Assembly: GCA_029059055.1 (NCBI GenBank)
Contig: JAIDWS010000007.1
Location: forward strand, 1 to 47,540
DNA from: Alphaproteobacteria bacterium
Lineage (GTDB): Bacteria > Pseudomonadota > Alphaproteobacteria > Rs-D84
Direction: 5' to 3'
Length of the DNA: 47,540 nucleotides
Below, piece by piece: positions 1-47,540 of this stretch; position 1 is the stretch's first letter; the number at the start of each line of letters is the position of its first letter. The notes under the pieces were generated by a model. It was not told the origin of the DNA. It saw only the letters and a program-made list of their open reading frames with translations, and did no database searches. Both the position numbers and the translations under genes were made by a program.

Positions 1-112
1 GATACCATTCGGGGGTAACCGGGGGCGGGGTGGGCGTATATTCCACGACGGGCATATCGTCCATCTGTAAATCGGCCATGCGTTTTTCCGCAGATGATTG
101 GGTCATTTGCAT
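1..112 (-). CDS. Hypothetical protein, N-terminal fragment (cut by window edge)
   Basis: This is the first 37 codons of a minus-strand gene that continues past the left edge. The ATG is at 112, with another in-frame ATG at 106. The visible part is hydrophilic, starting MQMTQSSAEKR, and then becomes proline-rich. It starts 9 nt after the stop of the gene at 122-1054, so the two are probably co-transcribed. I recognise no domain in so short a piece. Confidence 0.6.
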   Translation of the reverse strand, partial: MQMTQSSAEKRMADLQMDDMPVVEYTPTPPPVTPEWY

Positions 113-121
113 TGTGTGTTA

Positions 122-1054
122 TCAAACCTTGTTTAAATAATTGGATACGGTGTCGATGTATTCCGAATATGCCCCGAAATCGTCACGTTCGGCATCGGTC
201 ATGGTTCGGTTGCGATGCGCGTCCATGTACGTGCGCACGGCATCCAGTGAATCAAACACATGAATATTCGCACCGTCCGGCACGGGGCCGCGTGCATCAA
301 TAACAAATCCGTTGATGCGGATAACAATATCTTCCAGTGTGTCGGTAAAGACGGAATTCAATCGTTCCATCGCCGCGTTCAGCCGGCCCGGTTCAATGCC
401 AACAGAACCCATCCACAGCGTTTCGTCCGCCCCAATCGCAAACAGGGCCGGTCGGATTCCCGCAATGCGCGGTGACGGTTTGACCGTGTATCCGGCGGAT
501 TCAAAAATCTGTTTTATATCATCAAAATTAATTGTTGTTTGTGGCACCGGGCCGTGCGGGGCCATCCCCATGGTTGGGGCGGGCGTGGTCATGGCCGATG
601 CGGCGGCGCCGGTGGGCGCGTTTTGTGTGGCCCCAGGCGTACCAACCCGGGCGATGTTCAATCGCGGCGGGCGCGGTGTGTTGTCGATTGGTGTGGGGGT
701 GGGCGCCGGTGTCTGGGCCGGGGGCAATACAATTTGCGCGGCATCATCAATATTATCGATATTGCGGCGCCGATTGCCAATACGGCGGATAAATCCCGGC
801 ATGCGCATGCGTCGCAGGCGCGGTTGCATCAACAGATACAGTCCCGCAATCGTGACAATGACCGCCAAAACCATAGATATGTAAAACATTGGACGCACAT
901 GCGTATCGGATGCCTGTAACTGGCCCAGGTATTGCCAATGCGCGCCGGAAAAAATATTAAATCCGAACTGGGTATTGAACCAAAAACTGATTCCCAGCGT
1001 CGCCGCCAGCAACCATAATGTTCCCAACAAGATATAATCGATTTGTTTTTTCAT
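122..1054 (-). CDS. Hypothetical membrane-anchored protein with Pro-rich linker
   Basis: The product is 310 residues. Two hydrophobic segments lie near residues 7-27 and 56-76, followed by a short Arg-rich patch (RRMRMPGFIRR) and a Pro/Ala/Thr-rich linker at about residues 105-170. A compact soluble domain of about 130 residues ends the protein. This suggests a two-helix inner-membrane anchor presenting a C-terminal domain on the cytoplasmic side. I do not recognise that domain. The sequence TACAAT lies 9 nt before the ATG and no clear Shine-Dalgarno is present. It is probably the first gene of a minus-strand operon that runs off the left edge, and it is divergent from the gene at 1097. Confidence 0.75.
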   Translation of the reverse strand: MKKQIDYILLGTLWLLAATLGISFWFNTQFGFNIFSGAHWQYLGQLQASDTHVRPMFYISMVLAVIVTIAGLYLLMQPRLRRMRMPGFIRRIGNRRRNIDNIDDAAQIVLPPAQTPAPTPTPIDNTPRPPRLNIARVGTPGATQNAPTGAAASAMTTPAPTMGMAPHGPVPQTTINFDDIKQIFESAGYTVKPSPRIAGIRPALFAIGADETLWMGSVGIEPGRLNAAMERLNSVFTDTLEDIVIRINGFVIDARGPVPDGANIHVFDSLDAVRTYMDAHRNRTMTDAERDDFGAYSEYIDTVSNYLNKV

Positions 1055-1096
1055 TTGTTTTTAATTGTACCATATTTGTGATAAACTAAAAAGCAA

Positions 1097-1771
1097 ATGA
1101 TTGATACGGATGCATTTTTATCAGAAATAAAAACAGGTGCCTGGTGTGCGGGTGGGGGCGATGCGGGCGATTTGGCGCGTGCGGCGTCCCGAATTGCCGA
1201 CGGCGGAATATCATTGATATCGGTGGCACCGAATTCCATTGCTGTGATGTGGCCGTGGTTGGAAAAAATGCCGGTTAAAATGTTGGGGCGTTTTTACATG
1301 GAAGCGGCCATGGGGGACGGGGAAATTTCTGAATTGGCCCGGCGCATGAATGCGGCATTTAAACAGGGGGCCGCCGGCGCCCAGGTTTTTTTGCGTCGCA
1401 CCGATTTGGCGAATTTTGTTGATAACCTGCATTTAATACGTGACGATTTGTTCTTTAACAAATATCTGGCGGTGGGAATGGATGTCGGGGAAATCGATAT
1501 GGCGGATTGGCCGACGGTATTCGCATTAATTGATAAGATTCGGGCCGATGCGTTAACACTGATTATGCCCGACGATGCGGGTGATGCGTCGGATTTTGTC
1601 GGACGAATTTATGGGCTGATGACGGTGATGCCCGCCGATGTGCGGTGGCAATTGCACTTTGCGCTGGGGAATAATTTTATGCGCATGGAACAGGCGTGGC
1701 GATTGATACAGAAAATGCGGCCAAAACTGGCGGATGGGGTTCGGTTCTTTGTTAATTATGAACACAGGTAA
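1097..1771 (+). CDS. Hypothetical protein
   Basis: The product is 224 residues, soluble, mostly alpha-helical in appearance, with no signal peptide or membrane segment. It contains acidic helices and a region rich in Phe/Asn (residues about 100-120). I recognise no family. The 42 nt shared with the divergent gene ending at 1054 must carry both promoters; TAAACT lies 9 nt before this ATG. The next gene starts 8 nt after the stop with a GGTAACGGGG ribosome-binding region, so the two are likely one operon. Confidence 0.7.
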   Translation: MIDTDAFLSEIKTGAWCAGGGDAGDLARAASRIADGGISLISVAPNSIAVMWPWLEKMPVKMLGRFYMEAAMGDGEISELARRMNAAFKQGAAGAQVFLRRTDLANFVDNLHLIRDDLFFNKYLAVGMDVGEIDMADWPTVFALIDKIRADALTLIMPDDAGDASDFVGRIYGLMTVMPADVRWQLHFALGNNFMRMEQAWRLIQKMRPKLADGVRFFVNYEHR

Positions 1772-1779
1772 CGGGGCAA

Positions 1780-2391
1780 ATGGGACGAATAATACGATTT
1801 TTTGTTTTGACATTGGTGGTGGTGATGCCCGCGTGGGGGGCGGGGCGGGATGTGCATGCTTTGTACGGTGCGCCCCAAATGTATGGTGAATATGAAACGC
1901 CCATGCCAACCCGCGCAACATTGATGCAGATGTATGGAACGCCGCCCGCATCGCCCCGCCCAATGATGGCGCCAATTGTGACGGCGCCGGGCGGGGACCG
2001 CCGGCCCGCGCGTCCGCCGCGCGTCGCCCCCAAACAGGCGGCCAAGAAAAAGACCGCCGCCGCGCAAAAGCCCCAGGTGAAAAAGCCCGCATTGGTTAAA
2101 AAGCAGATGCCCGCGGCCCAGCCGGTGGCGTCTGCGCCGGATGTACACGCCATTGTCGTTGTGGCCGATGCACCGGTTGTGGCCCCCGATGATGTGCCCA
2201 CGCGGGCTGTCACGTCGCGCCGACGTATTCCGGTCGGACCGAAATATGCCCGTGGTATCGCGCGTCATGTGCGCAATGCGGTGGATGTGGATGCGTTCTG
2301 TGAAAAAATCCGGCCGCGCCCGCGCGGGCCATTGCCGGATGGGTTGATTTTGATGCCGGGGCGGCCGGATTTAATGTGTTGTGTTGAATAA
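1780..2391 (+). CDS. Hypothetical secreted protein, Ala/Pro/Lys-rich
   Basis: The product is 203 residues. An N-terminal signal peptide (IIRFFVLTLVVVMPAWGAG) is followed by a Tyr/Met-rich stretch (YGAPQMYGEY), a Lys/Ala/Pro low-complexity linker at about residues 65-110, and a basic C-terminal region ending with two adjacent Cys residues. The layout of signal peptide, linker and small C-terminal domain suggests a periplasmic or envelope protein. It follows the gene at 1097-1771 by 8 nt. No family is recognised. Confidence 0.65.
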   Translation: MGRIIRFFVLTLVVVMPAWGAGRDVHALYGAPQMYGEYETPMPTRATLMQMYGTPPASPRPMMAPIVTAPGGDRRPARPPRVAPKQAAKKKTAAAQKPQVKKPALVKKQMPAAQPVASAPDVHAIVVVADAPVVAPDDVPTRAVTSRRRIPVGPKYARGIARHVRNAVDVDAFCEKIRPRPRGPLPDGLILMPGRPDLMCCVE

Positions 2392-2400
2392 AACGGGATG

Positions 2401-3039
2401 TTACGCGTTGCCCAATATCAGGTATTTTGGGGCGACGGTTTCAGCCTTGTTCTTGGTCTGATAACGGGTGCGGACCATATCCATATCGCGGCCACATATC
2501 GCCAGCGGTGTGTTTGGAATTTGTTGTTCAATCCAATCGTAATATTCCCAATGGTCGGTGCCGATAATAATCCGGCCGCCATCGGCCAGATGGTGCGACA
2601 ACAGCGTCAAAAATCCCGCATTCAACAGGCGGCGTTTTTCATGTCGCGCCTTGGGCCAGGGGTCGGGATGCAAAACCCATATTTCATGGAATTCGGCATC
2701 GGGCGCGCCGCGCAGCAAATCCCGAACATCGTCCGCCCAAATGCGGATGTTTTTGTATTCGGGAAAAACAGCGTTTGTTTTTTCGTCTGTCATTGCCGAC
2801 ATCAGCGATGCGACCCCATTCATAAACGGTTCGGCGCCCACAATGATTTTATCGGGGTGGGCGTTGGCCAATTCGCGCACATGTTCGCCCGCGCCAAATC
2901 CGATTTCCAAAATGGCGCCATTCAATTCGGATGATTTTGGTGTAATTGCCGGCAACAAAGTGGCCACCAGCGTTTGTTGACGCACCGACAGTTTTTTTCC
3001 ATGCCGGCGTCCAAAAGTTCTTATTTCTTGTTTTTCCAT
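2401..3039 (-). CDS. trmB: tRNA (guanine-N7)-methyltransferase
   Basis: TrmB uses S-adenosylmethionine to methylate G46 in the tRNA variable loop. The 212-residue product has the class I methyltransferase glycine motif (ILEIGFGAGEHV), the acidic VGAEPF strand end, and the TrmB signature HPDPWPKARHEKRR. I placed the start at 3039 (MEKQEIRTFGRR). A much longer upstream extension of the frame is basic, unlike the family, and overlaps the divergent gene. A promoter sits so close that the mRNA is probably leaderless. Length matches the family. Confidence 0.93.
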   Translation of the reverse strand: MEKQEIRTFGRRHGKKLSVRQQTLVATLLPAITPKSSELNGAILEIGFGAGEHVRELANAHPDKIIVGAEPFMNGVASLMSAMTDEKTNAVFPEYKNIRIWADDVRDLLRGAPDAEFHEIWVLHPDPWPKARHEKRRLLNAGFLTLLSHHLADGGRIIIGTDHWEYYDWIEQQIPNTPLAICGRDMDMVRTRYQTKNKAETVAPKYLILGNA

Positions 3040-3045
3040 ATATTT

Positions 3046-3074
3046 AGTATAAAATCCAAAGGTTTGAAACACAA
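3046..3074 (-). promoter_or_regulatory. trmB promoter (sigma70-type), leaderless geometry
   Basis: On the minus strand TTGTGT (3069-3074) is separated by 17 nt from TATACT (3046-3051). Only 6 nt separate the -10 box from the trmB ATG at 3039, so transcription should begin at or next to the start codon. Confidence 0.6.
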
Positions 3075-3087
3075 GGTTAAATAAACA

Positions 3088-3654
3088 ATGCGTGAATTTC
3101 CGCAAAATTTGACGGTGGCCCCGTATCGGTTGCATCCGATTGCGCCAACCCCGGAAAACGCCCGGATGATATTTGATATCTTTGCGGCGGATGCGCACGC
3201 ATTTCGATTTTGGATGCCGGATGGCGTTTATGCGTCGCCATCGGACGTGTTGGCGGTATATGACCGTTCTGCGGCGCGTCATGACATGTGTTTGTATGGT
3301 ATTTGGTGCGGGGACGAATTGCTGGGCGAAATTGGATACGCCAACGGTACCAGTGTTCTGCGCCGCCGTGGTGTGTTGGGATATTGGTTAAAAAAATCGG
3401 CGCGCGGGCGGGGCATAATCGCCGCGGTGATGCCGGAAATACTGCGCGTGGGGTTTGTTGATATGGATTTCGACCGGGTGTTTGTACAATGCGCCTGTGA
3501 AAATATGGCCGTGCGCGCCAACACGGAAAAGATGGGATTTCATCTGGACGGGATTTTGCGTCATGAAATTGTGTGGCCGGACGGCACGTTCAGTGATGAA
3601 TGCAATTATTCAATATTAAAATCAGAATGGGTAAAGGAAAATAAAAATGCGTAG
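3088..3654 (+). CDS. GNAT-family N-acetyltransferase (RimJ/RimL-like)
   Basis: The 188-residue product has the layout of ribosomal-protein or small-molecule acetyltransferases of the RimJ/RimL group. GYWLKKSARGRGI matches the acetyl-CoA-binding motif A, and a CENMAVRANTEKMGF segment matches the conserved N-x-x-[AS]-x-x-x-x-E-K-x-G-F region. The substrate cannot be told from sequence. The ATG at 3088 has AAGG 11-14 nt upstream. The gene overlaps gltX by 8 nt, so the two are translationally coupled in an operon with the PAQR gene. Confidence 0.85.
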   Translation: MREFPQNLTVAPYRLHPIAPTPENARMIFDIFAADAHAFRFWMPDGVYASPSDVLAVYDRSAARHDMCLYGIWCGDELLGEIGYANGTSVLRRRGVLGYWLKKSARGRGIIAAVMPEILRVGFVDMDFDRVFVQCACENMAVRANTEKMGFHLDGILRHEIVWPDGTFSDECNYSILKSEWVKENKNA

Positions 3655-5224
3655 TGGATTATCACAACAGACAATTGAAAGAATTTTGGGCGGCGCGCCG
3701 AAATATACCATGGCGCAAATGGAAGAAAAATTTCCCCCGCGCAATTTACCCGATGGGGCCTATGTCACGCGTTTCGCGCCCAGTCCGACCGGATACATGC
3801 ACATTGGCGGCCTGTATGGGGCATTAATTGATTGCAAATTGGCACGGCAATCGGGCGGGGTGTTTATGTTGCGCATCGAAGATACGGACACCAAACGCGA
3901 AGTGGCCGATGCCGTCGACATCATTATCAATTCGTTAAACCGATTCGGTTTGGCATATAACAACGATGCTGTATACGGTCCGTATCACCAGTCCCAGCGC
4001 CGTGATATTTATCATTCCGTCGCGGCCGATTTGTTGGCGCGTGGGTTGGCGTATCCGTGCTTTTTAACCGCGTCCGACATGGAACAAATCCGCGAAAATC
4101 AAAAGGCCGCCGGTTTCCCAACCGGGATTTATGGCGAATTTGCCCGCGACCGCGACATCAGCGAAGAAGAAATTATCGCACGCATGGATGCCGGGGCGGT
4201 GCCGACCGTTCGTCTGTATTCGACCGGCAATCCGGAAACCCGCATTTTCTGTAAAGACGCCGTTCGCGGGTCCATCGGATTTCCAGAAAATAACGAAGAC
4301 ATTGTCTTAATCAAATCCAACGACGGTTTGCCGACATATCATTTTGCGCATTTGGTCGACGATCACTTTATGCGCACGACGCACGTTATCCGCGGCGAAG
4401 AATGGTTGCCGTCGTTGCCGTTGCATGTGGCATTGTTCCGGATGATGGGGTGGACGGCACCGCTGTATATCCACACGTCGACGATTGATAAAATCGATTC
4501 GGAAACTGGAAAACAACGCAAATTGTCCAAGCGCAAAGACCCCGAAGCCAACGTGGAATATTTTCTGCGCGATGGGTGGCCGGTCGAATCGGTTTTGGAA
4601 TATCTGTACAACATTGCGGCGTCCGGATACGAAGAAGCCAAATCCAAGGGCCAGGTAAAAAACATCTGGGATTTTGATATGCGGCCGAAAAAGATTCCGA
4701 TGTCGGGCGCATTGTTTGATATGAAAAAATTGGAATGGTGGGCGCGTGAATTTATCGCGACGTTACCGGTTCCGGAATTGACGCAGCGCGTCGTCGCGTG
4801 GGCGGATGAATATGGCAATGACACCGAACGGATGCAGGTGGCCGACCGTGATTATCTGGCCGCGGTGCTGGGCATTGAACGTGACAACCCCAAACGTATT
4901 CGCAAAGATTTCGTCACATGGCGCCAGACGCTGGAAACGGTCGCATTTTTCTGGGACGCGTTGTATGCGCCGAATACCGAATTTGAATACAATGCGGATT
5001 GCTTGCGTGAATTTTTGGCCGTTTATGACGCCAATGATGACAAAGACGCATGGTGGGCGAAAATGGTTGCGATTGCCGAAAAATTGGGGATAAAAAATGG
5101 CGACGTGGCGATGAATCTGCGCGTGGCGTTGTCCGGTCGTGCATTTACGCCCGATTTGTATTCAATGATTTCCGTCATGGGGGCGGGGCGCGTATCCGAC
5201 AGAATTAAAAAGGCAATAAAATGA
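3647..5224 (+). CDS. gltX: Glutamate--tRNA ligase, atypical long form
   Basis: This class I aminoacyl-tRNA synthetase charges tRNA-Glu. The 525-residue product has the signature pair PSPTG (45-49) and HIGG (52-55), and the KMSKS-equivalent KLSKRKD near residue 290. About 40 residues precede the Rossmann start, and the KLSKRKDPEA region resembles the form I recall from Firmicutes rather than the usual alphaproteobacterial enzyme (memory, not a search). The start ATG has AAGGA 9-13 nt upstream. The gatCAB genes lie in this window, so the enzyme may be non-discriminating and also mischarge tRNA-Gln; that is inference. Its stop overlaps the next ATG (ATGA). Confidence 0.93.
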   Translation: MRSGLSQQTIERILGGAPKYTMAQMEEKFPPRNLPDGAYVTRFAPSPTGYMHIGGLYGALIDCKLARQSGGVFMLRIEDTDTKREVADAVDIIINSLNRFGLAYNNDAVYGPYHQSQRRDIYHSVAADLLARGLAYPCFLTASDMEQIRENQKAAGFPTGIYGEFARDRDISEEEIIARMDAGAVPTVRLYSTGNPETRIFCKDAVRGSIGFPENNEDIVLIKSNDGLPTYHFAHLVDDHFMRTTHVIRGEEWLPSLPLHVALFRMMGWTAPLYIHTSTIDKIDSETGKQRKLSKRKDPEANVEYFLRDGWPVESVLEYLYNIAASGYEEAKSKGQVKNIWDFDMRPKKIPMSGALFDMKKLEWWAREFIATLPVPELTQRVVAWADEYGNDTERMQVADRDYLAAVLGIERDNPKRIRKDFVTWRQTLETVAFFWDALYAPNTEFEYNADCLREFLAVYDANDDKDAWWAKMVAIAEKLGIKNGDVAMNLRVALSGRAFTPDLYSMISVMGAGRVSDRIKKAIK

Positions 5225-5967
5225 CAAAAACAAAAAAACAGGTAAAAACAAAGTTAAAGGCGGTTAAGCGCGATTCGCACGCGTCCCGCATGTTAAAGGT
5301 TTTACGTGCCACCGGATTATTCCGATGGGAACGTGCCAGCACCCGCGGCGAAGAAGTTTTAAATATATTGACCCATGGTATCGGCATTGGAATTGCGATG
5401 GCGGGATTGGTACTGCTGGAAGTTTTTGCCGTTTTGGCCGGCAACACATGGGCGATTGTGTCGTGTGCGATATTTGGTTTGACGATGTTTACGCTGTATT
5501 TCGGGTCAACGATGTGTCATGCGATGATTGGCCAAAAATCCGAATCGTTTTTCGAAGTCTGGGACAGCGTTGCGATATATGCGCTGATTGCGGGTACGTA
5601 CACGCCGTTTTGTCTGGTTAATCTGCGCGGGGGGCTGGGGTGGACTGTGTTTGGTGTTTTGTGGGCCATCGTTATATTTGGCGCGGTCATGAAAATCAGA
5701 AATCCCAAACAGCAACCCAAATGGATGGTGGTTTTGTACCTGGTGATGGGGTGGACGTTGGTGTTTATTTTGCCGGCGATGCTGCATCATATTTCTGCGC
5801 GCGGGATGTGGTTTATTCTGGCGGGGGGATTGGCATATTCGATGGGGGTAATTTTCTATCTGTGGCGGCGCATGAAATATTCGCATGCAATTTGGCATCT
5901 GTTCGTGATTGGGGGGACAGTATGTTTTTTCTTTGCGGTGCTGTTCGGATGTATCATCGATTTTTAA
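5221..5967 (+). CDS. PAQR / hemolysin III family membrane protein
   Basis: The 248-residue product has about seven transmembrane helices after a basic, soluble N-terminal tail of about 40 residues. Family hallmarks are EEVLNILTHGIG at the start of helix 1, MCHAMIGQ after helix 3 and HAIWHLFVIGG before the last helix, giving the conserved His residues that bind zinc in PAQR proteins. Bacterial members (YqfA/Hly-III) affect membrane homeostasis, and their reaction is not firmly known. It overlaps gltX by 4 nt and is the last gene of the GNAT-gltX operon, followed by a strong terminator. Confidence 0.88.
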   Translation: MTKTKKQVKTKLKAVKRDSHASRMLKVLRATGLFRWERASTRGEEVLNILTHGIGIGIAMAGLVLLEVFAVLAGNTWAIVSCAIFGLTMFTLYFGSTMCHAMIGQKSESFFEVWDSVAIYALIAGTYTPFCLVNLRGGLGWTVFGVLWAIVIFGAVMKIRNPKQQPKWMVVLYLVMGWTLVFILPAMLHHISARGMWFILAGGLAYSMGVIFYLWRRMKYSHAIWHLFVIGGTVCFFFAVLFGCIIDF

Positions 5968-5993
5968 AAAACGGGGCGTGGCCCCGTTTTTTT
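5968..5993 (+). terminator. Intrinsic terminator after the gltX operon
   Basis: ACGGGGC-gtg-GCCCCGT is followed by a run of seven T directly after the PAQR stop codon. Confidence 0.9.
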
Positions 5994-5994
5994 A

Positions 5995-6023
5995 TTGATT
6001 TATTCTGGCACCGGGCGTAAAAT
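5995..6023 (+). promoter_or_regulatory. thrS promoter
   Basis: TTGATT (5995-6000), a 17-nt spacer, and TAAAAT (6018-6023). It begins 2 nt after the upstream terminator T-tract. The predicted transcript starts near 6030. Confidence 0.6.
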
Positions 6024-6029
6024 AAAGGG

Positions 6030-6184
6030 CGTTATGAAATATATCGGTTTCATTTTTACAACAACTACAACCCCTTTGGGGGTGTAATTTCTATTTGCGG
6101 TTCGGACCGCGCAATGCAATAATCAATCTGTTCAAAGAATAAATTCGGCGGGCGTTGCCCGTGCAAATCAGGAAGAAGAAAATT
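6030..6184 (+). promoter_or_regulatory. thrS 5' leader with three small hairpins
   Basis: About 155 nt of untranslated leader precede thrS. Three short hairpins are visible: ACCCC-tttg-GGGGT (6070-6083), GCGGT-tcgg-ACCGC (6097-6110) and CGGGC-gtt-GCCCG (6149-6161). The last lies about 10 nt before the AGGA ribosome-binding site. No T-box sequence and no terminator with a T-tract is present, so any control would be translational. Function is not established. Confidence 0.35.
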
Positions 6185-7924
6185 ATGTCACAACAATATC
6201 CAATTGAAACAATCCGTCATTCGCTGGCGCATGTTATGGCCGCGGCGGTTCAGAAATTATTTCCAGATGTAAAATTTGCGGGCGGTCCCGCGATTGAAAA
6301 CGGGTTTTATTACGATTTCGATACCCAGCATCGTTTTTCCGAAGAAGATTTTGACGCCATTGAAAAAGAAATGCGCGCATTGATTAAATCCGACGGCAAA
6401 TTTGCCCAGCGTGATGTCACACTGGCCGAAGCCAAGGAAATCTTTGCCAATCAGCCGTATAAAATGGAATGGCTGAATGAATATGATGCGGCGGGCGCGG
6501 CGTTGTCGGTGTATGCGTTTCGTGATTTTACCGACCTGTGCCGTGGGCCGCACGTGGCGTCATCCAAAGAATTACCGCGTGACGGCTTTAAAATTCGCAG
6601 CGTCGCCGGTGCATACTGGAAAGGGGATGCGAAAAACAAAATGTTACAGCGTATCTATGTCGATGCGTTTGCAACCGCCGATGAATTGGTCCGGCATTTA
6701 AAGAACATGGAAGAAGCCGCCGCCCGCGATAACCGCAAATTGGGGCGTGATATGGATTTGTTCCATTTTGAACCGGATTTTGCGCCCGGCGCGGTTTTCT
6801 GGCATGACAAGGGGTACCGGATTTATCGTCGCTTGATTGAATATATCCGTTCGCGCCAGGAACGTGCCGGATACCTGGAAATTTCCACGCCGTCTGTGAT
6901 GGATCGGTCGCTGTGGGAAAAATCGGGCCATTGGGCGAAATACGGGGAACACAATTATTCCGGCAAAACCCAGGACGGCAAAACATTCTGTGTCAAACCG
7001 ATGTCTTGTCCGGGCGGGATGCTGGTATTCGGCCAGGGAATCAAATCGTACAAAGATTTGCCGATGTATCTGGCAGAATTTGGCAAGGTTAATCGGTACG
7101 AAGCCGCCGGCGGTTTGTCGGGATTGATGCGCGTGCGCGAATTCACCCAGGACGACGCCCACATCTTTTGCACCGAAGAACAGTTCGAAGCCGAAATTGT
7201 GAAAATCTTGCGCTTTGTCAAAGATATTTACAGCAAATTCGGATTTGAACGCGTCTGGATGAAATTGGCCACGCGCAAGGAATCGGAATTCCGCATCGGG
7301 TCCGACGAAGTCTGGGACAAGGCGGAAAACGGCCTGCGTCATGCGCTGGATGCCAATAATATTGAATACGAAGTGGCCCTGGGGGATGCTGCGTTTTACG
7401 GTCCGAAAATCGATATTTATCTGAAAGATTCCATGGGCCGTACATGGCAGTGCGGCACAGTGCAATTGGATATGAATTTGCCGGAACGTTTCGATTTGTC
7501 GTACATCGGCGAAGACGGCGAAAAACATCGTCCGATTATGTTGCATCGTGCGTTGCTGGGGTCGATTGAACGCTTTATGGGAATCTTGTTGGAATCGACG
7601 GCGGGGAATTTACCGTTGTGGTTGGCGCCGACGCCGGTCGTTGTGACGCCGATTTCGGAAAAACATCGTGAATACGCGTCCGATGTTGCGGCGGCGTTGC
7701 GTGATGCCGGCGTGCATGTTGGATTGGATTTGCGCGATGAAAAGGTAAATTATAAAATCCGCGAACTGTCGATTGCCAAAACGCCGATTATTGCAATCGT
7801 CGGTGAAAAAGAAATGGCGGACAAAACCGTAACGCTGCGCCGTCTGGGCGAAGAAAAACAGCAGACGGTTGCGCTGGCGGATTTTGTCGACCAGATGGCC
7901 GCGGCCGTCCAGATGCCGCGTTAA
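6185..7924 (+). CDS. thrS: Threonine--tRNA ligase lacking the N-terminal TGS domain
   Basis: A class II synthetase that charges tRNA-Thr. From ATG 6185 the product is 579 residues and begins almost directly with the editing domain (HSLAH, H12 and H16; later C119 and H123 in CRGPH), so the usual 60-residue TGS domain is missing. The three catalytic zinc ligands are present: Cys in PMSCPGG, His in DDAHIF and His in MLHRALLG. PMSCPGG differs from the usual PMNCPGH in two residues. A longer frame starting at 6155 has no ribosome-binding site, while 6185 has AGGAAGAAG upstream. The anticodon-binding domain is complete at the C-terminus. Confidence 0.95.
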   Translation: MSQQYPIETIRHSLAHVMAAAVQKLFPDVKFAGGPAIENGFYYDFDTQHRFSEEDFDAIEKEMRALIKSDGKFAQRDVTLAEAKEIFANQPYKMEWLNEYDAAGAALSVYAFRDFTDLCRGPHVASSKELPRDGFKIRSVAGAYWKGDAKNKMLQRIYVDAFATADELVRHLKNMEEAAARDNRKLGRDMDLFHFEPDFAPGAVFWHDKGYRIYRRLIEYIRSRQERAGYLEISTPSVMDRSLWEKSGHWAKYGEHNYSGKTQDGKTFCVKPMSCPGGMLVFGQGIKSYKDLPMYLAEFGKVNRYEAAGGLSGLMRVREFTQDDAHIFCTEEQFEAEIVKILRFVKDIYSKFGFERVWMKLATRKESEFRIGSDEVWDKAENGLRHALDANNIEYEVALGDAAFYGPKIDIYLKDSMGRTWQCGTVQLDMNLPERFDLSYIGEDGEKHRPIMLHRALLGSIERFMGILLESTAGNLPLWLAPTPVVVTPISEKHREYASDVAAALRDAGVHVGLDLRDEKVNYKIRELSIAKTPIIAIVGEKEMADKTVTLRRLGEEKQQTVALADFVDQMAAAVQMPR

Positions 7925-7933
7925 TGTGTTGCA

Positions 7934-7964
7934 CCGGGGTGGGAATTTTTTATTCTTTCCCCGG
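7934..7964 (+). other. Stem-loop at the 3' end of thrS
   Basis: CCGGGG (7934-7939) pairs with CCCCGG (7959-7964), with an inner G/A-rich arm and a T-rich loop. The T-run is inside the loop rather than after the stem, so it is a weak terminator candidate or an mRNA 3'-end hairpin. Confidence 0.4.
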
Positions 7965-7978
7965 GGAACGTACATATA

Positions 7979-7984
7979 TATAAT
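7979..7984 (+). promoter_or_regulatory. -10 box for the small lipoprotein gene
   Basis: A perfect TATAAT lies 22 nt before the ATG at 8007. No good -35 box is found 16-18 nt upstream. Confidence 0.4.
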
Positions 7985-8006
7985 GTGTGGGACAGGGGGA
8001 TAAAAC

Positions 8007-8144
8007 ATGAAAAAATTTTTAATGATTGGTGTTTTGGCGACACTGGCACTGGGTGGATGTTGTCACAAGTGCGAAGTGGAACCGATTGTCGAACAAAATC
8101 ACAAGTTGATTGTTCCGCCGAATTTCGGCCAGATGCCAAAATAA
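8007..8144 (+). CDS. Small lipoprotein (45 aa), BamF-like C-terminal motif
   Basis: This gene of 45 codons plus stop starts ATG AAA AAA TTT with AGGGGG about 10 nt upstream. A short signal peptide ends in the lipobox LGGC (residues 15-18), predicting lipidation at Cys18. A second Cys follows directly and a third comes at residue 22. The mature part is only 28 residues and ends HKLIVPPNFGQMPK. That resembles the conserved core of alphaproteobacterial BamF/DUF3035 lipoproteins (P-L-x-[IV]-P-P-[DN]-F), so a minimal BAM-associated lipoprotein is possible; this is a motif-level guess. It is monocistronic, between a TATAAT box and a strong terminator. Confidence 0.7.
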   Translation: MKKFLMIGVLATLALGGCCHKCEVEPIVEQNHKLIVPPNFGQMPK

Positions 8145-8151
8145 GATATGT

Positions 8152-8181
8152 GGCGGCGCGTGATGCGCCGCCTGTATTTTT
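8152..8181 (+). terminator. Intrinsic terminator after the small lipoprotein
   Basis: GGCGGCGC-gtgat-GCGCCGCC is a perfect 8-bp stem followed by TGTATTTTT. Confidence 0.8.
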
Positions 8182-8194
8182 CGCGGATATTCAT

Positions 8195-8223
8195 TTGGTG
8201 TGCGGGATTTTTTATGATATAAT
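8195..8223 (+). promoter_or_regulatory. Promoter of the SPOR-tatA operon
   Basis: TTGGTG (8195-8200), a 17-nt spacer and a perfect TATAAT (8218-8223), 28 nt before the ATG at 8252. Confidence 0.65.
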
Positions 8224-8251
8224 GTAATCACAGAATTTATGGGGGAACGTT

Positions 8252-9049
8252 ATGAATAACGATATGGATGCCAATTTGGATTTATTAGATTTGGAAGATG
8301 ATACGGCCCTGGACGCGTTGCCGGATGCCGCGCCGTTTGCCACACCGCGCCCAAAGAAACCATGGTTGTTGCTGGGGGTGGGGGTGCTGGTCATTATTCT
8401 GGCGACCTATGTCATTATTCGCACGATTGGTTCAGATTCGCGTTCGTCGATTGAAATTGATTTGGATGCACCCGAAATTGTAACGGTCGATGGGGCGGTC
8501 CCGTCGCCGACGCAACCTGTGCCGGCACCGACCCCGGTGGCGGATGCGCCCGCGCCAATGCCGGCGCCCATGCCTGTGGCGGAACCGGCCCCGGCCCAGC
8601 CGACCCCGGCACCCGCACCCAGCAATGCAACACCGGGCGTTCCGGTACGCGTGGTTCCCGACCGGGCCGAAGTAACATTTAACCCGGACAAGGCGGCCCC
8701 CGCACCCAAACCGGCACCGAAACCGGCCGCGGCCCCCGCGCCGAAAAAAGCGCCCGCCGCAAAACCCGCTGCGAAAAAGCCCGCGCCAAAGCCCGCAGTG
8801 GCCCGTGGCAGTTGGTATGTACAGTTCGGTTCATACAGCACGCGTGAATTGGCGGAAAAAGCAGAACGCCAGATTCGCGCCGGTCATCAGAATTTGTTCG
8901 CCGGTAAACAATTTGTCATCTTGGCCGCGGTGCTGCCAAATGGGACAACGACATACAGATTGCGTATCGCGTTTGCGGATTCCGCCGCGGCCAATGGTTT
9001 TTGCCGCAATGCGAAATCGGACGGCGTGGATTGCTATGTCGCGAAATAA
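8252..9049 (+). CDS. SPOR-domain membrane protein (FtsN-like)
   Basis: The 265-residue product has an acidic cytoplasmic N-terminus of about 30 residues and one transmembrane helix at about residues 38-60. A long Ala/Pro/Lys-rich linker (about 85-185) leads to a C-terminal SPOR domain beginning GSWYVQFGSYS. SPOR domains bind denuded septal peptidoglycan, so a role in division or septal wall remodelling is likely, as for FtsN or DedD. The start has GGGGGA 5-10 nt upstream. It is 28 nt from tatA and shares its promoter; SPOR and Tat genes are often neighbours in Alphaproteobacteria. Confidence 0.88.
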   Translation: MNNDMDANLDLLDLEDDTALDALPDAAPFATPRPKKPWLLLGVGVLVIILATYVIIRTIGSDSRSSIEIDLDAPEIVTVDGAVPSPTQPVPAPTPVADAPAPMPAPMPVAEPAPAQPTPAPAPSNATPGVPVRVVPDRAEVTFNPDKAAPAPKPAPKPAAAPAPKKAPAAKPAAKKPAPKPAVARGSWYVQFGSYSTRELAEKAERQIRAGHQNLFAGKQFVILAAVLPNGTTTYRLRIAFADSAAANGFCRNAKSDGVDCYVAK

Positions 9050-9077
9050 TTTTAACCCCCAACAGAGTAGGTAAAAC

Positions 9078-9416
9078 ATGAGAGCAGGATTTTGGGAAAT
9101 TCTTTTAATTGTCGTTTTGGTTTTGATTTTGTTCGGGCATAACAAAATCCCGACATTGATGAAAAATCTGGCCAATGGCATCAATGTATTTAAAAAAGAA
9201 ATCAAAGAAACCAAGAACAGTGCCAGTTCGGTCATTGAACGGGGCGCGGCAGTGTCCGCCCAGCGTGCTGCGAAACGGGCACCGGCCAAAAAAACGGCGG
9301 CCGCGGGAGCATCCAAAAAAACGGCAAAAAAATCCGCAGTTGCAGTGAAATCTGCGGCAAAATCGCCGGCGGCCCAGAAAAAGCCCGCCCGGCGGCCGGT
9401 AAAAAAATCAAAATAA
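9078..9416 (+). CDS. tatA: Sec-independent protein translocase subunit TatA
   Basis: TatA forms the pore-lining oligomer of the twin-arginine export system in the inner membrane. The 112-residue product has the N-terminal membrane helix (FWEILLIVVLVLILFG), the FG hinge, and the amphipathic helix IPTLMKNLANGINVFKKEIKE. A long Lys/Ala-rich tail (residues 55-112) ends the protein. The two-gene operon with the SPOR protein separates it from tatB and tatC at 19339-20372. The ATG has AGGT 7 nt upstream. Confidence 0.9.
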   Translation: MRAGFWEILLIVVLVLILFGHNKIPTLMKNLANGINVFKKEIKETKNSASSVIERGAAVSAQRAAKRAPAKKTAAAGASKKTAKKSAVAVKSAAKSPAAQKKPARRPVKKSK

Positions 9417-9440
9417 AATCCGATGTTCGGATGGTTTCAG

Positions 9441-9470
9441 GTGCGACCGATGGTCGCACTTGTTTTTTTA
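9441..9470 (+). terminator. tatA terminator, overlapping the next promoter
   Basis: GTGCGACC-gat-GGTCGCAC is a perfect 8-bp stem followed by TTGTTTTTTT. The T-tract doubles as the -35 element of the following leader promoter. Confidence 0.9.
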
Positions 9471-9488
9471 TTCTACATATTTTATACT
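9460..9488 (+). promoter_or_regulatory. Promoter of Cys-rich gene 1
   Basis: TTGTTT (9460-9465), a 17-nt spacer and TATACT (9483-9488). The same boxes and spacing occur in the duplicate at 10229-10257. The predicted start is near 9495. Confidence 0.6.
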
Positions 9489-9494
9489 GGTGCT

Positions 9495-9753
9495 GAATCA
9501 ACAGGGATGTTGGCTCTGGGACTTGAAAATCCTATACACAAACGGTGCGGGGACGCATCGTAATCCGACAAAACATTGGTGCGTGTTTTGCGCCGTGTGT
9601 TTTATTATCCCGACTTTTATCGGTCGGGGATCTGTGATGATAAGGGCGCCACGGCGTCCAAAAGTCACGGGGTCATTTTTTGTGTATGATTTTTCAAATC
9701 CCCGACCGCCAGCCTTTGGCGGGTTTCTTTTTTACCAAGAAAAGGAGTGGGAA
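9495..9753 (+). promoter_or_regulatory. Structured 5' leader RNA 1, candidate attenuator
   Basis: A leader of about 260 nt. Visible pairings: a 5' hairpin CAGGG/CTCTG; a long-range stem ACGGTGC (9542-9548) with GCGCCGT (9590-9596) enclosing ACGCATC (9553-9559) with GGTGCGT (9578-9584); hairpin CCCGAC (9609-9614)/GTCGGG (9623-9628); and an alternative 11-bp stem CGGTCGGGGAT (9621-9631) with ATCCCCGACCG (9698-9708). The last overlaps the terminator stem by three bases. The GGTCGGGG strand can pair up- or downstream, the layout of a conditional attenuator. This explains the 337-base stretch between tatA and the next gene. The ligand or signal is unknown. Confidence 0.6.
9706..9733 (+). terminator. 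Attenuator terminator before the ribosome-binding site of gene 1
   Basis: CCGCCA-gcctt-TGGCGG followed by GTTTCTTTTTT, ending 9 nt before the AAGGAG of the next gene. With no promoter in between, transcription must read through it to express the gene. Confidence 0.65.
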
Positions 9754-10134
9754 ATGAAAAGAAATCATATCTTGACTATCTGGGGCTTGGTCATGACGTG
9801 GGGGACGTCGGTGTCGGCGCTGCCGGTAACACCGCCGACACAAGCTTGTATGCAGGCCCGAGAATGCACACAGACGGTATCGTGCGGTGCATATTGTTGT
9901 CCATCCGGGGCAACGGGGTCCAAGGAAGTTTGTCCAGATGGATGGACGTACGACACGATTTCAAAGGAATGCACCAGGGCGGGAACCACCACCGGCAGTG
10001 ACGGACTGGGGGCGTATGAATTGACATACGGTTCGTGCCAACCAGAAACGATTACGTATCCGTGTTATTATATAAGCTTTTCTGCAACGACGGCCGATGG
10101 GTTGCAATGTTATGAGTGTGCGACGTCGTCGTAA
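9754..10134 (+). CDS. Cys-rich secreted protein 1
   Basis: The product is 126 residues from ATG 9754; AAGGAG lies exactly 6 nt upstream. A signal peptide (residues 1 to about 22, ending VSA) is followed by a mature part with about 11 Cys in about 100 residues, including the pairs CGAYCC and QCYEC. The signal-peptide start MKR-[NK]-HI and upstream leader closely match the gene at 10524, but the mature proteins are unrelated by eye. It is probably an exported disulphide-bonded protein of the envelope or outside. Function is unknown. A longer upstream frame is ruled out by the terminator and ribosome-binding site. Confidence 0.75.
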   Translation: MKRNHILTIWGLVMTWGTSVSALPVTPPTQACMQARECTQTVSCGAYCCPSGATGSKEVCPDGWTYDTISKECTRAGTTTGSDGLGAYELTYGSCQPETITYPCYYISFSATTADGLQCYECATSS

Positions 10135-10135
10135 A

Positions 10136-10165
10136 AAAAAATCCCGGGTTTTCCCGGGATTTTTT
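10136..10165 (+). terminator. Terminator of Cys-rich gene 1
   Basis: ATCCCGGG-tttt-CCCGGGAT flanked by A- and T-runs. It is nearly the same as the terminator after gene 2, as expected for a duplicated unit. Confidence 0.9.
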
Positions 10166-10175
10166 GTGTTTTTAT

Positions 10176-10226
10176 TTATGCACGGCGTGTTTCGTATTCT
10201 TTCTGTTCTTGGGCCGTCATGGTCGC
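10176..10226 (-). pseudogene. Duplicated 3' end of dksA (17-codon remnant)
   Basis: On the minus strand these 51 bases read ATMTAQEQKEYETRRA-stop, matching the intact dksA end ATMTVEEQEEYESRRA-stop with four substitutions. The match ends at ATGGTCGC, beyond which the sequence becomes the leader promoter. It is a fossil of the tandem duplication rather than a gene. Confidence 0.85.
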
Positions 10227-10228
10227 AC

Positions 10229-10257
10229 TTGTTTTTTTTATGCGCATCATCTATACT
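10229..10257 (+). promoter_or_regulatory. Promoter of Cys-rich gene 2
   Basis: TTGTTT (10229-10234), a 17-nt spacer and TATACT (10252-10257), the duplicate of the promoter at 9460-9488. Confidence 0.6.
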
Positions 10258-10263
10258 GATGGC

Positions 10264-10523
10264 CGAGACGACAGGGATGTTGGCTCTGGGACTTGAAAAT
10301 CCCATAAGCAAACGGCGCAGCGATGCGTTGTAATTCGATGAAACATCGGTGCATTTTTTTGCGCCGTGTTTATTGACCCGACTGTTATTCGGTCGGGGAT
10401 CTGTGATGATAAGGGTGCCACGGCGCCCAAAAGTCACAGGGTCATTTTTGCTTATGATTTTTCAAATCCCCGACCGCCAAGCCTTTGGCGGTTTTTCTTT
10501 TTTACCGAAAAAAGGAGTGGGAA
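10264..10523 (+). promoter_or_regulatory. Structured 5' leader RNA 2, candidate attenuator
   Basis: This duplicate of leader 1 keeps its pairings despite base changes: ACGGCGC (10312-10318) with GCGCCGT (10361-10367); ATGCGTT (10323-10329) with GGTGCAT (10348-10354); CCCGAC (10377-10382) with GTCGGG (10392-10397); and CGGTCGGGGAT (10390-10400) with ATCCCCGACCG (10466-10476). One pair changed C-G to T-A, and others changed between G-C, A-T and G-T. It fills the 390-base gap between the two Cys-rich genes together with the dksA remnant. Confidence 0.6.
10474..10503 (+). terminator. Attenuator terminator before the ribosome-binding site of gene 2
   Basis: CCGCCAA-gcct-TTGGCGG followed by TTTTTCTTTTTTT, ending just before the AAGGAG at 10512. 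Its 5' arm shares three bases with the alternative long-range stem. Confidence 0.7.
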
Positions 10524-11294
10524 ATGAAAAGAAAGCATATCTGGATAATCTGGTGCGTGTGCGTAGGGTGGGGGATGTCACCGCCCGGCATGGCGGCCCC
10601 AACCGCCGCCACCTGCAAGGAGGTTTTTGCAAACAATCCGTCACAGTGTACCAGTTATTCAATCAGCACCGCTACACAGGGTGATGGCAGTACGCTGTAC
10701 ATCTGCACGTGCCAGGTTTGTAGCGATGGGTATCATATAAACAATGGTTCACAATATGTCAGCAGTAGTGTGAGTTTTTACCGGGCAAACACATGTGCGC
10801 GTGACGATTCAGGCGGTTCCGGTTCTGGGGGCGGGACAACCGTTCGGCCGTCCCGTTGTTCAACCGGGTCGCTGTGTACCCAGTGCAAGGGGCCCAGTGT
10901 TACAGTCAACGGTCAGATGTATTGCGGTATGTGGGCCAGTGATAAAAACACGCATACGTGTACCGCATCGCCCGGTACGTTGGCGGCATATTCGATGTCT
11001 GCATGTTGCGATTCGGACGGTTACGCGGTGGGAACCACAAATGCCTGTTATGTTATTGCATGTGAATCAGGGCGGGTTGCATCGGATGACCGCCGGTCGT
11101 GCGTTTGTGATATCGGATATTATGGCAATGTATCCGATGGATGTACGCGTTGTCCGGCATCGGGCGGTATTTACGGGTTGACCGAATCCAAAGGCAAGAC
11201 CGAGATAACCGATTGTTATTTCCCAGTGGGCCTGTCGACAAAAGATACATTTGGGACGTATCAATTTACCCAAGATTGTTATTACAAAAAATAA
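10524..11294 (+). CDS. Cys-rich secreted protein 2
   Basis: The product is 256 residues from ATG 10524, with AAGGAG 6 nt upstream. A signal peptide (residues 1 to about 25, ending GMAA) precedes a Cys-rich mature protein. A Gly/Ser hinge lies near residues 107-114. The C-terminal module CDIGYYGN...CTRCP...YGLTES...ITDCYF is shared in pattern with the protein at 38857-39486 (GYYG...CQRCP...YGVSM...VTDCWL). I infer a secreted, disulphide-rich envelope protein of a lineage-specific family. Function is unknown. Confidence 0.8.
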   Translation: MKRKHIWIIWCVCVGWGMSPPGMAAPTAATCKEVFANNPSQCTSYSISTATQGDGSTLYICTCQVCSDGYHINNGSQYVSSSVSFYRANTCARDDSGGSGSGGGTTVRPSRCSTGSLCTQCKGPSVTVNGQMYCGMWASDKNTHTCTASPGTLAAYSMSACCDSDGYAVGTTNACYVIACESGRVASDDRRSCVCDIGYYGNVSDGCTRCPASGGIYGLTESKGKTEITDCYFPVGLSTKDTFGTYQFTQDCYYKK

Positions 11295-11295
11295 A

Positions 11296-11325
11296 AATCC
11301 CGGGGTTTCCCGGGATTTTTTTGTC
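11296..11325. terminator. Bidirectional terminator between Cys-rich gene 2 and dksA
   Basis: ATCCCGGgg-ttt-CCCGGGAT with T-runs on both strands; it can serve the plus-strand gene and the convergent dksA. Confidence 0.85.
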
Positions 11326-11332
11326 TTTTTAT

Positions 11333-11770
11333 TTATGCACGGCGTGATTCGTATTCTTCCTGTTCTTCGACCGTCATGGTCGCCAGGGGACGTGCCAGCA
11401 TGCGCGACAAACCGATTTCATCGCCCGATACGACGCTGTAACCGTATGTGCCGTTTTCCATGCGTTCCAATGCCCCGTTGATTTTACGCAACAGGTTGTT
11501 GTCACGTTGCGACATGCGCAGATTCATTGTGATTTCCTGTTCGAACGTGGCCTTGTCCGAATCGTCGCCAACGCCCGCATTGTCCGCTTTTTCCGCCAGT
11601 CGAACCGTGTTCAGAACAGAATCACTGTCCTGCATCAATTCGTCACGCTGGGCGGTTAAAATCTGGTAAAAATATGCCAGATGCTGGGGGCACATATACG
11701 GTTCCGATTTTTTCGGAACGTATTTGGGCGCTAATTCCAAAGTTTTATAATCCTGTGACGCCATTGTCAT
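11333..11770 (-). CDS. dksA: DksA/TraR-family transcription factor, Cys-less finger
   Basis: DksA binds RNA polymerase through the secondary channel and, with ppGpp, adjusts transcription of ribosomal and amino-acid genes. The product is 145 residues from ATG 11770. A coiled-coil (about residues 50-100) leads into the finger region GTYGYSVVSGDEIG and the basic helix SRMLARPLATMT. None of the four zinc-finger Cys is present. ATG 11770 overlaps the trxA stop (TAATG). ATG 11764 (MASQDYK) has a better spacing from AAAGGG and is equally possible. It is transcribed with trxA. Confidence 0.88.
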   Translation of the reverse strand: MTMASQDYKTLELAPKYVPKKSEPYMCPQHLAYFYQILTAQRDELMQDSDSVLNTVRLAEKADNAGVGDDSDKATFEQEITMNLRMSQRDNNLLRKINGALERMENGTYGYSVVSGDEIGLSRMLARPLATMTVEEQEEYESRRA

Positions 11771-12087
11771 TAACCCTTTAATTCCATAACCCACGCCGCC
11801 AGGGTGTCTGCATCCATTAATCCTGTGCGTGCTTCGACCACTTCGCCGTTTTTAAATGCCAATACGCTGGGGATGCTGCGAATCCCGAATTTGGCCGGTG
11901 TGCGGCGGTTTGATTCATCAATTTCAAATTTTACAAATTTTACATCCGGAAAGTTGTTCGACACCGCTTCGAAAATCGGGCCAAACATCTGGCACGGGCC
12001 GCACCAAGACGCCCAGAAATCAACCAATGTAATCCCATTGGCAATCATGTCCGCAAAATTTGCATCGTTTGCATGTTCCAAAGCCAT
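11770..12087 (-). CDS. trxA: Thioredoxin
   Basis: The 105-residue thioredoxin fold has the redox site WASWCGPCQMF and the cis-Pro segment IRSIPSVLAFKNG. It reduces cytoplasmic disulphides. The start at 12087 (MALEHANDANF) follows AAGGAG with good spacing; the longer frame has none. It is the first gene of a trxA-dksA operon and divergent from sufS. Confidence 0.95.
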   Translation of the reverse strand: MALEHANDANFADMIANGITLVDFWASWCGPCQMFGPIFEAVSNNFPDVKFVKFEIDESNRRTPAKFGIRSIPSVLAFKNGEVVEARTGLMDADTLAAWVMELKG

Positions 12088-12103
12088 CTTCTTCTCCTTT
12101 TTA

Positions 12104-12131
12104 TTGATATTTGGCAAGAGTGTATTATAAT
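12104..12131 (+). promoter_or_regulatory. sufS promoter
   Basis: TTGATA (12104-12109), a 16-nt spacer and TATAAT (12126-12131). ATTATA on this strand also reads TATAAT on the other, so the divergent trxA promoter may overlap. Confidence 0.6.
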
Positions 12132-12159
12132 CGTCATAAAAAGCAAGAGAAATCATAAA

Positions 12160-13278
12160 ATGAATAAAATCATATACTTAGACGCAGCCGCGTCGGCGTT
12201 GAAACCCGATGCCGTGGTTGATGCCGAAGTCGATTTTTTACGCCATAAATATGCCAATGCCGGACGCGGGATTTGCGCCCGTGCGGCGGCGGTCGACCAA
12301 ATGGTTGGACGGGCGCGCATGGCCGTCGCCGATTTTATCGGGGGGGGCGCCCACCAGATTGTCTTTACATCCGGGACAACCGACGCCATGAACCGCATTG
12401 TGAATATTGTCCGGCAATTGCCGGTGTTTTCCGCACGTCGACCGGTCGTTGGGGTGTCTGATTTGGATCACCACAGTGCCCGCATGCCGTGGCAACATTT
12501 GGCCAATGGCGGGGTGTGTGACATTGCGGTTTGTCCGTTGGATGCGGATTTTAATATTGATGTGGCGCAATTGCCGGTGGCGGATGTGTTGGTTATCACG
12601 GCCATGTCAAATGTGATGGGCGTGGGTCAAGATGTGGCGGCGATTGTGGCGGCGGCGCGTCAAAAAAATCCGGATGTTATCACCATCGTTGATGCCGCAC
12701 AGTATGTGGCGCACGCGCCCATTGATGTGGCGCAGTGGGGATGTGATTTCTTGTGCTTTTCGGGGCATAAAATCGGGATGGATACCGGTATTGGCGTCAT
12801 GTATATCAAAAATCCAGACGCGATGCCGGCCGATAAATTTGGCGGTGGAATGGTGAACAAAATTTTGGCGGATGGCACGTGGACGCTAAATGCCGCCCCC
12901 GAAAAGTTCGAAGCCGGCACATTACCATTGACCCAGATTGCGGGATTGGTGCCGGCCATTGACGCATGGCGCGCGTGGGGCGGGGCGCATGAACAGATTG
13001 GGGTTTTGTATGATGCGTTGAAACAAATGCCGCGGATTAAAATTTTAACGCCGCGGGATGCGTCGCTGATATCGTTTGTGGTGGATGGCATGCATGTGCT
13101 GGATTTCGGGGCGCATGCGGGCGTGCGGAATTTATGTCTGCGGGTGGGGAACATGTGCGCGACATGGATTCATCGTGCGTTGGGTGTGGACGGCAGTATT
13201 CGCATTTCTGTGGGACCGTGGAACACCATGGATGATATACATGCGGCCGTGCGCTTAATCGGGGAAATTGTAAAGTAA
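12160..13278 (+). CDS. sufS: Cysteine desulfurase, SufS type
   Basis: This PLP enzyme takes sulphur from L-cysteine for iron-sulphur cluster assembly. The 372-residue fold-type I aminotransferase has SDLDHHSARMPWQ (EHH motif variant), PLP-binding Lys204 in FSGHKIG, and catalytic Cys333 in RVGNMCATW. The short SufS-type Cys loop suggests dependence on the SufE acceptor encoded two genes downstream. The start at 12160 (MNKIIYLDAAA) fits the family; the longer frame would run through the promoter. sufT follows after one base. Confidence 0.92.
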   Translation: MNKIIYLDAAASALKPDAVVDAEVDFLRHKYANAGRGICARAAAVDQMVGRARMAVADFIGGGAHQIVFTSGTTDAMNRIVNIVRQLPVFSARRPVVGVSDLDHHSARMPWQHLANGGVCDIAVCPLDADFNIDVAQLPVADVLVITAMSNVMGVGQDVAAIVAAARQKNPDVITIVDAAQYVAHAPIDVAQWGCDFLCFSGHKIGMDTGIGVMYIKNPDAMPADKFGGGMVNKILADGTWTLNAAPEKFEAGTLPLTQIAGLVPAIDAWRAWGGAHEQIGVLYDALKQMPRIKILTPRDASLISFVVDGMHVLDFGAHAGVRNLCLRVGNMCATWIHRALGVDGSIRISVGPWNTMDDIHAAVRLIGEIVK

Positions 13279-13279
13279 G

Positions 13280-13594
13280 ATGACTGTTACCAAAGAAGAT
13301 ATTATCAATGCGTTAAAGACGGTTTATGACCCGGAAATTCCGGTTAATATTTGGGATTTGGGGTTAATATATGACATCGCGATTTCCGGGGATGCGGTGG
13401 TCGTGACCATGACGTTTACCAGTCCGACATGTCCCATGATGGAAGATTTGCTGGCCCAGGTGAAATCGGTGGTGGAAATGGCGGCGCCCGGTGCGGCGGT
13501 GCGTGTGGAATTGGTTTGGGACCCGCCGTGGGATTTGTCGCGCATGTCGGACACGGCGCGGCTGGATTTGGATTTGACAGAACAGGGCTGGTAA
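13280..13594 (+). CDS. sufT: SufT, DUF59/MIP18-family Fe-S maturation factor
   Basis: The 104-residue single-domain protein begins with the DUF59 signature KTVYDPEIPVNIWDLGLIY and has TFTSPTCPM, with the conserved Cys that can take part in cluster handling. SufT helps deliver clusters to target proteins. It sits one base after sufS and 18 nt before sufE, so the three form one operon. Confidence 0.92.
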   Translation: MTVTKEDIINALKTVYDPEIPVNIWDLGLIYDIAISGDAVVVTMTFTSPTCPMMEDLLAQVKSVVEMAAPGAAVRVELVWDPPWDLSRMSDTARLDLDLTEQGW

Positions 13595-13612
13595 CACAAC
13601 AGGGGCGTGTTT

Positions 13613-13975
13613 ATGAATTACGCGGAAATGAAAAATTTATTACAAATGACCACCGACCCGGTTATGCGTCTGGAATTGGTGATGGATTTTGGAACGCGGC
13701 TGGCGCCGGTGCCGGATGCGGCGCAATGCAATGAAATTGCCGGATGCGCGTCCCGGGTGGATATTTGTCGGGTGGGAAACCGGTTTTATGGGCGGGCCGA
13801 TTCGGCATTGGTTCGCGGCATTGTGGCGATTTTGGTTGCCATGGTCGATGGGCACAGTCCCGATGAAATTCGCGCCATGGATTTGGCGGGTGAATTTGCA
13901 CAGCTGGATTTGAATCTGGGGACGGGTCGATTGGGCGGATTGAATTCTATGATTCGTTTTTTACAGAATTTATGA
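13613..13975 (+). CDS. sufE: SufE-family sulfur acceptor
   Basis: SufE accepts persulphide sulphur from SufS and passes it to the SufBC scaffold. The 120-residue product has the active-site motif EIAGCASRVDI and the later RGIVAILVAMVDGHSPDEI and GRLGGLNSMI segments. I chose ATG 13613 with AGGGG 7 nt upstream over GTG 13607. It ends with TGA. Confidence 0.92.
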   Translation: MNYAEMKNLLQMTTDPVMRLELVMDFGTRLAPVPDAAQCNEIAGCASRVDICRVGNRFYGRADSALVRGIVAILVAMVDGHSPDEIRAMDLAGEFAQLDLNLGTGRLGGLNSMIRFLQNL

Positions 13976-14014
13976 TAAACTGTATTCGATATAAAATTGT
14001 GGGGTTGGGGCGCA

Positions 14015-14305
14015 ATGAACGAAGACGAAAAAATGTTTCAATGGGGTATCGGACTGGCGATGGGGGTTTTGATGTTGACCGCCGGTTTGCAGGTTTGTTA
14101 CCGCGTCCAGAACAAGACGCGTGCGCGTGTTCGTGCCGATATTGTAAAAACGCAACAGGAAACAGCCGTCGCGGCGGCAAATTTTGCGTCATATGTCCGG
14201 CCGGAAATATTGCGCAATCTGGTGGTCAGTATTCACCCCAAGGCCGAAGTTATCAGTTTTCATAAATCGGTCGCGATTGCGGATTTACCGGTCAAAGAAT
14301 TATAA
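14015..14305 (+). CDS. FtsL-like small bitopic division protein
   Basis: The 96-residue product has a short cytoplasmic N-terminus, one transmembrane helix (about residues 9-29) and a helical periplasmic part ending in a region spaced like the FtsL C-terminus (RPEILRNLVVSIHPKAEV). FtsL joins FtsB and FtsQ to activate FtsW and FtsI. Sequence similarity is weak, as is usual for FtsL, so the call rests on size, topology and its position directly upstream of ftsI, overlapping it by one base (TAATG). GGGG lies 4-9 nt before the ATG. Confidence 0.65.
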   Translation: MNEDEKMFQWGIGLAMGVLMLTAGLQVCYRVQNKTRARVRADIVKTQQETAVAAANFASYVRPEILRNLVVSIHPKAEVISFHKSVAIADLPVKEL

Positions 14306-15930
14306 TGTTTGAAGTAGGCAAAGACATCTTTAAAAACGGGTTTGGGGTGCTGGGCGGGGACCGCGTGGCACGTGGGCGTTTGCGCTTTGTATATTCGTTG
14401 TTTGTCATTGCGTTTTCGGTTTTTGTGGTCAAAACATTATATCTGGGAATCCAGGGAACCGACCGTGCGCGTCGCGGAAACGGTGCGGCGTCATGGGCGG
14501 TCGCACGTGCAGACATTGTCGACCGTAACGGGGACATTTTGGCGAAAAATGTTATGTCAGGTCATATCACACTGCGCCCCGCCCAGGTCCAAGACCGCGA
14601 TGCGGTTGCGCGTCTGATACACCAGGCGTTGCCGTATGAATACACGTTGGCCGACGCATTGAAATTGGTCAATTCCCAGCGGCGATTTATATACGTTAAA
14701 AAATTGGCGACCGATTTCCAGCGCGACATGATTCGCCAGGCGAAATTAGCCGGATTGGACATTGAACCGGTTCAAACGCGCCGGTATCCGAAACGCCGCC
14801 TGTTTGCCCATGTGGTCGGTTTTGTCGGCAATGACGGTGCCGGATTAGAAGGGGCCGAACGCACATACGACAAATATCTGCGGGAAAATACGGACCCGTT
14901 GCGGTTGTCGTTGGATTCACGTGTCCAGTCGGTGTTTTATGAACAATTGTCGGCCGCCATGCAAAAATATCATGCCAAGGGGGCGATGGGCATGTTGATG
15001 AATTCGCGCACCGGTGAAATGGTGGCGATGGTATCACTGCCGGATTTTGACCCGGAAAACCTGCGTGCGGACCCGGCGGCAAACCGTATGTTTGCACCGC
15101 TGCGCGGGGTGTTTGAAATGGGGTCTATTTTCAAAGTGTTCAATACCGCCATGGCGTTTGAAAACGGCATTACCCGCGAATACTATGTCAAAGAACCGTA
15201 CAAGATTTTGGATAAATTCGGACGCGTTGCGGCAAAAATCAGTGATGTGCGCAGCTTTAAACCACCGCGGCCCAATTTGTCGGTCGAAGAAATCATGTTG
15301 CATTCATGTAACGCGGGCAGTGCGCAAATTGCGCTGGATTTGCCCGATGGCACGCAAAAGGAATTTTTTGCCCGTATTCACATGGATGAACCGCTGGATT
15401 TGGAATTTGGACGCACGGAACGGACATTAATGCCGGTGAAGTGGGGCCCCGTGGAAAAGGCCACCGTTGCATTCGGGCACGGGATATCAGTCACGCCGAT
15501 GCATTTGTTGTTGGCGGTCAATGCAATGACCAACGGCGGGATTTACATTTATCCGACAATGTTGCGCCGCAATGTTGGTGTTGTCCGGGGACAGCGTGTG
15601 ATATCGGATGAAATTTCGGCCAAATTGCGTGGCATCATGGTGCGCATCGCCGAAGAAACCAGCGGGAAAAAGGCCCGTATCGCCGGTATTCAAATCGGGG
15701 GAAAAACCGCCACGGCGGAAAAACGTATCAATGGGAAAATCGACCGGAAAAAGAATCTGACCGCGTTCGCAGGAATCTTTCCGGCGTCCGCCCCACAATA
15801 TACAATCTTGGTCGTGCTGGACGAACCCCAGGGAACCCAGGAATCTTTTGGACTGCGTACGGCGGCATGGAATGCGGTGCCGACAACGGGAAAAATTCTT
15901 GATAGTATCCTGCCGTTGCTATTTGAATAA
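14305..15930 (+). CDS. ftsI: Peptidoglycan transpeptidase FtsI (PBP3 type)
   Basis: This septal D,D-transpeptidase cross-links peptidoglycan. In the 541-residue class B PBP, one transmembrane helix (about residues 33-52) is followed by a pedestal domain starting RADIVDRNGDILA. The transpeptidase domain has the active-site S274-I-F-K, S334-C-N, and K467-T-A, where most PBPs have KTG. Overlap with the FtsL-like gene indicates coupled expression. The rest of the dcw cluster (murE, murF, mraY, ftsW) does not follow; recJ does. Confidence 0.92.
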   Translation: MFEVGKDIFKNGFGVLGGDRVARGRLRFVYSLFVIAFSVFVVKTLYLGIQGTDRARRGNGAASWAVARADIVDRNGDILAKNVMSGHITLRPAQVQDRDAVARLIHQALPYEYTLADALKLVNSQRRFIYVKKLATDFQRDMIRQAKLAGLDIEPVQTRRYPKRRLFAHVVGFVGNDGAGLEGAERTYDKYLRENTDPLRLSLDSRVQSVFYEQLSAAMQKYHAKGAMGMLMNSRTGEMVAMVSLPDFDPENLRADPAANRMFAPLRGVFEMGSIFKVFNTAMAFENGITREYYVKEPYKILDKFGRVAAKISDVRSFKPPRPNLSVEEIMLHSCNAGSAQIALDLPDGTQKEFFARIHMDEPLDLEFGRTERTLMPVKWGPVEKATVAFGHGISVTPMHLLLAVNAMTNGGIYIYPTMLRRNVGVVRGQRVISDEISAKLRGIMVRIAEETSGKKARIAGIQIGGKTATAEKRINGKIDRKKNLTAFAGIFPASAPQYTILVVLDEPQGTQESFGLRTAAWNAVPTTGKILDSILPLLFE

Positions 15931-15944
15931 TTTTTGATTATAAT
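15916..15944 (+). promoter_or_regulatory. Promoter of the recJ-nrnA-lolA-tatBC operon
   Basis: TTGCTA (15916-15921), a 17-nt spacer and a perfect TATAAT (15939-15944). It overlaps the end of ftsI. Confidence 0.65.
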
Positions 15945-15971
15945 AATTCTGATAATAAAAAAGAGATTAGC

Positions 15972-17750
15972 GTGAGAAAGATAGTAGAAAAATCCATGCT
16001 GGGCAGGGCATGGGTTGTGGCGGCGTATCCTGGTGCAGAAAATAACGGTTTGGACATAACGGCGGATACGGATACATTACTGCAAAATATTTTGATGGGA
16101 CGCGGAATTACAGACGATGCCGCGCGGAAAAAATTTTTAAACCCCAGTATCAAAGAATACATGCCGGACCCGTCGGTCTTGCGTGATATGGATGTGGCGG
16201 CATCTGTGATTGCGGATGCGATTGCGGCCGGGGACCGGATTGCAATTTATGGCGATTATGATGTGGATGGTATTACGTCGACCGCGATTTTTGTGAAATA
16301 TTTGCGGGAAATCGGCGCGGATGTCATTTGGCATTTGCCCACCCGCGAAGGCGAAGGGTACGGTTTGAACATTGCCGCCGTCGAAGAAATCGCGGCGTCC
16401 GGGGCGCGTTTGCTGATAACGGTCGATTGCGGCATCAGTGGCGTGGCAGAGGTTGCACGTGCCAAAGAATTGGGAATGCGCGTTGTGGTGACCGACCATC
16501 ATTCGCCGGATGTCACGTTGCCGGCGGCGGATGCAATTGTCAATCCCAAACGGGTCGATGACACGTCCGGGTTGTCATATATGGCCGGTGTCGGGGTGGC
16601 GTTTTTAACATTGGTCGCGGTCAACCGTGAATTAAAGGCGCGCCATCTGGGGCCGGATATGGATGCGGCGCTGGCGGGGATAAATCTGCTGAATTACATG
16701 GATTTGGTCGCGCTGGGGACCATATGCGATACGATGCCGTTGGTGGAATTGAACCGTGCGTTTGTGACCACCGGATTAAAAGTCATGGGATTGCGCCAGA
16801 ATTTGGGCCTGCGCATTTTGATGGATGTGGCCGGTATTAAAAAGCCGTCTGTTTATGCCGCGGGATTTGCCATTGGGCCGCGTCTGAATGCGGCGGGCAG
16901 ATTGGATTCGGCCGCACCGGCGTTGGAATTATTGTTGACGGACAATCCGTTGATTGCGCACGATTTGGCCAACAAATTGCACCGCATGAACCAGGAACGC
17001 ATTGATATTCAAAACGCCATCATGTTACAGGCGTCCGATATGGCCCAGTCTTGTTGTGATGCCGGCCAATGCAGTTTGTTTGTGTGCGGCGACAATTGGC
17101 ACGGTGGGGTGATGGGAATCATTGCCGGTCGGTTAAAGGATAAATATAATTTGCCGTCATGTGTGGCGACGCGCTGTGACGGGGTGATTAACGGGTCCGG
17201 GCGGTCAATCCCGGGGGTTGATTTGGGCCAGATTATTCATGATGCGTTGGCCGCCGGTGTCATCAGCGAAGGCGGTGGCCACGCCGCCGCGGCCGGATTT
17301 ACGTTGCCGGCCGACCGCCAACAGGATTTTTGTGAATTTTTGGAAAATGCGGTTTCGGCCCAGTTAAACGGCCAACGGCCGGTGCCGGAAATTGTTGTGG
17401 ATGCGGCACTGGATGCGGGTGCGGCCAATATGAATTTGGTTAAAAAATTGTCATCGTTGGAACCATTCGGCCAGGGAAATCCGGAACCGATGTTGGCGCT
17501 GTATGGGGGAAATGTCAAATCTGCGGTGACCATGGGGGGCGGGGCGCACCTGCGCGGGACGGTGGTAACGCGGGCGGGGCGGTCGTTGGCCTTTGTCGGA
17601 TTTAATCTGGTGGGGACGCCGGTGGGAAATTTTCTGTTGGACGATATGAACACAAATACTACAATAATCATGCTGGGCCGGTTAAAGGAAAATGAATACA
17701 ACGGACGTGTCACCGCACAGTTCTTTTTGGAAGACATTGCCGTGCAATAA
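15972..17750 (+). CDS. recJ: Single-stranded-DNA 5'-3' exonuclease RecJ
   Basis: RecJ degrades single-stranded DNA in recombination and mismatch repair. The 592-residue DHH/DHHA1 protein shows YGDYDVDGITST, VDCGISG and VTDHH for the manganese site, and the EGGGHAAAAGF DHHA1 motif near residue 435. The frame opens at GTG 15972 with AGAGATT upstream; ATG 15996 is an alternative. It heads an operon with the nrnA-like gene (10 nt gap), lolA and tatBC. Confidence 0.93.
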   Translation: MRKIVEKSMLGRAWVVAAYPGAENNGLDITADTDTLLQNILMGRGITDDAARKKFLNPSIKEYMPDPSVLRDMDVAASVIADAIAAGDRIAIYGDYDVDGITSTAIFVKYLREIGADVIWHLPTREGEGYGLNIAAVEEIAASGARLLITVDCGISGVAEVARAKELGMRVVVTDHHSPDVTLPAADAIVNPKRVDDTSGLSYMAGVGVAFLTLVAVNRELKARHLGPDMDAALAGINLLNYMDLVALGTICDTMPLVELNRAFVTTGLKVMGLRQNLGLRILMDVAGIKKPSVYAAGFAIGPRLNAAGRLDSAAPALELLLTDNPLIAHDLANKLHRMNQERIDIQNAIMLQASDMAQSCCDAGQCSLFVCGDNWHGGVMGIIAGRLKDKYNLPSCVATRCDGVINGSGRSIPGVDLGQIIHDALAAGVISEGGGHAAAAGFTLPADRQQDFCEFLENAVSAQLNGQRPVPEIVVDAALDAGAANMNLVKKLSSLEPFGQGNPEPMLALYGGNVKSAVTMGGGAHLRGTVVTRAGRSLAFVGFNLVGTPVGNFLLDDMNTNTTIIMLGRLKENEYNGRVTAQFFLEDIAVQ

Positions 17751-17760
17751 AGTAAAACAG

Positions 17761-18711
17761 ATGAAACAAAAACTGGAAATCTTGGCGGAAAAAATCCGTA
17801 ACGCGCATTCAATCGTTATCGCGGGACATAAAAATCCCGATGGCGATTCGCTGTGCAGTATGTTGGCAATGGCGCGTCTGATTGAATTGAATTTTGGAAA
17901 AATTCCGGTTTGCGTTTATGACGGAAATATTCCCGATTATCTGGACCGGGTGCCGGGTCGTGACAGTGTGCGTTATTATGAAAAATTGGACCCCGCCCAG
18001 ACATTTGACATGGCCATTATTGTGGATTACGGGGACGGGGCGCATTTGGGCGGGGCACTGGATATTGTGCGCGCCGCCGATACAATCGTGGAAATCGACC
18101 ATCATAAAAACGCCAATCCGCTGGGGCAGATTTGCTTTGATGATGATGCGGCGGCCGCGGCCGGACAAATTATTTACCGCATGATGCGCGCAGCCGGATG
18201 GCGGACCGATATGGATACGCTGGATTTGTTGGGGGTGGCGATGTTGACCGATACCGGTCATTTCAAATTTGTTCGTGATGGTGCGGTTCTGCGCGATATG
18301 GCGGATTTGGTCGATGGGGGCGTGTCACTGCGGGATTTGACGGACCGGTTGAATAATAAAACCCGATCGACCATTTTGACCGAATCGCGCGTGGCATCGC
18401 GGGCGGAATTCTTTTATCATGACCGTTTAGCATTGGCGATGGTACCCATGCGCGATTACAAATATCTGGATGGACGCGGGGATGTGATTTTAAACCTGTT
18501 GGGCCAGATAAAGAATGTGGAATATGTTGTTTTGTTGAAACAGCAAAAAGAAAACCAAATCGGCATTTCACTGCGCAGCAGAACCCACCCGATAAATCAC
18601 ATTGCGGAAATATTCGGGGGGGGGGGACATCTGTATGCGGCCGGTGCGGTGGCGCATGATACACTGGAAAACGTGCGCGCCCGTATAATTGAATTGTTCA
18701 AGGATGTATAA
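17761..18711 (+). CDS. DHH-family phosphoesterase, NrnA/oligoribonuclease-like
   Basis: The 316-residue product has all DHH-family motifs: AGHKNPDGDSLCS, IIVDYGD, VEIDHHKN, AMLTDTGHFK and the C-terminal DHHA1 GGGGHLYAAG. NrnA-type enzymes cleave short oligoribonucleotides and dephosphorylate 3',5'-pAp. No separate orn is seen in this window. ATG 17761 (MKQKLEILAEKI) is preferred because an earlier start would overlap recJ by 59 nt. lolA starts 1 nt after the stop. Confidence 0.87.
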   Translation: MKQKLEILAEKIRNAHSIVIAGHKNPDGDSLCSMLAMARLIELNFGKIPVCVYDGNIPDYLDRVPGRDSVRYYEKLDPAQTFDMAIIVDYGDGAHLGGALDIVRAADTIVEIDHHKNANPLGQICFDDDAAAAAGQIIYRMMRAAGWRTDMDTLDLLGVAMLTDTGHFKFVRDGAVLRDMADLVDGGVSLRDLTDRLNNKTRSTILTESRVASRAEFFYHDRLALAMVPMRDYKYLDGRGDVILNLLGQIKNVEYVVLLKQQKENQIGISLRSRTHPINHIAEIFGGGGHLYAAGAVAHDTLENVRARIIELFKDV

Positions 18712-18712
18712 G

Positions 18713-19327
18713 ATGAAGAAAATAATTATCGGATGTTTATGTGCAATGACATTGGTGCCGGCGATGGCGGCGGTGGACAAAGACGCGGTTGTGCGTGCGG
18801 AAAAATATTTGAATTCGATTACCGGATTGACGGGGGATTTCGTCCAGACCGCATCCGGACGCCAGCAACATGGAACGTTTTCCATGTTGCGTCCGGGACG
18901 CGTACGTTTGGATTATCGCGATATGCCGGTTCAATTGATTTCCGATGGGCGTGATTTGTATTTCTTTGATAAATCATTGGACCAGATTACAACGGTGCCG
19001 TTGACCAGTACGCCGGCCGGCATATTGGTGCGTAAAAATATTGATTTGCAAAACGCAGACATCAATGTTGTCGAAACAACAACCGGTGACAAAACTTTTG
19101 CGTTGAAAATGAATTTGCGTGGCCAAGAAGGTGTCGGTCACATGACGGTTGTTTTTGATGCGAATCCGGTGAAATTAAATTCGTGGACGGTGGTGGATGC
19201 GACCGGGAACAAGACGGACGTGGCGTTCCGCGGATTAAAGACCAAGACCGATTTTGGCAAAGATTATTTCCAAATCAGTCGGCATAAAACGGTTTCGACC
19301 GCCGGTGGCGATTCGTTTTACGATTAA
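18713..19327 (+). CDS. lolA: Outer-membrane lipoprotein carrier protein LolA
   Basis: LolA carries lipoproteins across the periplasm from LolCDE to the outer membrane. The 204-residue product has a signal peptide (cleaved after AMA, about residue 20), then the family pattern LTGDFVQTASGRQQHGTF and MLRPGRVRLDYRD, and the lower strand KFALKM-like region. The start has AAGGA 8 nt upstream, within the end of the preceding gene. It is in an operon with tatB and tatC. Confidence 0.88.
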   Translation: MKKIIIGCLCAMTLVPAMAAVDKDAVVRAEKYLNSITGLTGDFVQTASGRQQHGTFSMLRPGRVRLDYRDMPVQLISDGRDLYFFDKSLDQITTVPLTSTPAGILVRKNIDLQNADINVVETTTGDKTFALKMNLRGQEGVGHMTVVFDANPVKLNSWTVVDATGNKTDVAFRGLKTKTDFGKDYFQISRHKTVSTAGGDSFYD

Positions 19328-19338
19328 CGGACAGACAA

Positions 19339-19650
19339 ATGTTTGGTATCAGTTGGGCGGAATTTTTGGTGATATTGCTGATTGCGGTGTTGGTTATTCC
19401 AACGCGGCATTGGCCCGATGTGGCGCAATTTTTGGGACGTGTGGTGCGCTGGGTTCGGGGTATCATGTGGAAAATTACGGATGTGTCGGAAAATCTGCGT
19501 GACCAGATTGACTTGCAACGGCCCATTGATGAATTGATTCAATCGACAACAGATGATGTGTTGGATGCGTTTTCTGTGCCGCGCAAAAAATCCACGCCGA
19601 CCCCGCGTCGTGCGGCGCCACGTCGCAAAAAAACGGGGGCGAAAAAATGA
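19339..19650 (+). CDS. tatB: Sec-independent protein translocase subunit TatB
   Basis: TatB with TatC recognises twin-arginine signal peptides. The 103-residue product opens with the family start MFGISWAEFLVI, then has one membrane helix, an amphipathic helix (HWPDVAQFLGRVVRWVRGI) and a basic tail. The usual FGP/KELP hinge is replaced by IPTRHWPD, as in other alphaproteobacterial TatB. It overlaps tatC by 4 nt. Confidence 0.9.
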   Translation: MFGISWAEFLVILLIAVLVIPTRHWPDVAQFLGRVVRWVRGIMWKITDVSENLRDQIDLQRPIDELIQSTTDDVLDAFSVPRKKSTPTPRRAAPRRKKTGAKK

Positions 19651-20372
19651 AGCGTATGACATTGATGCAGCATTTTGCCGAACTGCGCCGCCGTGTGTTG
19701 TGGACGTTTTTGATTTTTGCGTGCGCGTTTGCCGTGGGGTGGGTGGCGGCCCCGTGGGTGCAAAATTTTTTGACCGCGCCATTGTTGGCTGTGTGGCCAG
19801 ATGGCGAATTGCTGTATACCGGGTTGGCCGATGGATTGATGATTCAATTTTCATTGGCAACATTGGTCGCATTGCTGGTGGCGACGCCGGCGGTGCTGTG
19901 GCATGTGTGGGCGTTTGTGGCACCGGGATTGCATGCGAATGAACGCCGGGTGATATGGCCGGTTTTGATTTTATCCCCAATTCTGTTTTTGCTGGGGGCG
20001 GGGTTTGCGTTTTATGTGTTGTTCCCGGTTGCATTTCGGTTCTTTATCGAATTGAATCTGGCATCAACGGTGCCGGCCGTTATCATGCCCGCCATGCGTG
20101 ATTATCTGTCGTTCACAATCGGATTGTTGAAAATATTCGGGGTGGCGTTTCAATTGCCGTTGGTTTTGGTGTTGCTGAACCGGGTCGGTGTTTTGTCGCG
20201 CGCCACCGCGGTGCGGATGCGGCGATATGCCATTGTGATTATTATTGTGGTGGCCGCCATTTTAACCCCGCCGGATGTGGTGTCACAGATTTTGTTGGCG
20301 TTGCCGATGTGGGGGCTGTTTGAAATCAGTTTGCTGTTCATGCGTGATGACGCCGCACCCCCCAAAATTTGA
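19647..20372 (+). CDS. tatC: Sec-independent protein translocase subunit TatC
   Basis: The six-helix receptor of the Tat system. In the 241-residue product HFAELRRRVLW is the conserved N-terminal loop that contacts the twin-arginine motif, and FVAPGLHANERRV is the first periplasmic loop signature. It ends with TGA, just before the next promoter region. tatB overlap shows coupling. Confidence 0.95.
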   Translation: MKRMTLMQHFAELRRRVLWTFLIFACAFAVGWVAAPWVQNFLTAPLLAVWPDGELLYTGLADGLMIQFSLATLVALLVATPAVLWHVWAFVAPGLHANERRVIWPVLILSPILFLLGAGFAFYVLFPVAFRFFIELNLASTVPAVIMPAMRDYLSFTIGLLKIFGVAFQLPLVLVLLNRVGVLSRATAVRMRRYAIVIIIVVAAILTPPDVVSQILLALPMWGLFEISLLFMRDDAAPPKI

Positions 20373-20396
20373 CAGGTGTTTTCTTGCAATTTGTGA

Positions 20397-20402
20397 TATA
20401 AT
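20397..20402 (+). promoter_or_regulatory. -10 box of the LytM gene, leaderless geometry
   Basis: A perfect TATAAT lies 6 nt before the GTG at 20409. TTGACA at 20369-20374 is present but 22 nt away, longer than the usual spacer. Transcription should begin at or next to the GTG. Confidence 0.5.
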
Positions 20403-20408
20403 TACAGC

Positions 20409-21920
20409 GTGCAGAAATTCGTGCGATTTTTTATGATTTCGTGCGGGGTGGTGATTATGTCGACGTCGTGCGATTTACAGCCCCGGATTTTATCCCTGCC
20501 GGATACGGTTGGGGACTTTATTTCCGCGCGGTATCCGGCGTTGTTGGCCGACCCCGATACGCAACCTGAAATTTACAATTCCGCCGCGTCCGATTATGGT
20601 GTCTATGCGTCGCCCGAATTATACGGGTCAATGAAATCCGATGATTATGTTTTGTATGCCAGCGCGGATGACTATGTCTTGGGGCCCCAGGATGTCGCCA
20701 ATCAAAATGCGGCATCGGCTGTGGCATCTGATGTGGAAACGGGTGATGTGACGCCCGCGCCGACAACCGACGGGGATGGTGTGTACGGCGCACCGACAGA
20801 TACCGCACCGACATCCGATGACAACACGCCCAGTGTTAATGATTATCTGTATATTCCAATGTATGGGGGCGGGGCATCCGGGGATACGGTGACAGTGGCC
20901 CGCGGTGATACGTTGTATGCGTTGGCGCGTCGTCATAATATGACGGTGGACGAATTGGCGCGTTTAAATAATTTGACCCCGCCGTATGCGTTACAGCCCG
21001 GCCAGAAATTACGTCTGGCGTCGCGCGCGCCGGCCCCGGCATCACCCGCGCCCCAGACATCATCGGCGCCGACGCCCGTGACAACGACGGTTGTTGAATT
21101 ACAGGAAATTACGGTCGCCCCGGGTGATACGCTGTATTCTTTGTCACGTAAATATGCGACGCCCGTCAATGATTTGGCCGTTATGAACAAATTGTCTGCG
21201 CCGTTTGCATTATCGGTTGGTCAAAAGCTGCGGGTTCCAAAACTGGATGGGGTTCCCGTCCGTGCGGTGGTGACGCCGGCGACCCCATCGGCATCTGCAT
21301 CGGTGGGGGCGACATCAAATACTGCGCCGCGCGCCGCCACCACGGGAAAGACATCATCGTCATCGGCCCGTCCGGCGACCCCATCGGCATCGTCTGTGCC
21401 GAAACCGGCCGTGAAGCCGTCGGCCCCGTCGTCCACCAAGCCCGCCGCCCAAGCGTCCAAGCCCGCCACCCAGGCGTCCAAGCCCAAGGAAAAAATATCG
21501 TCCGACCCGGCCAAGAAATTACCGGCGATTGCCGCACGTTCGTCGTCAAAATTCAGCTGGCCGGTGCGTGGAACGATTTTGTCGCATTTTGGGGCGAAAT
21601 CGGGTGGACTGTTTAATGATGGGATTAATATTGGCGCGGCGCGCGGCACCACGGTCAAGGCCGCCGAAAACGGTGTCGTCGCATATGCTGGTAACGAAGT
21701 CAAAGGGATGGGGAATCTGGTTATTGTTCAGCATTCCGGCGGATGGATGACGGTGTATGCGCACATGGATTCGTTGGCGGTGCGTCGCGGTGTTCGGGTT
21801 ACGGTCGGCCAGAAAATCGGCACCGTCGGCGCCACCGGCAAAGTGACCAAGCCCCAATTGCACTTTGAAATCCGCAAGGGGACCAAGGCATACAATCCGT
21901 CATCGTATTTGAAAAGTTAG
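20409..21920 (+). CDS. LysM-LytM (M23-like) envelope protein, amidase-activator type
   Basis: The 503-residue product has a signal sequence with Cys at residue 21, possibly lipidated although the -3 position is atypical. A disordered acidic region follows. Two LysM domains (about 155-200, GDTLYALARRHNMTVDELA; about 233-278, GDTLYSLSRKYATPVNDLA) bind peptidoglycan. After a Ser/Ala/Pro linker a C-terminal LytM domain (about 380-503) ends the protein. Its metal motif reads NDGINIG instead of HxGxD, so two zinc ligands are lost; AHMDSL and LHFEIR remain. This matches NlpD/DipM-type factors that activate amidases at division. GTG 20409 is the only start giving a full signal sequence. Confidence 0.87.
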   Translation: MQKFVRFFMISCGVVIMSTSCDLQPRILSLPDTVGDFISARYPALLADPDTQPEIYNSAASDYGVYASPELYGSMKSDDYVLYASADDYVLGPQDVANQNAASAVASDVETGDVTPAPTTDGDGVYGAPTDTAPTSDDNTPSVNDYLYIPMYGGGASGDTVTVARGDTLYALARRHNMTVDELARLNNLTPPYALQPGQKLRLASRAPAPASPAPQTSSAPTPVTTTVVELQEITVAPGDTLYSLSRKYATPVNDLAVMNKLSAPFALSVGQKLRVPKLDGVPVRAVVTPATPSASASVGATSNTAPRAATTGKTSSSSARPATPSASSVPKPAVKPSAPSSTKPAAQASKPATQASKPKEKISSDPAKKLPAIAARSSSKFSWPVRGTILSHFGAKSGGLFNDGINIGAARGTTVKAAENGVVAYAGNEVKGMGNLVIVQHSGGWMTVYAHMDSLAVRRGVRVTVGQKIGTVGATGKVTKPQLHFEIRKGTKAYNPSSYLKS

Positions 21921-21972
21921 AGTGCCTTGAAAAAACACGCTATGCGCATGATTTCTGATGCTGCTTGTCACA

Positions 21973-22005
21973 CACAAAAAAATAAATTGCCGCCACTTGG
22001 GCGAC
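21973..22005 (-). terminator. Terminator downstream of tRNA-Lys
   Basis: On the minus strand GTCGCC-caagt-GGCGGC is followed by AATTTATTTTTTT. On the plus strand it may also end the LytM transcript. Confidence 0.6.
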
Positions 22006-22015
22006 ATTTTATTTT

Positions 22016-22091
22016 TGGTGGACGCGCAGGGACTCGAACCCTGGACCCACTGATTAAGAGTCAGTTGCTCTACCAACTGAGCTACGCATCC
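22016..22091 (-). tRNA. tRNA-Lys (CTT)
   Basis: A 76-nt cloverleaf on the minus strand including an encoded CCA. The acceptor stem is GGATGCG/CGCGTCC, the D-arm GCTCAGTTGGTAGAGC, the anticodon loop CTCTTAA with anticodon CTT, and the T-arm contains GGTTCGAGTCC. Confidence 0.95.
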
Positions 22092-22169
22092 AGAACCATT
22101 TGCCATTTCAGACCCGCTGATTATAGTCTTTTTTCTGACAAATGCAAGTTTTTATCACACCTTATTTTC

Positions 22170-23063
22170 CTACATCGTGTGATTGCCGCCGGTGACCCCG
22201 TAAATTTCGGCCGTTGTGTATGATGCGTCGTCGGACGCCAGCAATACGTACGTTGCCGCCAATTCCGCCGGTTGGCCGGCGCGGCCCATCGGGGTGTCGC
22301 GGCCAAATTCGGGGATGGTCGATTGTGCGCGGCCGCCGGCAACCTGCAGGGCGGTCCAAATGGGGCCGGGGGCAACACCGTTGACGCGTATTCCGCGGTC
22401 GACCACCTGTTTGGCCAACGCGCGGGTGAATGCCATGATGGCGGCCTTGGACGCGGCATAATCCAACAGACTTTTTCCGGGCTGGTATGCCTGGATGGAT
22501 GTTGTGGTAATAATCGATGCGCCCGGCTGCATCAGTGGCAATGCCGCCCGCGTCATCCAGAACATGGAAAACAAATTGATTGCGAATGTGCGTTCCAGTT
22601 GCCGTGTCGTCAAATTCATAATGTCGTCACTGTATTGTTGATATCCGGCATTCAATACCATGATGTCGATGCCGCCCATGGCGCGGGCTGCTTTTTTGAC
22701 CAACTGGGTGCAGAATTTTTCATTGCCGATGTCACCGGGGAACAAGAATGCCCGTGCGCCGGCATCCCGGATATATTTGGCCGTATCTTGGGCATCGGAT
22801 TCTTCGTCCGGTAAATAGGACAGGGCGACATCGGCGCCTTCGCGGGAAAATGCAATGGCGACCGCGCGCCCGATGCCCGAATCGGCCCCGGTAATCAGCG
22901 CGCGCCGTCCCGCCAAACGTGCAGACCCGATATATGTTTCTTCGCCGCAATCGGGGCGGGGTGACATGTCTGAATCCAGACCGGGGTATGGTTGATGCTG
23001 GGGCGGGTATTTTTTATGGTAATATTTTGTTTGCGGATTGTCCGTGGTGTCGGTTTTTTTCAT
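22170..23063 (-). CDS. Short-chain dehydrogenase/reductase, YghA-like
   Basis: The 297-residue NAD(P)-dependent oxidoreductase has the cofactor motif TGADSGIG, the NAG motif in VLNAGYQQ, catalytic YAASK preceded by the Ser in TTTSIQ, and APGPIW. The Pro/Tyr-rich N-terminal extension of about 50 residues ([10 protein letters not shown]) is typical of the YghA/YhdF subgroup, often linked to general stress. The substrate is unknown. AGGAGG lies 5 nt before the ATG, one of the strongest ribosome-binding sites here. Confidence 0.9.
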
Positions 23064-23264
23064 GTTTCCTCCTGCTGTATATATATGTCTTATATTACGG
23101 TGCGGTGCGGCTGCAAGCCATAGGATTAAAGGCGTTCAGCCCATTTCGGGTGCGTCGCACATGGAATCCATACCTATGCAAAGATGGAAAATGCTTTGCT
23201 AGAATGATTACGTTGACATGAAAACCATTGAAACAACCATTAACTTAACCAAGGAGAGAAAAAA

Positions 23265-23876
23265 ATGAAAAAAATCGTTATCTCAACATTGGCCGTGCTT
23301 GTTGCATGTCCAGCGTTTGCAGGTATGAATCCCAATAACAGCAGCTGGCAGTTGTGGGGTCTGGACCCGTATATCGGTCTGCGTGGGGGATTGGGGTATA
23401 CCAACCTGAATTACAAATACGACGGCCACAAAGAATCCATGACCGACATGGTATGGCAGGGTCGTGCGGCGTTGGGTTTGGAAATCTGTGACACCGTCCG
23501 CAGCGAAGTTGAATGGTCTATTTTCAGCAAGGCCAAAGACCATGCTGATTTCGGTGATGCCGGCCGTATTGATGTTGATACCAAAATGCAGACATTGTTG
23601 TTCAACACATATATGGAATTGGGCCAGTACCAGATTGTTCGTCCGTTCATCGGTGTCGGTGCCGGTGTGGCGTTCACCGATGTTAAACATCGTGGCAATG
23701 TCTTGGTCGGCGAACACAGCGACAGCAAGACACGCTTTTCCGCCATGGGTACATTGGGCGTCAGCTTTGACATGCAGTACTTCGCGGTTGATTTGGCGGC
23801 GCGTTACAACTACGTCGACATCAATTCCGGCCTGCATAACTTTGGCGGCGACATCGGTATCCGCTTTATGTTCTAA
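23265..23876 (+). CDS. Outer-membrane beta-barrel protein (OmpA/Opa-like, 8 strands)
   Basis: The 203-residue product has a signal peptide (cleaved at AFA, about residue 19). Alternating strands follow: DPYIGLRGGLGYTN, RAALGLEICDT, MQTLLFNTYMELG, VRPFIGVGAGVAF, TRFSAMGTLGVSFDM and GGDIGIRFMF. The terminal Phe is the BAM recognition residue. Size and strand count fit a small eight-stranded barrel. AAGGAGAG is placed 7 nt before the ATG. It is a monocistronic gene with a strong terminator. Confidence 0.87.
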   Translation: MKKIVISTLAVLVACPAFAGMNPNNSSWQLWGLDPYIGLRGGLGYTNLNYKYDGHKESMTDMVWQGRAALGLEICDTVRSEVEWSIFSKAKDHADFGDAGRIDVDTKMQTLLFNTYMELGQYQIVRPFIGVGAGVAFTDVKHRGNVLVGEHSDSKTRFSAMGTLGVSFDMQYFAVDLAARYNYVDINSGLHNFGGDIGIRFMF

Positions 23877-23890
23877 TCTGTGGACACAGA

Positions 23891-23922
23891 AAAAACCACC
23901 GGTGCAAATCGGTGGTTTTTTT
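23891..23922. terminator. Bidirectional terminator
   Basis: AAAAACCACCG-gtgcaaat-CGGTGGTTTTT serves the barrel gene and the convergent gene at 23940. Confidence 0.9.
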
Positions 23923-23939
23923 ATGGGGATGAATAAAAT

Positions 23940-24764
23940 TTAACGCTTTTTCTGATTTATCGCCTGCCACAGACGGTTGTATATGCGCGTCGCCGTCGTG
24001 CGGATGTCGGTGGCACCGATTCGATTCAAATGCGCCGATGTGCGTTGCGTGGCAGCCTGGGTGTTGATGGCGGCCTGGATCATTGCATCCGACAGATGGT
24101 AATCGCCATATACGATTTTGACGGATTGACCGACGTTAATTTTATTCGGTGTGTTTTGTTTGCTGATATACAGATTACCGTTGGTCCAGTGGGGTAATTC
24201 AATCTGGGCAACGTTTATCGCGTATATGGTCTGGGCCGATTTTAATTCCGGCAGATTTAATTCAGATACATTTTCCGCAAAGATGGTTTGTTCAACCCGT
24301 GCCAGTTTCGGGATAAAAACAGCCGATTGATTTTTTACAATCAAATTGCCCCCGATTTTCTGTAATTCATCCAGCGTTGTATTCCGGGCACCGCGCGCCC
24401 AGATGTTGCCCCGAACGCTTTCCAGGGCATCTGCATAAAATTTGGTTGTGGCATCGATATGCAAATCGCCATGGATGGATTGCAATGCGCTTAGATGAAT
24501 GCGGTTTGCGCCATCGGCGAACAGGTTGCCGGAAACGGTTTTTAATTTACCATTGATAAACACAGACAGATTACGCATGTCCAGATTGCCGTCGATGTGT
24601 TGTAATTGGCGGCCGTTCTGGTCCAGAATCGGGGTGTGGGTCGCATACGATTTTGCTGTGTTTAAAAATTCAATATGATTTGTTTCGCCATTGCGAATCG
24701 TCAAGTTGCCCGTGTGTGTCTGGTGGGCGGAAAATAATTTATGTAAAAAATAATCGTATTTCAT
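23940..24764 (-). CDS. Repeat protein with solenoid-like GNL motifs
   Basis: The 274-residue product lacks an obvious signal peptide. From about residue 55 to 200 it carries irregular repeats of about 20-22 residues of the form I-x-G-N-[LI], followed by L-x-x-[LI] (IDGNLDM, VSGNLFAD, IHGDLHI, VRGNIWA, IGGNLIV, TNGNLYIS). This suggests a right-handed beta-solenoid or an LRR-like fold. The N-terminal part (TGNLTIRNGE) joins the pattern, and the C-terminal 60 residues look helical. The ATG has AAGG 2 nt upstream, weak spacing. I recognise no named family; surface binding is possible. Confidence 0.7.
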   Translation of the reverse strand: MKYDYFLHKLFSAHQTHTGNLTIRNGETNHIEFLNTAKSYATHTPILDQNGRQLQHIDGNLDMRNLSVFINGKLKTVSGNLFADGANRIHLSALQSIHGDLHIDATTKFYADALESVRGNIWARGARNTTLDELQKIGGNLIVKNQSAVFIPKLARVEQTIFAENVSELNLPELKSAQTIYAINVAQIELPHWTNGNLYISKQNTPNKINVGQSVKIVYGDYHLSDAMIQAAINTQAATQRTSAHLNRIGATDIRTTATRIYNRLWQAINQKKR

Positions 24765-24862
24765 GCCTTGTCTTCTCTTGCTTTATCTGTGGGGTATTTT
24801 ACAAGACAAAAAAAAAAAATGTCAAGCAATTTGTGCCACATGCTGTCGCGGGCGGGGAAAAC

Positions 24863-24895
24863 AAAAATCCCCGCCGGAAATGCGGGGGGATTTTT
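24863..24895 (-). terminator. Terminator of the Dps-like gene
   Basis: On the minus strand a G/C-rich stem (ATCCCCCCGC/GCGGGGAT) is flanked by A- and T-runs directly after the stop codon. It also works on the plus strand. Confidence 0.85.
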
Positions 24896-25250
24896 ATTTC
24901 AGCTTGGCCAGGGCCAGTCGATTCAGAAAATCTTCTTCTATCGCACTCAGCAGTGAACCCAGACCTTCGTTCAAATCGTCGTCATCTTGTAATTCTTCTA
25001 GATGTTCGATAATCGATTCGCACATTTTGACCAAATTTTTGTCTATCATTTTGGGGTTTAATATGTCGGATTTGAATACTTTCTTGTTATCGGACGCCAT
25101 AAAGTATTTTTCTGCGATGCCGTCGACGTGGACATCGATGCCATCGGCCAGTCGGTCAAACAACAAATGTTGGGCGTAATCATCGGTCGACCAATGATTG
25201 ATTTTACAGGCGTATTTGAACGCCAGCAAGTGCTGCATCAGTTCATACAT
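24894..25250 (-). CDS. Ferritin-like/Dps-like small protein (DUF5856-like)
   Basis: The 118-residue all-helical protein contains NHWSTDDYAQH (residues 18-28) and DGIDVHVDGIAEKYF (36-50), a pattern close to the ferroxidase-site residues of Dps (HW, H, D, E). The second half has an Asp-rich turn (EELQDDDDLNEG). Dps proteins bind iron and protect DNA; related short proteins occur in phages. I judge a Dps-like fold likely but iron chemistry unproven. The start has AAGGAGAATG upstream. Confidence 0.7.
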   Translation of the reverse strand: MYELMQHLLAFKYACKINHWSTDDYAQHLLFDRLADGIDVHVDGIAEKYFMASDNKKVFKSDILNPKMIDKNLVKMCESIIEHLEELQDDDDLNEGLGSLLSAIEEDFLNRLALAKLK

Positions 25251-25434
25251 ATCATTCTCCTTGGGTTATGTACCGACAGGTTATCATGATTGAAAATGCC
25301 GATACACAGGACTGTATTTCTAATCGGCGCTATGCGCTGTGTTTCCGGCGATTCCTAGGGATTCAAACCTGACGAAAATTGCAAAAAAATGAGATAGAAT
25401 ATGTTTCGTAACCAAAAGGAAAAAGGAGACCTTT

Positions 25435-25953
25435 ATGAAAAACTTAATGAAAAAACTGTTCATGTTCACATCCATCTTGGGTGTTGCGGTGGCCGTATCT
25501 GGTTGCTGTGCAAAAAAGACACAAAAGGTGACAGCCACCGAAACAACTGTCTTTTATCAGACATACGAAGATGCCGATGTCAACCGCGTACATGCGAAAA
25601 TGTACACCCGCAGCAGCCATGGTGGCGAATCCAGAATGGGTAACATCAAATTCTATGAAACAGATGCCGGTCTGAAAATGGAAGTTGATTTGAAAGACCT
25701 GCGCCCGGGTGTTGATTATACCGTTCGTATCTATCAGTGCGGCAGCTGCAACAACAACAGCCTGTGCTGTGACAAATCCAGCATGTCTGTTAATCTGCCG
25801 AAATTGACCGCCGGTGCCAGCGGCCGTCTGGAAGAATCGTTCATCATCCGTGGTCTGACTGCGGCCCAGTTGAAGAACGCGAAAATCTATCTGGAACGTG
25901 ATGGTGGATACAAAGCGGCATGGGGCACCTTGGAAAAGAACGTGTTGTTCTAA
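25435..25953 (+). CDS. Lipoprotein with Cu/Zn-SOD-like fold lacking metal ligands
   Basis: The 172-residue product has a signal peptide with lipobox VSGC (Cys24). The mature part follows the SodC pattern: GNIKFYETDAGLKMEVDLKD, LRPGVDYTVRIYQCGSC and a C-terminal strand. In SodC the segment reads GxHGFHIHexGxC, giving two metal His; here it is VDYTVRIYQCGSC, with no His. Six to seven Cys suggest disulphides. Probably a structural or binding lipoprotein derived from the SOD superfamily rather than an enzyme. AAGGAG lies 7 nt before ATG 25435. Confidence 0.75.
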   Translation: MKNLMKKLFMFTSILGVAVAVSGCCAKKTQKVTATETTVFYQTYEDADVNRVHAKMYTRSSHGGESRMGNIKFYETDAGLKMEVDLKDLRPGVDYTVRIYQCGSCNNNSLCCDKSSMSVNLPKLTAGASGRLEESFIIRGLTAAQLKNAKIYLERDGGYKAAWGTLEKNVLF

Positions 25954-25982
25954 GTCCGGTGAAACCAGTATAAATAAATATA

Positions 25983-26010
25983 AAAAATCCCGGGGACGCC
26001 CGGGGTTTTT
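25983..26010. terminator. Bidirectional terminator
   Basis: AATCCCGGG-gacg-CCCGGGGTTTTT sits between the SOD-like gene and the convergent NlpC/P60-like gene. Confidence 0.85.
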
Positions 26011-26785
26011 ATTTATCTGTTTTGTTGGTTGGGGGACGTGAAACTGTGGCCCCGGGTATGTCTATTTCCAGTACCAGAATATATTTTTTATTGCCGCGGG
26101 TGTCGTGAAATGCCGTTTGAAATGATTCTTGGCCGGCGGCGGTGGCCAGATTGCGGCGGTTCGCGGCGCCGCCGTTGCCGGTCGTTTGATACAGCCACGG
26201 CGTGTTGTTTTGGTCCACATAAATGGCCCCGACATGATAATGAATGGTTTGATATCCCGATTTGCGTCCGGTGGTGTTAAAACTGATCAGATACAGATGA
26301 CCCGCGGTTAATCGGGCGGGTAATTCGGCCCATGTTTCGGGGGCGTTGATGTGATATCCGATTGGGTCGGCCGTTACGGTGTCGGCAATGTCCAGTGTTG
26401 TGCCGCCCGGCATCAAAACGCGCCGCGTTAATCCATCCGATATATTCATGATTAAACGCCATCCGAAATCCCAATCGGGACCGTTGTCCGCATGCAGGTG
26501 TGCGTTTTCTGGGCGGGGGCGCATAATCTGTTCAATGGTGATGGGACGCCCCAGTGTCATGCGTGCGATTTCCGTGACCAGACCACTGCAATTCAGGCCC
26601 GGCGTATCGAATGTCTGGTCCGGGTCCATAAATGTCGTATATCGGCCATCGGCGGCGCGTACACCGTCGGCCCGATATGGTATGCCCAACAACCCCGCCA
26701 CATCGTTGTCGGTGGCGGCCATGGTGGTTATTGTGACCCAACAAAAAATACAGGCACCAACGCCCCGGGTGACATATTTCATCAT
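26009..26785 (-). CDS. NlpC/P60-like cysteine hydrolase, exported
   Basis: The 258-residue product has a signal peptide (VGACIFCWVTITTMAA, cleaved near residue 25). Putative catalytic Cys lies in GLNCSGLV (about residue 73) and His in IHYHVGAIYV (about residue 190), the order and spacing of papain-like NlpC/P60 peptidoglycan hydrolases or amidases. The segment between is longer than in classic NlpC/P60. TATAAT lies 4 nt before ATG 26785 and 7 nt before ATG 26782, so translation is probably leaderless from one of them. A longer upstream frame would include the promoter. Confidence 0.78.
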   Translation of the reverse strand: MMKYVTRGVGACIFCWVTITTMAATDNDVAGLLGIPYRADGVRAADGRYTTFMDPDQTFDTPGLNCSGLVTEIARMTLGRPITIEQIMRPRPENAHLHADNGPDWDFGWRLIMNISDGLTRRVLMPGGTTLDIADTVTADPIGYHINAPETWAELPARLTAGHLYLISFNTTGRKSGYQTIHYHVGAIYVDQNNTPWLYQTTGNGGAANRRNLATAAGQESFQTAFHDTRGNKKYILVLEIDIPGATVSRPPTNKTDK

Positions 26786-26905
26786 CAGTATTATACATGA
26801 TATTTCCCGCAATGGAAAACCCGGAAACAATTTTTTAAATTGACGTTTTTGGTTTTTGTTATAAGAATAAATACCTACGACAATAACACGAGAGAGAAAA
26901 TCGCG

Positions 26906-28465
26906 ATGCGTTTGATTCACAGGCTGGGGACGGTCATTCCCTTGGTCTGCGCCATTCAATCAGCCGCAGCGGGTGTTGATGCATTGACGACTGAACCGGG
27001 CGTCAAAAATTCTTTATACGCATCATCACACGTCTTGGTTGATAATGGTGCAGATTACTCAACTGGTGTAACATATTACGAAAACGATGCATTCGTGTTC
27101 GGTGATGTTTACGTCCCGGATGGGATGCATCTGTATGTTCGAAACAGTGGGGTGATTGACGGCACATTTTATCTGGGCGATGGGGCCAGTATAACCCAGG
27201 TTATTAAAAACGAATCGGACATCACGTATCTGAATATTGATTCGGGTTTTTCTGTGTTGGTCGTGGGTGATTCGGGATTGGCGTTTTCAGATATCTTGCG
27301 CGTGGGAAATTTTGCCGACCGCGTTATTTTGAATAATACGTCACTGGTTTTGGGAAATGGTGGTGACGGCGTCACAGTGTTTCGCAGTTTCGGTCCGCAA
27401 ATCCAATTGGTGGGTGAAACCACCGTTCGCATTGATGATGTTATGGCCATGGATGGGGCGGTCTTGTTCCGTAATGTTGACGGGGACGGAACGGTCTTGG
27501 TTCAATCGGGCGCACTGCATCCGATGTATGCGGTCCAAACGTATCGGGCGTCGGGAAATATCTATATGCATGTGGTGCGGGAAACCGATTATCGAAAGTT
27601 TTTGGATGACCGTGTGGGATTGTATATCAACGAATTTCGGGATGTGTATCCCAATGACAAAATGGTTGCGGCACTGGACGGGGCCACCGATATGGCGCAA
27701 CTGCATAAATTGATGGATGATTGTGCGCGGTTAAATCCGGTGGTTCTGATGCGGCCGGTGCGTCGCATGGCAATGATGGAAATGGATGATATTTCAGCCG
27801 GGGATGGTCACGGTGTGGATGTTGGCGCACGGCCGTTTTGGGTATTGTCGGGCGATGGTGATATGCGCGGTACCAATATATCCATGCGGTTGGGGCGGGG
27901 CAATACGTTCATGGCGGCAACACTGTATGCGGGAACATTGAATTATTCCGATTATCTGAACGATTTTTCAGGAATGTTTGTCGGCGCCAATGTCCGGTTG
28001 CGCACAGATTTGGACGCGTTCTTTGTCGATGTTGTGGGTGGTGTGACCGGCGCAGCTTTCGATATCACCGATGTCTGGACGGGACATGATGTCGCAGATG
28101 ATCCGTGGGGATTGTTGTTCTATGGACGGGCGGATGCCGGACGGCGTTTCAATATTGGTGACCGCGTATATGCGTCACCGTTTGTCGGAATGGGGGCGGA
28201 TTGGACCCGAATTTTGGATGATTCCGATGGGATATTGGTTGGGCGTGCCGGTATGGAATCGGGCATCGGGTATGAAATGGATGGATTGCGATATGATTAT
28301 GCAATACGTGCGGTCGCAGACACATCCGGGGCGGTGATGGCCGGTGTGCGCATGGGGATATGGTCTGGGTGGGACAGTGCCGGCGGGGATTTGGGTGTCA
28401 TGGTTCGCCGTGATGAATTTACCACATCTTGGCAAATCAGTGCCAGCGCCCGCGTCGGGTTTTGA
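26906..28465 (+). CDS. Autotransporter-like outer-membrane protein
   Basis: The 519-residue product has a signal peptide (residues 1-22, ending SAAA). A passenger-like part (about 25-240) has short beta-helix-type strands (VFGDVYVPDGMHLYV, GTFYLGDGASI, LVVGDSGL). A helical linker near 250-290 precedes a C-terminal barrel of about 240 residues with alternating strands that ends in Phe (SASARVGF). The build matches a short type Va autotransporter. The ATG follows GAGAG by 9 nt; a longer upstream frame lacks a signal peptide start. The radical SAM gene follows 69 nt downstream with its own promoter. Confidence 0.78.
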   Translation: MRLIHRLGTVIPLVCAIQSAAAGVDALTTEPGVKNSLYASSHVLVDNGADYSTGVTYYENDAFVFGDVYVPDGMHLYVRNSGVIDGTFYLGDGASITQVIKNESDITYLNIDSGFSVLVVGDSGLAFSDILRVGNFADRVILNNTSLVLGNGGDGVTVFRSFGPQIQLVGETTVRIDDVMAMDGAVLFRNVDGDGTVLVQSGALHPMYAVQTYRASGNIYMHVVRETDYRKFLDDRVGLYINEFRDVYPNDKMVAALDGATDMAQLHKLMDDCARLNPVVLMRPVRRMAMMEMDDISAGDGHGVDVGARPFWVLSGDGDMRGTNISMRLGRGNTFMAATLYAGTLNYSDYLNDFSGMFVGANVRLRTDLDAFFVDVVGGVTGAAFDITDVWTGHDVADDPWGLLFYGRADAGRRFNIGDRVYASPFVGMGADWTRILDDSDGILVGRAGMESGIGYEMDGLRYDYAIRAVADTSGAVMAGVRMGIWSGWDSAGGDLGVMVRRDEFTTSWQISASARVGF

Positions 28466-28480
28466 ATCCCTGGGTAATGG

Positions 28481-28508
28481 TTGACAAAAATTTGATTGGA
28501 TGTATAGT
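28481..28508 (+). promoter_or_regulatory. Promoter of the radical SAM gene
   Basis: A consensus TTGACA (28481-28486), a 16-nt spacer and TATAGT (28503-28508); the ATG is 26 nt downstream. Confidence 0.75.
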
Positions 28509-28534
28509 GTGCGGGATATATCAAGAAGTCACAC

Positions 28535-29569
28535 ATGTTTTTGTCCAATTTTATGAATAACAAATCGGAATTGCCATATTTGCGTGGAATGGATTTTTCG
28601 TCCCGAATGGCGCGCAAGAATCCACTGTTGCATGTGCGGATGTTTTTGGGCAATTTGTGTAATTTACGTTGTAATTATTGTTTTACGGATTCTTTTTCTA
28701 CGACGCGCGGGGCAAATGCCAATACGGTTGTGGATGCGGATGAATATTTTGACGACACGTTACCGATGCGTGAACGGTTAAGTATTCTGTACACATTGGC
28801 GCGGCATTACGGTACGCGCACGGTCTTGATTAATGGCAAGGGTGAACCGACCATGGAACCGGGGCTGGATCGATTGATTCGCGGATTGAATGCCATGAAT
28901 CTGACCCCGGTGTTGGCCACAAATGGGACCAGTTTGGCTGCCGCGGACGGATATAATTGGCAATATATGTATGACCATGGGGTGTCATTGTTGCTGAAAA
29001 TGAATATGCGTGGGAATGCGATTGGTGAATCCGCCATATTCGGATTGCGGTCCGACAGTGCGACATATCAAAAAATTCATGACATCACCCACACCGATGC
29101 CGGTATGGCATGGGTGCGGCGATTTGCCAAAAATCGGGCGATTGCATTCAACTGTGTGTTGATGGGGCAAACCGCCGGGGATAACGGGGCGCCGGCGGTT
29201 CTGCGGTTTTGTCGGGAAAACGGGGTTGTGCCGTGGTTTGATTGGTATATTGGCGGTGGACGCGGGGGCGGGTCTTTTGCGGTGCCACCGGTCCGGCGGC
29301 GTGAATTGATACAACGTTTGACGGATATCGATGCGGAATACGGATTACGCCATGATTGGACGGATGGTATGAATTTGGGATGCACGCCGGAAATGAATCA
29401 GAACTTTGTCCAGATAACCGACCACGGGCGCATATTTCTGACGACAAAGTTGGGGATGCAGTCAATCAATGCGTCAATGCGATACGGCATCGGTTGCCGC
29501 GATTGTGATTCGTTTGACCGGTGCGTTCGGCGCAATATCAATAATTTGTATCGCGGCCGTACGCGTTAA
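28535..29569 (+). CDS. Radical SAM protein with partial SPASM/Twitch-like C-terminus
   Basis: The 344-residue product binds a 4Fe-4S cluster through C42-x3-C46-x2-C49 (LCNLRCNYCF), followed by a glycine-rich SAM site INGKGEP. A C-terminal Cys set, GC-TPEMN and GCRDCDSFDRC (C-x2-C-x5-C), resembles a Twitch or partial SPASM domain for an auxiliary cluster. Such enzymes modify peptides, proteins or cofactors; nothing in the sequence names the substrate. Its neighbours are an autotransporter-like barrel and an exported hydrolase. No small precursor-peptide gene is visible beside it. Confidence 0.85.
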   Translation: MFLSNFMNNKSELPYLRGMDFSSRMARKNPLLHVRMFLGNLCNLRCNYCFTDSFSTTRGANANTVVDADEYFDDTLPMRERLSILYTLARHYGTRTVLINGKGEPTMEPGLDRLIRGLNAMNLTPVLATNGTSLAAADGYNWQYMYDHGVSLLLKMNMRGNAIGESAIFGLRSDSATYQKIHDITHTDAGMAWVRRFAKNRAIAFNCVLMGQTAGDNGAPAVLRFCRENGVVPWFDWYIGGGRGGGSFAVPPVRRRELIQRLTDIDAEYGLRHDWTDGMNLGCTPEMNQNFVQITDHGRIFLTTKLGMQSINASMRYGIGCRDCDSFDRCVRRNINNLYRGRTR

Positions 29570-29583
29570 AAAAATTTCATCGA

Positions 29584-30888
29584 TTAATCGTTTATCAATT
29601 CGCCGCGCAGGGATGCCTTGTTCGCGGCGGTGATTTTTATCCGCGCCAATGTCGGGACATCATCACCGGTTTTTGGAACGATAACCTGTTGCATGTATGG
29701 TGTGCGAAAGACCAGATTTTGACCGGTTTTGTCGGGGCCTTCGAACAGGCATTCCATCACGCGGTCGACGCATCCCTGGTTAAATTCACGCTGAATTTCG
29801 TTCAAGAATCCGTCCAGACGTGCCAGGCGCACACTTTTAATTTGTTCCGGGATTTGGTCGCGCATCAATGCCGCCGCCGTATGGGGGCGGGGCGAATATT
29901 TAAAAGAATACGAATTGATGTAACGAACCCGTCGGGCAATGTCCATTGTCTGGTCAAAGTCCGCATCGGTTTCCCCGGGGAATCCCACGATGAAGTCACT
30001 GGAAATTTGAATGTCGGGGCGGGCGGCCTTTAATTTGTCAACTATATCTATATATAGATCCAGCGAATACGGACGGTTCATTCTTGTCAATACATCGGGC
30101 GACCCGCTTTGTATAGGCAGGTTTAAAAACGGCAACAGTTTTTCTTCGGTTTTGAATTGTTCAATCAAATCATCCGTCATTTCTGTTGGATAACTGGACG
30201 TGAATCGAATTCGCTTTACCGCGTCAATGGCGGCGGTTGCGCGGATTAAATCCGACAATCTGTACAGTTTGCCATTTGCATCGGTGTATTTATATCCGTT
30301 AACGTTTTGCCCCAAGAAGCATATTTCAACCGCCCCCGTGTTTGCCGCATGCAGTGTGTCGGCCATTACGTCGTCAAACGGGCGTGATATTTCACGGCCA
30401 CGGGTGTATGGCACGATACAGTACGTACAGCAATGGTCGCATCCTTCTTGGATGGGGATGTATGCGACGGCGGGGCTGCGTACCATTTTGGGTAACGCAT
30501 CAAATTTTTCCAATCCGCCCAAATCAATGTTCAACAATTTGGCATCCGGATTGTCCAGCAATTGCGGCAATTTGTGATAACTTTGCGGCCCCAGAACAAA
30601 ATTCAAATCCGGAATACGCTTGAACGCGTCGGCGCCCGATTCGCGCGCAACGCATCCGACAATACCGAACAATGTGTCCGGCTTTTTCGCGCGGCGAATG
30701 CGCCCCAATGCAGAATAGACCTTGTTCGTGGCTTTTTCCCGAACGGCGCATGTGTTCAGAATAATCAAATCCGCCGTATCAACGTTCGGTGCCGCGGTCC
30801 ATCCATGTGATTCCAGCATGGCGGCGATTCGCTGGCCGTCATAAACATTCATTTGACAGCCAAATGTTTGGATAAAGAATTTTTTCAT
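29584..30888 (-). CDS. miaB: tRNA-2-methylthio-N6-dimethylallyladenosine synthase MiaB
   Basis: This radical SAM methylthiotransferase modifies A37 of tRNAs reading U-starting codons. In the 434-residue product the UPF0004 domain cluster Cys are C11, C47 and C79, the radical SAM motif is C150-x3-C154-x2-C157 (EGCDHCCTYC), and a TRAM domain lies at the C-terminus. The start MKKFFIQTFGCQMN is standard. It is the last gene of the gatB-orf60-miaB operon. Confidence 0.95.
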   Translation of the reverse strand: MKKFFIQTFGCQMNVYDGQRIAAMLESHGWTAAPNVDTADLIILNTCAVREKATNKVYSALGRIRRAKKPDTLFGIVGCVARESGADAFKRIPDLNFVLGPQSYHKLPQLLDNPDAKLLNIDLGGLEKFDALPKMVRSPAVAYIPIQEGCDHCCTYCIVPYTRGREISRPFDDVMADTLHAANTGAVEICFLGQNVNGYKYTDANGKLYRLSDLIRATAAIDAVKRIRFTSSYPTEMTDDLIEQFKTEEKLLPFLNLPIQSGSPDVLTRMNRPYSLDLYIDIVDKLKAARPDIQISSDFIVGFPGETDADFDQTMDIARRVRYINSYSFKYSPRPHTAAALMRDQIPEQIKSVRLARLDGFLNEIQREFNQGCVDRVMECLFEGPDKTGQNLVFRTPYMQQVIVPKTGDDVPTLARIKITAANKASLRGELIND

Positions 30889-30903
30889 GGTACCCGGTGA
30901 TGT

Positions 30904-31086
30904 TTATTTATGCTTGGTTTTTTCTGCACGCTGTTTCATCAATGCGGCCTTTTTGGTTTGGGCCTGTTGATATTGACGTACGGCATGTTTGTTGTGGGTA
31001 TTGGGGATCGCCGGTGTTGCAATTTCGACAATACCGTATACCACGCCGGTAATCGGATTGTTTTCAATCAGTGTAACAATTTTCAT
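30904..31086 (-). CDS. Small basic hypothetical protein (60 aa)
   Basis: The 60-residue product has a beta-type N-terminal half (MKIVTLIENNPITGVVYGIV) and a Lys/Arg/Gln-rich helical tail. AAGGATAAACAG directly precedes the ATG, and it lies between gatB (21 nt) and miaB (15 nt) on the same strand, which argues for a real co-transcribed gene. I recognise no family. Confidence 0.6.
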   Translation of the reverse strand: MKIVTLIENNPITGVVYGIVEIATPAIPNTHNKHAVRQYQQAQTKKAALMKQRAEKTKHK

Positions 31087-31107
31087 CTGTTTATCCTTTT
31101 TTTTAAG

Positions 31108-32631
31108 TTAAGCTAATTTATTGCGCAATATTTCATTCACAACCGCCGGGTTGGCCTTGCCACTGGTGGCCTTCATCACGCCGCCAACGAAAAAGCCCAG
31201 TAATCCAACCTTGCCAGATTTATATTGTTCGACCTGGGCGGGGTTGGCCGCAATGACCGCGTCGACCGCCGATTCGATTGCGGCGGTGTCTGTGATTTGT
31301 TGCATGCCGAATTTGGCCGCGATTTCGGCGGGCGTGCCGCATTCACCATCCAGCATTTTGATAAAGATTTCTTTGGCCTGTTTTCCGTTGATTTCGTTGG
31401 CACCAATCATATCGACCAAATCGGCCAAATCCGATGGACGGATAATGCGAAATTCGCCCGGATTCGATGCGTCCACAGCATTTTTTACATCCCAGTTTTC
31501 CGGGTGCGCAAACAGTTCGCTGATCATCCAGTTGGCAATCGGTTTGGCGCGTTGTTTTTTGTCGGCCACCGCCGCATCAAACCAGCGGGAAATATCGGTG
31601 CTTTCGGTCAATCGGGCCGCATCGTATTCGGCCAATCCCAAATCGTTTATATAACGCGCACGCGTTGCCGCCGGCAATTCCGGCATAGTCTGGCGAATGC
31701 GTTCGATTGTTTCTTCGTCAATGTCCAATTGCAACAAATCCGGGTCCGGGAAATACCGATAATCCAGGGCATCTTCTTTGCTGCGCATAACCGATGTCGT
31801 GCCGTCGGCCTGGGAATAACGCATGGTGTCCTGGGATACTTGGCCGCCGTTTTCATAAATTTCGATTTGACGGCGCGCTTCGTATTCAATGGCGGATTTG
31901 ATGAATTTGAACGATACCATGTTTTTGGTTTCGGTACGTGTGCGGAATTCTGTTGACCCCACGGGACGAACGGAAACGTTAACGTCTGCGCGCATGGACC
32001 CTTCTTCCATGTTGGCCTTGGACACGCCCAGGGCGCGTGCAATTTCACGAATTTCCCGCAGATACCGTTCCGCTTCGTCCGGGGATGATATGTATGAATT
32101 GTTTTCCGGATTTTTGACATCCAGATATGTCACGATTTCCAGCAACGCAACACCGGTGCGGTTGTAATCGGCAAACGATTTTGTCGGATGGGCGTCGTGC
32201 TTTAATTTACCGGCGTCCTGTTCCAGGTGGGCGCGTTCGATAAAGATTTTCTTGGGCTGGCCATCATCACCCATGATTTCGACCCAGCCACGACCGACAA
32301 CCGGCGGTTGGTCGGCCGGTTGGGAAATCTGATATCCCTGGGGCAGGTCGGGGTAAAAATACTGTTTACGGGCAAAAGTACTGTGGCGGGAAATTTCCGC
32401 ATTCAGCCCCAGTCCCATTTTAATCGCCTGTTCGACGCAGAATTCATTTAATACCGGCAACATCCCGGGCATGGCACAATCAACCATTGATACCTGGGTA
32501 TTGGGTGAAACACTGGGGTTATAATCGGCGGATGCGCCGCTGAACAGCTTGGAATTTGACAGCACTTCGATATGTGTTTCCAATCCAATGACCAGTTCCC
32601 AATCTGTTGTTTTGCCCTTTATCGTAAACAT
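31108..32631 (-). CDS. gatB: Asp/Glu-tRNA amidotransferase subunit B
   Basis: GatB binds mischarged tRNA and activates its carboxylate with ATP in GatCAB, making Gln-tRNA-Gln and/or Asn-tRNA-Asn. The 507-residue product carries ELVIGLETHIEV, the GatB signature region HARKQYFYPDLPQGYQ-type segment (here FARKQYFYPDLPQGYQIS) and a C-terminal YqeY-like domain. The start is at 32631 (MFTIKGKTTDWE) with AAGGA upstream; an earlier start would enter tRNA-Phe. It is separated from gatA by tRNA-Phe on the other strand. Confidence 0.95.
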   Translation of the reverse strand: MFTIKGKTTDWELVIGLETHIEVLSNSKLFSGASADYNPSVSPNTQVSMVDCAMPGMLPVLNEFCVEQAIKMGLGLNAEISRHSTFARKQYFYPDLPQGYQISQPADQPPVVGRGWVEIMGDDGQPKKIFIERAHLEQDAGKLKHDAHPTKSFADYNRTGVALLEIVTYLDVKNPENNSYISSPDEAERYLREIREIARALGVSKANMEEGSMRADVNVSVRPVGSTEFRTRTETKNMVSFKFIKSAIEYEARRQIEIYENGGQVSQDTMRYSQADGTTSVMRSKEDALDYRYFPDPDLLQLDIDEETIERIRQTMPELPAATRARYINDLGLAEYDAARLTESTDISRWFDAAVADKKQRAKPIANWMISELFAHPENWDVKNAVDASNPGEFRIIRPSDLADLVDMIGANEINGKQAKEIFIKMLDGECGTPAEIAAKFGMQQITDTAAIESAVDAVIAANPAQVEQYKSGKVGLLGFFVGGVMKATSGKANPAVVNEILRNKLA

Positions 32632-32685
32632 TTTTTCTTTTTCCTTGCTTTTTTTCTTTTGGTATCTTATTATGCGTCTCGCGTT

Positions 32686-32761
32686 GGCTAGGTAGCTCAG
32701 TCGGTAGAGCAAGGGACTGAAAATCCCTGTGTCGGCGGTTCGATTCCGTCCCTAGCCACCA
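32686..32761 (+). tRNA. tRNA-Phe (GAA)
   Basis: A 76-nt cloverleaf with encoded CCA. The acceptor stem is GGCTAGG/CCTAGCC, the D-arm GCTCAGTCGGTAGAGC, the anticodon arm GGGA-CTGAAAA-TCCC with GAA at 32719-32721, and the T-arm GGTTCGATTCC. It is transcribed against gatA and gatB. Confidence 0.96.
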
Positions 32762-32777
32762 GTTTTTTTTATTCCGG

Positions 32778-32798
32778 CGACCGTTTGGTCGTTTTTTT
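32778..32798 (+). terminator. tRNA-Phe terminator
   Basis: CGACC-gttt-GGTCG followed by seven T. A further T-run directly follows the CCA. Confidence 0.85.
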
Positions 32799-34266
32799 AT
32801 TTCCCCATAATCTTGGTCGGACGGTTATCGATGCCGGCGAATTGTTCAATATGCCGGGCCAATTGCAACACGCGCATATCCGCAAAGCGCGGGCCCACCA
32901 CCTGCATCCCCAGGGGCAATCCATTTTCGGCCAGACCGCACGGCACACTGCATGCCGGTACCCCCGCCAGGTTCATGGCGACCGTGAACAAATCCAGTGC
33001 GTAATATTCCAGCGGCGACAAATCCGAATCCAGCGGCATTGCCGTGCCGGCCGATGACGGACAGACAATCAAATCGCATGCGTCAAACGCCGCGGCAAAG
33101 CTGTCGGCAATCATGCGGCGAACGCGCGCGGCCTGCATGAAATAAACATCGTATGATTCACTGGACAATACGGCGGTGCCGACAATCATGCGACGTTGGA
33201 CTTCGGTTCCAAATCCGGCGGCACGTGTTTTTTTATACGTATCAATCAAATCCGACCCGTCAACCCGCAAACCGTATTTCATCCCGTCATATCGGGCCAG
33301 GTTGGATGATGCTTCGGCTGGGGCGATGATGTAATACGCCGCCAACGCATCCAGAATGTTGGGAATTGACACTTCGACAATTTCGGCACCGATTGATTTC
33401 AAATCTGCAATGCGCGCATCAAATAAACGCTTCATATCCGGTGAAACTTCTACGTCGGCGAATTCTTTGATAATGCCGACACGTAATTTTTTGCCATCGC
33501 CCAAAATTGGGGTAACGGCTGTATACGCATCAAATCCGGGATTTTTTGCACTGGTCGAATCTTTTGGATCATGGCCCGCCATCGCCCCCAACAGCAATGC
33601 CGCGTCATCAACCGTGCGGGCAATCGGGCCCGGTGTATCCAGACTGGATGCGAATGCAACGCATCCCCAACGTGAACACAGACCATATGTCGGTTTCATT
33701 CCGACCAAACCTGTAATGGCCGATGGGAAACGGATGGAACCACCGGTGTCGGTTCCGGTTCCGCCGATGGCCATACCGCCGGCGATTGCCGATGTCGCCC
33801 CACCGGATGAACCGCCCGCCGTCAAACGGCGTTCCAATTGCCACGGATTGACCGGTGCGCCGAAATAACTGGTTTTGCTGAATGTGCCCATGGCGAATTC
33901 GTCCAGGTTGGTTTTTCCCAACAAAACCGTTCCGGCATCAATAAATTTCTGGGATATGGTGGATTCATATTCCGGGATAAAGTTTTCCAACATGCGTGAT
34001 GCCGCGGTTGTGCGAATACCGCGGGTGGCGAACAAATCTTTCATCCCGATTGGAATCCCGTCCAACGCCAATGCGTCGCCCGCCGCAATACGTGCATCGG
34101 CCGCCGCCGCGTCGTTCAATGCGCGTTCCGGTGTTACCGTGATATAGCAATTTAATTCCGCACCATATTTTTCGATACGGTCCAGATAGGCACGTGTTAA
34201 TTCGGTCGCGCTGATTTCGCGTGATTTTAATTTTTCCAGGGCTTGTGTAATCGTCAAATCAATCAT
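32797..34266 (-). CDS. gatA: Asp/Glu-tRNA amidotransferase subunit A
   Basis: GatA is the glutaminase of GatCAB, feeding ammonia to GatB. The 489-residue amidase-signature protein has the catalytic Lys in PIGMKDLF and the Ser-rich signature AGGSSGGATSAIAGG with GTDTGGSIRFP. The length is standard. The start is at 34266, 79 nt downstream of gatC; the gap holds a GGCGG/CCGCC hairpin (34306-34328) with only a short T-run. Confidence 0.96.
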   Translation of the reverse strand: MIDLTITQALEKLKSREISATELTRAYLDRIEKYGAELNCYITVTPERALNDAAAADARIAAGDALALDGIPIGMKDLFATRGIRTTAASRMLENFIPEYESTISQKFIDAGTVLLGKTNLDEFAMGTFSKTSYFGAPVNPWQLERRLTAGGSSGGATSAIAGGMAIGGTGTDTGGSIRFPSAITGLVGMKPTYGLCSRWGCVAFASSLDTPGPIARTVDDAALLLGAMAGHDPKDSTSAKNPGFDAYTAVTPILGDGKKLRVGIIKEFADVEVSPDMKRLFDARIADLKSIGAEIVEVSIPNILDALAAYYIIAPAEASSNLARYDGMKYGLRVDGSDLIDTYKKTRAAGFGTEVQRRMIVGTAVLSSESYDVYFMQAARVRRMIADSFAAAFDACDLIVCPSSAGTAMPLDSDLSPLEYYALDLFTVAMNLAGVPACSVPCGLAENGLPLGMQVVGPRFADMRVLQLARHIEQFAGIDNRPTKIMGK

Positions 34267-34345
34267 TTTTTATCCGATTTATTTTGTTTTTGTTTCGCGT
34301 AAAACGGCGGATACAAAATTGTGCCGCCTTGATTCCGGGGGGCAA

Positions 34346-34639
34346 TTATTCATCCATGACTTTGGGAACGGCGAAATAACCGCGTGACACACCCGCCTTG
34401 TCCGGGGCATTGGCCAGAACCGCATCACGGATGTTGCCGTCGGTCACCACGTCTGCGCGTCGCGGCAACGCATGTTCGGACGGATTCAACATCGGGGTCA
34501 CCCCGCGCGTGTCGATTTTTTGCAATTTATCCAGCCATTCGATAACGGAATCAATATTCATTTCCGCCAGTTTTTCATCCGGGATTTCAATTCTTATCAG
34601 ATTGGCAAATTTCTGTAATTGTTGCTTGCTAAACGCCAT
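34346..34639 (-). CDS. gatC: Asp/Glu-tRNA amidotransferase subunit C
   Basis: The 97-residue product stabilises GatA and GatB. Family features are the helical start QQLQKFANLIRIEIPDEKL, the LDKLQKIDTRGVTPM segment and PALPRR-like EHALPRRADVV, ending FAVPKVMDE. AGGATG is 6 nt upstream of the ATG. It is divergent from ruvX and upstream of gatA. Confidence 0.93.
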   Translation of the reverse strand: MAFSKQQLQKFANLIRIEIPDEKLAEMNIDSVIEWLDKLQKIDTRGVTPMLNPSEHALPRRADVVTDGNIRDAVLANAPDKAGVSRGYFAVPKVMDE

Positions 34640-34676
34640 TTTGCATCCTATTATTAAATTTAAGGGAAATTATACA

Positions 34677-35126
34677 ATGATTTTGCCAGATTTCAAGGCT
34701 TTTCCGGCGCTGGGGCGCATAATTGGGGTTGACTGGGGGCGCCGCCGCTGTGGCGTGGCCGTATCCAGTGCCGATCGCGAATTTGTCTTTGCGCGCAATC
34801 CCATCGTGATGCCGCGTGGCGATAATGATTTGGCACGGCGTGTGGCGGATTTTGCCACGGATGAAGATGCCGTCGGCATTATTGTCGGATTGCCGCTGCA
34901 TGGGGATGGAACGGAATCGGAAACCACGGCCATGGTGCGCGAATTTTCCCAGAATCTGTGCGCATACACAGATTTGCCGATATGTTTTATACCCGAAAAT
35001 TTGACCAGTTATGCCGCCCAGGCTGAAATGGGGCGCGTTCGTGTCCGTGATTTGAAACAGCGTTTGGATTCCAATGCGGCGCGTATTATTTTGGAAAATG
35101 CCATCGCCGTGATGCGTCGCCAATAA
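34677..35126 (+). CDS. ruvX: Putative pre-16S rRNA nuclease / Holliday junction resolvase-like YqgF
   Basis: The 149-residue RNase H-fold protein has the hallmark GVDWGRRRCGVAVSS, GIIVGLPLHGDGT, and the acidic ENLTSYAA and LDSNAARIIL regions. YqgF family members process 16S rRNA precursors. The start at 34677 has AAGGGA 9 nt upstream; the longer frame overlaps gatC. The next gene begins 13 nt after the stop. Confidence 0.9.
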   Translation: MILPDFKAFPALGRIIGVDWGRRRCGVAVSSADREFVFARNPIVMPRGDNDLARRVADFATDEDAVGIIVGLPLHGDGTESETTAMVREFSQNLCAYTDLPICFIPENLTSYAAQAEMGRVRVRDLKQRLDSNAARIILENAIAVMRRQ

Positions 35127-35139
35127 GAAAGATTTGAAC

Positions 35140-35769
35140 ATGAATATTATTTACCAAGACGAAGATTTATCGCAACAGCAAACCGCGCAATTAATGGATG
35201 CGACGGAATTGGCGGTGGATACGGAATTGACGGGACTGGACGTGCATGCCGACAATTTGTGTCTGGTCCAGATGCGGGCGCGTGGTTCGGATGATTATTA
35301 TCTGATTCATATTCGCGATAACCGTGATTATCCGAATGTGGCGCGTGTATTGGGCAATCGGAAATGTTTAAAGATATTTCATTATGCCCGCATGGATATG
35401 GTCATGATTTACAAGCGTTTGGGGATATGGGCGGCACCGGTATTTTGTACAAAAATCGGTGTTTTATTGGCGCGCCCGAATCGGGGGCATACGTTGCATA
35501 ATTCGTTGCGTGAAATATTTAACATCACCCTGGACAAGGATGAATGTTGTTCCGATTGGACGGGACGTTTGACCACCCCCCAGAAACAATATGCCGCGGC
35601 CGACGTGATGCATTTGCATATGTTAAAAGATTATTTGGTGGACAGTTTGGCGGACAAAAACCGTTTGGATTTGGCGCAAAAATGTTTTGAATTTTTACCG
35701 ACGCGTTGCGAATTGGACATGAATTGGGGCGCACGCGATATATTCGGATATAACCCTAAAAATGAATAA
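35140..35769 (+). CDS. RNase D-like 3'-5' exonuclease (single-domain)
   Basis: The 209-residue DEDDy exonuclease has motif I in AVDTELTGLD, motif II around HYARMDMVM (N/H-x-x-x-D type), and motif III YAAADVMHL. It lacks the HRDC domains of full RNase D, so it belongs to the short form common in Alphaproteobacteria and may trim tRNA 3' ends. ATG 35140 was chosen over TTG 35134. It is probably co-transcribed with ruvX. Confidence 0.85.
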   Translation: MNIIYQDEDLSQQQTAQLMDATELAVDTELTGLDVHADNLCLVQMRARGSDDYYLIHIRDNRDYPNVARVLGNRKCLKIFHYARMDMVMIYKRLGIWAAPVFCTKIGVLLARPNRGHTLHNSLREIFNITLDKDECCSDWTGRLTTPQKQYAAADVMHLHMLKDYLVDSLADKNRLDLAQKCFEFLPTRCELDMNWGARDIFGYNPKNE

Positions 35770-35772
35770 AAG

Positions 35773-35806
35773 GCGCAGAAACAGTGCGTACAGCGCGTTT
35801 CTGCGC
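35773..35806. terminator. Long stem-loop between convergent genes
   Basis: GCGCAGAAAC (35773-35782) pairs perfectly with GTTTCTGCGC (35797-35806). There is no strong T-run on either side, so it may end or stabilise mRNA 3' ends on both strands. Confidence 0.5.
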
Positions 35807-35812
35807 ACAGAT

Positions 35813-36856
35813 TTATTCGTCGCTTTTTGCGGGGATTTTTCCATCCGCCGACAGCAATACGGCAATCCAGCGTGTTGAATCAAACTGGGCCGTGATGATG
35901 AATGTTGCCACCAACAGCGGGACGCTGAAAAACATGCCGGCAATGCCCCATAACATTCCCCAAAATACCAAATTGATTAATATCGCCAATGTCGACAGAT
36001 TCAGCGTTTTGCCCGTCAGTTTCGGTTCGATAATATTTCCAAACAGAATCTGTAATCCAATCAATCCCACCGCCACCAACAACGGTTGATGCAGACTGTC
36101 GGTCACCACCAGGGAATAGAGTATCGGCAAACTGCATGCGACGATGGCCCCGATGGTCGGAATGTAACTGGTGACAAAAACGATAAACGCCCACACGCCG
36201 GCGAACTGTAATCCGATGGCCTGTAACCAAAAGAATGACAGAATTCCCGTGACCCCCGATATCAGCGTTTTCATAAACAGATATTTTTTCATGTTTTCGT
36301 CGATACTGCCCAGGATATAGCGCATCTTTTTCGAACGCGATTTGTTCGGGAACAGGGCGGCGAATTTTTTGTTAAACGTGCTTTGTTCAATGAACATAAA
36401 CAACATGTACACCAAAATCATACCGATGGCGGTGGCAATGCCAAATGCAGATGCACCGACGTTGGTTGCGATTTTTGTGACATTCGGCATCATGCTGGCA
36501 TCAAAAGATATCCCCAATTGCATCGACAGAAAATCGGCAAACGTCATTAATTTTTGTTGGATTTCCGGCAATGCCGCCATCAATTCCACAAACATCGGGC
36601 GAACCTGGGTGATAAACAGGTATATCAACCCGCCCAGTGTCCCCAGGGCCAGACCGCTGGACAGCCAATTAAATACGATTCCGATGCGGCGTTCGTGCGG
36701 GTTGCGCGGTGCGGTGTACGGCATAATCTTGCGATAATATGCCGCGATGGCGTTTATCAGATACCACATAAACACCGCCGCCAACAACGGGATAAAAATC
36801 GACCGCCCCAGCCACAGAAATAACAACGCGCCCGCAAATAAAATAATTCCGTTCAT
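35813..36856 (-). CDS. AI-2E family transporter / PerM-like permease
   Basis: The 347-residue polytopic membrane protein has about eight helices. An N-terminal pair (IILFAGALLFLWLG, FIPLLAAVFMWYL) leads to a helical soluble stretch and the family C-terminal block with FVTSYIPTIGAIVACSLPIL and GNIIEPKLTGKTLNLS. Members export AI-2, indole-like compounds or ions; the substrate is unclear. It is the last gene of the sufC operon on the minus strand. Confidence 0.88.
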   Translation of the reverse strand: MNGIILFAGALLFLWLGRSIFIPLLAAVFMWYLINAIAAYYRKIMPYTAPRNPHERRIGIVFNWLSSGLALGTLGGLIYLFITQVRPMFVELMAALPEIQQKLMTFADFLSMQLGISFDASMMPNVTKIATNVGASAFGIATAIGMILVYMLFMFIEQSTFNKKFAALFPNKSRSKKMRYILGSIDENMKKYLFMKTLISGVTGILSFFWLQAIGLQFAGVWAFIVFVTSYIPTIGAIVACSLPILYSLVVTDSLHQPLLVAVGLIGLQILFGNIIEPKLTGKTLNLSTLAILINLVFWGMLWGIAGMFFSVPLLVATFIITAQFDSTRWIAVLLSADGKIPAKSDE

Positions 36857-36877
36857 GATATGTCTTTTGCTTTGTTA

Positions 36878-37855
36878 TTACTGGGCGTCGGGGATGACCA
36901 ATTCGGTGTCGACGATTTCAATCTGGGCATCGGGTGCGGCCAATGGGGTGGCCTGGTCCATGATGCGGTATGTCATAACGTTGATGGTAATCACCGCCGC
37001 AATGGTCAATATGTTGACGATGATGGCCACTGTGGCAAATGCCCCGCCGATATTTTTGCGCATGTGCGATGTGCCGGCAATCAATTGCCACACGCCAAAT
37101 ATAATAACCGGTGCGGCAAATGTCGGAAAAATCATCCATCCAAATCCGTACAACAGACCCGATACAATAATCATCGCAACAAACATTGTCCATGTATTAA
37201 CAGGTGTTGCAATAATCCAATTGACCATGTTTGAAAACCATGTCGGGCGCACATTGACCGCCGGTTCACGCCGGGACTTTTCATCGCCCAACATATATGC
37301 CGGCATCCACAACATGGAAAACGGCATGGATAAGATGGCCTTCCACCGGGGGACGCCCATGGTGATGGCGCGACGGTATGTCACGTACAGGTCTGTGATT
37401 TGCAATCCGCCCACATATGCCGCAAACAGGGCCAAAATCGTCAGTGCGACCAAAACCCACAACGTCGTCCCCGGGCTGTGCATCGGATTGGACAGCGCGA
37501 CCAGCATCGGGAAATACATGAATCCGACAAACATCATCCCCAACAGACCCGACAAGCGCGATATGAAAAACGATGCCGTATACACGCCCGCAAAGCTGCG
37601 TTGGTCCATGTCACCCCGCGGCAACCATTTGATTAATTTCCAGATGGCCCATGCCAATCCGGCGAACATCAGTGTCATCATCGGCCACGTGGCGATGGGT
37701 TGATTTTCCGGTGCGGTAAATGCACTGGCGATGATGGCGTACAGACCCGCCAGAATCATCGGCATAAATACCGCCGCCATGGCAAATTTCGCCGGCGCGC
37801 GCCACAGCCACGCAGACAATTTCGATTGCAGGGCAGGGGATGTTTTTTTGACCAT
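36878..37855 (-). CDS. Hypothetical polytopic membrane protein
   Basis: The 325-residue product has about seven hydrophobic helices, a basic start, and an internal Trp/Arg-rich loop (LIKWLPRGDMDQR). An acidic C-terminal tail of about 25 residues lies after the last helix. No family is recognised. It starts 27 nt after sufC and ends 21 nt before the PerM-like gene, so the three share a transcript. Confidence 0.75.
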   Translation of the reverse strand: MVKKTSPALQSKLSAWLWRAPAKFAMAAVFMPMILAGLYAIIASAFTAPENQPIATWPMMTLMFAGLAWAIWKLIKWLPRGDMDQRSFAGVYTASFFISRLSGLLGMMFVGFMYFPMLVALSNPMHSPGTTLWVLVALTILALFAAYVGGLQITDLYVTYRRAITMGVPRWKAILSMPFSMLWMPAYMLGDEKSRREPAVNVRPTWFSNMVNWIIATPVNTWTMFVAMIIVSGLLYGFGWMIFPTFAAPVIIFGVWQLIAGTSHMRKNIGGAFATVAIIVNILTIAAVITINVMTYRIMDQATPLAAPDAQIEIVDTELVIPDAQ

Positions 37856-37882
37856 ATAAAAATCCTTTGGTTATTTACGGAT

Positions 37883-38560
37883 TTATTTTACCACAATGCG
37901 GCCCGCGGACAAAGCGGTTGTTTCCGTCGGGTCAACCGCGGCGGTAAAATCAGATTGATGACTGATGAATAAAAACGTGGTGTCGGGCATTGTGGCCATC
38001 ACATTGGCGATTTGTTGCCGGGTCGCCGCATCGGCCCCGGAATCCGGTTCGTCCAAAATGGCCAGTTTCGGTGCCGTCATCACCAGACGCAACAGCATCA
38101 AGCGTTTGCGTTCCCCGCCAGAAAATCCGACATTTATGCTGCGGTTCAGCCATTCTTTTGGAATGTCCAGTTTGGCGCGCGCATCTTCCAGCCGGGTTAA
38201 AAATTCGCCCATGGACAAATCGCGTCCGGTTTGAAAATGCGCATGCGCAACGGCGGAATGCTTCAAAAAGCTCATCACTGTCAGACCCGGAATTTCCGGC
38301 ACATTTTGCGCCCCCAGGAATATCCCCAGTAATGCGCGTGTGGTTGCGTTTTCGTGTGTAATGTCGCGTCCGTCAAAGATAATTTGGCCGGTGCGGACCG
38401 TGTATCGGTCGTCACCGGCGATCACCGCGGCCAGGGTTGATTTCCCACTGCCGTTGTGGCCCGCCAATAAATGACGCGCCCCGCGCGTGACCGTCATATT
38501 GATATCGTGCAACAGTTCTTTGTCGTCCAACGATACAGATAAATTCTTGATTTCCAGCAT
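37883..38560 (-). CDS. sufC: Fe-S assembly ATPase SufC
   Basis: The ABC ATPase of the SufBCD scaffold. The 225-residue product has Walker A GHNGSGKST, signature FSGGERKR, Walker B LAILDEPDSG and the H-loop FISHQ. I placed the start at 38560 (MLEIKNLSVSL) with AGGA 6 nt upstream; the longer frame enters the promoter of the divergent Cys-rich gene. It is separated from sufB by that gene. Confidence 0.92.
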   Translation of the reverse strand: MLEIKNLSVSLDDKELLHDINMTVTRGARHLLAGHNGSGKSTLAAVIAGDDRYTVRTGQIIFDGRDITHENATTRALLGIFLGAQNVPEIPGLTVMSFLKHSAVAHAHFQTGRDLSMGEFLTRLEDARAKLDIPKEWLNRSINVGFSGGERKRLMLLRLVMTAPKLAILDEPDSGADAATRQQIANVMATMPDTTFLFISHQSDFTAAVDPTETTALSAGRIVVK

Positions 38561-38602
38561 TGTCAATCCTGTGGTTTTGGTATGAATTATACCACAAATT
38601 GC

Positions 38603-38632
38603 TTGCGTTGCAATTCGCATGAATGATATACT
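38603..38632 (+). promoter_or_regulatory. Promoter of Cys-rich gene 3
   Basis: TTGCGT (38603-38608), an 18-nt spacer and TATACT (38627-38632). The -10 box and the following G match the promoters at 9483 and 10252. Confidence 0.55.
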
Positions 38633-38638
38633 GAATCC

Positions 38639-38856
38639 GTCGACAGGTATTCTGTCGATGGGTGTGAGAACCCATATCTGGCGTCATAAAATCAAAGGCG
38701 CGTAAGTGTCTTTTTTTATTGTGATGAAAAGTACCCCAGCCCGGGCTGGGGGGCGGCGATATATTTGAATAAGCCCACAATTTCCAGAAATTGTTCTCAA
38801 CCCCCAGCCACCATTTTTTTGGTGGTTTTTTGGTTATGCAAAAAAAGGGGAATGAT
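38639..38856 (+). promoter_or_regulatory. Structured 5' leader RNA 3, candidate attenuator
   Basis: A leader of about 218 nt with the same plan as leaders 1 and 2 but mostly different sequence. It has a 5' hairpin TCGACAG-gtatt-CTGTCGA, a second hairpin ATGGG/CCCAT, and a hairpin CCCCAGCC (38734-38741)/GGCTGGGG (38744-38751). A competing 9-bp stem pairs GGCTGGGGG (38744-38752) with CCCCCAGCC (38801-38809) and shares two bases with the terminator stem. It fills the 296-base gap between sufC and the Cys-rich gene. Confidence 0.6.
38808..38831 (+). terminator. Attenuator terminator before the ribosome-binding site of gene 3
   Basis: CCACCA-tttttt-TGGTGG followed by six T, ending 13 nt before AAGGGG (38845-38850). 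Confidence 0.65.
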
Positions 38857-39486
38857 TTGAGACGATTTTTCGTTTTGCCATGTTTGATTTTTGGCGGATT
38901 CTGTGCATGCAGCGCGTTTGCCGATTATACAAAAAACGATACGTATTGTGTGATTGATTATTCGGTCAGTGGCGGTCAATGTTATTGGTGTCGGGCGGGT
39001 GGTGACACGGCGGCCGGCAATTGCAGAAAGGGCTATGCCGGATGCACAAGTACCACCGAAAAATATGTGAATGTCGGCAGTGTCACCGGTGGCTGGTGGT
39101 GCAGCAGTAACGGATTTTGCAAAATGACATGCGATGACAGTGGCCATTGGGCGGCGTATTCCGATATTGACCATGCGGGGCCGGATCTGGATGGGGTCGA
39201 AGTATGGATGGCGGCGTCGGGATGTGAATGTAATCAATTTGTGGCGGATACGTCAAAATTACGATGCGCGGCCGGGTATTACGGCACGCCGGATATTGTC
39301 GCGTACACAGGTTGCCAACGTTGCCCGGGTGTAACAAATGCCAATGGTGATATGGTTTATGGCGTCAGTATGGTTGGGTATAACAATGCCGTGACGGATT
39401 GCTGGCTGGAAGGGGGGATGGGCCCATTTTCAGATGACGGTGGCATCTATGACATTTTGTCGCCCATGTGTGCGTGGGCGGAATAA
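38857..39486 (+). CDS. Cys-rich secreted protein 3, TTG start
   Basis: The product is 209 residues if started at TTG 38857, which has AAGGGG exactly 6 nt upstream, the same spacing as genes 1 and 2. It gives a compact signal peptide RRFFVLPCLIFGGFCACSAFA. ATG 38836 has no ribosome-binding site and lies almost in the terminator. The mature protein has about 19 Cys, a module GYYGTP...GCQRCP...YGVSM...VTDCWL shared with protein 2, and an acidic end. It is probably exported and disulphide-rich. The gene is convergent with sufB, with 3 nt between the two stop codons. Confidence 0.75.
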   Translation: MRRFFVLPCLIFGGFCACSAFADYTKNDTYCVIDYSVSGGQCYWCRAGGDTAAGNCRKGYAGCTSTTEKYVNVGSVTGGWWCSSNGFCKMTCDDSGHWAAYSDIDHAGPDLDGVEVWMAASGCECNQFVADTSKLRCAAGYYGTPDIVAYTGCQRCPGVTNANGDMVYGVSMVGYNNAVTDCWLEGGMGPFSDDGGIYDILSPMCAWAE

Positions 39487-39489
39487 TTT

Positions 39490-40815
39490 TTAGTGCGCCA
39501 GGGCCATTTGAATCAATTGCTTGGATTCCACCAAAAATTCCATCGGCAATCGTGCGATAATCGGTGCGGCCATACCACCGACAATCAATGCGGTCGCCGC
39601 ATCGGTGTCAATGCCGGCCTGGGCCAGGTATCGCAACGCCGCCGCGTCAATTGCACCGGTGGTTGCTTCGTGGCTTTGGTCATTTTCGCCGTTTGTGTGG
39701 ATGACGGTTGGCAAAGTGTTCGCCACCGCCGCGTCCCCGATGATACGACTGTCGCATTTGCATGCGTTGATGGCGCCGCGACCGGTGAATGAAACCAGAC
39801 TGCGAAATGTTTGGCGGGATGTATCCAGTGCCACCCCGTATGACAAGATGTTTGATTTCGTGTCGTTGCCCACGTGAATCATTTTGGTGCCGGTGTCGGC
39901 CTGTTGATTGCCGCGTGTGATGGTCAGTGAATAAAAATCACTGGTGGCATTGTCGCCCGCCAAAACGGTCGATGGGTATTTCCATGTCATTGCAGACCCG
40001 ATTTCCACCTGGGTCCAATCCAGGCGCGCGCCGGTGTCTGCGCGTCCACGCTTGGTCACGAAATTCAAAATGCCGCCACTGGATTTTTTCTGGGAAAAAT
40101 CCCCCGCGTACCAGTTTTGAACCGTGGCGTAACGAACGGTGGCGTTGTCGTGTGCAATCACTTCGACCACACCGCTGTGTAATTGATGATTGGGGCGGCG
40201 CGGGGCGCTGCATCCTTCCATGTATGACAACGTGGCGCCGCGGTCCGCAATAATCAGTGTTCGTTCAAATTGGCCGATTTTTGCCGTTTCAATTCGGAAA
40301 TAGCTGGCCAAATCAATCGGGCATTTGGTGTTTGGTGGGACATAGACGAACGTCCCGTCGGAAAACACCGCCGCATTCAGTGCGGCAAAGAAATTGTCCG
40401 CCGCCGGCACAACCGTCCCCAGATATTTTTTGACCAAATCCGGATATTGGCGCACCGCATCCGACATCGGTAAAAAGATAATTCCCAATTTTTGCAATTC
40501 GGCGGTATATGACGTATGGACGGATTTGCTGTCGATGACGGTGTCGGTCGCCATTCCCATCAGTGCCCGCTGTTCGTGTTCCGGCAGACCCATTTTGTCA
40601 TACGTTTCTTTTAAATCAGAATTATCAATCGCCGCCGGTTCGTTGTAGTAATTCAGGCTGTCGTAATCAATCGGGTCATAATCAATTTCGCCCCAATGCG
40701 GTTCGCGCATTTTCATCCACGCATCCAGCGCCCCCAGACGCCATTGCAACAGCCAGTCCGGTTCGCCGCGTGCGGCGGAAATTTCACAAACCAATTCCCG
40801 GGACAGTTTTGCCAT
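39490..40815 (-). CDS. sufB: Fe-S assembly scaffold SufB
   Basis: SufB builds clusters with SufC and SufD. In the 441-residue product the N-terminal helical region (EPHWGEIDYDPIDYDSLNYY) precedes the beta-helix core, with VPPNTKCPIDLASYFRIE, EGCSAPRRPNHQLHSGVVE and C-terminal LPMEFLVESKQLIQ. It overlaps nothing and lies 10 nt after the membrane protein gene at 40826. No sufD is present in the window. Confidence 0.94.
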   Translation of the reverse strand: MAKLSRELVCEISAARGEPDWLLQWRLGALDAWMKMREPHWGEIDYDPIDYDSLNYYNEPAAIDNSDLKETYDKMGLPEHEQRALMGMATDTVIDSKSVHTSYTAELQKLGIIFLPMSDAVRQYPDLVKKYLGTVVPAADNFFAALNAAVFSDGTFVYVPPNTKCPIDLASYFRIETAKIGQFERTLIIADRGATLSYMEGCSAPRRPNHQLHSGVVEVIAHDNATVRYATVQNWYAGDFSQKKSSGGILNFVTKRGRADTGARLDWTQVEIGSAMTWKYPSTVLAGDNATSDFYSLTITRGNQQADTGTKMIHVGNDTKSNILSYGVALDTSRQTFRSLVSFTGRGAINACKCDSRIIGDAAVANTLPTVIHTNGENDQSHEATTGAIDAAALRYLAQAGIDTDAATALIVGGMAAPIIARLPMEFLVESKQLIQMALAH

Positions 40816-40825
40816 GGTGCAACCT

Positions 40826-41365
40826 TTATTGTCCGGCCGCCAGTTGGCGTGCCTGGGTAAAGAATGTTAATGATTGGCCCAGCAAACCGTCGGTAAATGT
40901 TGTTGTCAAAATGCCGTTGGGTTCGGTTGCCGTCAAATGGTGCAGAAACGCATCCGCACGGTTCAGATAATTGTCGACACTGCGCGCGATTTCGGTATCC
41001 AGTTTAATGGCCCGCCGCAATTTTTCCAATGCGAACGGATTTTTTGCATATTCGTCCAAAATCCCCCCCAATGCGCGCCACAGCGGATGTTCGGGGGTAT
41101 TGCGCGGCATGATGTCAATGGCCGCCATAATGGGTATCAGACTTTGCAGTAAATCTTGGTAAATCATTTCCGCATTTTCGGCAACGGCGTTTGTTGCGTA
41201 CTTGTTTTTCAGCACCGATTGCATTTTCACAATCAGATTGTATTGATGGCTTAACGTTTTGGTTACGTTGCGCAACTGGGCGTTGATGTGCGCCGCCAAG
41301 GCCAATATTCCCAGCATCATTACCGCCAATACGGCCATCAGTATCAAAATATACGTTGCATTCAT
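40826..41365 (-). CDS. Hypothetical single-pass membrane protein upstream of sufB
   Basis: The 179-residue product from ATG 41365 (MNATYILILMAVL) has one N-terminal transmembrane helix (residues 3-26) and then a long helical, probably coiled-coil, cytoplasmic or periplasmic part. No family is recognised. It is 10 nt upstream of sufB and probably co-transcribed with it. The frame can be extended to 41413 but the extra residues look unlikely. Confidence 0.65.
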   Translation of the reverse strand: MNATYILILMAVLAVMMLGILALAAHINAQLRNVTKTLSHQYNLIVKMQSVLKNKYATNAVAENAEMIYQDLLQSLIPIMAAIDIMPRNTPEHPLWRALGGILDEYAKNPFALEKLRRAIKLDTEIARSVDNYLNRADAFLHHLTATEPNGILTTTFTDGLLGQSLTFFTQARQLAAGQ

Positions 41366-41480
41366 CGTGCGCACCCCCAACAAAAACGGTTGATTCTGGA
41401 CGCAGTATAACATCTTTTGTCGATTCGTGCGATTTTATCTTTTGCGGGGATTTTTTCGGCCGGTCCCCGCGTTTTAGGTC

Positions 41481-41509
41481 TTGCACAGATTCGGTCAAGT
41501 TGTTATAAT
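41481..41509 (+). promoter_or_regulatory. Promoter of the TcpQ-PilN operon
   Basis: TTGCAC (41481-41486), a 17-nt spacer and a perfect TATAAT (41504-41509); AAGGAAG precedes the ATG at 41554. Confidence 0.75.
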
Positions 41510-41553
41510 ATATATAATTAAATTTAAAGTAACACGCAGGAAAGGAAGTTTTT

Positions 41554-42465
41554 ATGTTCCGCAAGATTTTGATTGTCGCCATGTTCGCAACGGCCGCCGG
41601 GTATTGCTTTGCCGCCCAGAACTTGCCCCAGGTCGTCACGTCAGAGGTTTTTTATTCCCAGGATAAAAACGCCGTCGACACATATGCCGCCGAATATGAA
41701 CGTGTTCAGTATGATGTCGCACCGGCGGCGGTGCCTGCGTGGCCGCTGGCGGGGTCGGATGCCGACGTAGAAGTGGCGTGTGAATCCGGCGCATGTTCGG
41801 GCAAGGCCAATGATAACATCAAAATCGTATCCAAAATCGGTGCGGATTTGGTGGTGGAAAATAATTTCAATCTGGGGTCACGCGGGGAATTTGCGGGATG
41901 GTCCGGCGGGGCAAACATGATTCACGGGATGCAGATTCCGGCCGGGTTTGATGACGAATGCAATACCCAATCGGAAATGCCGTTGTTGCATCGCGAAATG
42001 CTGGAAGATGATGGCGGTGAAATTCTGACCGTATCGCGCAGCAATCGTAAAAATTGCGGTAAATATGCCGATGGATATGCGGCATTTGCGGCGCGCACAG
42101 GGATGAAGACGACGACATTGCCGGATGGGACGGTTATTTCTGAATCGGAAACCGAAGAATTGGTTGTCGATGAATCCGCCGATGCCGAAGCGCCCAAGGA
42201 ATTACAGGACCAGGTTCGTTCCTGGGTCGTGGCCAGTGGCCAGACACTGCGTGAAATTTTGCAGGATTGGTGTGACAAAGAAGGTTGGGATTTGGTCTGG
42301 GCCACATCGCGTGAATACCCCGTCGAAGCCAGTGCCGTGTTCAAGGGCCGCTTTGTCGACGTGGCATCTGCGCTGGTCCGGAACTTTGGCCGCGCGACAC
42401 CGGTCCCGTATGCCAAGTTTTACAAGGGGAACCGCGTGCTGGTGATTTCCGCCGCCGAAGAATAA
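41554..42465 (+). CDS. TcpQ/PilL-like type IVb pilus protein
   Basis: The 303-residue product has a signal peptide (residues 1-20, ending CFA). A long low-complexity middle is followed by a C-terminal domain (about 218-300) of the TcpQ_C type: VASGQTLREILQDWCDKEGW, AVFKGRFVDVASALVRNF and the final strand NRVLVISA. In toxin-coregulated and R64-type pili this domain partners the secretin and helps its outer-membrane assembly. pilN follows 45 nt downstream, supporting the call. Confidence 0.8.
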   Translation: MFRKILIVAMFATAAGYCFAAQNLPQVVTSEVFYSQDKNAVDTYAAEYERVQYDVAPAAVPAWPLAGSDADVEVACESGACSGKANDNIKIVSKIGADLVVENNFNLGSRGEFAGWSGGANMIHGMQIPAGFDDECNTQSEMPLLHREMLEDDGGEILTVSRSNRKNCGKYADGYAAFAARTGMKTTTLPDGTVISESETEELVVDESADAEAPKELQDQVRSWVVASGQTLREILQDWCDKEGWDLVWATSREYPVEASAVFKGRFVDVASALVRNFGRATPVPYAKFYKGNRVLVISAAEE

Positions 42466-42510
42466 TATATAATAAAGATATAAAACGCATCACGGACGTA
42501 GGAGATATTT

Positions 42511-44139
42511 ATGAATAAATCAATCAGACTTTGTGCCATGTTCGCCGCCGTTTGTGCATTGGTGGCGGGGTGCGCGACGCGCGATTCGGCCAAGGTTGCC
42601 GCCAGCGTCGACCAAGATTTTATCAATGCATATGATGCGTTTGAAATGGCCAAAAATCCCCGGGCCAAGGTTGCCACCGGTGACACCGTTTCCATGTCCG
42701 AAGGTGTATGGTTGGGCAGCAAATCCACCGTTTTGGCACACCGCAACAATTTACCGTCCAAATTTGAAACGGATACGGGGGTGACCATTTTGTTGAACGA
42801 ACCTGTATCGTTACAGGTCTTGGCCAATGATATTTATTCCATTACGGGAATTCCGGTTAAAATCGACAGCCAGGTAAATGCGGAAAAATTGAAAAAGACA
42901 ATGAATATCGCATATACAGGAAAACTGTCGGGATTATTGTCCCAGGTTGCGACGGATTTGGATTTGTTGTGGTATTATGACAAAGATTCCATTGTTTTCT
43001 ATGAAACCGAAACCAAGACATTTACATTATATGCACTGGGGACGGACGTGTCGTTCCAATCCGCGATGCAGACCGATGACGGCAATGTGGTGTCGTTGGA
43101 ATCCACATTAAAAGAATGGGACGAAGTTGAACAGGCCATCGCATCGATTATCGGGAAAAACGCAAATGCGGATTTCACCGTATCGCGCAGTCTGGGGACC
43201 ATTACCGTAACGGCATCGCCGTCGGTGCAAAAACGTGTCGGGGAATACATCGCCCGCCAGAACAAGCGTCTGTCACAGCTGGTCACAATTGATGTAAAGG
43301 TGTTACAGGTTTCCATTTCCAATAATTCGGCGTTTGGGTTGAATTTGGCGGCGGCGATTAATTCTGCGTCTGGGTTGGATATCGTGGCCAATCCCAAGAA
43401 CAACCTGACATCGACCGAGGCCAGTTCCATGAACATCGCCGTTTTGTCGAATACGGTATCGGCATTGACGGGGGCGACCCATTTGGAAAATGGCCAAGAA
43501 GTTGCCGGCGCATACACCGCCGACCAGATTCGCAACGGGTCTTTGTCCGGCATGGCGGGCAGTAACGCATTGATTCAGGCATTGGCCAAACAGGGCAAAG
43601 TATCCCTGGTGACCAACGTTGGGGTGACAACCCGCAACAACCGTGTTGCGCCGGTGAATAACACGCGCACAACCGGGTATATCAAACGCTTTGAATCCCG
43701 CAACTTTACAACCGTTGAATCCAGCACCGTTGACCAGGATGATTTGGAAACCGGTTTTTCGATGCAGTTATTGCCCAATGTTTTGGAAAACGGCCGGATA
43801 TTGTTGCTGTTTAAAATGTCGGTGCGCGAATTGTTGCAAATGTCGACCCAGACCATTGGCGAAGTCACATTGCAATTGCCCGAAGTCGAAGAACGCAGCT
43901 TTATGCAAGAAGTTATTATGGAATCCGGTCAAATGCTGGTCGTATCCGGTTTTGAAAAACAGACCAACAATGACACCCGTTATGGGCTGGGGGATCCGGA
44001 CTTTATGGCATTGTCGGGATCGCGTGAAACATCGGCCCAGCGTGATGTGTTGGTGGTTATTCTGACCCCCCAGGTACTGGTCAGTCCGATGGATGTCGAA
44101 CGCAGTATCCAGCAACATTGGGGCGCCCCATTGAATTAA
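42511..44139 (+). CDS. pilN: Type IVb pilus secretin, PilN family lipoprotein
   Basis: The 542-residue outer-membrane secretin has a lipoprotein signal LVAGC (Cys21). N-domains at about 85-260 contain VSLQVLANDIYSITGIPVKI and the repeat-type KH-like region VTASPSVQKRVGEYIARQN. The C-terminal secretin core has TTVESSTVDQDDLETGFSM, LPEVEERSFMQEVI and VLVVILTPQVLV. It forms the pilus exit channel with the TcpQ-like partner. GGAGAT precedes the ATG. No pilO, pilP, pilQ or pilin gene follows. Confidence 0.9.
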   Translation: MNKSIRLCAMFAAVCALVAGCATRDSAKVAASVDQDFINAYDAFEMAKNPRAKVATGDTVSMSEGVWLGSKSTVLAHRNNLPSKFETDTGVTILLNEPVSLQVLANDIYSITGIPVKIDSQVNAEKLKKTMNIAYTGKLSGLLSQVATDLDLLWYYDKDSIVFYETETKTFTLYALGTDVSFQSAMQTDDGNVVSLESTLKEWDEVEQAIASIIGKNANADFTVSRSLGTITVTASPSVQKRVGEYIARQNKRLSQLVTIDVKVLQVSISNNSAFGLNLAAAINSASGLDIVANPKNNLTSTEASSMNIAVLSNTVSALTGATHLENGQEVAGAYTADQIRNGSLSGMAGSNALIQALAKQGKVSLVTNVGVTTRNNRVAPVNNTRTTGYIKRFESRNFTTVESSTVDQDDLETGFSMQLLPNVLENGRILLLFKMSVRELLQMSTQTIGEVTLQLPEVEERSFMQEVIMESGQMLVVSGFEKQTNNDTRYGLGDPDFMALSGSRETSAQRDVLVVILTPQVLVSPMDVERSIQQHWGAPLN

Positions 44140-44144
44140 ACCAG

Positions 44145-44168
44145 TCCCGCCGCATGGCGGGATTTTTT
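44145..44168 (+). terminator. pilN terminator
   Basis: TCCCGCC-gcat-GGCGGGA followed by TTTTTT, 5 nt after the stop. Confidence 0.9.
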
Positions 44169-44183
44169 AATGCAAAAAACATG

Positions 44184-44212
44184 TTGTGAAAAACGCCCAA
44201 ACACCGTATAAT
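44184..44212 (+). promoter_or_regulatory. Promoter of the large Cys-rich gene
   Basis: TTGTGA (44184-44189), a 17-nt spacer and a perfect TATAAT (44207-44212). It ends 2 nt before the first ATG of the gene, so that ATG may lie upstream of the transcript start. Confidence 0.65.
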
Positions 44213-44214
44213 AC

Positions 44215-47025
44215 ATGGCGTTGGAAGCTATCAAAATATGCCTAATCCAATGGGACGGTTTTTCTGGCGCAGTAAAAATTCCCAAAAGCCGCAGAAATCC
44301 GCATAAGAATATATCCCCCGTATTGCATAAAATAATCGTCGGTTTAATATCGGCGTTGATGGTGTTGTGTGTTGGTGGTGTTGCGCATGCGGCGGGTTAT
44401 ACATGTCCGACATATAAAAAATACACATCATGTAATTCCGGGTATTATTTGAATGGGACATCTGCGGGCAACGCGTGCGTTGCGTGTTCGACGGTATCGT
44501 TTACGGAATCCAGTACGGACAGCACGACAGACAGCAGTGCCTGTACCGCGACCAGTCAAACCGTAACCAGTGGATATTGTAAACAGAATCAGGTACGCAG
44601 TGGTTCGCGGACCGGGACGCGCAGTAAAACGCGCACGTGTTATCGTACGGGTGGTGCGGGTGGCACGAACGGCTCATCTGCGTGTACGGGGTCGGCCAAT
44701 TGTGGTGCGTATTCATATGGGGCATGGTCATATGGGTCATGCACATATACGGCATGGACGAACAGTGGTTCTGTGTACGATTGTTCGTGTCCCGCGGGAT
44801 ATTATTTAAGTGGTACATCATGCGGTGCATGTACATCAATATCATTTACCGACAGTGGTACGGACACCGGCACGGACACCAGTGGTTGTACCGCGACATC
44901 GCAGACGGTCACGGTCAGCATCAGCAACGGTTCATATAAACAGAATCAGGTACGCAGTGGGTCGCGCACATGGTCACGTTCAAAATCGCGTACATGTTAC
45001 CGCACGGGCGGTGCGGGTGGCACGAATGGATCATCTGCGTGTACGGGGACGGGTAATTGTGGTTCGTATACGTATGGCAGTTACAGTTACGGTTCGTGTT
45101 CATATGGCGCATGGTCGAACAGTGGGTCCGCATACGGTTACAGCTGTAACGCCGGGTATTATTGGAACGGGTCGGCGTGCGCGGCGTGTACGGCGGGGAA
45201 TTATTGCCCGGGATTTTCAAACGTCAACAGTCCGTCGGCCGGATATGGTCTGAACAGTTGTACAAACGCCCCGGCCAATGCAAATTATACCGGCAGTTCC
45301 ACATCAAATTCATGCGCATGGTCGTGCAATGCCGGATATTATGGCAGCAGTGCCGCCGGCAGTACATCGTGCGCGGCCTGTGGCCAGGGGAATTATTGTA
45401 CCGGTGGTACGCATCGCGCGACATGCGCCAGCACCGTCCCGGCCGGTGCAGCGACGCCGACAATTATCCGCAGTTTGTCCAGCGGCAGCTGGTCCGACCT
45501 GACACATGGGGCCAGTATTTATGACTGTATGTGCGATTGGTATTTCAGCGACGAAACCCGTACGCAATATATGAACGAACGGTCCTGTACATATGGACCG
45601 GGTGGGAACAATTATACCAAATATGAATGGTGTCGGACCGGATATTACGCCAGCAATCCGTTGAACTTTAACAATTGGTACAACAGTTGCAGTCCATGTA
45701 CCAATGCGCCGGCCAACGCCACGTATACCAGTTATTCGACGCCGTCGACCATGTATGCGGTGGAAAGTAACTGTCCATGGCAATGTAATGCGAATTATTA
45801 TCAAAACGGCACCACATGCACCGCGTGTAATTCGGGATACACGTCACCCGCCGGGTCAACCGCGGCGTCCAGCTGTACCAAGTCCTGTACGCGGGCCTGT
45901 ACGCAACAGACGTGTCCGACATCTGCATACAGTTGCACCCATGGTTCCACATCCACCACCGGCACCGATGCCCAGGGTGTCGGGTGTAATGCGGCCGCAT
46001 CCACGTGCAGTTTGACCATCAACAGTTGTAAGAACGGATATTACAAAGATGGTAATGCGTGCAGCGCATGTCCGTCGACGCATCCCAATTCCGCCGACGG
46101 CACCACCGGGGGCAGTGGGGCGTGTTGGAAATCGTGTACGCGTGCCTGTACCCAGCCGGCGTGCCCAGCCAATGCCACATGTACATACGGCACCACGTCC
46201 ACATCCGGCACAGAAACATATGGCGGATCGTGCAGTGCGGCCACATCCACGTGTTCGGTAACCGTTACATGCAATCCGGGATATTATAAAAACAGCAGCG
46301 GCACATGCACCGCATGCGAAGATGGATATTTCTGTCCGGGTAACAATACGCGTACGGCATGCACGACGCTGGGGGCGGGGTACACCAAATCCGATGGCGC
46401 GCGCAGTGCGAATACGCATTGTTATCAGGATTGTTCCAAGGCATGCACAACGGCCGCATGTGGTACGGGTGTCAACGCATGCACCCATGCATCGACATCC
46501 ACATCCGGTACCCAGCATTACCAGGGAACATGTACCGCCGCCGCATCCACATGCGCCCAGACGGTCACGAATTGCGCATCGGGGTATTACAAAAACGGTA
46601 ACGCATGCAGCGCATGCAGCAGTCTGGGGGATCAGACATACACCAACAGTGCCAACGCCAATTCCAGCGGCAGTGGGGTTTGTTATAAATCCTGTGCCAA
46701 CAGCAATGTGTCCAACGGATATATCCCGCCGACCAGTGCGACCGTCAATTATCCGGCGACGTGCGCATACAATGCGGCCAGCACCGTGTGCAACACCGGA
46801 TACAGTCTGACATCATCGAATGTATGTGCGGCGATGTGCGCGGCGGGTGTGACGAAAATCCGCACAGGGAATGTCACGGTGCCGTTGTACGCATCCAAAC
46901 AGACCACACCGGCATTGCATGTCAGTATCGGGGGCAAGGTGTGTTACGGCAGTTTGGACAGTGACGCCGGCACATCGGCCATAAACGTAAATTACGGGGG
47001 TAAAACGTATCATTCGATAAAGTAA
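44215..47025 (+). CDS. Large Cys-rich secreted repeat protein (936 aa)
   Basis: From ATG 44215 the product is 936 residues. A hydrophobic signal core (IIVGLISALMVLCVGGVAHA, about 40-59) suggests export; TTG 44323 would give a short standard signal peptide and lie inside the transcript. The rest is Cys-, Gly-, Ser-, Thr-rich with at least eight GYY-x-NG-x-x-C-x-x-C modules like GCC2/EGF-type domains. Two copies of an RSGSR...RTCYRTGGAGG segment and three C-[TS]-[RK]-ACT...STC...GYYK repeats follow. The last 60 residues form a Cys-poor beta-type domain (ending GGKTYHSIK). A surface adhesin or filament is plausible. It follows pilN but has its own promoter. Confidence 0.82.
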   Translation: MALEAIKICLIQWDGFSGAVKIPKSRRNPHKNISPVLHKIIVGLISALMVLCVGGVAHAAGYTCPTYKKYTSCNSGYYLNGTSAGNACVACSTVSFTESSTDSTTDSSACTATSQTVTSGYCKQNQVRSGSRTGTRSKTRTCYRTGGAGGTNGSSACTGSANCGAYSYGAWSYGSCTYTAWTNSGSVYDCSCPAGYYLSGTSCGACTSISFTDSGTDTGTDTSGCTATSQTVTVSISNGSYKQNQVRSGSRTWSRSKSRTCYRTGGAGGTNGSSACTGTGNCGSYTYGSYSYGSCSYGAWSNSGSAYGYSCNAGYYWNGSACAACTAGNYCPGFSNVNSPSAGYGLNSCTNAPANANYTGSSTSNSCAWSCNAGYYGSSAAGSTSCAACGQGNYCTGGTHRATCASTVPAGAATPTIIRSLSSGSWSDLTHGASIYDCMCDWYFSDETRTQYMNERSCTYGPGGNNYTKYEWCRTGYYASNPLNFNNWYNSCSPCTNAPANATYTSYSTPSTMYAVESNCPWQCNANYYQNGTTCTACNSGYTSPAGSTAASSCTKSCTRACTQQTCPTSAYSCTHGSTSTTGTDAQGVGCNAAASTCSLTINSCKNGYYKDGNACSACPSTHPNSADGTTGGSGACWKSCTRACTQPACPANATCTYGTTSTSGTETYGGSCSAATSTCSVTVTCNPGYYKNSSGTCTACEDGYFCPGNNTRTACTTLGAGYTKSDGARSANTHCYQDCSKACTTAACGTGVNACTHASTSTSGTQHYQGTCTAAASTCAQTVTNCASGYYKNGNACSACSSLGDQTYTNSANANSSGSGVCYKSCANSNVSNGYIPPTSATVNYPATCAYNAASTVCNTGYSLTSSNVCAAMCAAGVTKIRTGNVTVPLYASKQTTPALHVSIGGKVCYGSLDSDAGTSAINVNYGGKTYHSIK
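44575..44720 (+). repeat. Internal repeat copy 1 in the large Cys-rich gene
   Basis: It encodes KQNQVRSGSR...RTCYRTGGAGGTNGS and is similar in DNA to 44936-45078 (copy 2). Both contain GTAAACAGAATCAGGTACG-like starts and a GGTGCGGGTGGCACGAA core. Confidence 0.8.
44936..45078 (+). repeat. Internal repeat copy 2 in the large Cys-rich gene
   Basis: The second copy of the RSGSR/CYRTGG segment, about 360 bp after the first, with mostly synonymous differences. The spacing suggests an in-frame duplication of a module of about 120 residues. Confidence 0.8.
45880..46620 (+). repeat. Three degenerate 60-75-residue repeats in the large Cys-rich gene
   Basis: Repeats begin near 45882 (CTRACTQQTC), 46131 (CTRACTQPAC) and 46431 (CSKACTTAAC). 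Each continues with C-[TH]-x-[GA]-[TS]-TST-x-GT, STC and GYYK-x-x-[NG]-x-C. Confidence 0.8.
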
Positions 47026-47037
47026 TCCGACCGGTTA

Positions 47038-47165
47038 CCCCCGTTGGTTGACCCGGGTGCGGACAAACATAAACACGCAGGCGTGATGTAAACCTTTCTC
47101 TTTCACCATTACATTATGAATTGCGCGGTCTGTGTTTTTTCCATCCCCGGGTCAACCAACGGGGG
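47038..47165. other. 20-bp perfect inverted repeat around 88 nt (possible structured RNA)
   Basis: CCCCCGTTGGTTGACCCGGG (47038-47057) is the exact reverse complement of 47146-47165. Between them lies an internal hairpin, ACAT-aaa-CACG-cagg-CGTG-ATGT. There is no T-run directly after the stem. It lies between the convergent large Cys-rich gene and rpsT. It could be a small RNA, an unusual mRNA 3' end, or a small mobile repeat; I recognise no known RNA family in it. Confidence 0.6.
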
Positions 47166-47190
47166 AATTCCAAATAAATATTACATAACA

Positions 47191-47215
47191 AAAATCCCGC
47201 AATATGCGGGATTTT
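47191..47215. terminator. rpsT terminator (bidirectional)
   Basis: AAAATCCCGCA-ata-TGCGGGATTTT is a perfect 11-bp stem including A and T runs. Confidence 0.9.
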
Positions 47216-47246
47216 AAATTTGATTTCGTCTTGAAAAGAACCGTCG

Positions 47247-47507
47247 TTACGCCATTTTGGCCACTTTCTTGGTCAGACGGGAAATCTTGCGGGCGGCACG
47301 CTTTTTCGGCATGATTTTCCCAGCAGATTTCATAATCTTGCTTTCCGCGGCGCGGGTGGCGGAAACAGCCGCCGCTTTGTCGCCGGATTCGATTGCCTTT
47401 ACAGCCTTTTTCGTGGCTGTTTTTACCGCACTGCGACGGGCGGTGTTAACGGCGTTTTTCTTTTCAGTTACCAAAATTCTTTTTTCAGATGACTTGTGAT
47501 TTGCCAC
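47247..47507 (-). CDS. rpsT: 30S ribosomal protein S20
   Basis: S20 binds 16S rRNA early in 30S assembly. The 86-residue product is highly basic with the family start MANHKSSEKR, the RRSAVKTATKKAVKAI helix and the ending GKIMPKKRAARKISRLTKK. The start codon is GTG at 47507 with AAGGA 8 nt upstream. Confidence 0.95.
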   Translation of the reverse strand: MANHKSSEKRILVTEKKNAVNTARRSAVKTATKKAVKAIESGDKAAAVSATRAAESKIMKSAGKIMPKKRAARKISRLTKKVAKMA

Positions 47508-47540
47508 TTTATTTTCCTTTTATTTAGTCATGTTTTTTGT

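Follow-up and report, generated by a model that had tools for sequence, protein, structure and literature searches.

A probable distant relative of the phage c4/isrK RNA module in a cassette inserted backwards between sufB and sufC

A gene for a cysteine-rich, exported-looking protein, preceded by a structured leader, lies backwards between sufB and sufC in the window, that is, the whole 47,540-nucleotide stretch of DNA analysed here. This raises the question of how the gene came to be there and what its leader does. The window belongs to order Rs-D84, the order of the gut alphaproteobacterial lineage Candidatus Enterousia, whose genomes are reduced (PMC12306168). GatB proteins 80–90% identical to that of the window genome come from metagenome-assembled genomes of gut Alphaproteobacteria, some of which bear the name Candidatus Enterousia. 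In our reading the leader is probably a self-addressed antisense module related to c4 and isrK, carried in a mobile-looking unit that was inserted backwards between sufB and sufC, and most likely represses its own gene. The element is defined by two long-range pairings which, like its kinship with c4/isrK and sRNA-Xcc1, were missed in the original prediction made for this locus.

The gene and its place in the suf operon

The gene runs on the forward strand from a TTG codon at 38857 to a TAA codon at 39486 and encodes 209 amino acids, including 18 cysteines, with an exported-looking N-terminus. It is flanked by sufC (37883–38620, PF00005; the conserved protein begins near 38563) and sufB (39490–40815, PF01458), both on the reverse strand, and the opposite orientation that had been claimed for it is thus correct. 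Its C-terminal GYYG..C..CP..TDC module was predicted to be shared with protein 2 of the window, and the two proteins indeed match there at 30% over 80 amino acids (E 2e-4). No family match to the protein was obtained in Pfam, NCBIfam or PHROGs, and its AlphaFold2 model had a pLDDT of 52. Another cysteine-rich protein of the window, a 936-residue repeat protein with a weak TNFR-like Pfam match (44215–47025), is encoded without a C4-like leader upstream.

Insertion of the gene into the operon had been proposed, and examination of the sufB–sufC junction in relatives was used to evaluate it. Of 39 genomes of the genus, 38 yielded a SufB protein, and the spacing between sufB and sufC was -4 to 66 nt in 26 of the 29 congeners read. 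Three relatives (G010, G459 and G023) hold orthologs of the cysteine-rich gene at the identical suf site, with the leader and gene reversed in the gap as in the window genome, which brings the total to four out of 30 genomes. This cassette-like distribution, together with the tight junction of most congeners, supports insertion. The four leaders at the site are 80% identical and their proteins are related, and on the SufB tree the distribution requires three changes, a weakly supported figure. As the four cassettes are orthologous, the most parsimonious scenario is a single insertion with subsequent losses, or else a small number of transfers. The orthology, which may reflect one insertion with later losses, and the three changes on the tree would also suit an ancestral gap whose cassette was lost from the remaining genomes, but this is unlikely given that the tight sufBC junction of 26 of 29 congeners is the one usual for this operon and is the expected ancestral state. 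At four loci (L155, L163, L164 and L165) the inserted segment, upstream of sufC, also contributes a divergent promoter-like TTGCAACGCAAG...TATAAT directed towards sufC.

The leader and its family

The leader lies on the forward strand. Its promoter has the -10 box TATACT (38627–38632), and the identical hexamer precedes the leaders at 9483 and 10252, as had been predicted for the three leaders of the window. The box is followed by an a1b1-like part in which hairpin 1 (TCGACAG-GTATT-CTGTCGA, 38640–38658), identified by folding, is joined by hairpin 2 (38658–38675). The loop of the latter carries address A (TGAGAA, 38665–38670), the counterpart of target a1 of phage P1, and address B (TCTGG, 38677–38681), the counterpart of b1, stands just behind it. 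Terminator T1, recognized from sequence and fold as AAAGGCGC-GTAA-GTGTCTTT with a U tract (38694–38717), would terminate a short isrK-like RNA.

Downstream of T1 lies a C4-like core of three helices (38744–38809), placed by a covariance model, R1, described below: helix P1 (38744–38752 with 38801–38809), P2 (38755–38757 with 38773–38775) and P3 (38777–38783 with 38788–38794). The P3 loop holds B' (CCAGA, 38784–38788), complementary to B and the counterpart of b', and A' (TTCTCA, 38794–38799), complementary to A and the counterpart of a', sits behind P3, ahead of the 3' arm of helix P1. Terminator T2 (CCACCA/TGGTGG with a U tract, 38808–38831; helix 4 of R1) shares its first two bases with helix P1. 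The ribosome-binding site GGGG (38847–38850) stands 6 nt upstream of the TTG start; this spacing, GGGG-AATGAT-TTG, agrees with that of the leaders at 9.5 and 10.3 kb, as had been stated.

The competing stems of the original prediction read as claimed. GGCTGGGG (38744–38751) can pair upstream with CCCCAGCC (38734–38741), forming a hairpin CCCCAGCC-CG-GGCTGGGG (38734–38751) that is present in the minimum-energy fold and competes for the 5' arm of helix P1, while GGCTGGGGG (38744–38752) can pair downstream with CCCCCAGCC (38801–38809). The leader folds much more stably than its shuffled versions (z = -7.3). T1 is retained in all four orthologous leaders at the suf site; across the genome, a T1 of this kind can be recognized in no more than 17 of the 69 copies. 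The P2 loop, GAATATATTGAATAA, is highly conserved among the leaders. Helix P1 starts with GG and is followed by ACC(A), which is at most compatible with an RNase P cut at its 5' end.

R1 was built from seven leaders outside the window, recovered as the other leaders in a BLAST search of the region against its own genome, and contains no window sequence. It nevertheless finds all three leaders of the window: the core of the leader at the suf site (38744–38831; 72.6 bits, E 2e-13), the second leader, on the forward strand at 10391–10497 before the cysteine-rich gene 10524–11294 (43.2 bits, E 3e-7), and the first, on the same strand at 9622–9728 before the cysteine-rich gene 9754–10134 (33.7 bits, E 3e-5). 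The A and B runs of both of these are 7 and 9. Search of the 998-kb genome, a draft of 38 contigs, with R1, whose E-values are rough, returned 69 places at E <= 1, of which about 65 fell below 1e-3. Addition of the first window leader to the 69 places gave the set of 70 copies used below. All 34 congeners searched contain copies, ranging from 1 to 51 apiece; in the rest of the order copies become sparser than in the genus, and among the genomes sampled from the class, 10 that lie outside the genus had one to six.

Pair counts were carried out on 48 distinct copies, in an alignment that was fitted to R1 and thus leans towards it. Here 93.8% of cells were paired and 17 of the 27 pairs showed compensatory changes; every measure lay beyond 500 shuffles, and structures slid along the alignment dropped to 38–51% paired. 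The leader resemblance postulated for the three window leaders did not fail in the covariance search and is that of an RNA-fold family. G-U pairs are widely tolerated in the helices and argue for an RNA rather than a DNA element. At three places of the genome (C11:20821–21293, C28:18852–19186 and C8:6025–6371) the RNA element occurs in tandem with no clear gene downstream, and in a genome of another alphaproteobacterial family (G785) it was seen at two loci, L188 and L202, upstream of genes with type IV pilin-like N-termini.

The genes behind the 70 leaders were classified by simple rules, with one gene of 13 cysteines (C27:7387) moved by hand from "other" to the cysteine-rich class. In this classification 28 leaders (about 40%) precede genes for cysteine-rich exported proteins, 21 (30%) a 75-residue HTH protein, 3 an XRE gene and 8 other genes, and 10 have no clear open reading frame behind them. 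The idea that such leaders are a signature of cysteine-rich exported proteins is hence not supported, only 28 of the 70 preceding such genes. The 75-residue protein is HTH_31-like, its 21 cassettes are near-identical, and no relatives were found in the named genomes or viral contigs searched. Many of these HTH cassettes (e.g. C38:5186 and C8:6841) have a palindrome, TTGTCATTGCGAG...GGCAATCCAG, upstream.

Pairing codes and kinship with phage RNAs

Reading the copies side by side revealed two complementarities, one of the hairpin-2 loop (A) to the bases immediately preceding the 3' arm of helix P1 (A'), the other of the strand after hairpin 2 (B) to the P3 loop (B'). This layout with its complements is present in 69 of the 70 genome copies. 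B was located without the use of B', so that its test is independent. The complementary run of B averaged 7.63 with its own B' and 4.61 with the B' of other copies, and in 10,000 permutations the observed value of 526.5 compared with a mean of 321 and a standard deviation of 8.5 (z about 24). The corresponding permutation for A is biased, as hairpin 2 was placed using the cognate A', and was not counted as evidence. With A and B combined, no other partner outscored the cognate one in 61 of 69 leaders. A looser search for duplexes across the entire upstream regions proved too noisy, with the cognate best in just 19 of 70, and was replaced by this explicit extraction of A and B.

The codes change even between close paralogs. 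Within the 21 near-identical HTH cassettes, diversity was 0.63 in B, 0.61 in B', 0.46 in A and 0.28 in A' as compared to 0.20 elsewhere, B/B' being three times as variable as the remainder. At the suf site the orthologs in G010 and G459 carry TCGAG/CTCGA in place of TCTGG/CCAGA, a change on both sides of the pairing. B and B' could also be kept matched by neutral template switching between inverted repeats. Paralogs with exchanged pairing codes constitute a natural data set on how antisense specificity evolves without cross-talk.

The kinship of the element was evaluated with Rfam models. At gathering cut-offs the window contained two tRNAs only, and the best match of the C4 model in the window's own genome (19.4 bits, E 0.19) lay away from any leader. 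The sRNA-Xcc1 model (RF02221) gave 23 matches in the genome at E <= 1, all 23 of which coincide with leaders; no leader reached its cut-off of 53 bits, the scores spanning 28–40 (34.9 at 38744–38817, top 40.4). In the reciprocal direction, weak matches of R1 fell on sRNA-Xcc1 sites in 9 of 10 cases. The isrK model (RF01394) aligns to 38640–38716 including T1 at 29.5 bits, below its 50-bit cut-off. The segment 38640–38717 contains two hairpins and the putative terminator T1, with the gene further downstream, from which a read-through mRNA would be made. At the annotated c4 locus of phage P1 the isrK and c4-a1b1 models match the a1/b1 part and C4 comes next, which is the order in which isrK and sRNA-Xcc1 match the window leader. 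Inspection of phage P1 by eye placed the a1/a' and b1/b' pairings at sites equivalent to A/A' and B/B'.

Thirty sRNA-Xcc1 loci of other Pseudomonadota carry A, B, B' and A' and, in addition, a2/b2 over the Shine–Dalgarno sequence (z 5.0 and 8.6). Of ten downstream proteins picked from these loci, nine are of phage antirepressor or regulator types (Bro-N, P22_AR_N, KilA-N or Rha), a figure that is not a frequency since the proteins were hand-picked. In the leaders of the window genome b2 over the Shine–Dalgarno sequence is absent (z 0.9) and a2 is weak (z 4.0). It is this b2 target through which C4 acts as a repressor in phage P1, and its absence weighs against the antisense reading of the leaders. 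A prophage from IMG/VR (L293:1240–1560) contains a 17-mer of the leaders' P2 loop at the matching position together with A/A', B/B', a2 and b2, with an integrase gene upstream and a Bro-N antirepressor gene downstream. Our conclusion is that the leader descends distantly from modules of the c4/isrK kind or shares their ancestry, has been domesticated, and lies outside the curated families as they stand. The Rfam sRNA-Xcc1 family seems to be restricted to the 3' half of the element, and the separate families sRNA-Xcc1, C4/c4-a1b1 and isrK become parts of one layout. As a side observation, the Pseudomonadota loci of Rfam sRNA-Xcc1 (L124–L153) look like c4-type antirepressor leaders with a2/b2 over the ribosome-binding site; sRNA-Xcc1 gains a cis role as the leader of phage antirepressor genes.

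Proposed mechanism and comparison with known systems

The proposed unit would consist of a promoter, an antisense RNA module and the gene for an exported cysteine-rich protein. Three products of a single promoter are envisaged: a short 5' RNA with A and B, able to stop at T1 and isrK-like; a tRNA-like RNA of three helices with B' and A', C4-like and ending at T2, whose 5' end may be cut by RNase P; and the mRNA, made by read-through of T1 and T2. A/B would pair with B'/A' either in cis, on a single RNA molecule, or in trans, between separate transcripts of one locus, and this pairing would compete with the C4-like fold. Such self-addressed antisense attenuation would most likely keep the gene at low output. 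In the minimum-energy fold the A/B-B'/A' duplex replaces helix P1 in 66 of 69 copies and is favoured by a median of 8 kcal/mol; a fold of this kind has been described as the silent state of isrK (PMC4825925). Cofolding of the two RNAs of the window leader in trans gave a small gain of -2 kcal/mol. The sign of the effect could be the opposite, activation, as IsrK activates rather than represses.

Gating of the terminator in front of the gene by the competing stem had also been predicted. This part of the prediction was not supported, as T2 forms in both alternative states according to folding energies and its pairing is equal in the two. The sequence therefore gives no indication that T2 is gated by the switch.

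IsrK provides the main rival to repression. The full transcript would then be silent and the short T1 RNA would compete for B'/A' and turn the gene on, just as short IsrK works in trans and activates its own read-through mRNA (PMC4825925). Alignment of the isrK model to 38640–38716 including T1 and to the equivalent part of phage P1 fits such an activator or decoy, as does the silent duplex being the favoured fold. On the other hand, a recognizable T1 is confined to 17 of 69 copies, and the ribosome-binding site lies outside the duplex, so that freeing B'/A' would have no obvious effect on translation; we regard activation of this kind as rather unlikely. More improbable still is a ligand-binding riboswitch in which the P2 loop and the junction form the pocket and A/A' and B/B' are nothing but tertiary contacts stabilizing the fold. 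The P2 loop is highly conserved, a terminator lies right before the gene and kissing loops are common among riboswitches, but it is B/B' and A/A' that vary most within the element, even between near-identical paralogs, which is unexpected around a pocket. Moreover, pairing of A/B cuts across helix P1 and takes its place in the minimum-energy fold of 66 of 69 copies, the homologous phage loci repeat the pairing letters over the Shine–Dalgarno sequence in an antisense logic, and the regulated genes have no common pathway.

The last alternative dispenses with RNA: the inverted repeats would serve as a recombination or insertion site comparable to integron attC, with the RNA fold being incidental. 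It draws on the cassette-like distribution and on the occurrence of sRNA-Xcc1 in integron cassettes of Xanthomonas, where it lies upstream of symE (PMC12444791). We give it very little credence given the tolerance of G-U pairs in the helices, the fixed order of promoter, element and ribosome-binding site with two terminators kept, and the covarying codes, which vary between copies where a shared recombination site would forbid it.

Since the pairing code differs between copies, we propose under the antisense reading that the roughly 65 copies are silenced largely independently. Whether a phage immunity switch has in this way been turned into a genome-wide set of about 65 private antisense switches, one per gene, with codes diversifying against cross-talk and genes silenced singly, is in our view evenly balanced. 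If so, many exported proteins and small regulators would be silenced one by one in a reduced genome, and the copies that precede exported cysteine-rich genes would make individual control of surface or secreted proteins with hardly any regulator proteins plausible.

Compared to c4 of phages P1 and P7 (RF01695, RF03163), the leaders show the same succession of two hairpins, the second of which carries a1 in its loop and has b1 behind it, and then an RNA of three helices, in which b' occupies the P3 loop, a' precedes the last strand of helix P1 and the end reads CCACC. They differ in being too divergent for the C4 model, in having no b2 over the Shine–Dalgarno sequence, in the terminator that stands directly behind the core and shares two bases with helix P1, in genes that encode cysteine-rich exported or HTH proteins and not antirepressors, and in numbering about 65 per genome as opposed to one c4 per phage. 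The A/B/B'/A' layout is common to sRNA-Xcc1 (RF02221), the model of which matches 23 leaders and nothing else in the genome, whereas the a2/b2 of sRNA-Xcc1 loci lacks its b2 part in the leaders, which score 28–40 bits against 53. IsrK of the Salmonella prophage Gifsy-1 is a short, terminated 5' RNA whose middle pairs downstream in the read-through transcript (PMC4825925), an arrangement proposed for the window leader too, although the leader scores 29.5 bits against 50 and the downstream genes are unrelated. C4 itself uses a'/b' to block its target and is a substrate of RNase P cleavage (PMC5320573). The Group 1 C4-like sRNAs of Acinetobacter baumannii resemble the leaders in that many C4-derived RNAs with a variable pairing loop occur per chromosome (PMC5320573); those, however, are reported as sRNAs with proposed trans targets, whereas the leaders keep both pairing partners and the downstream gene.
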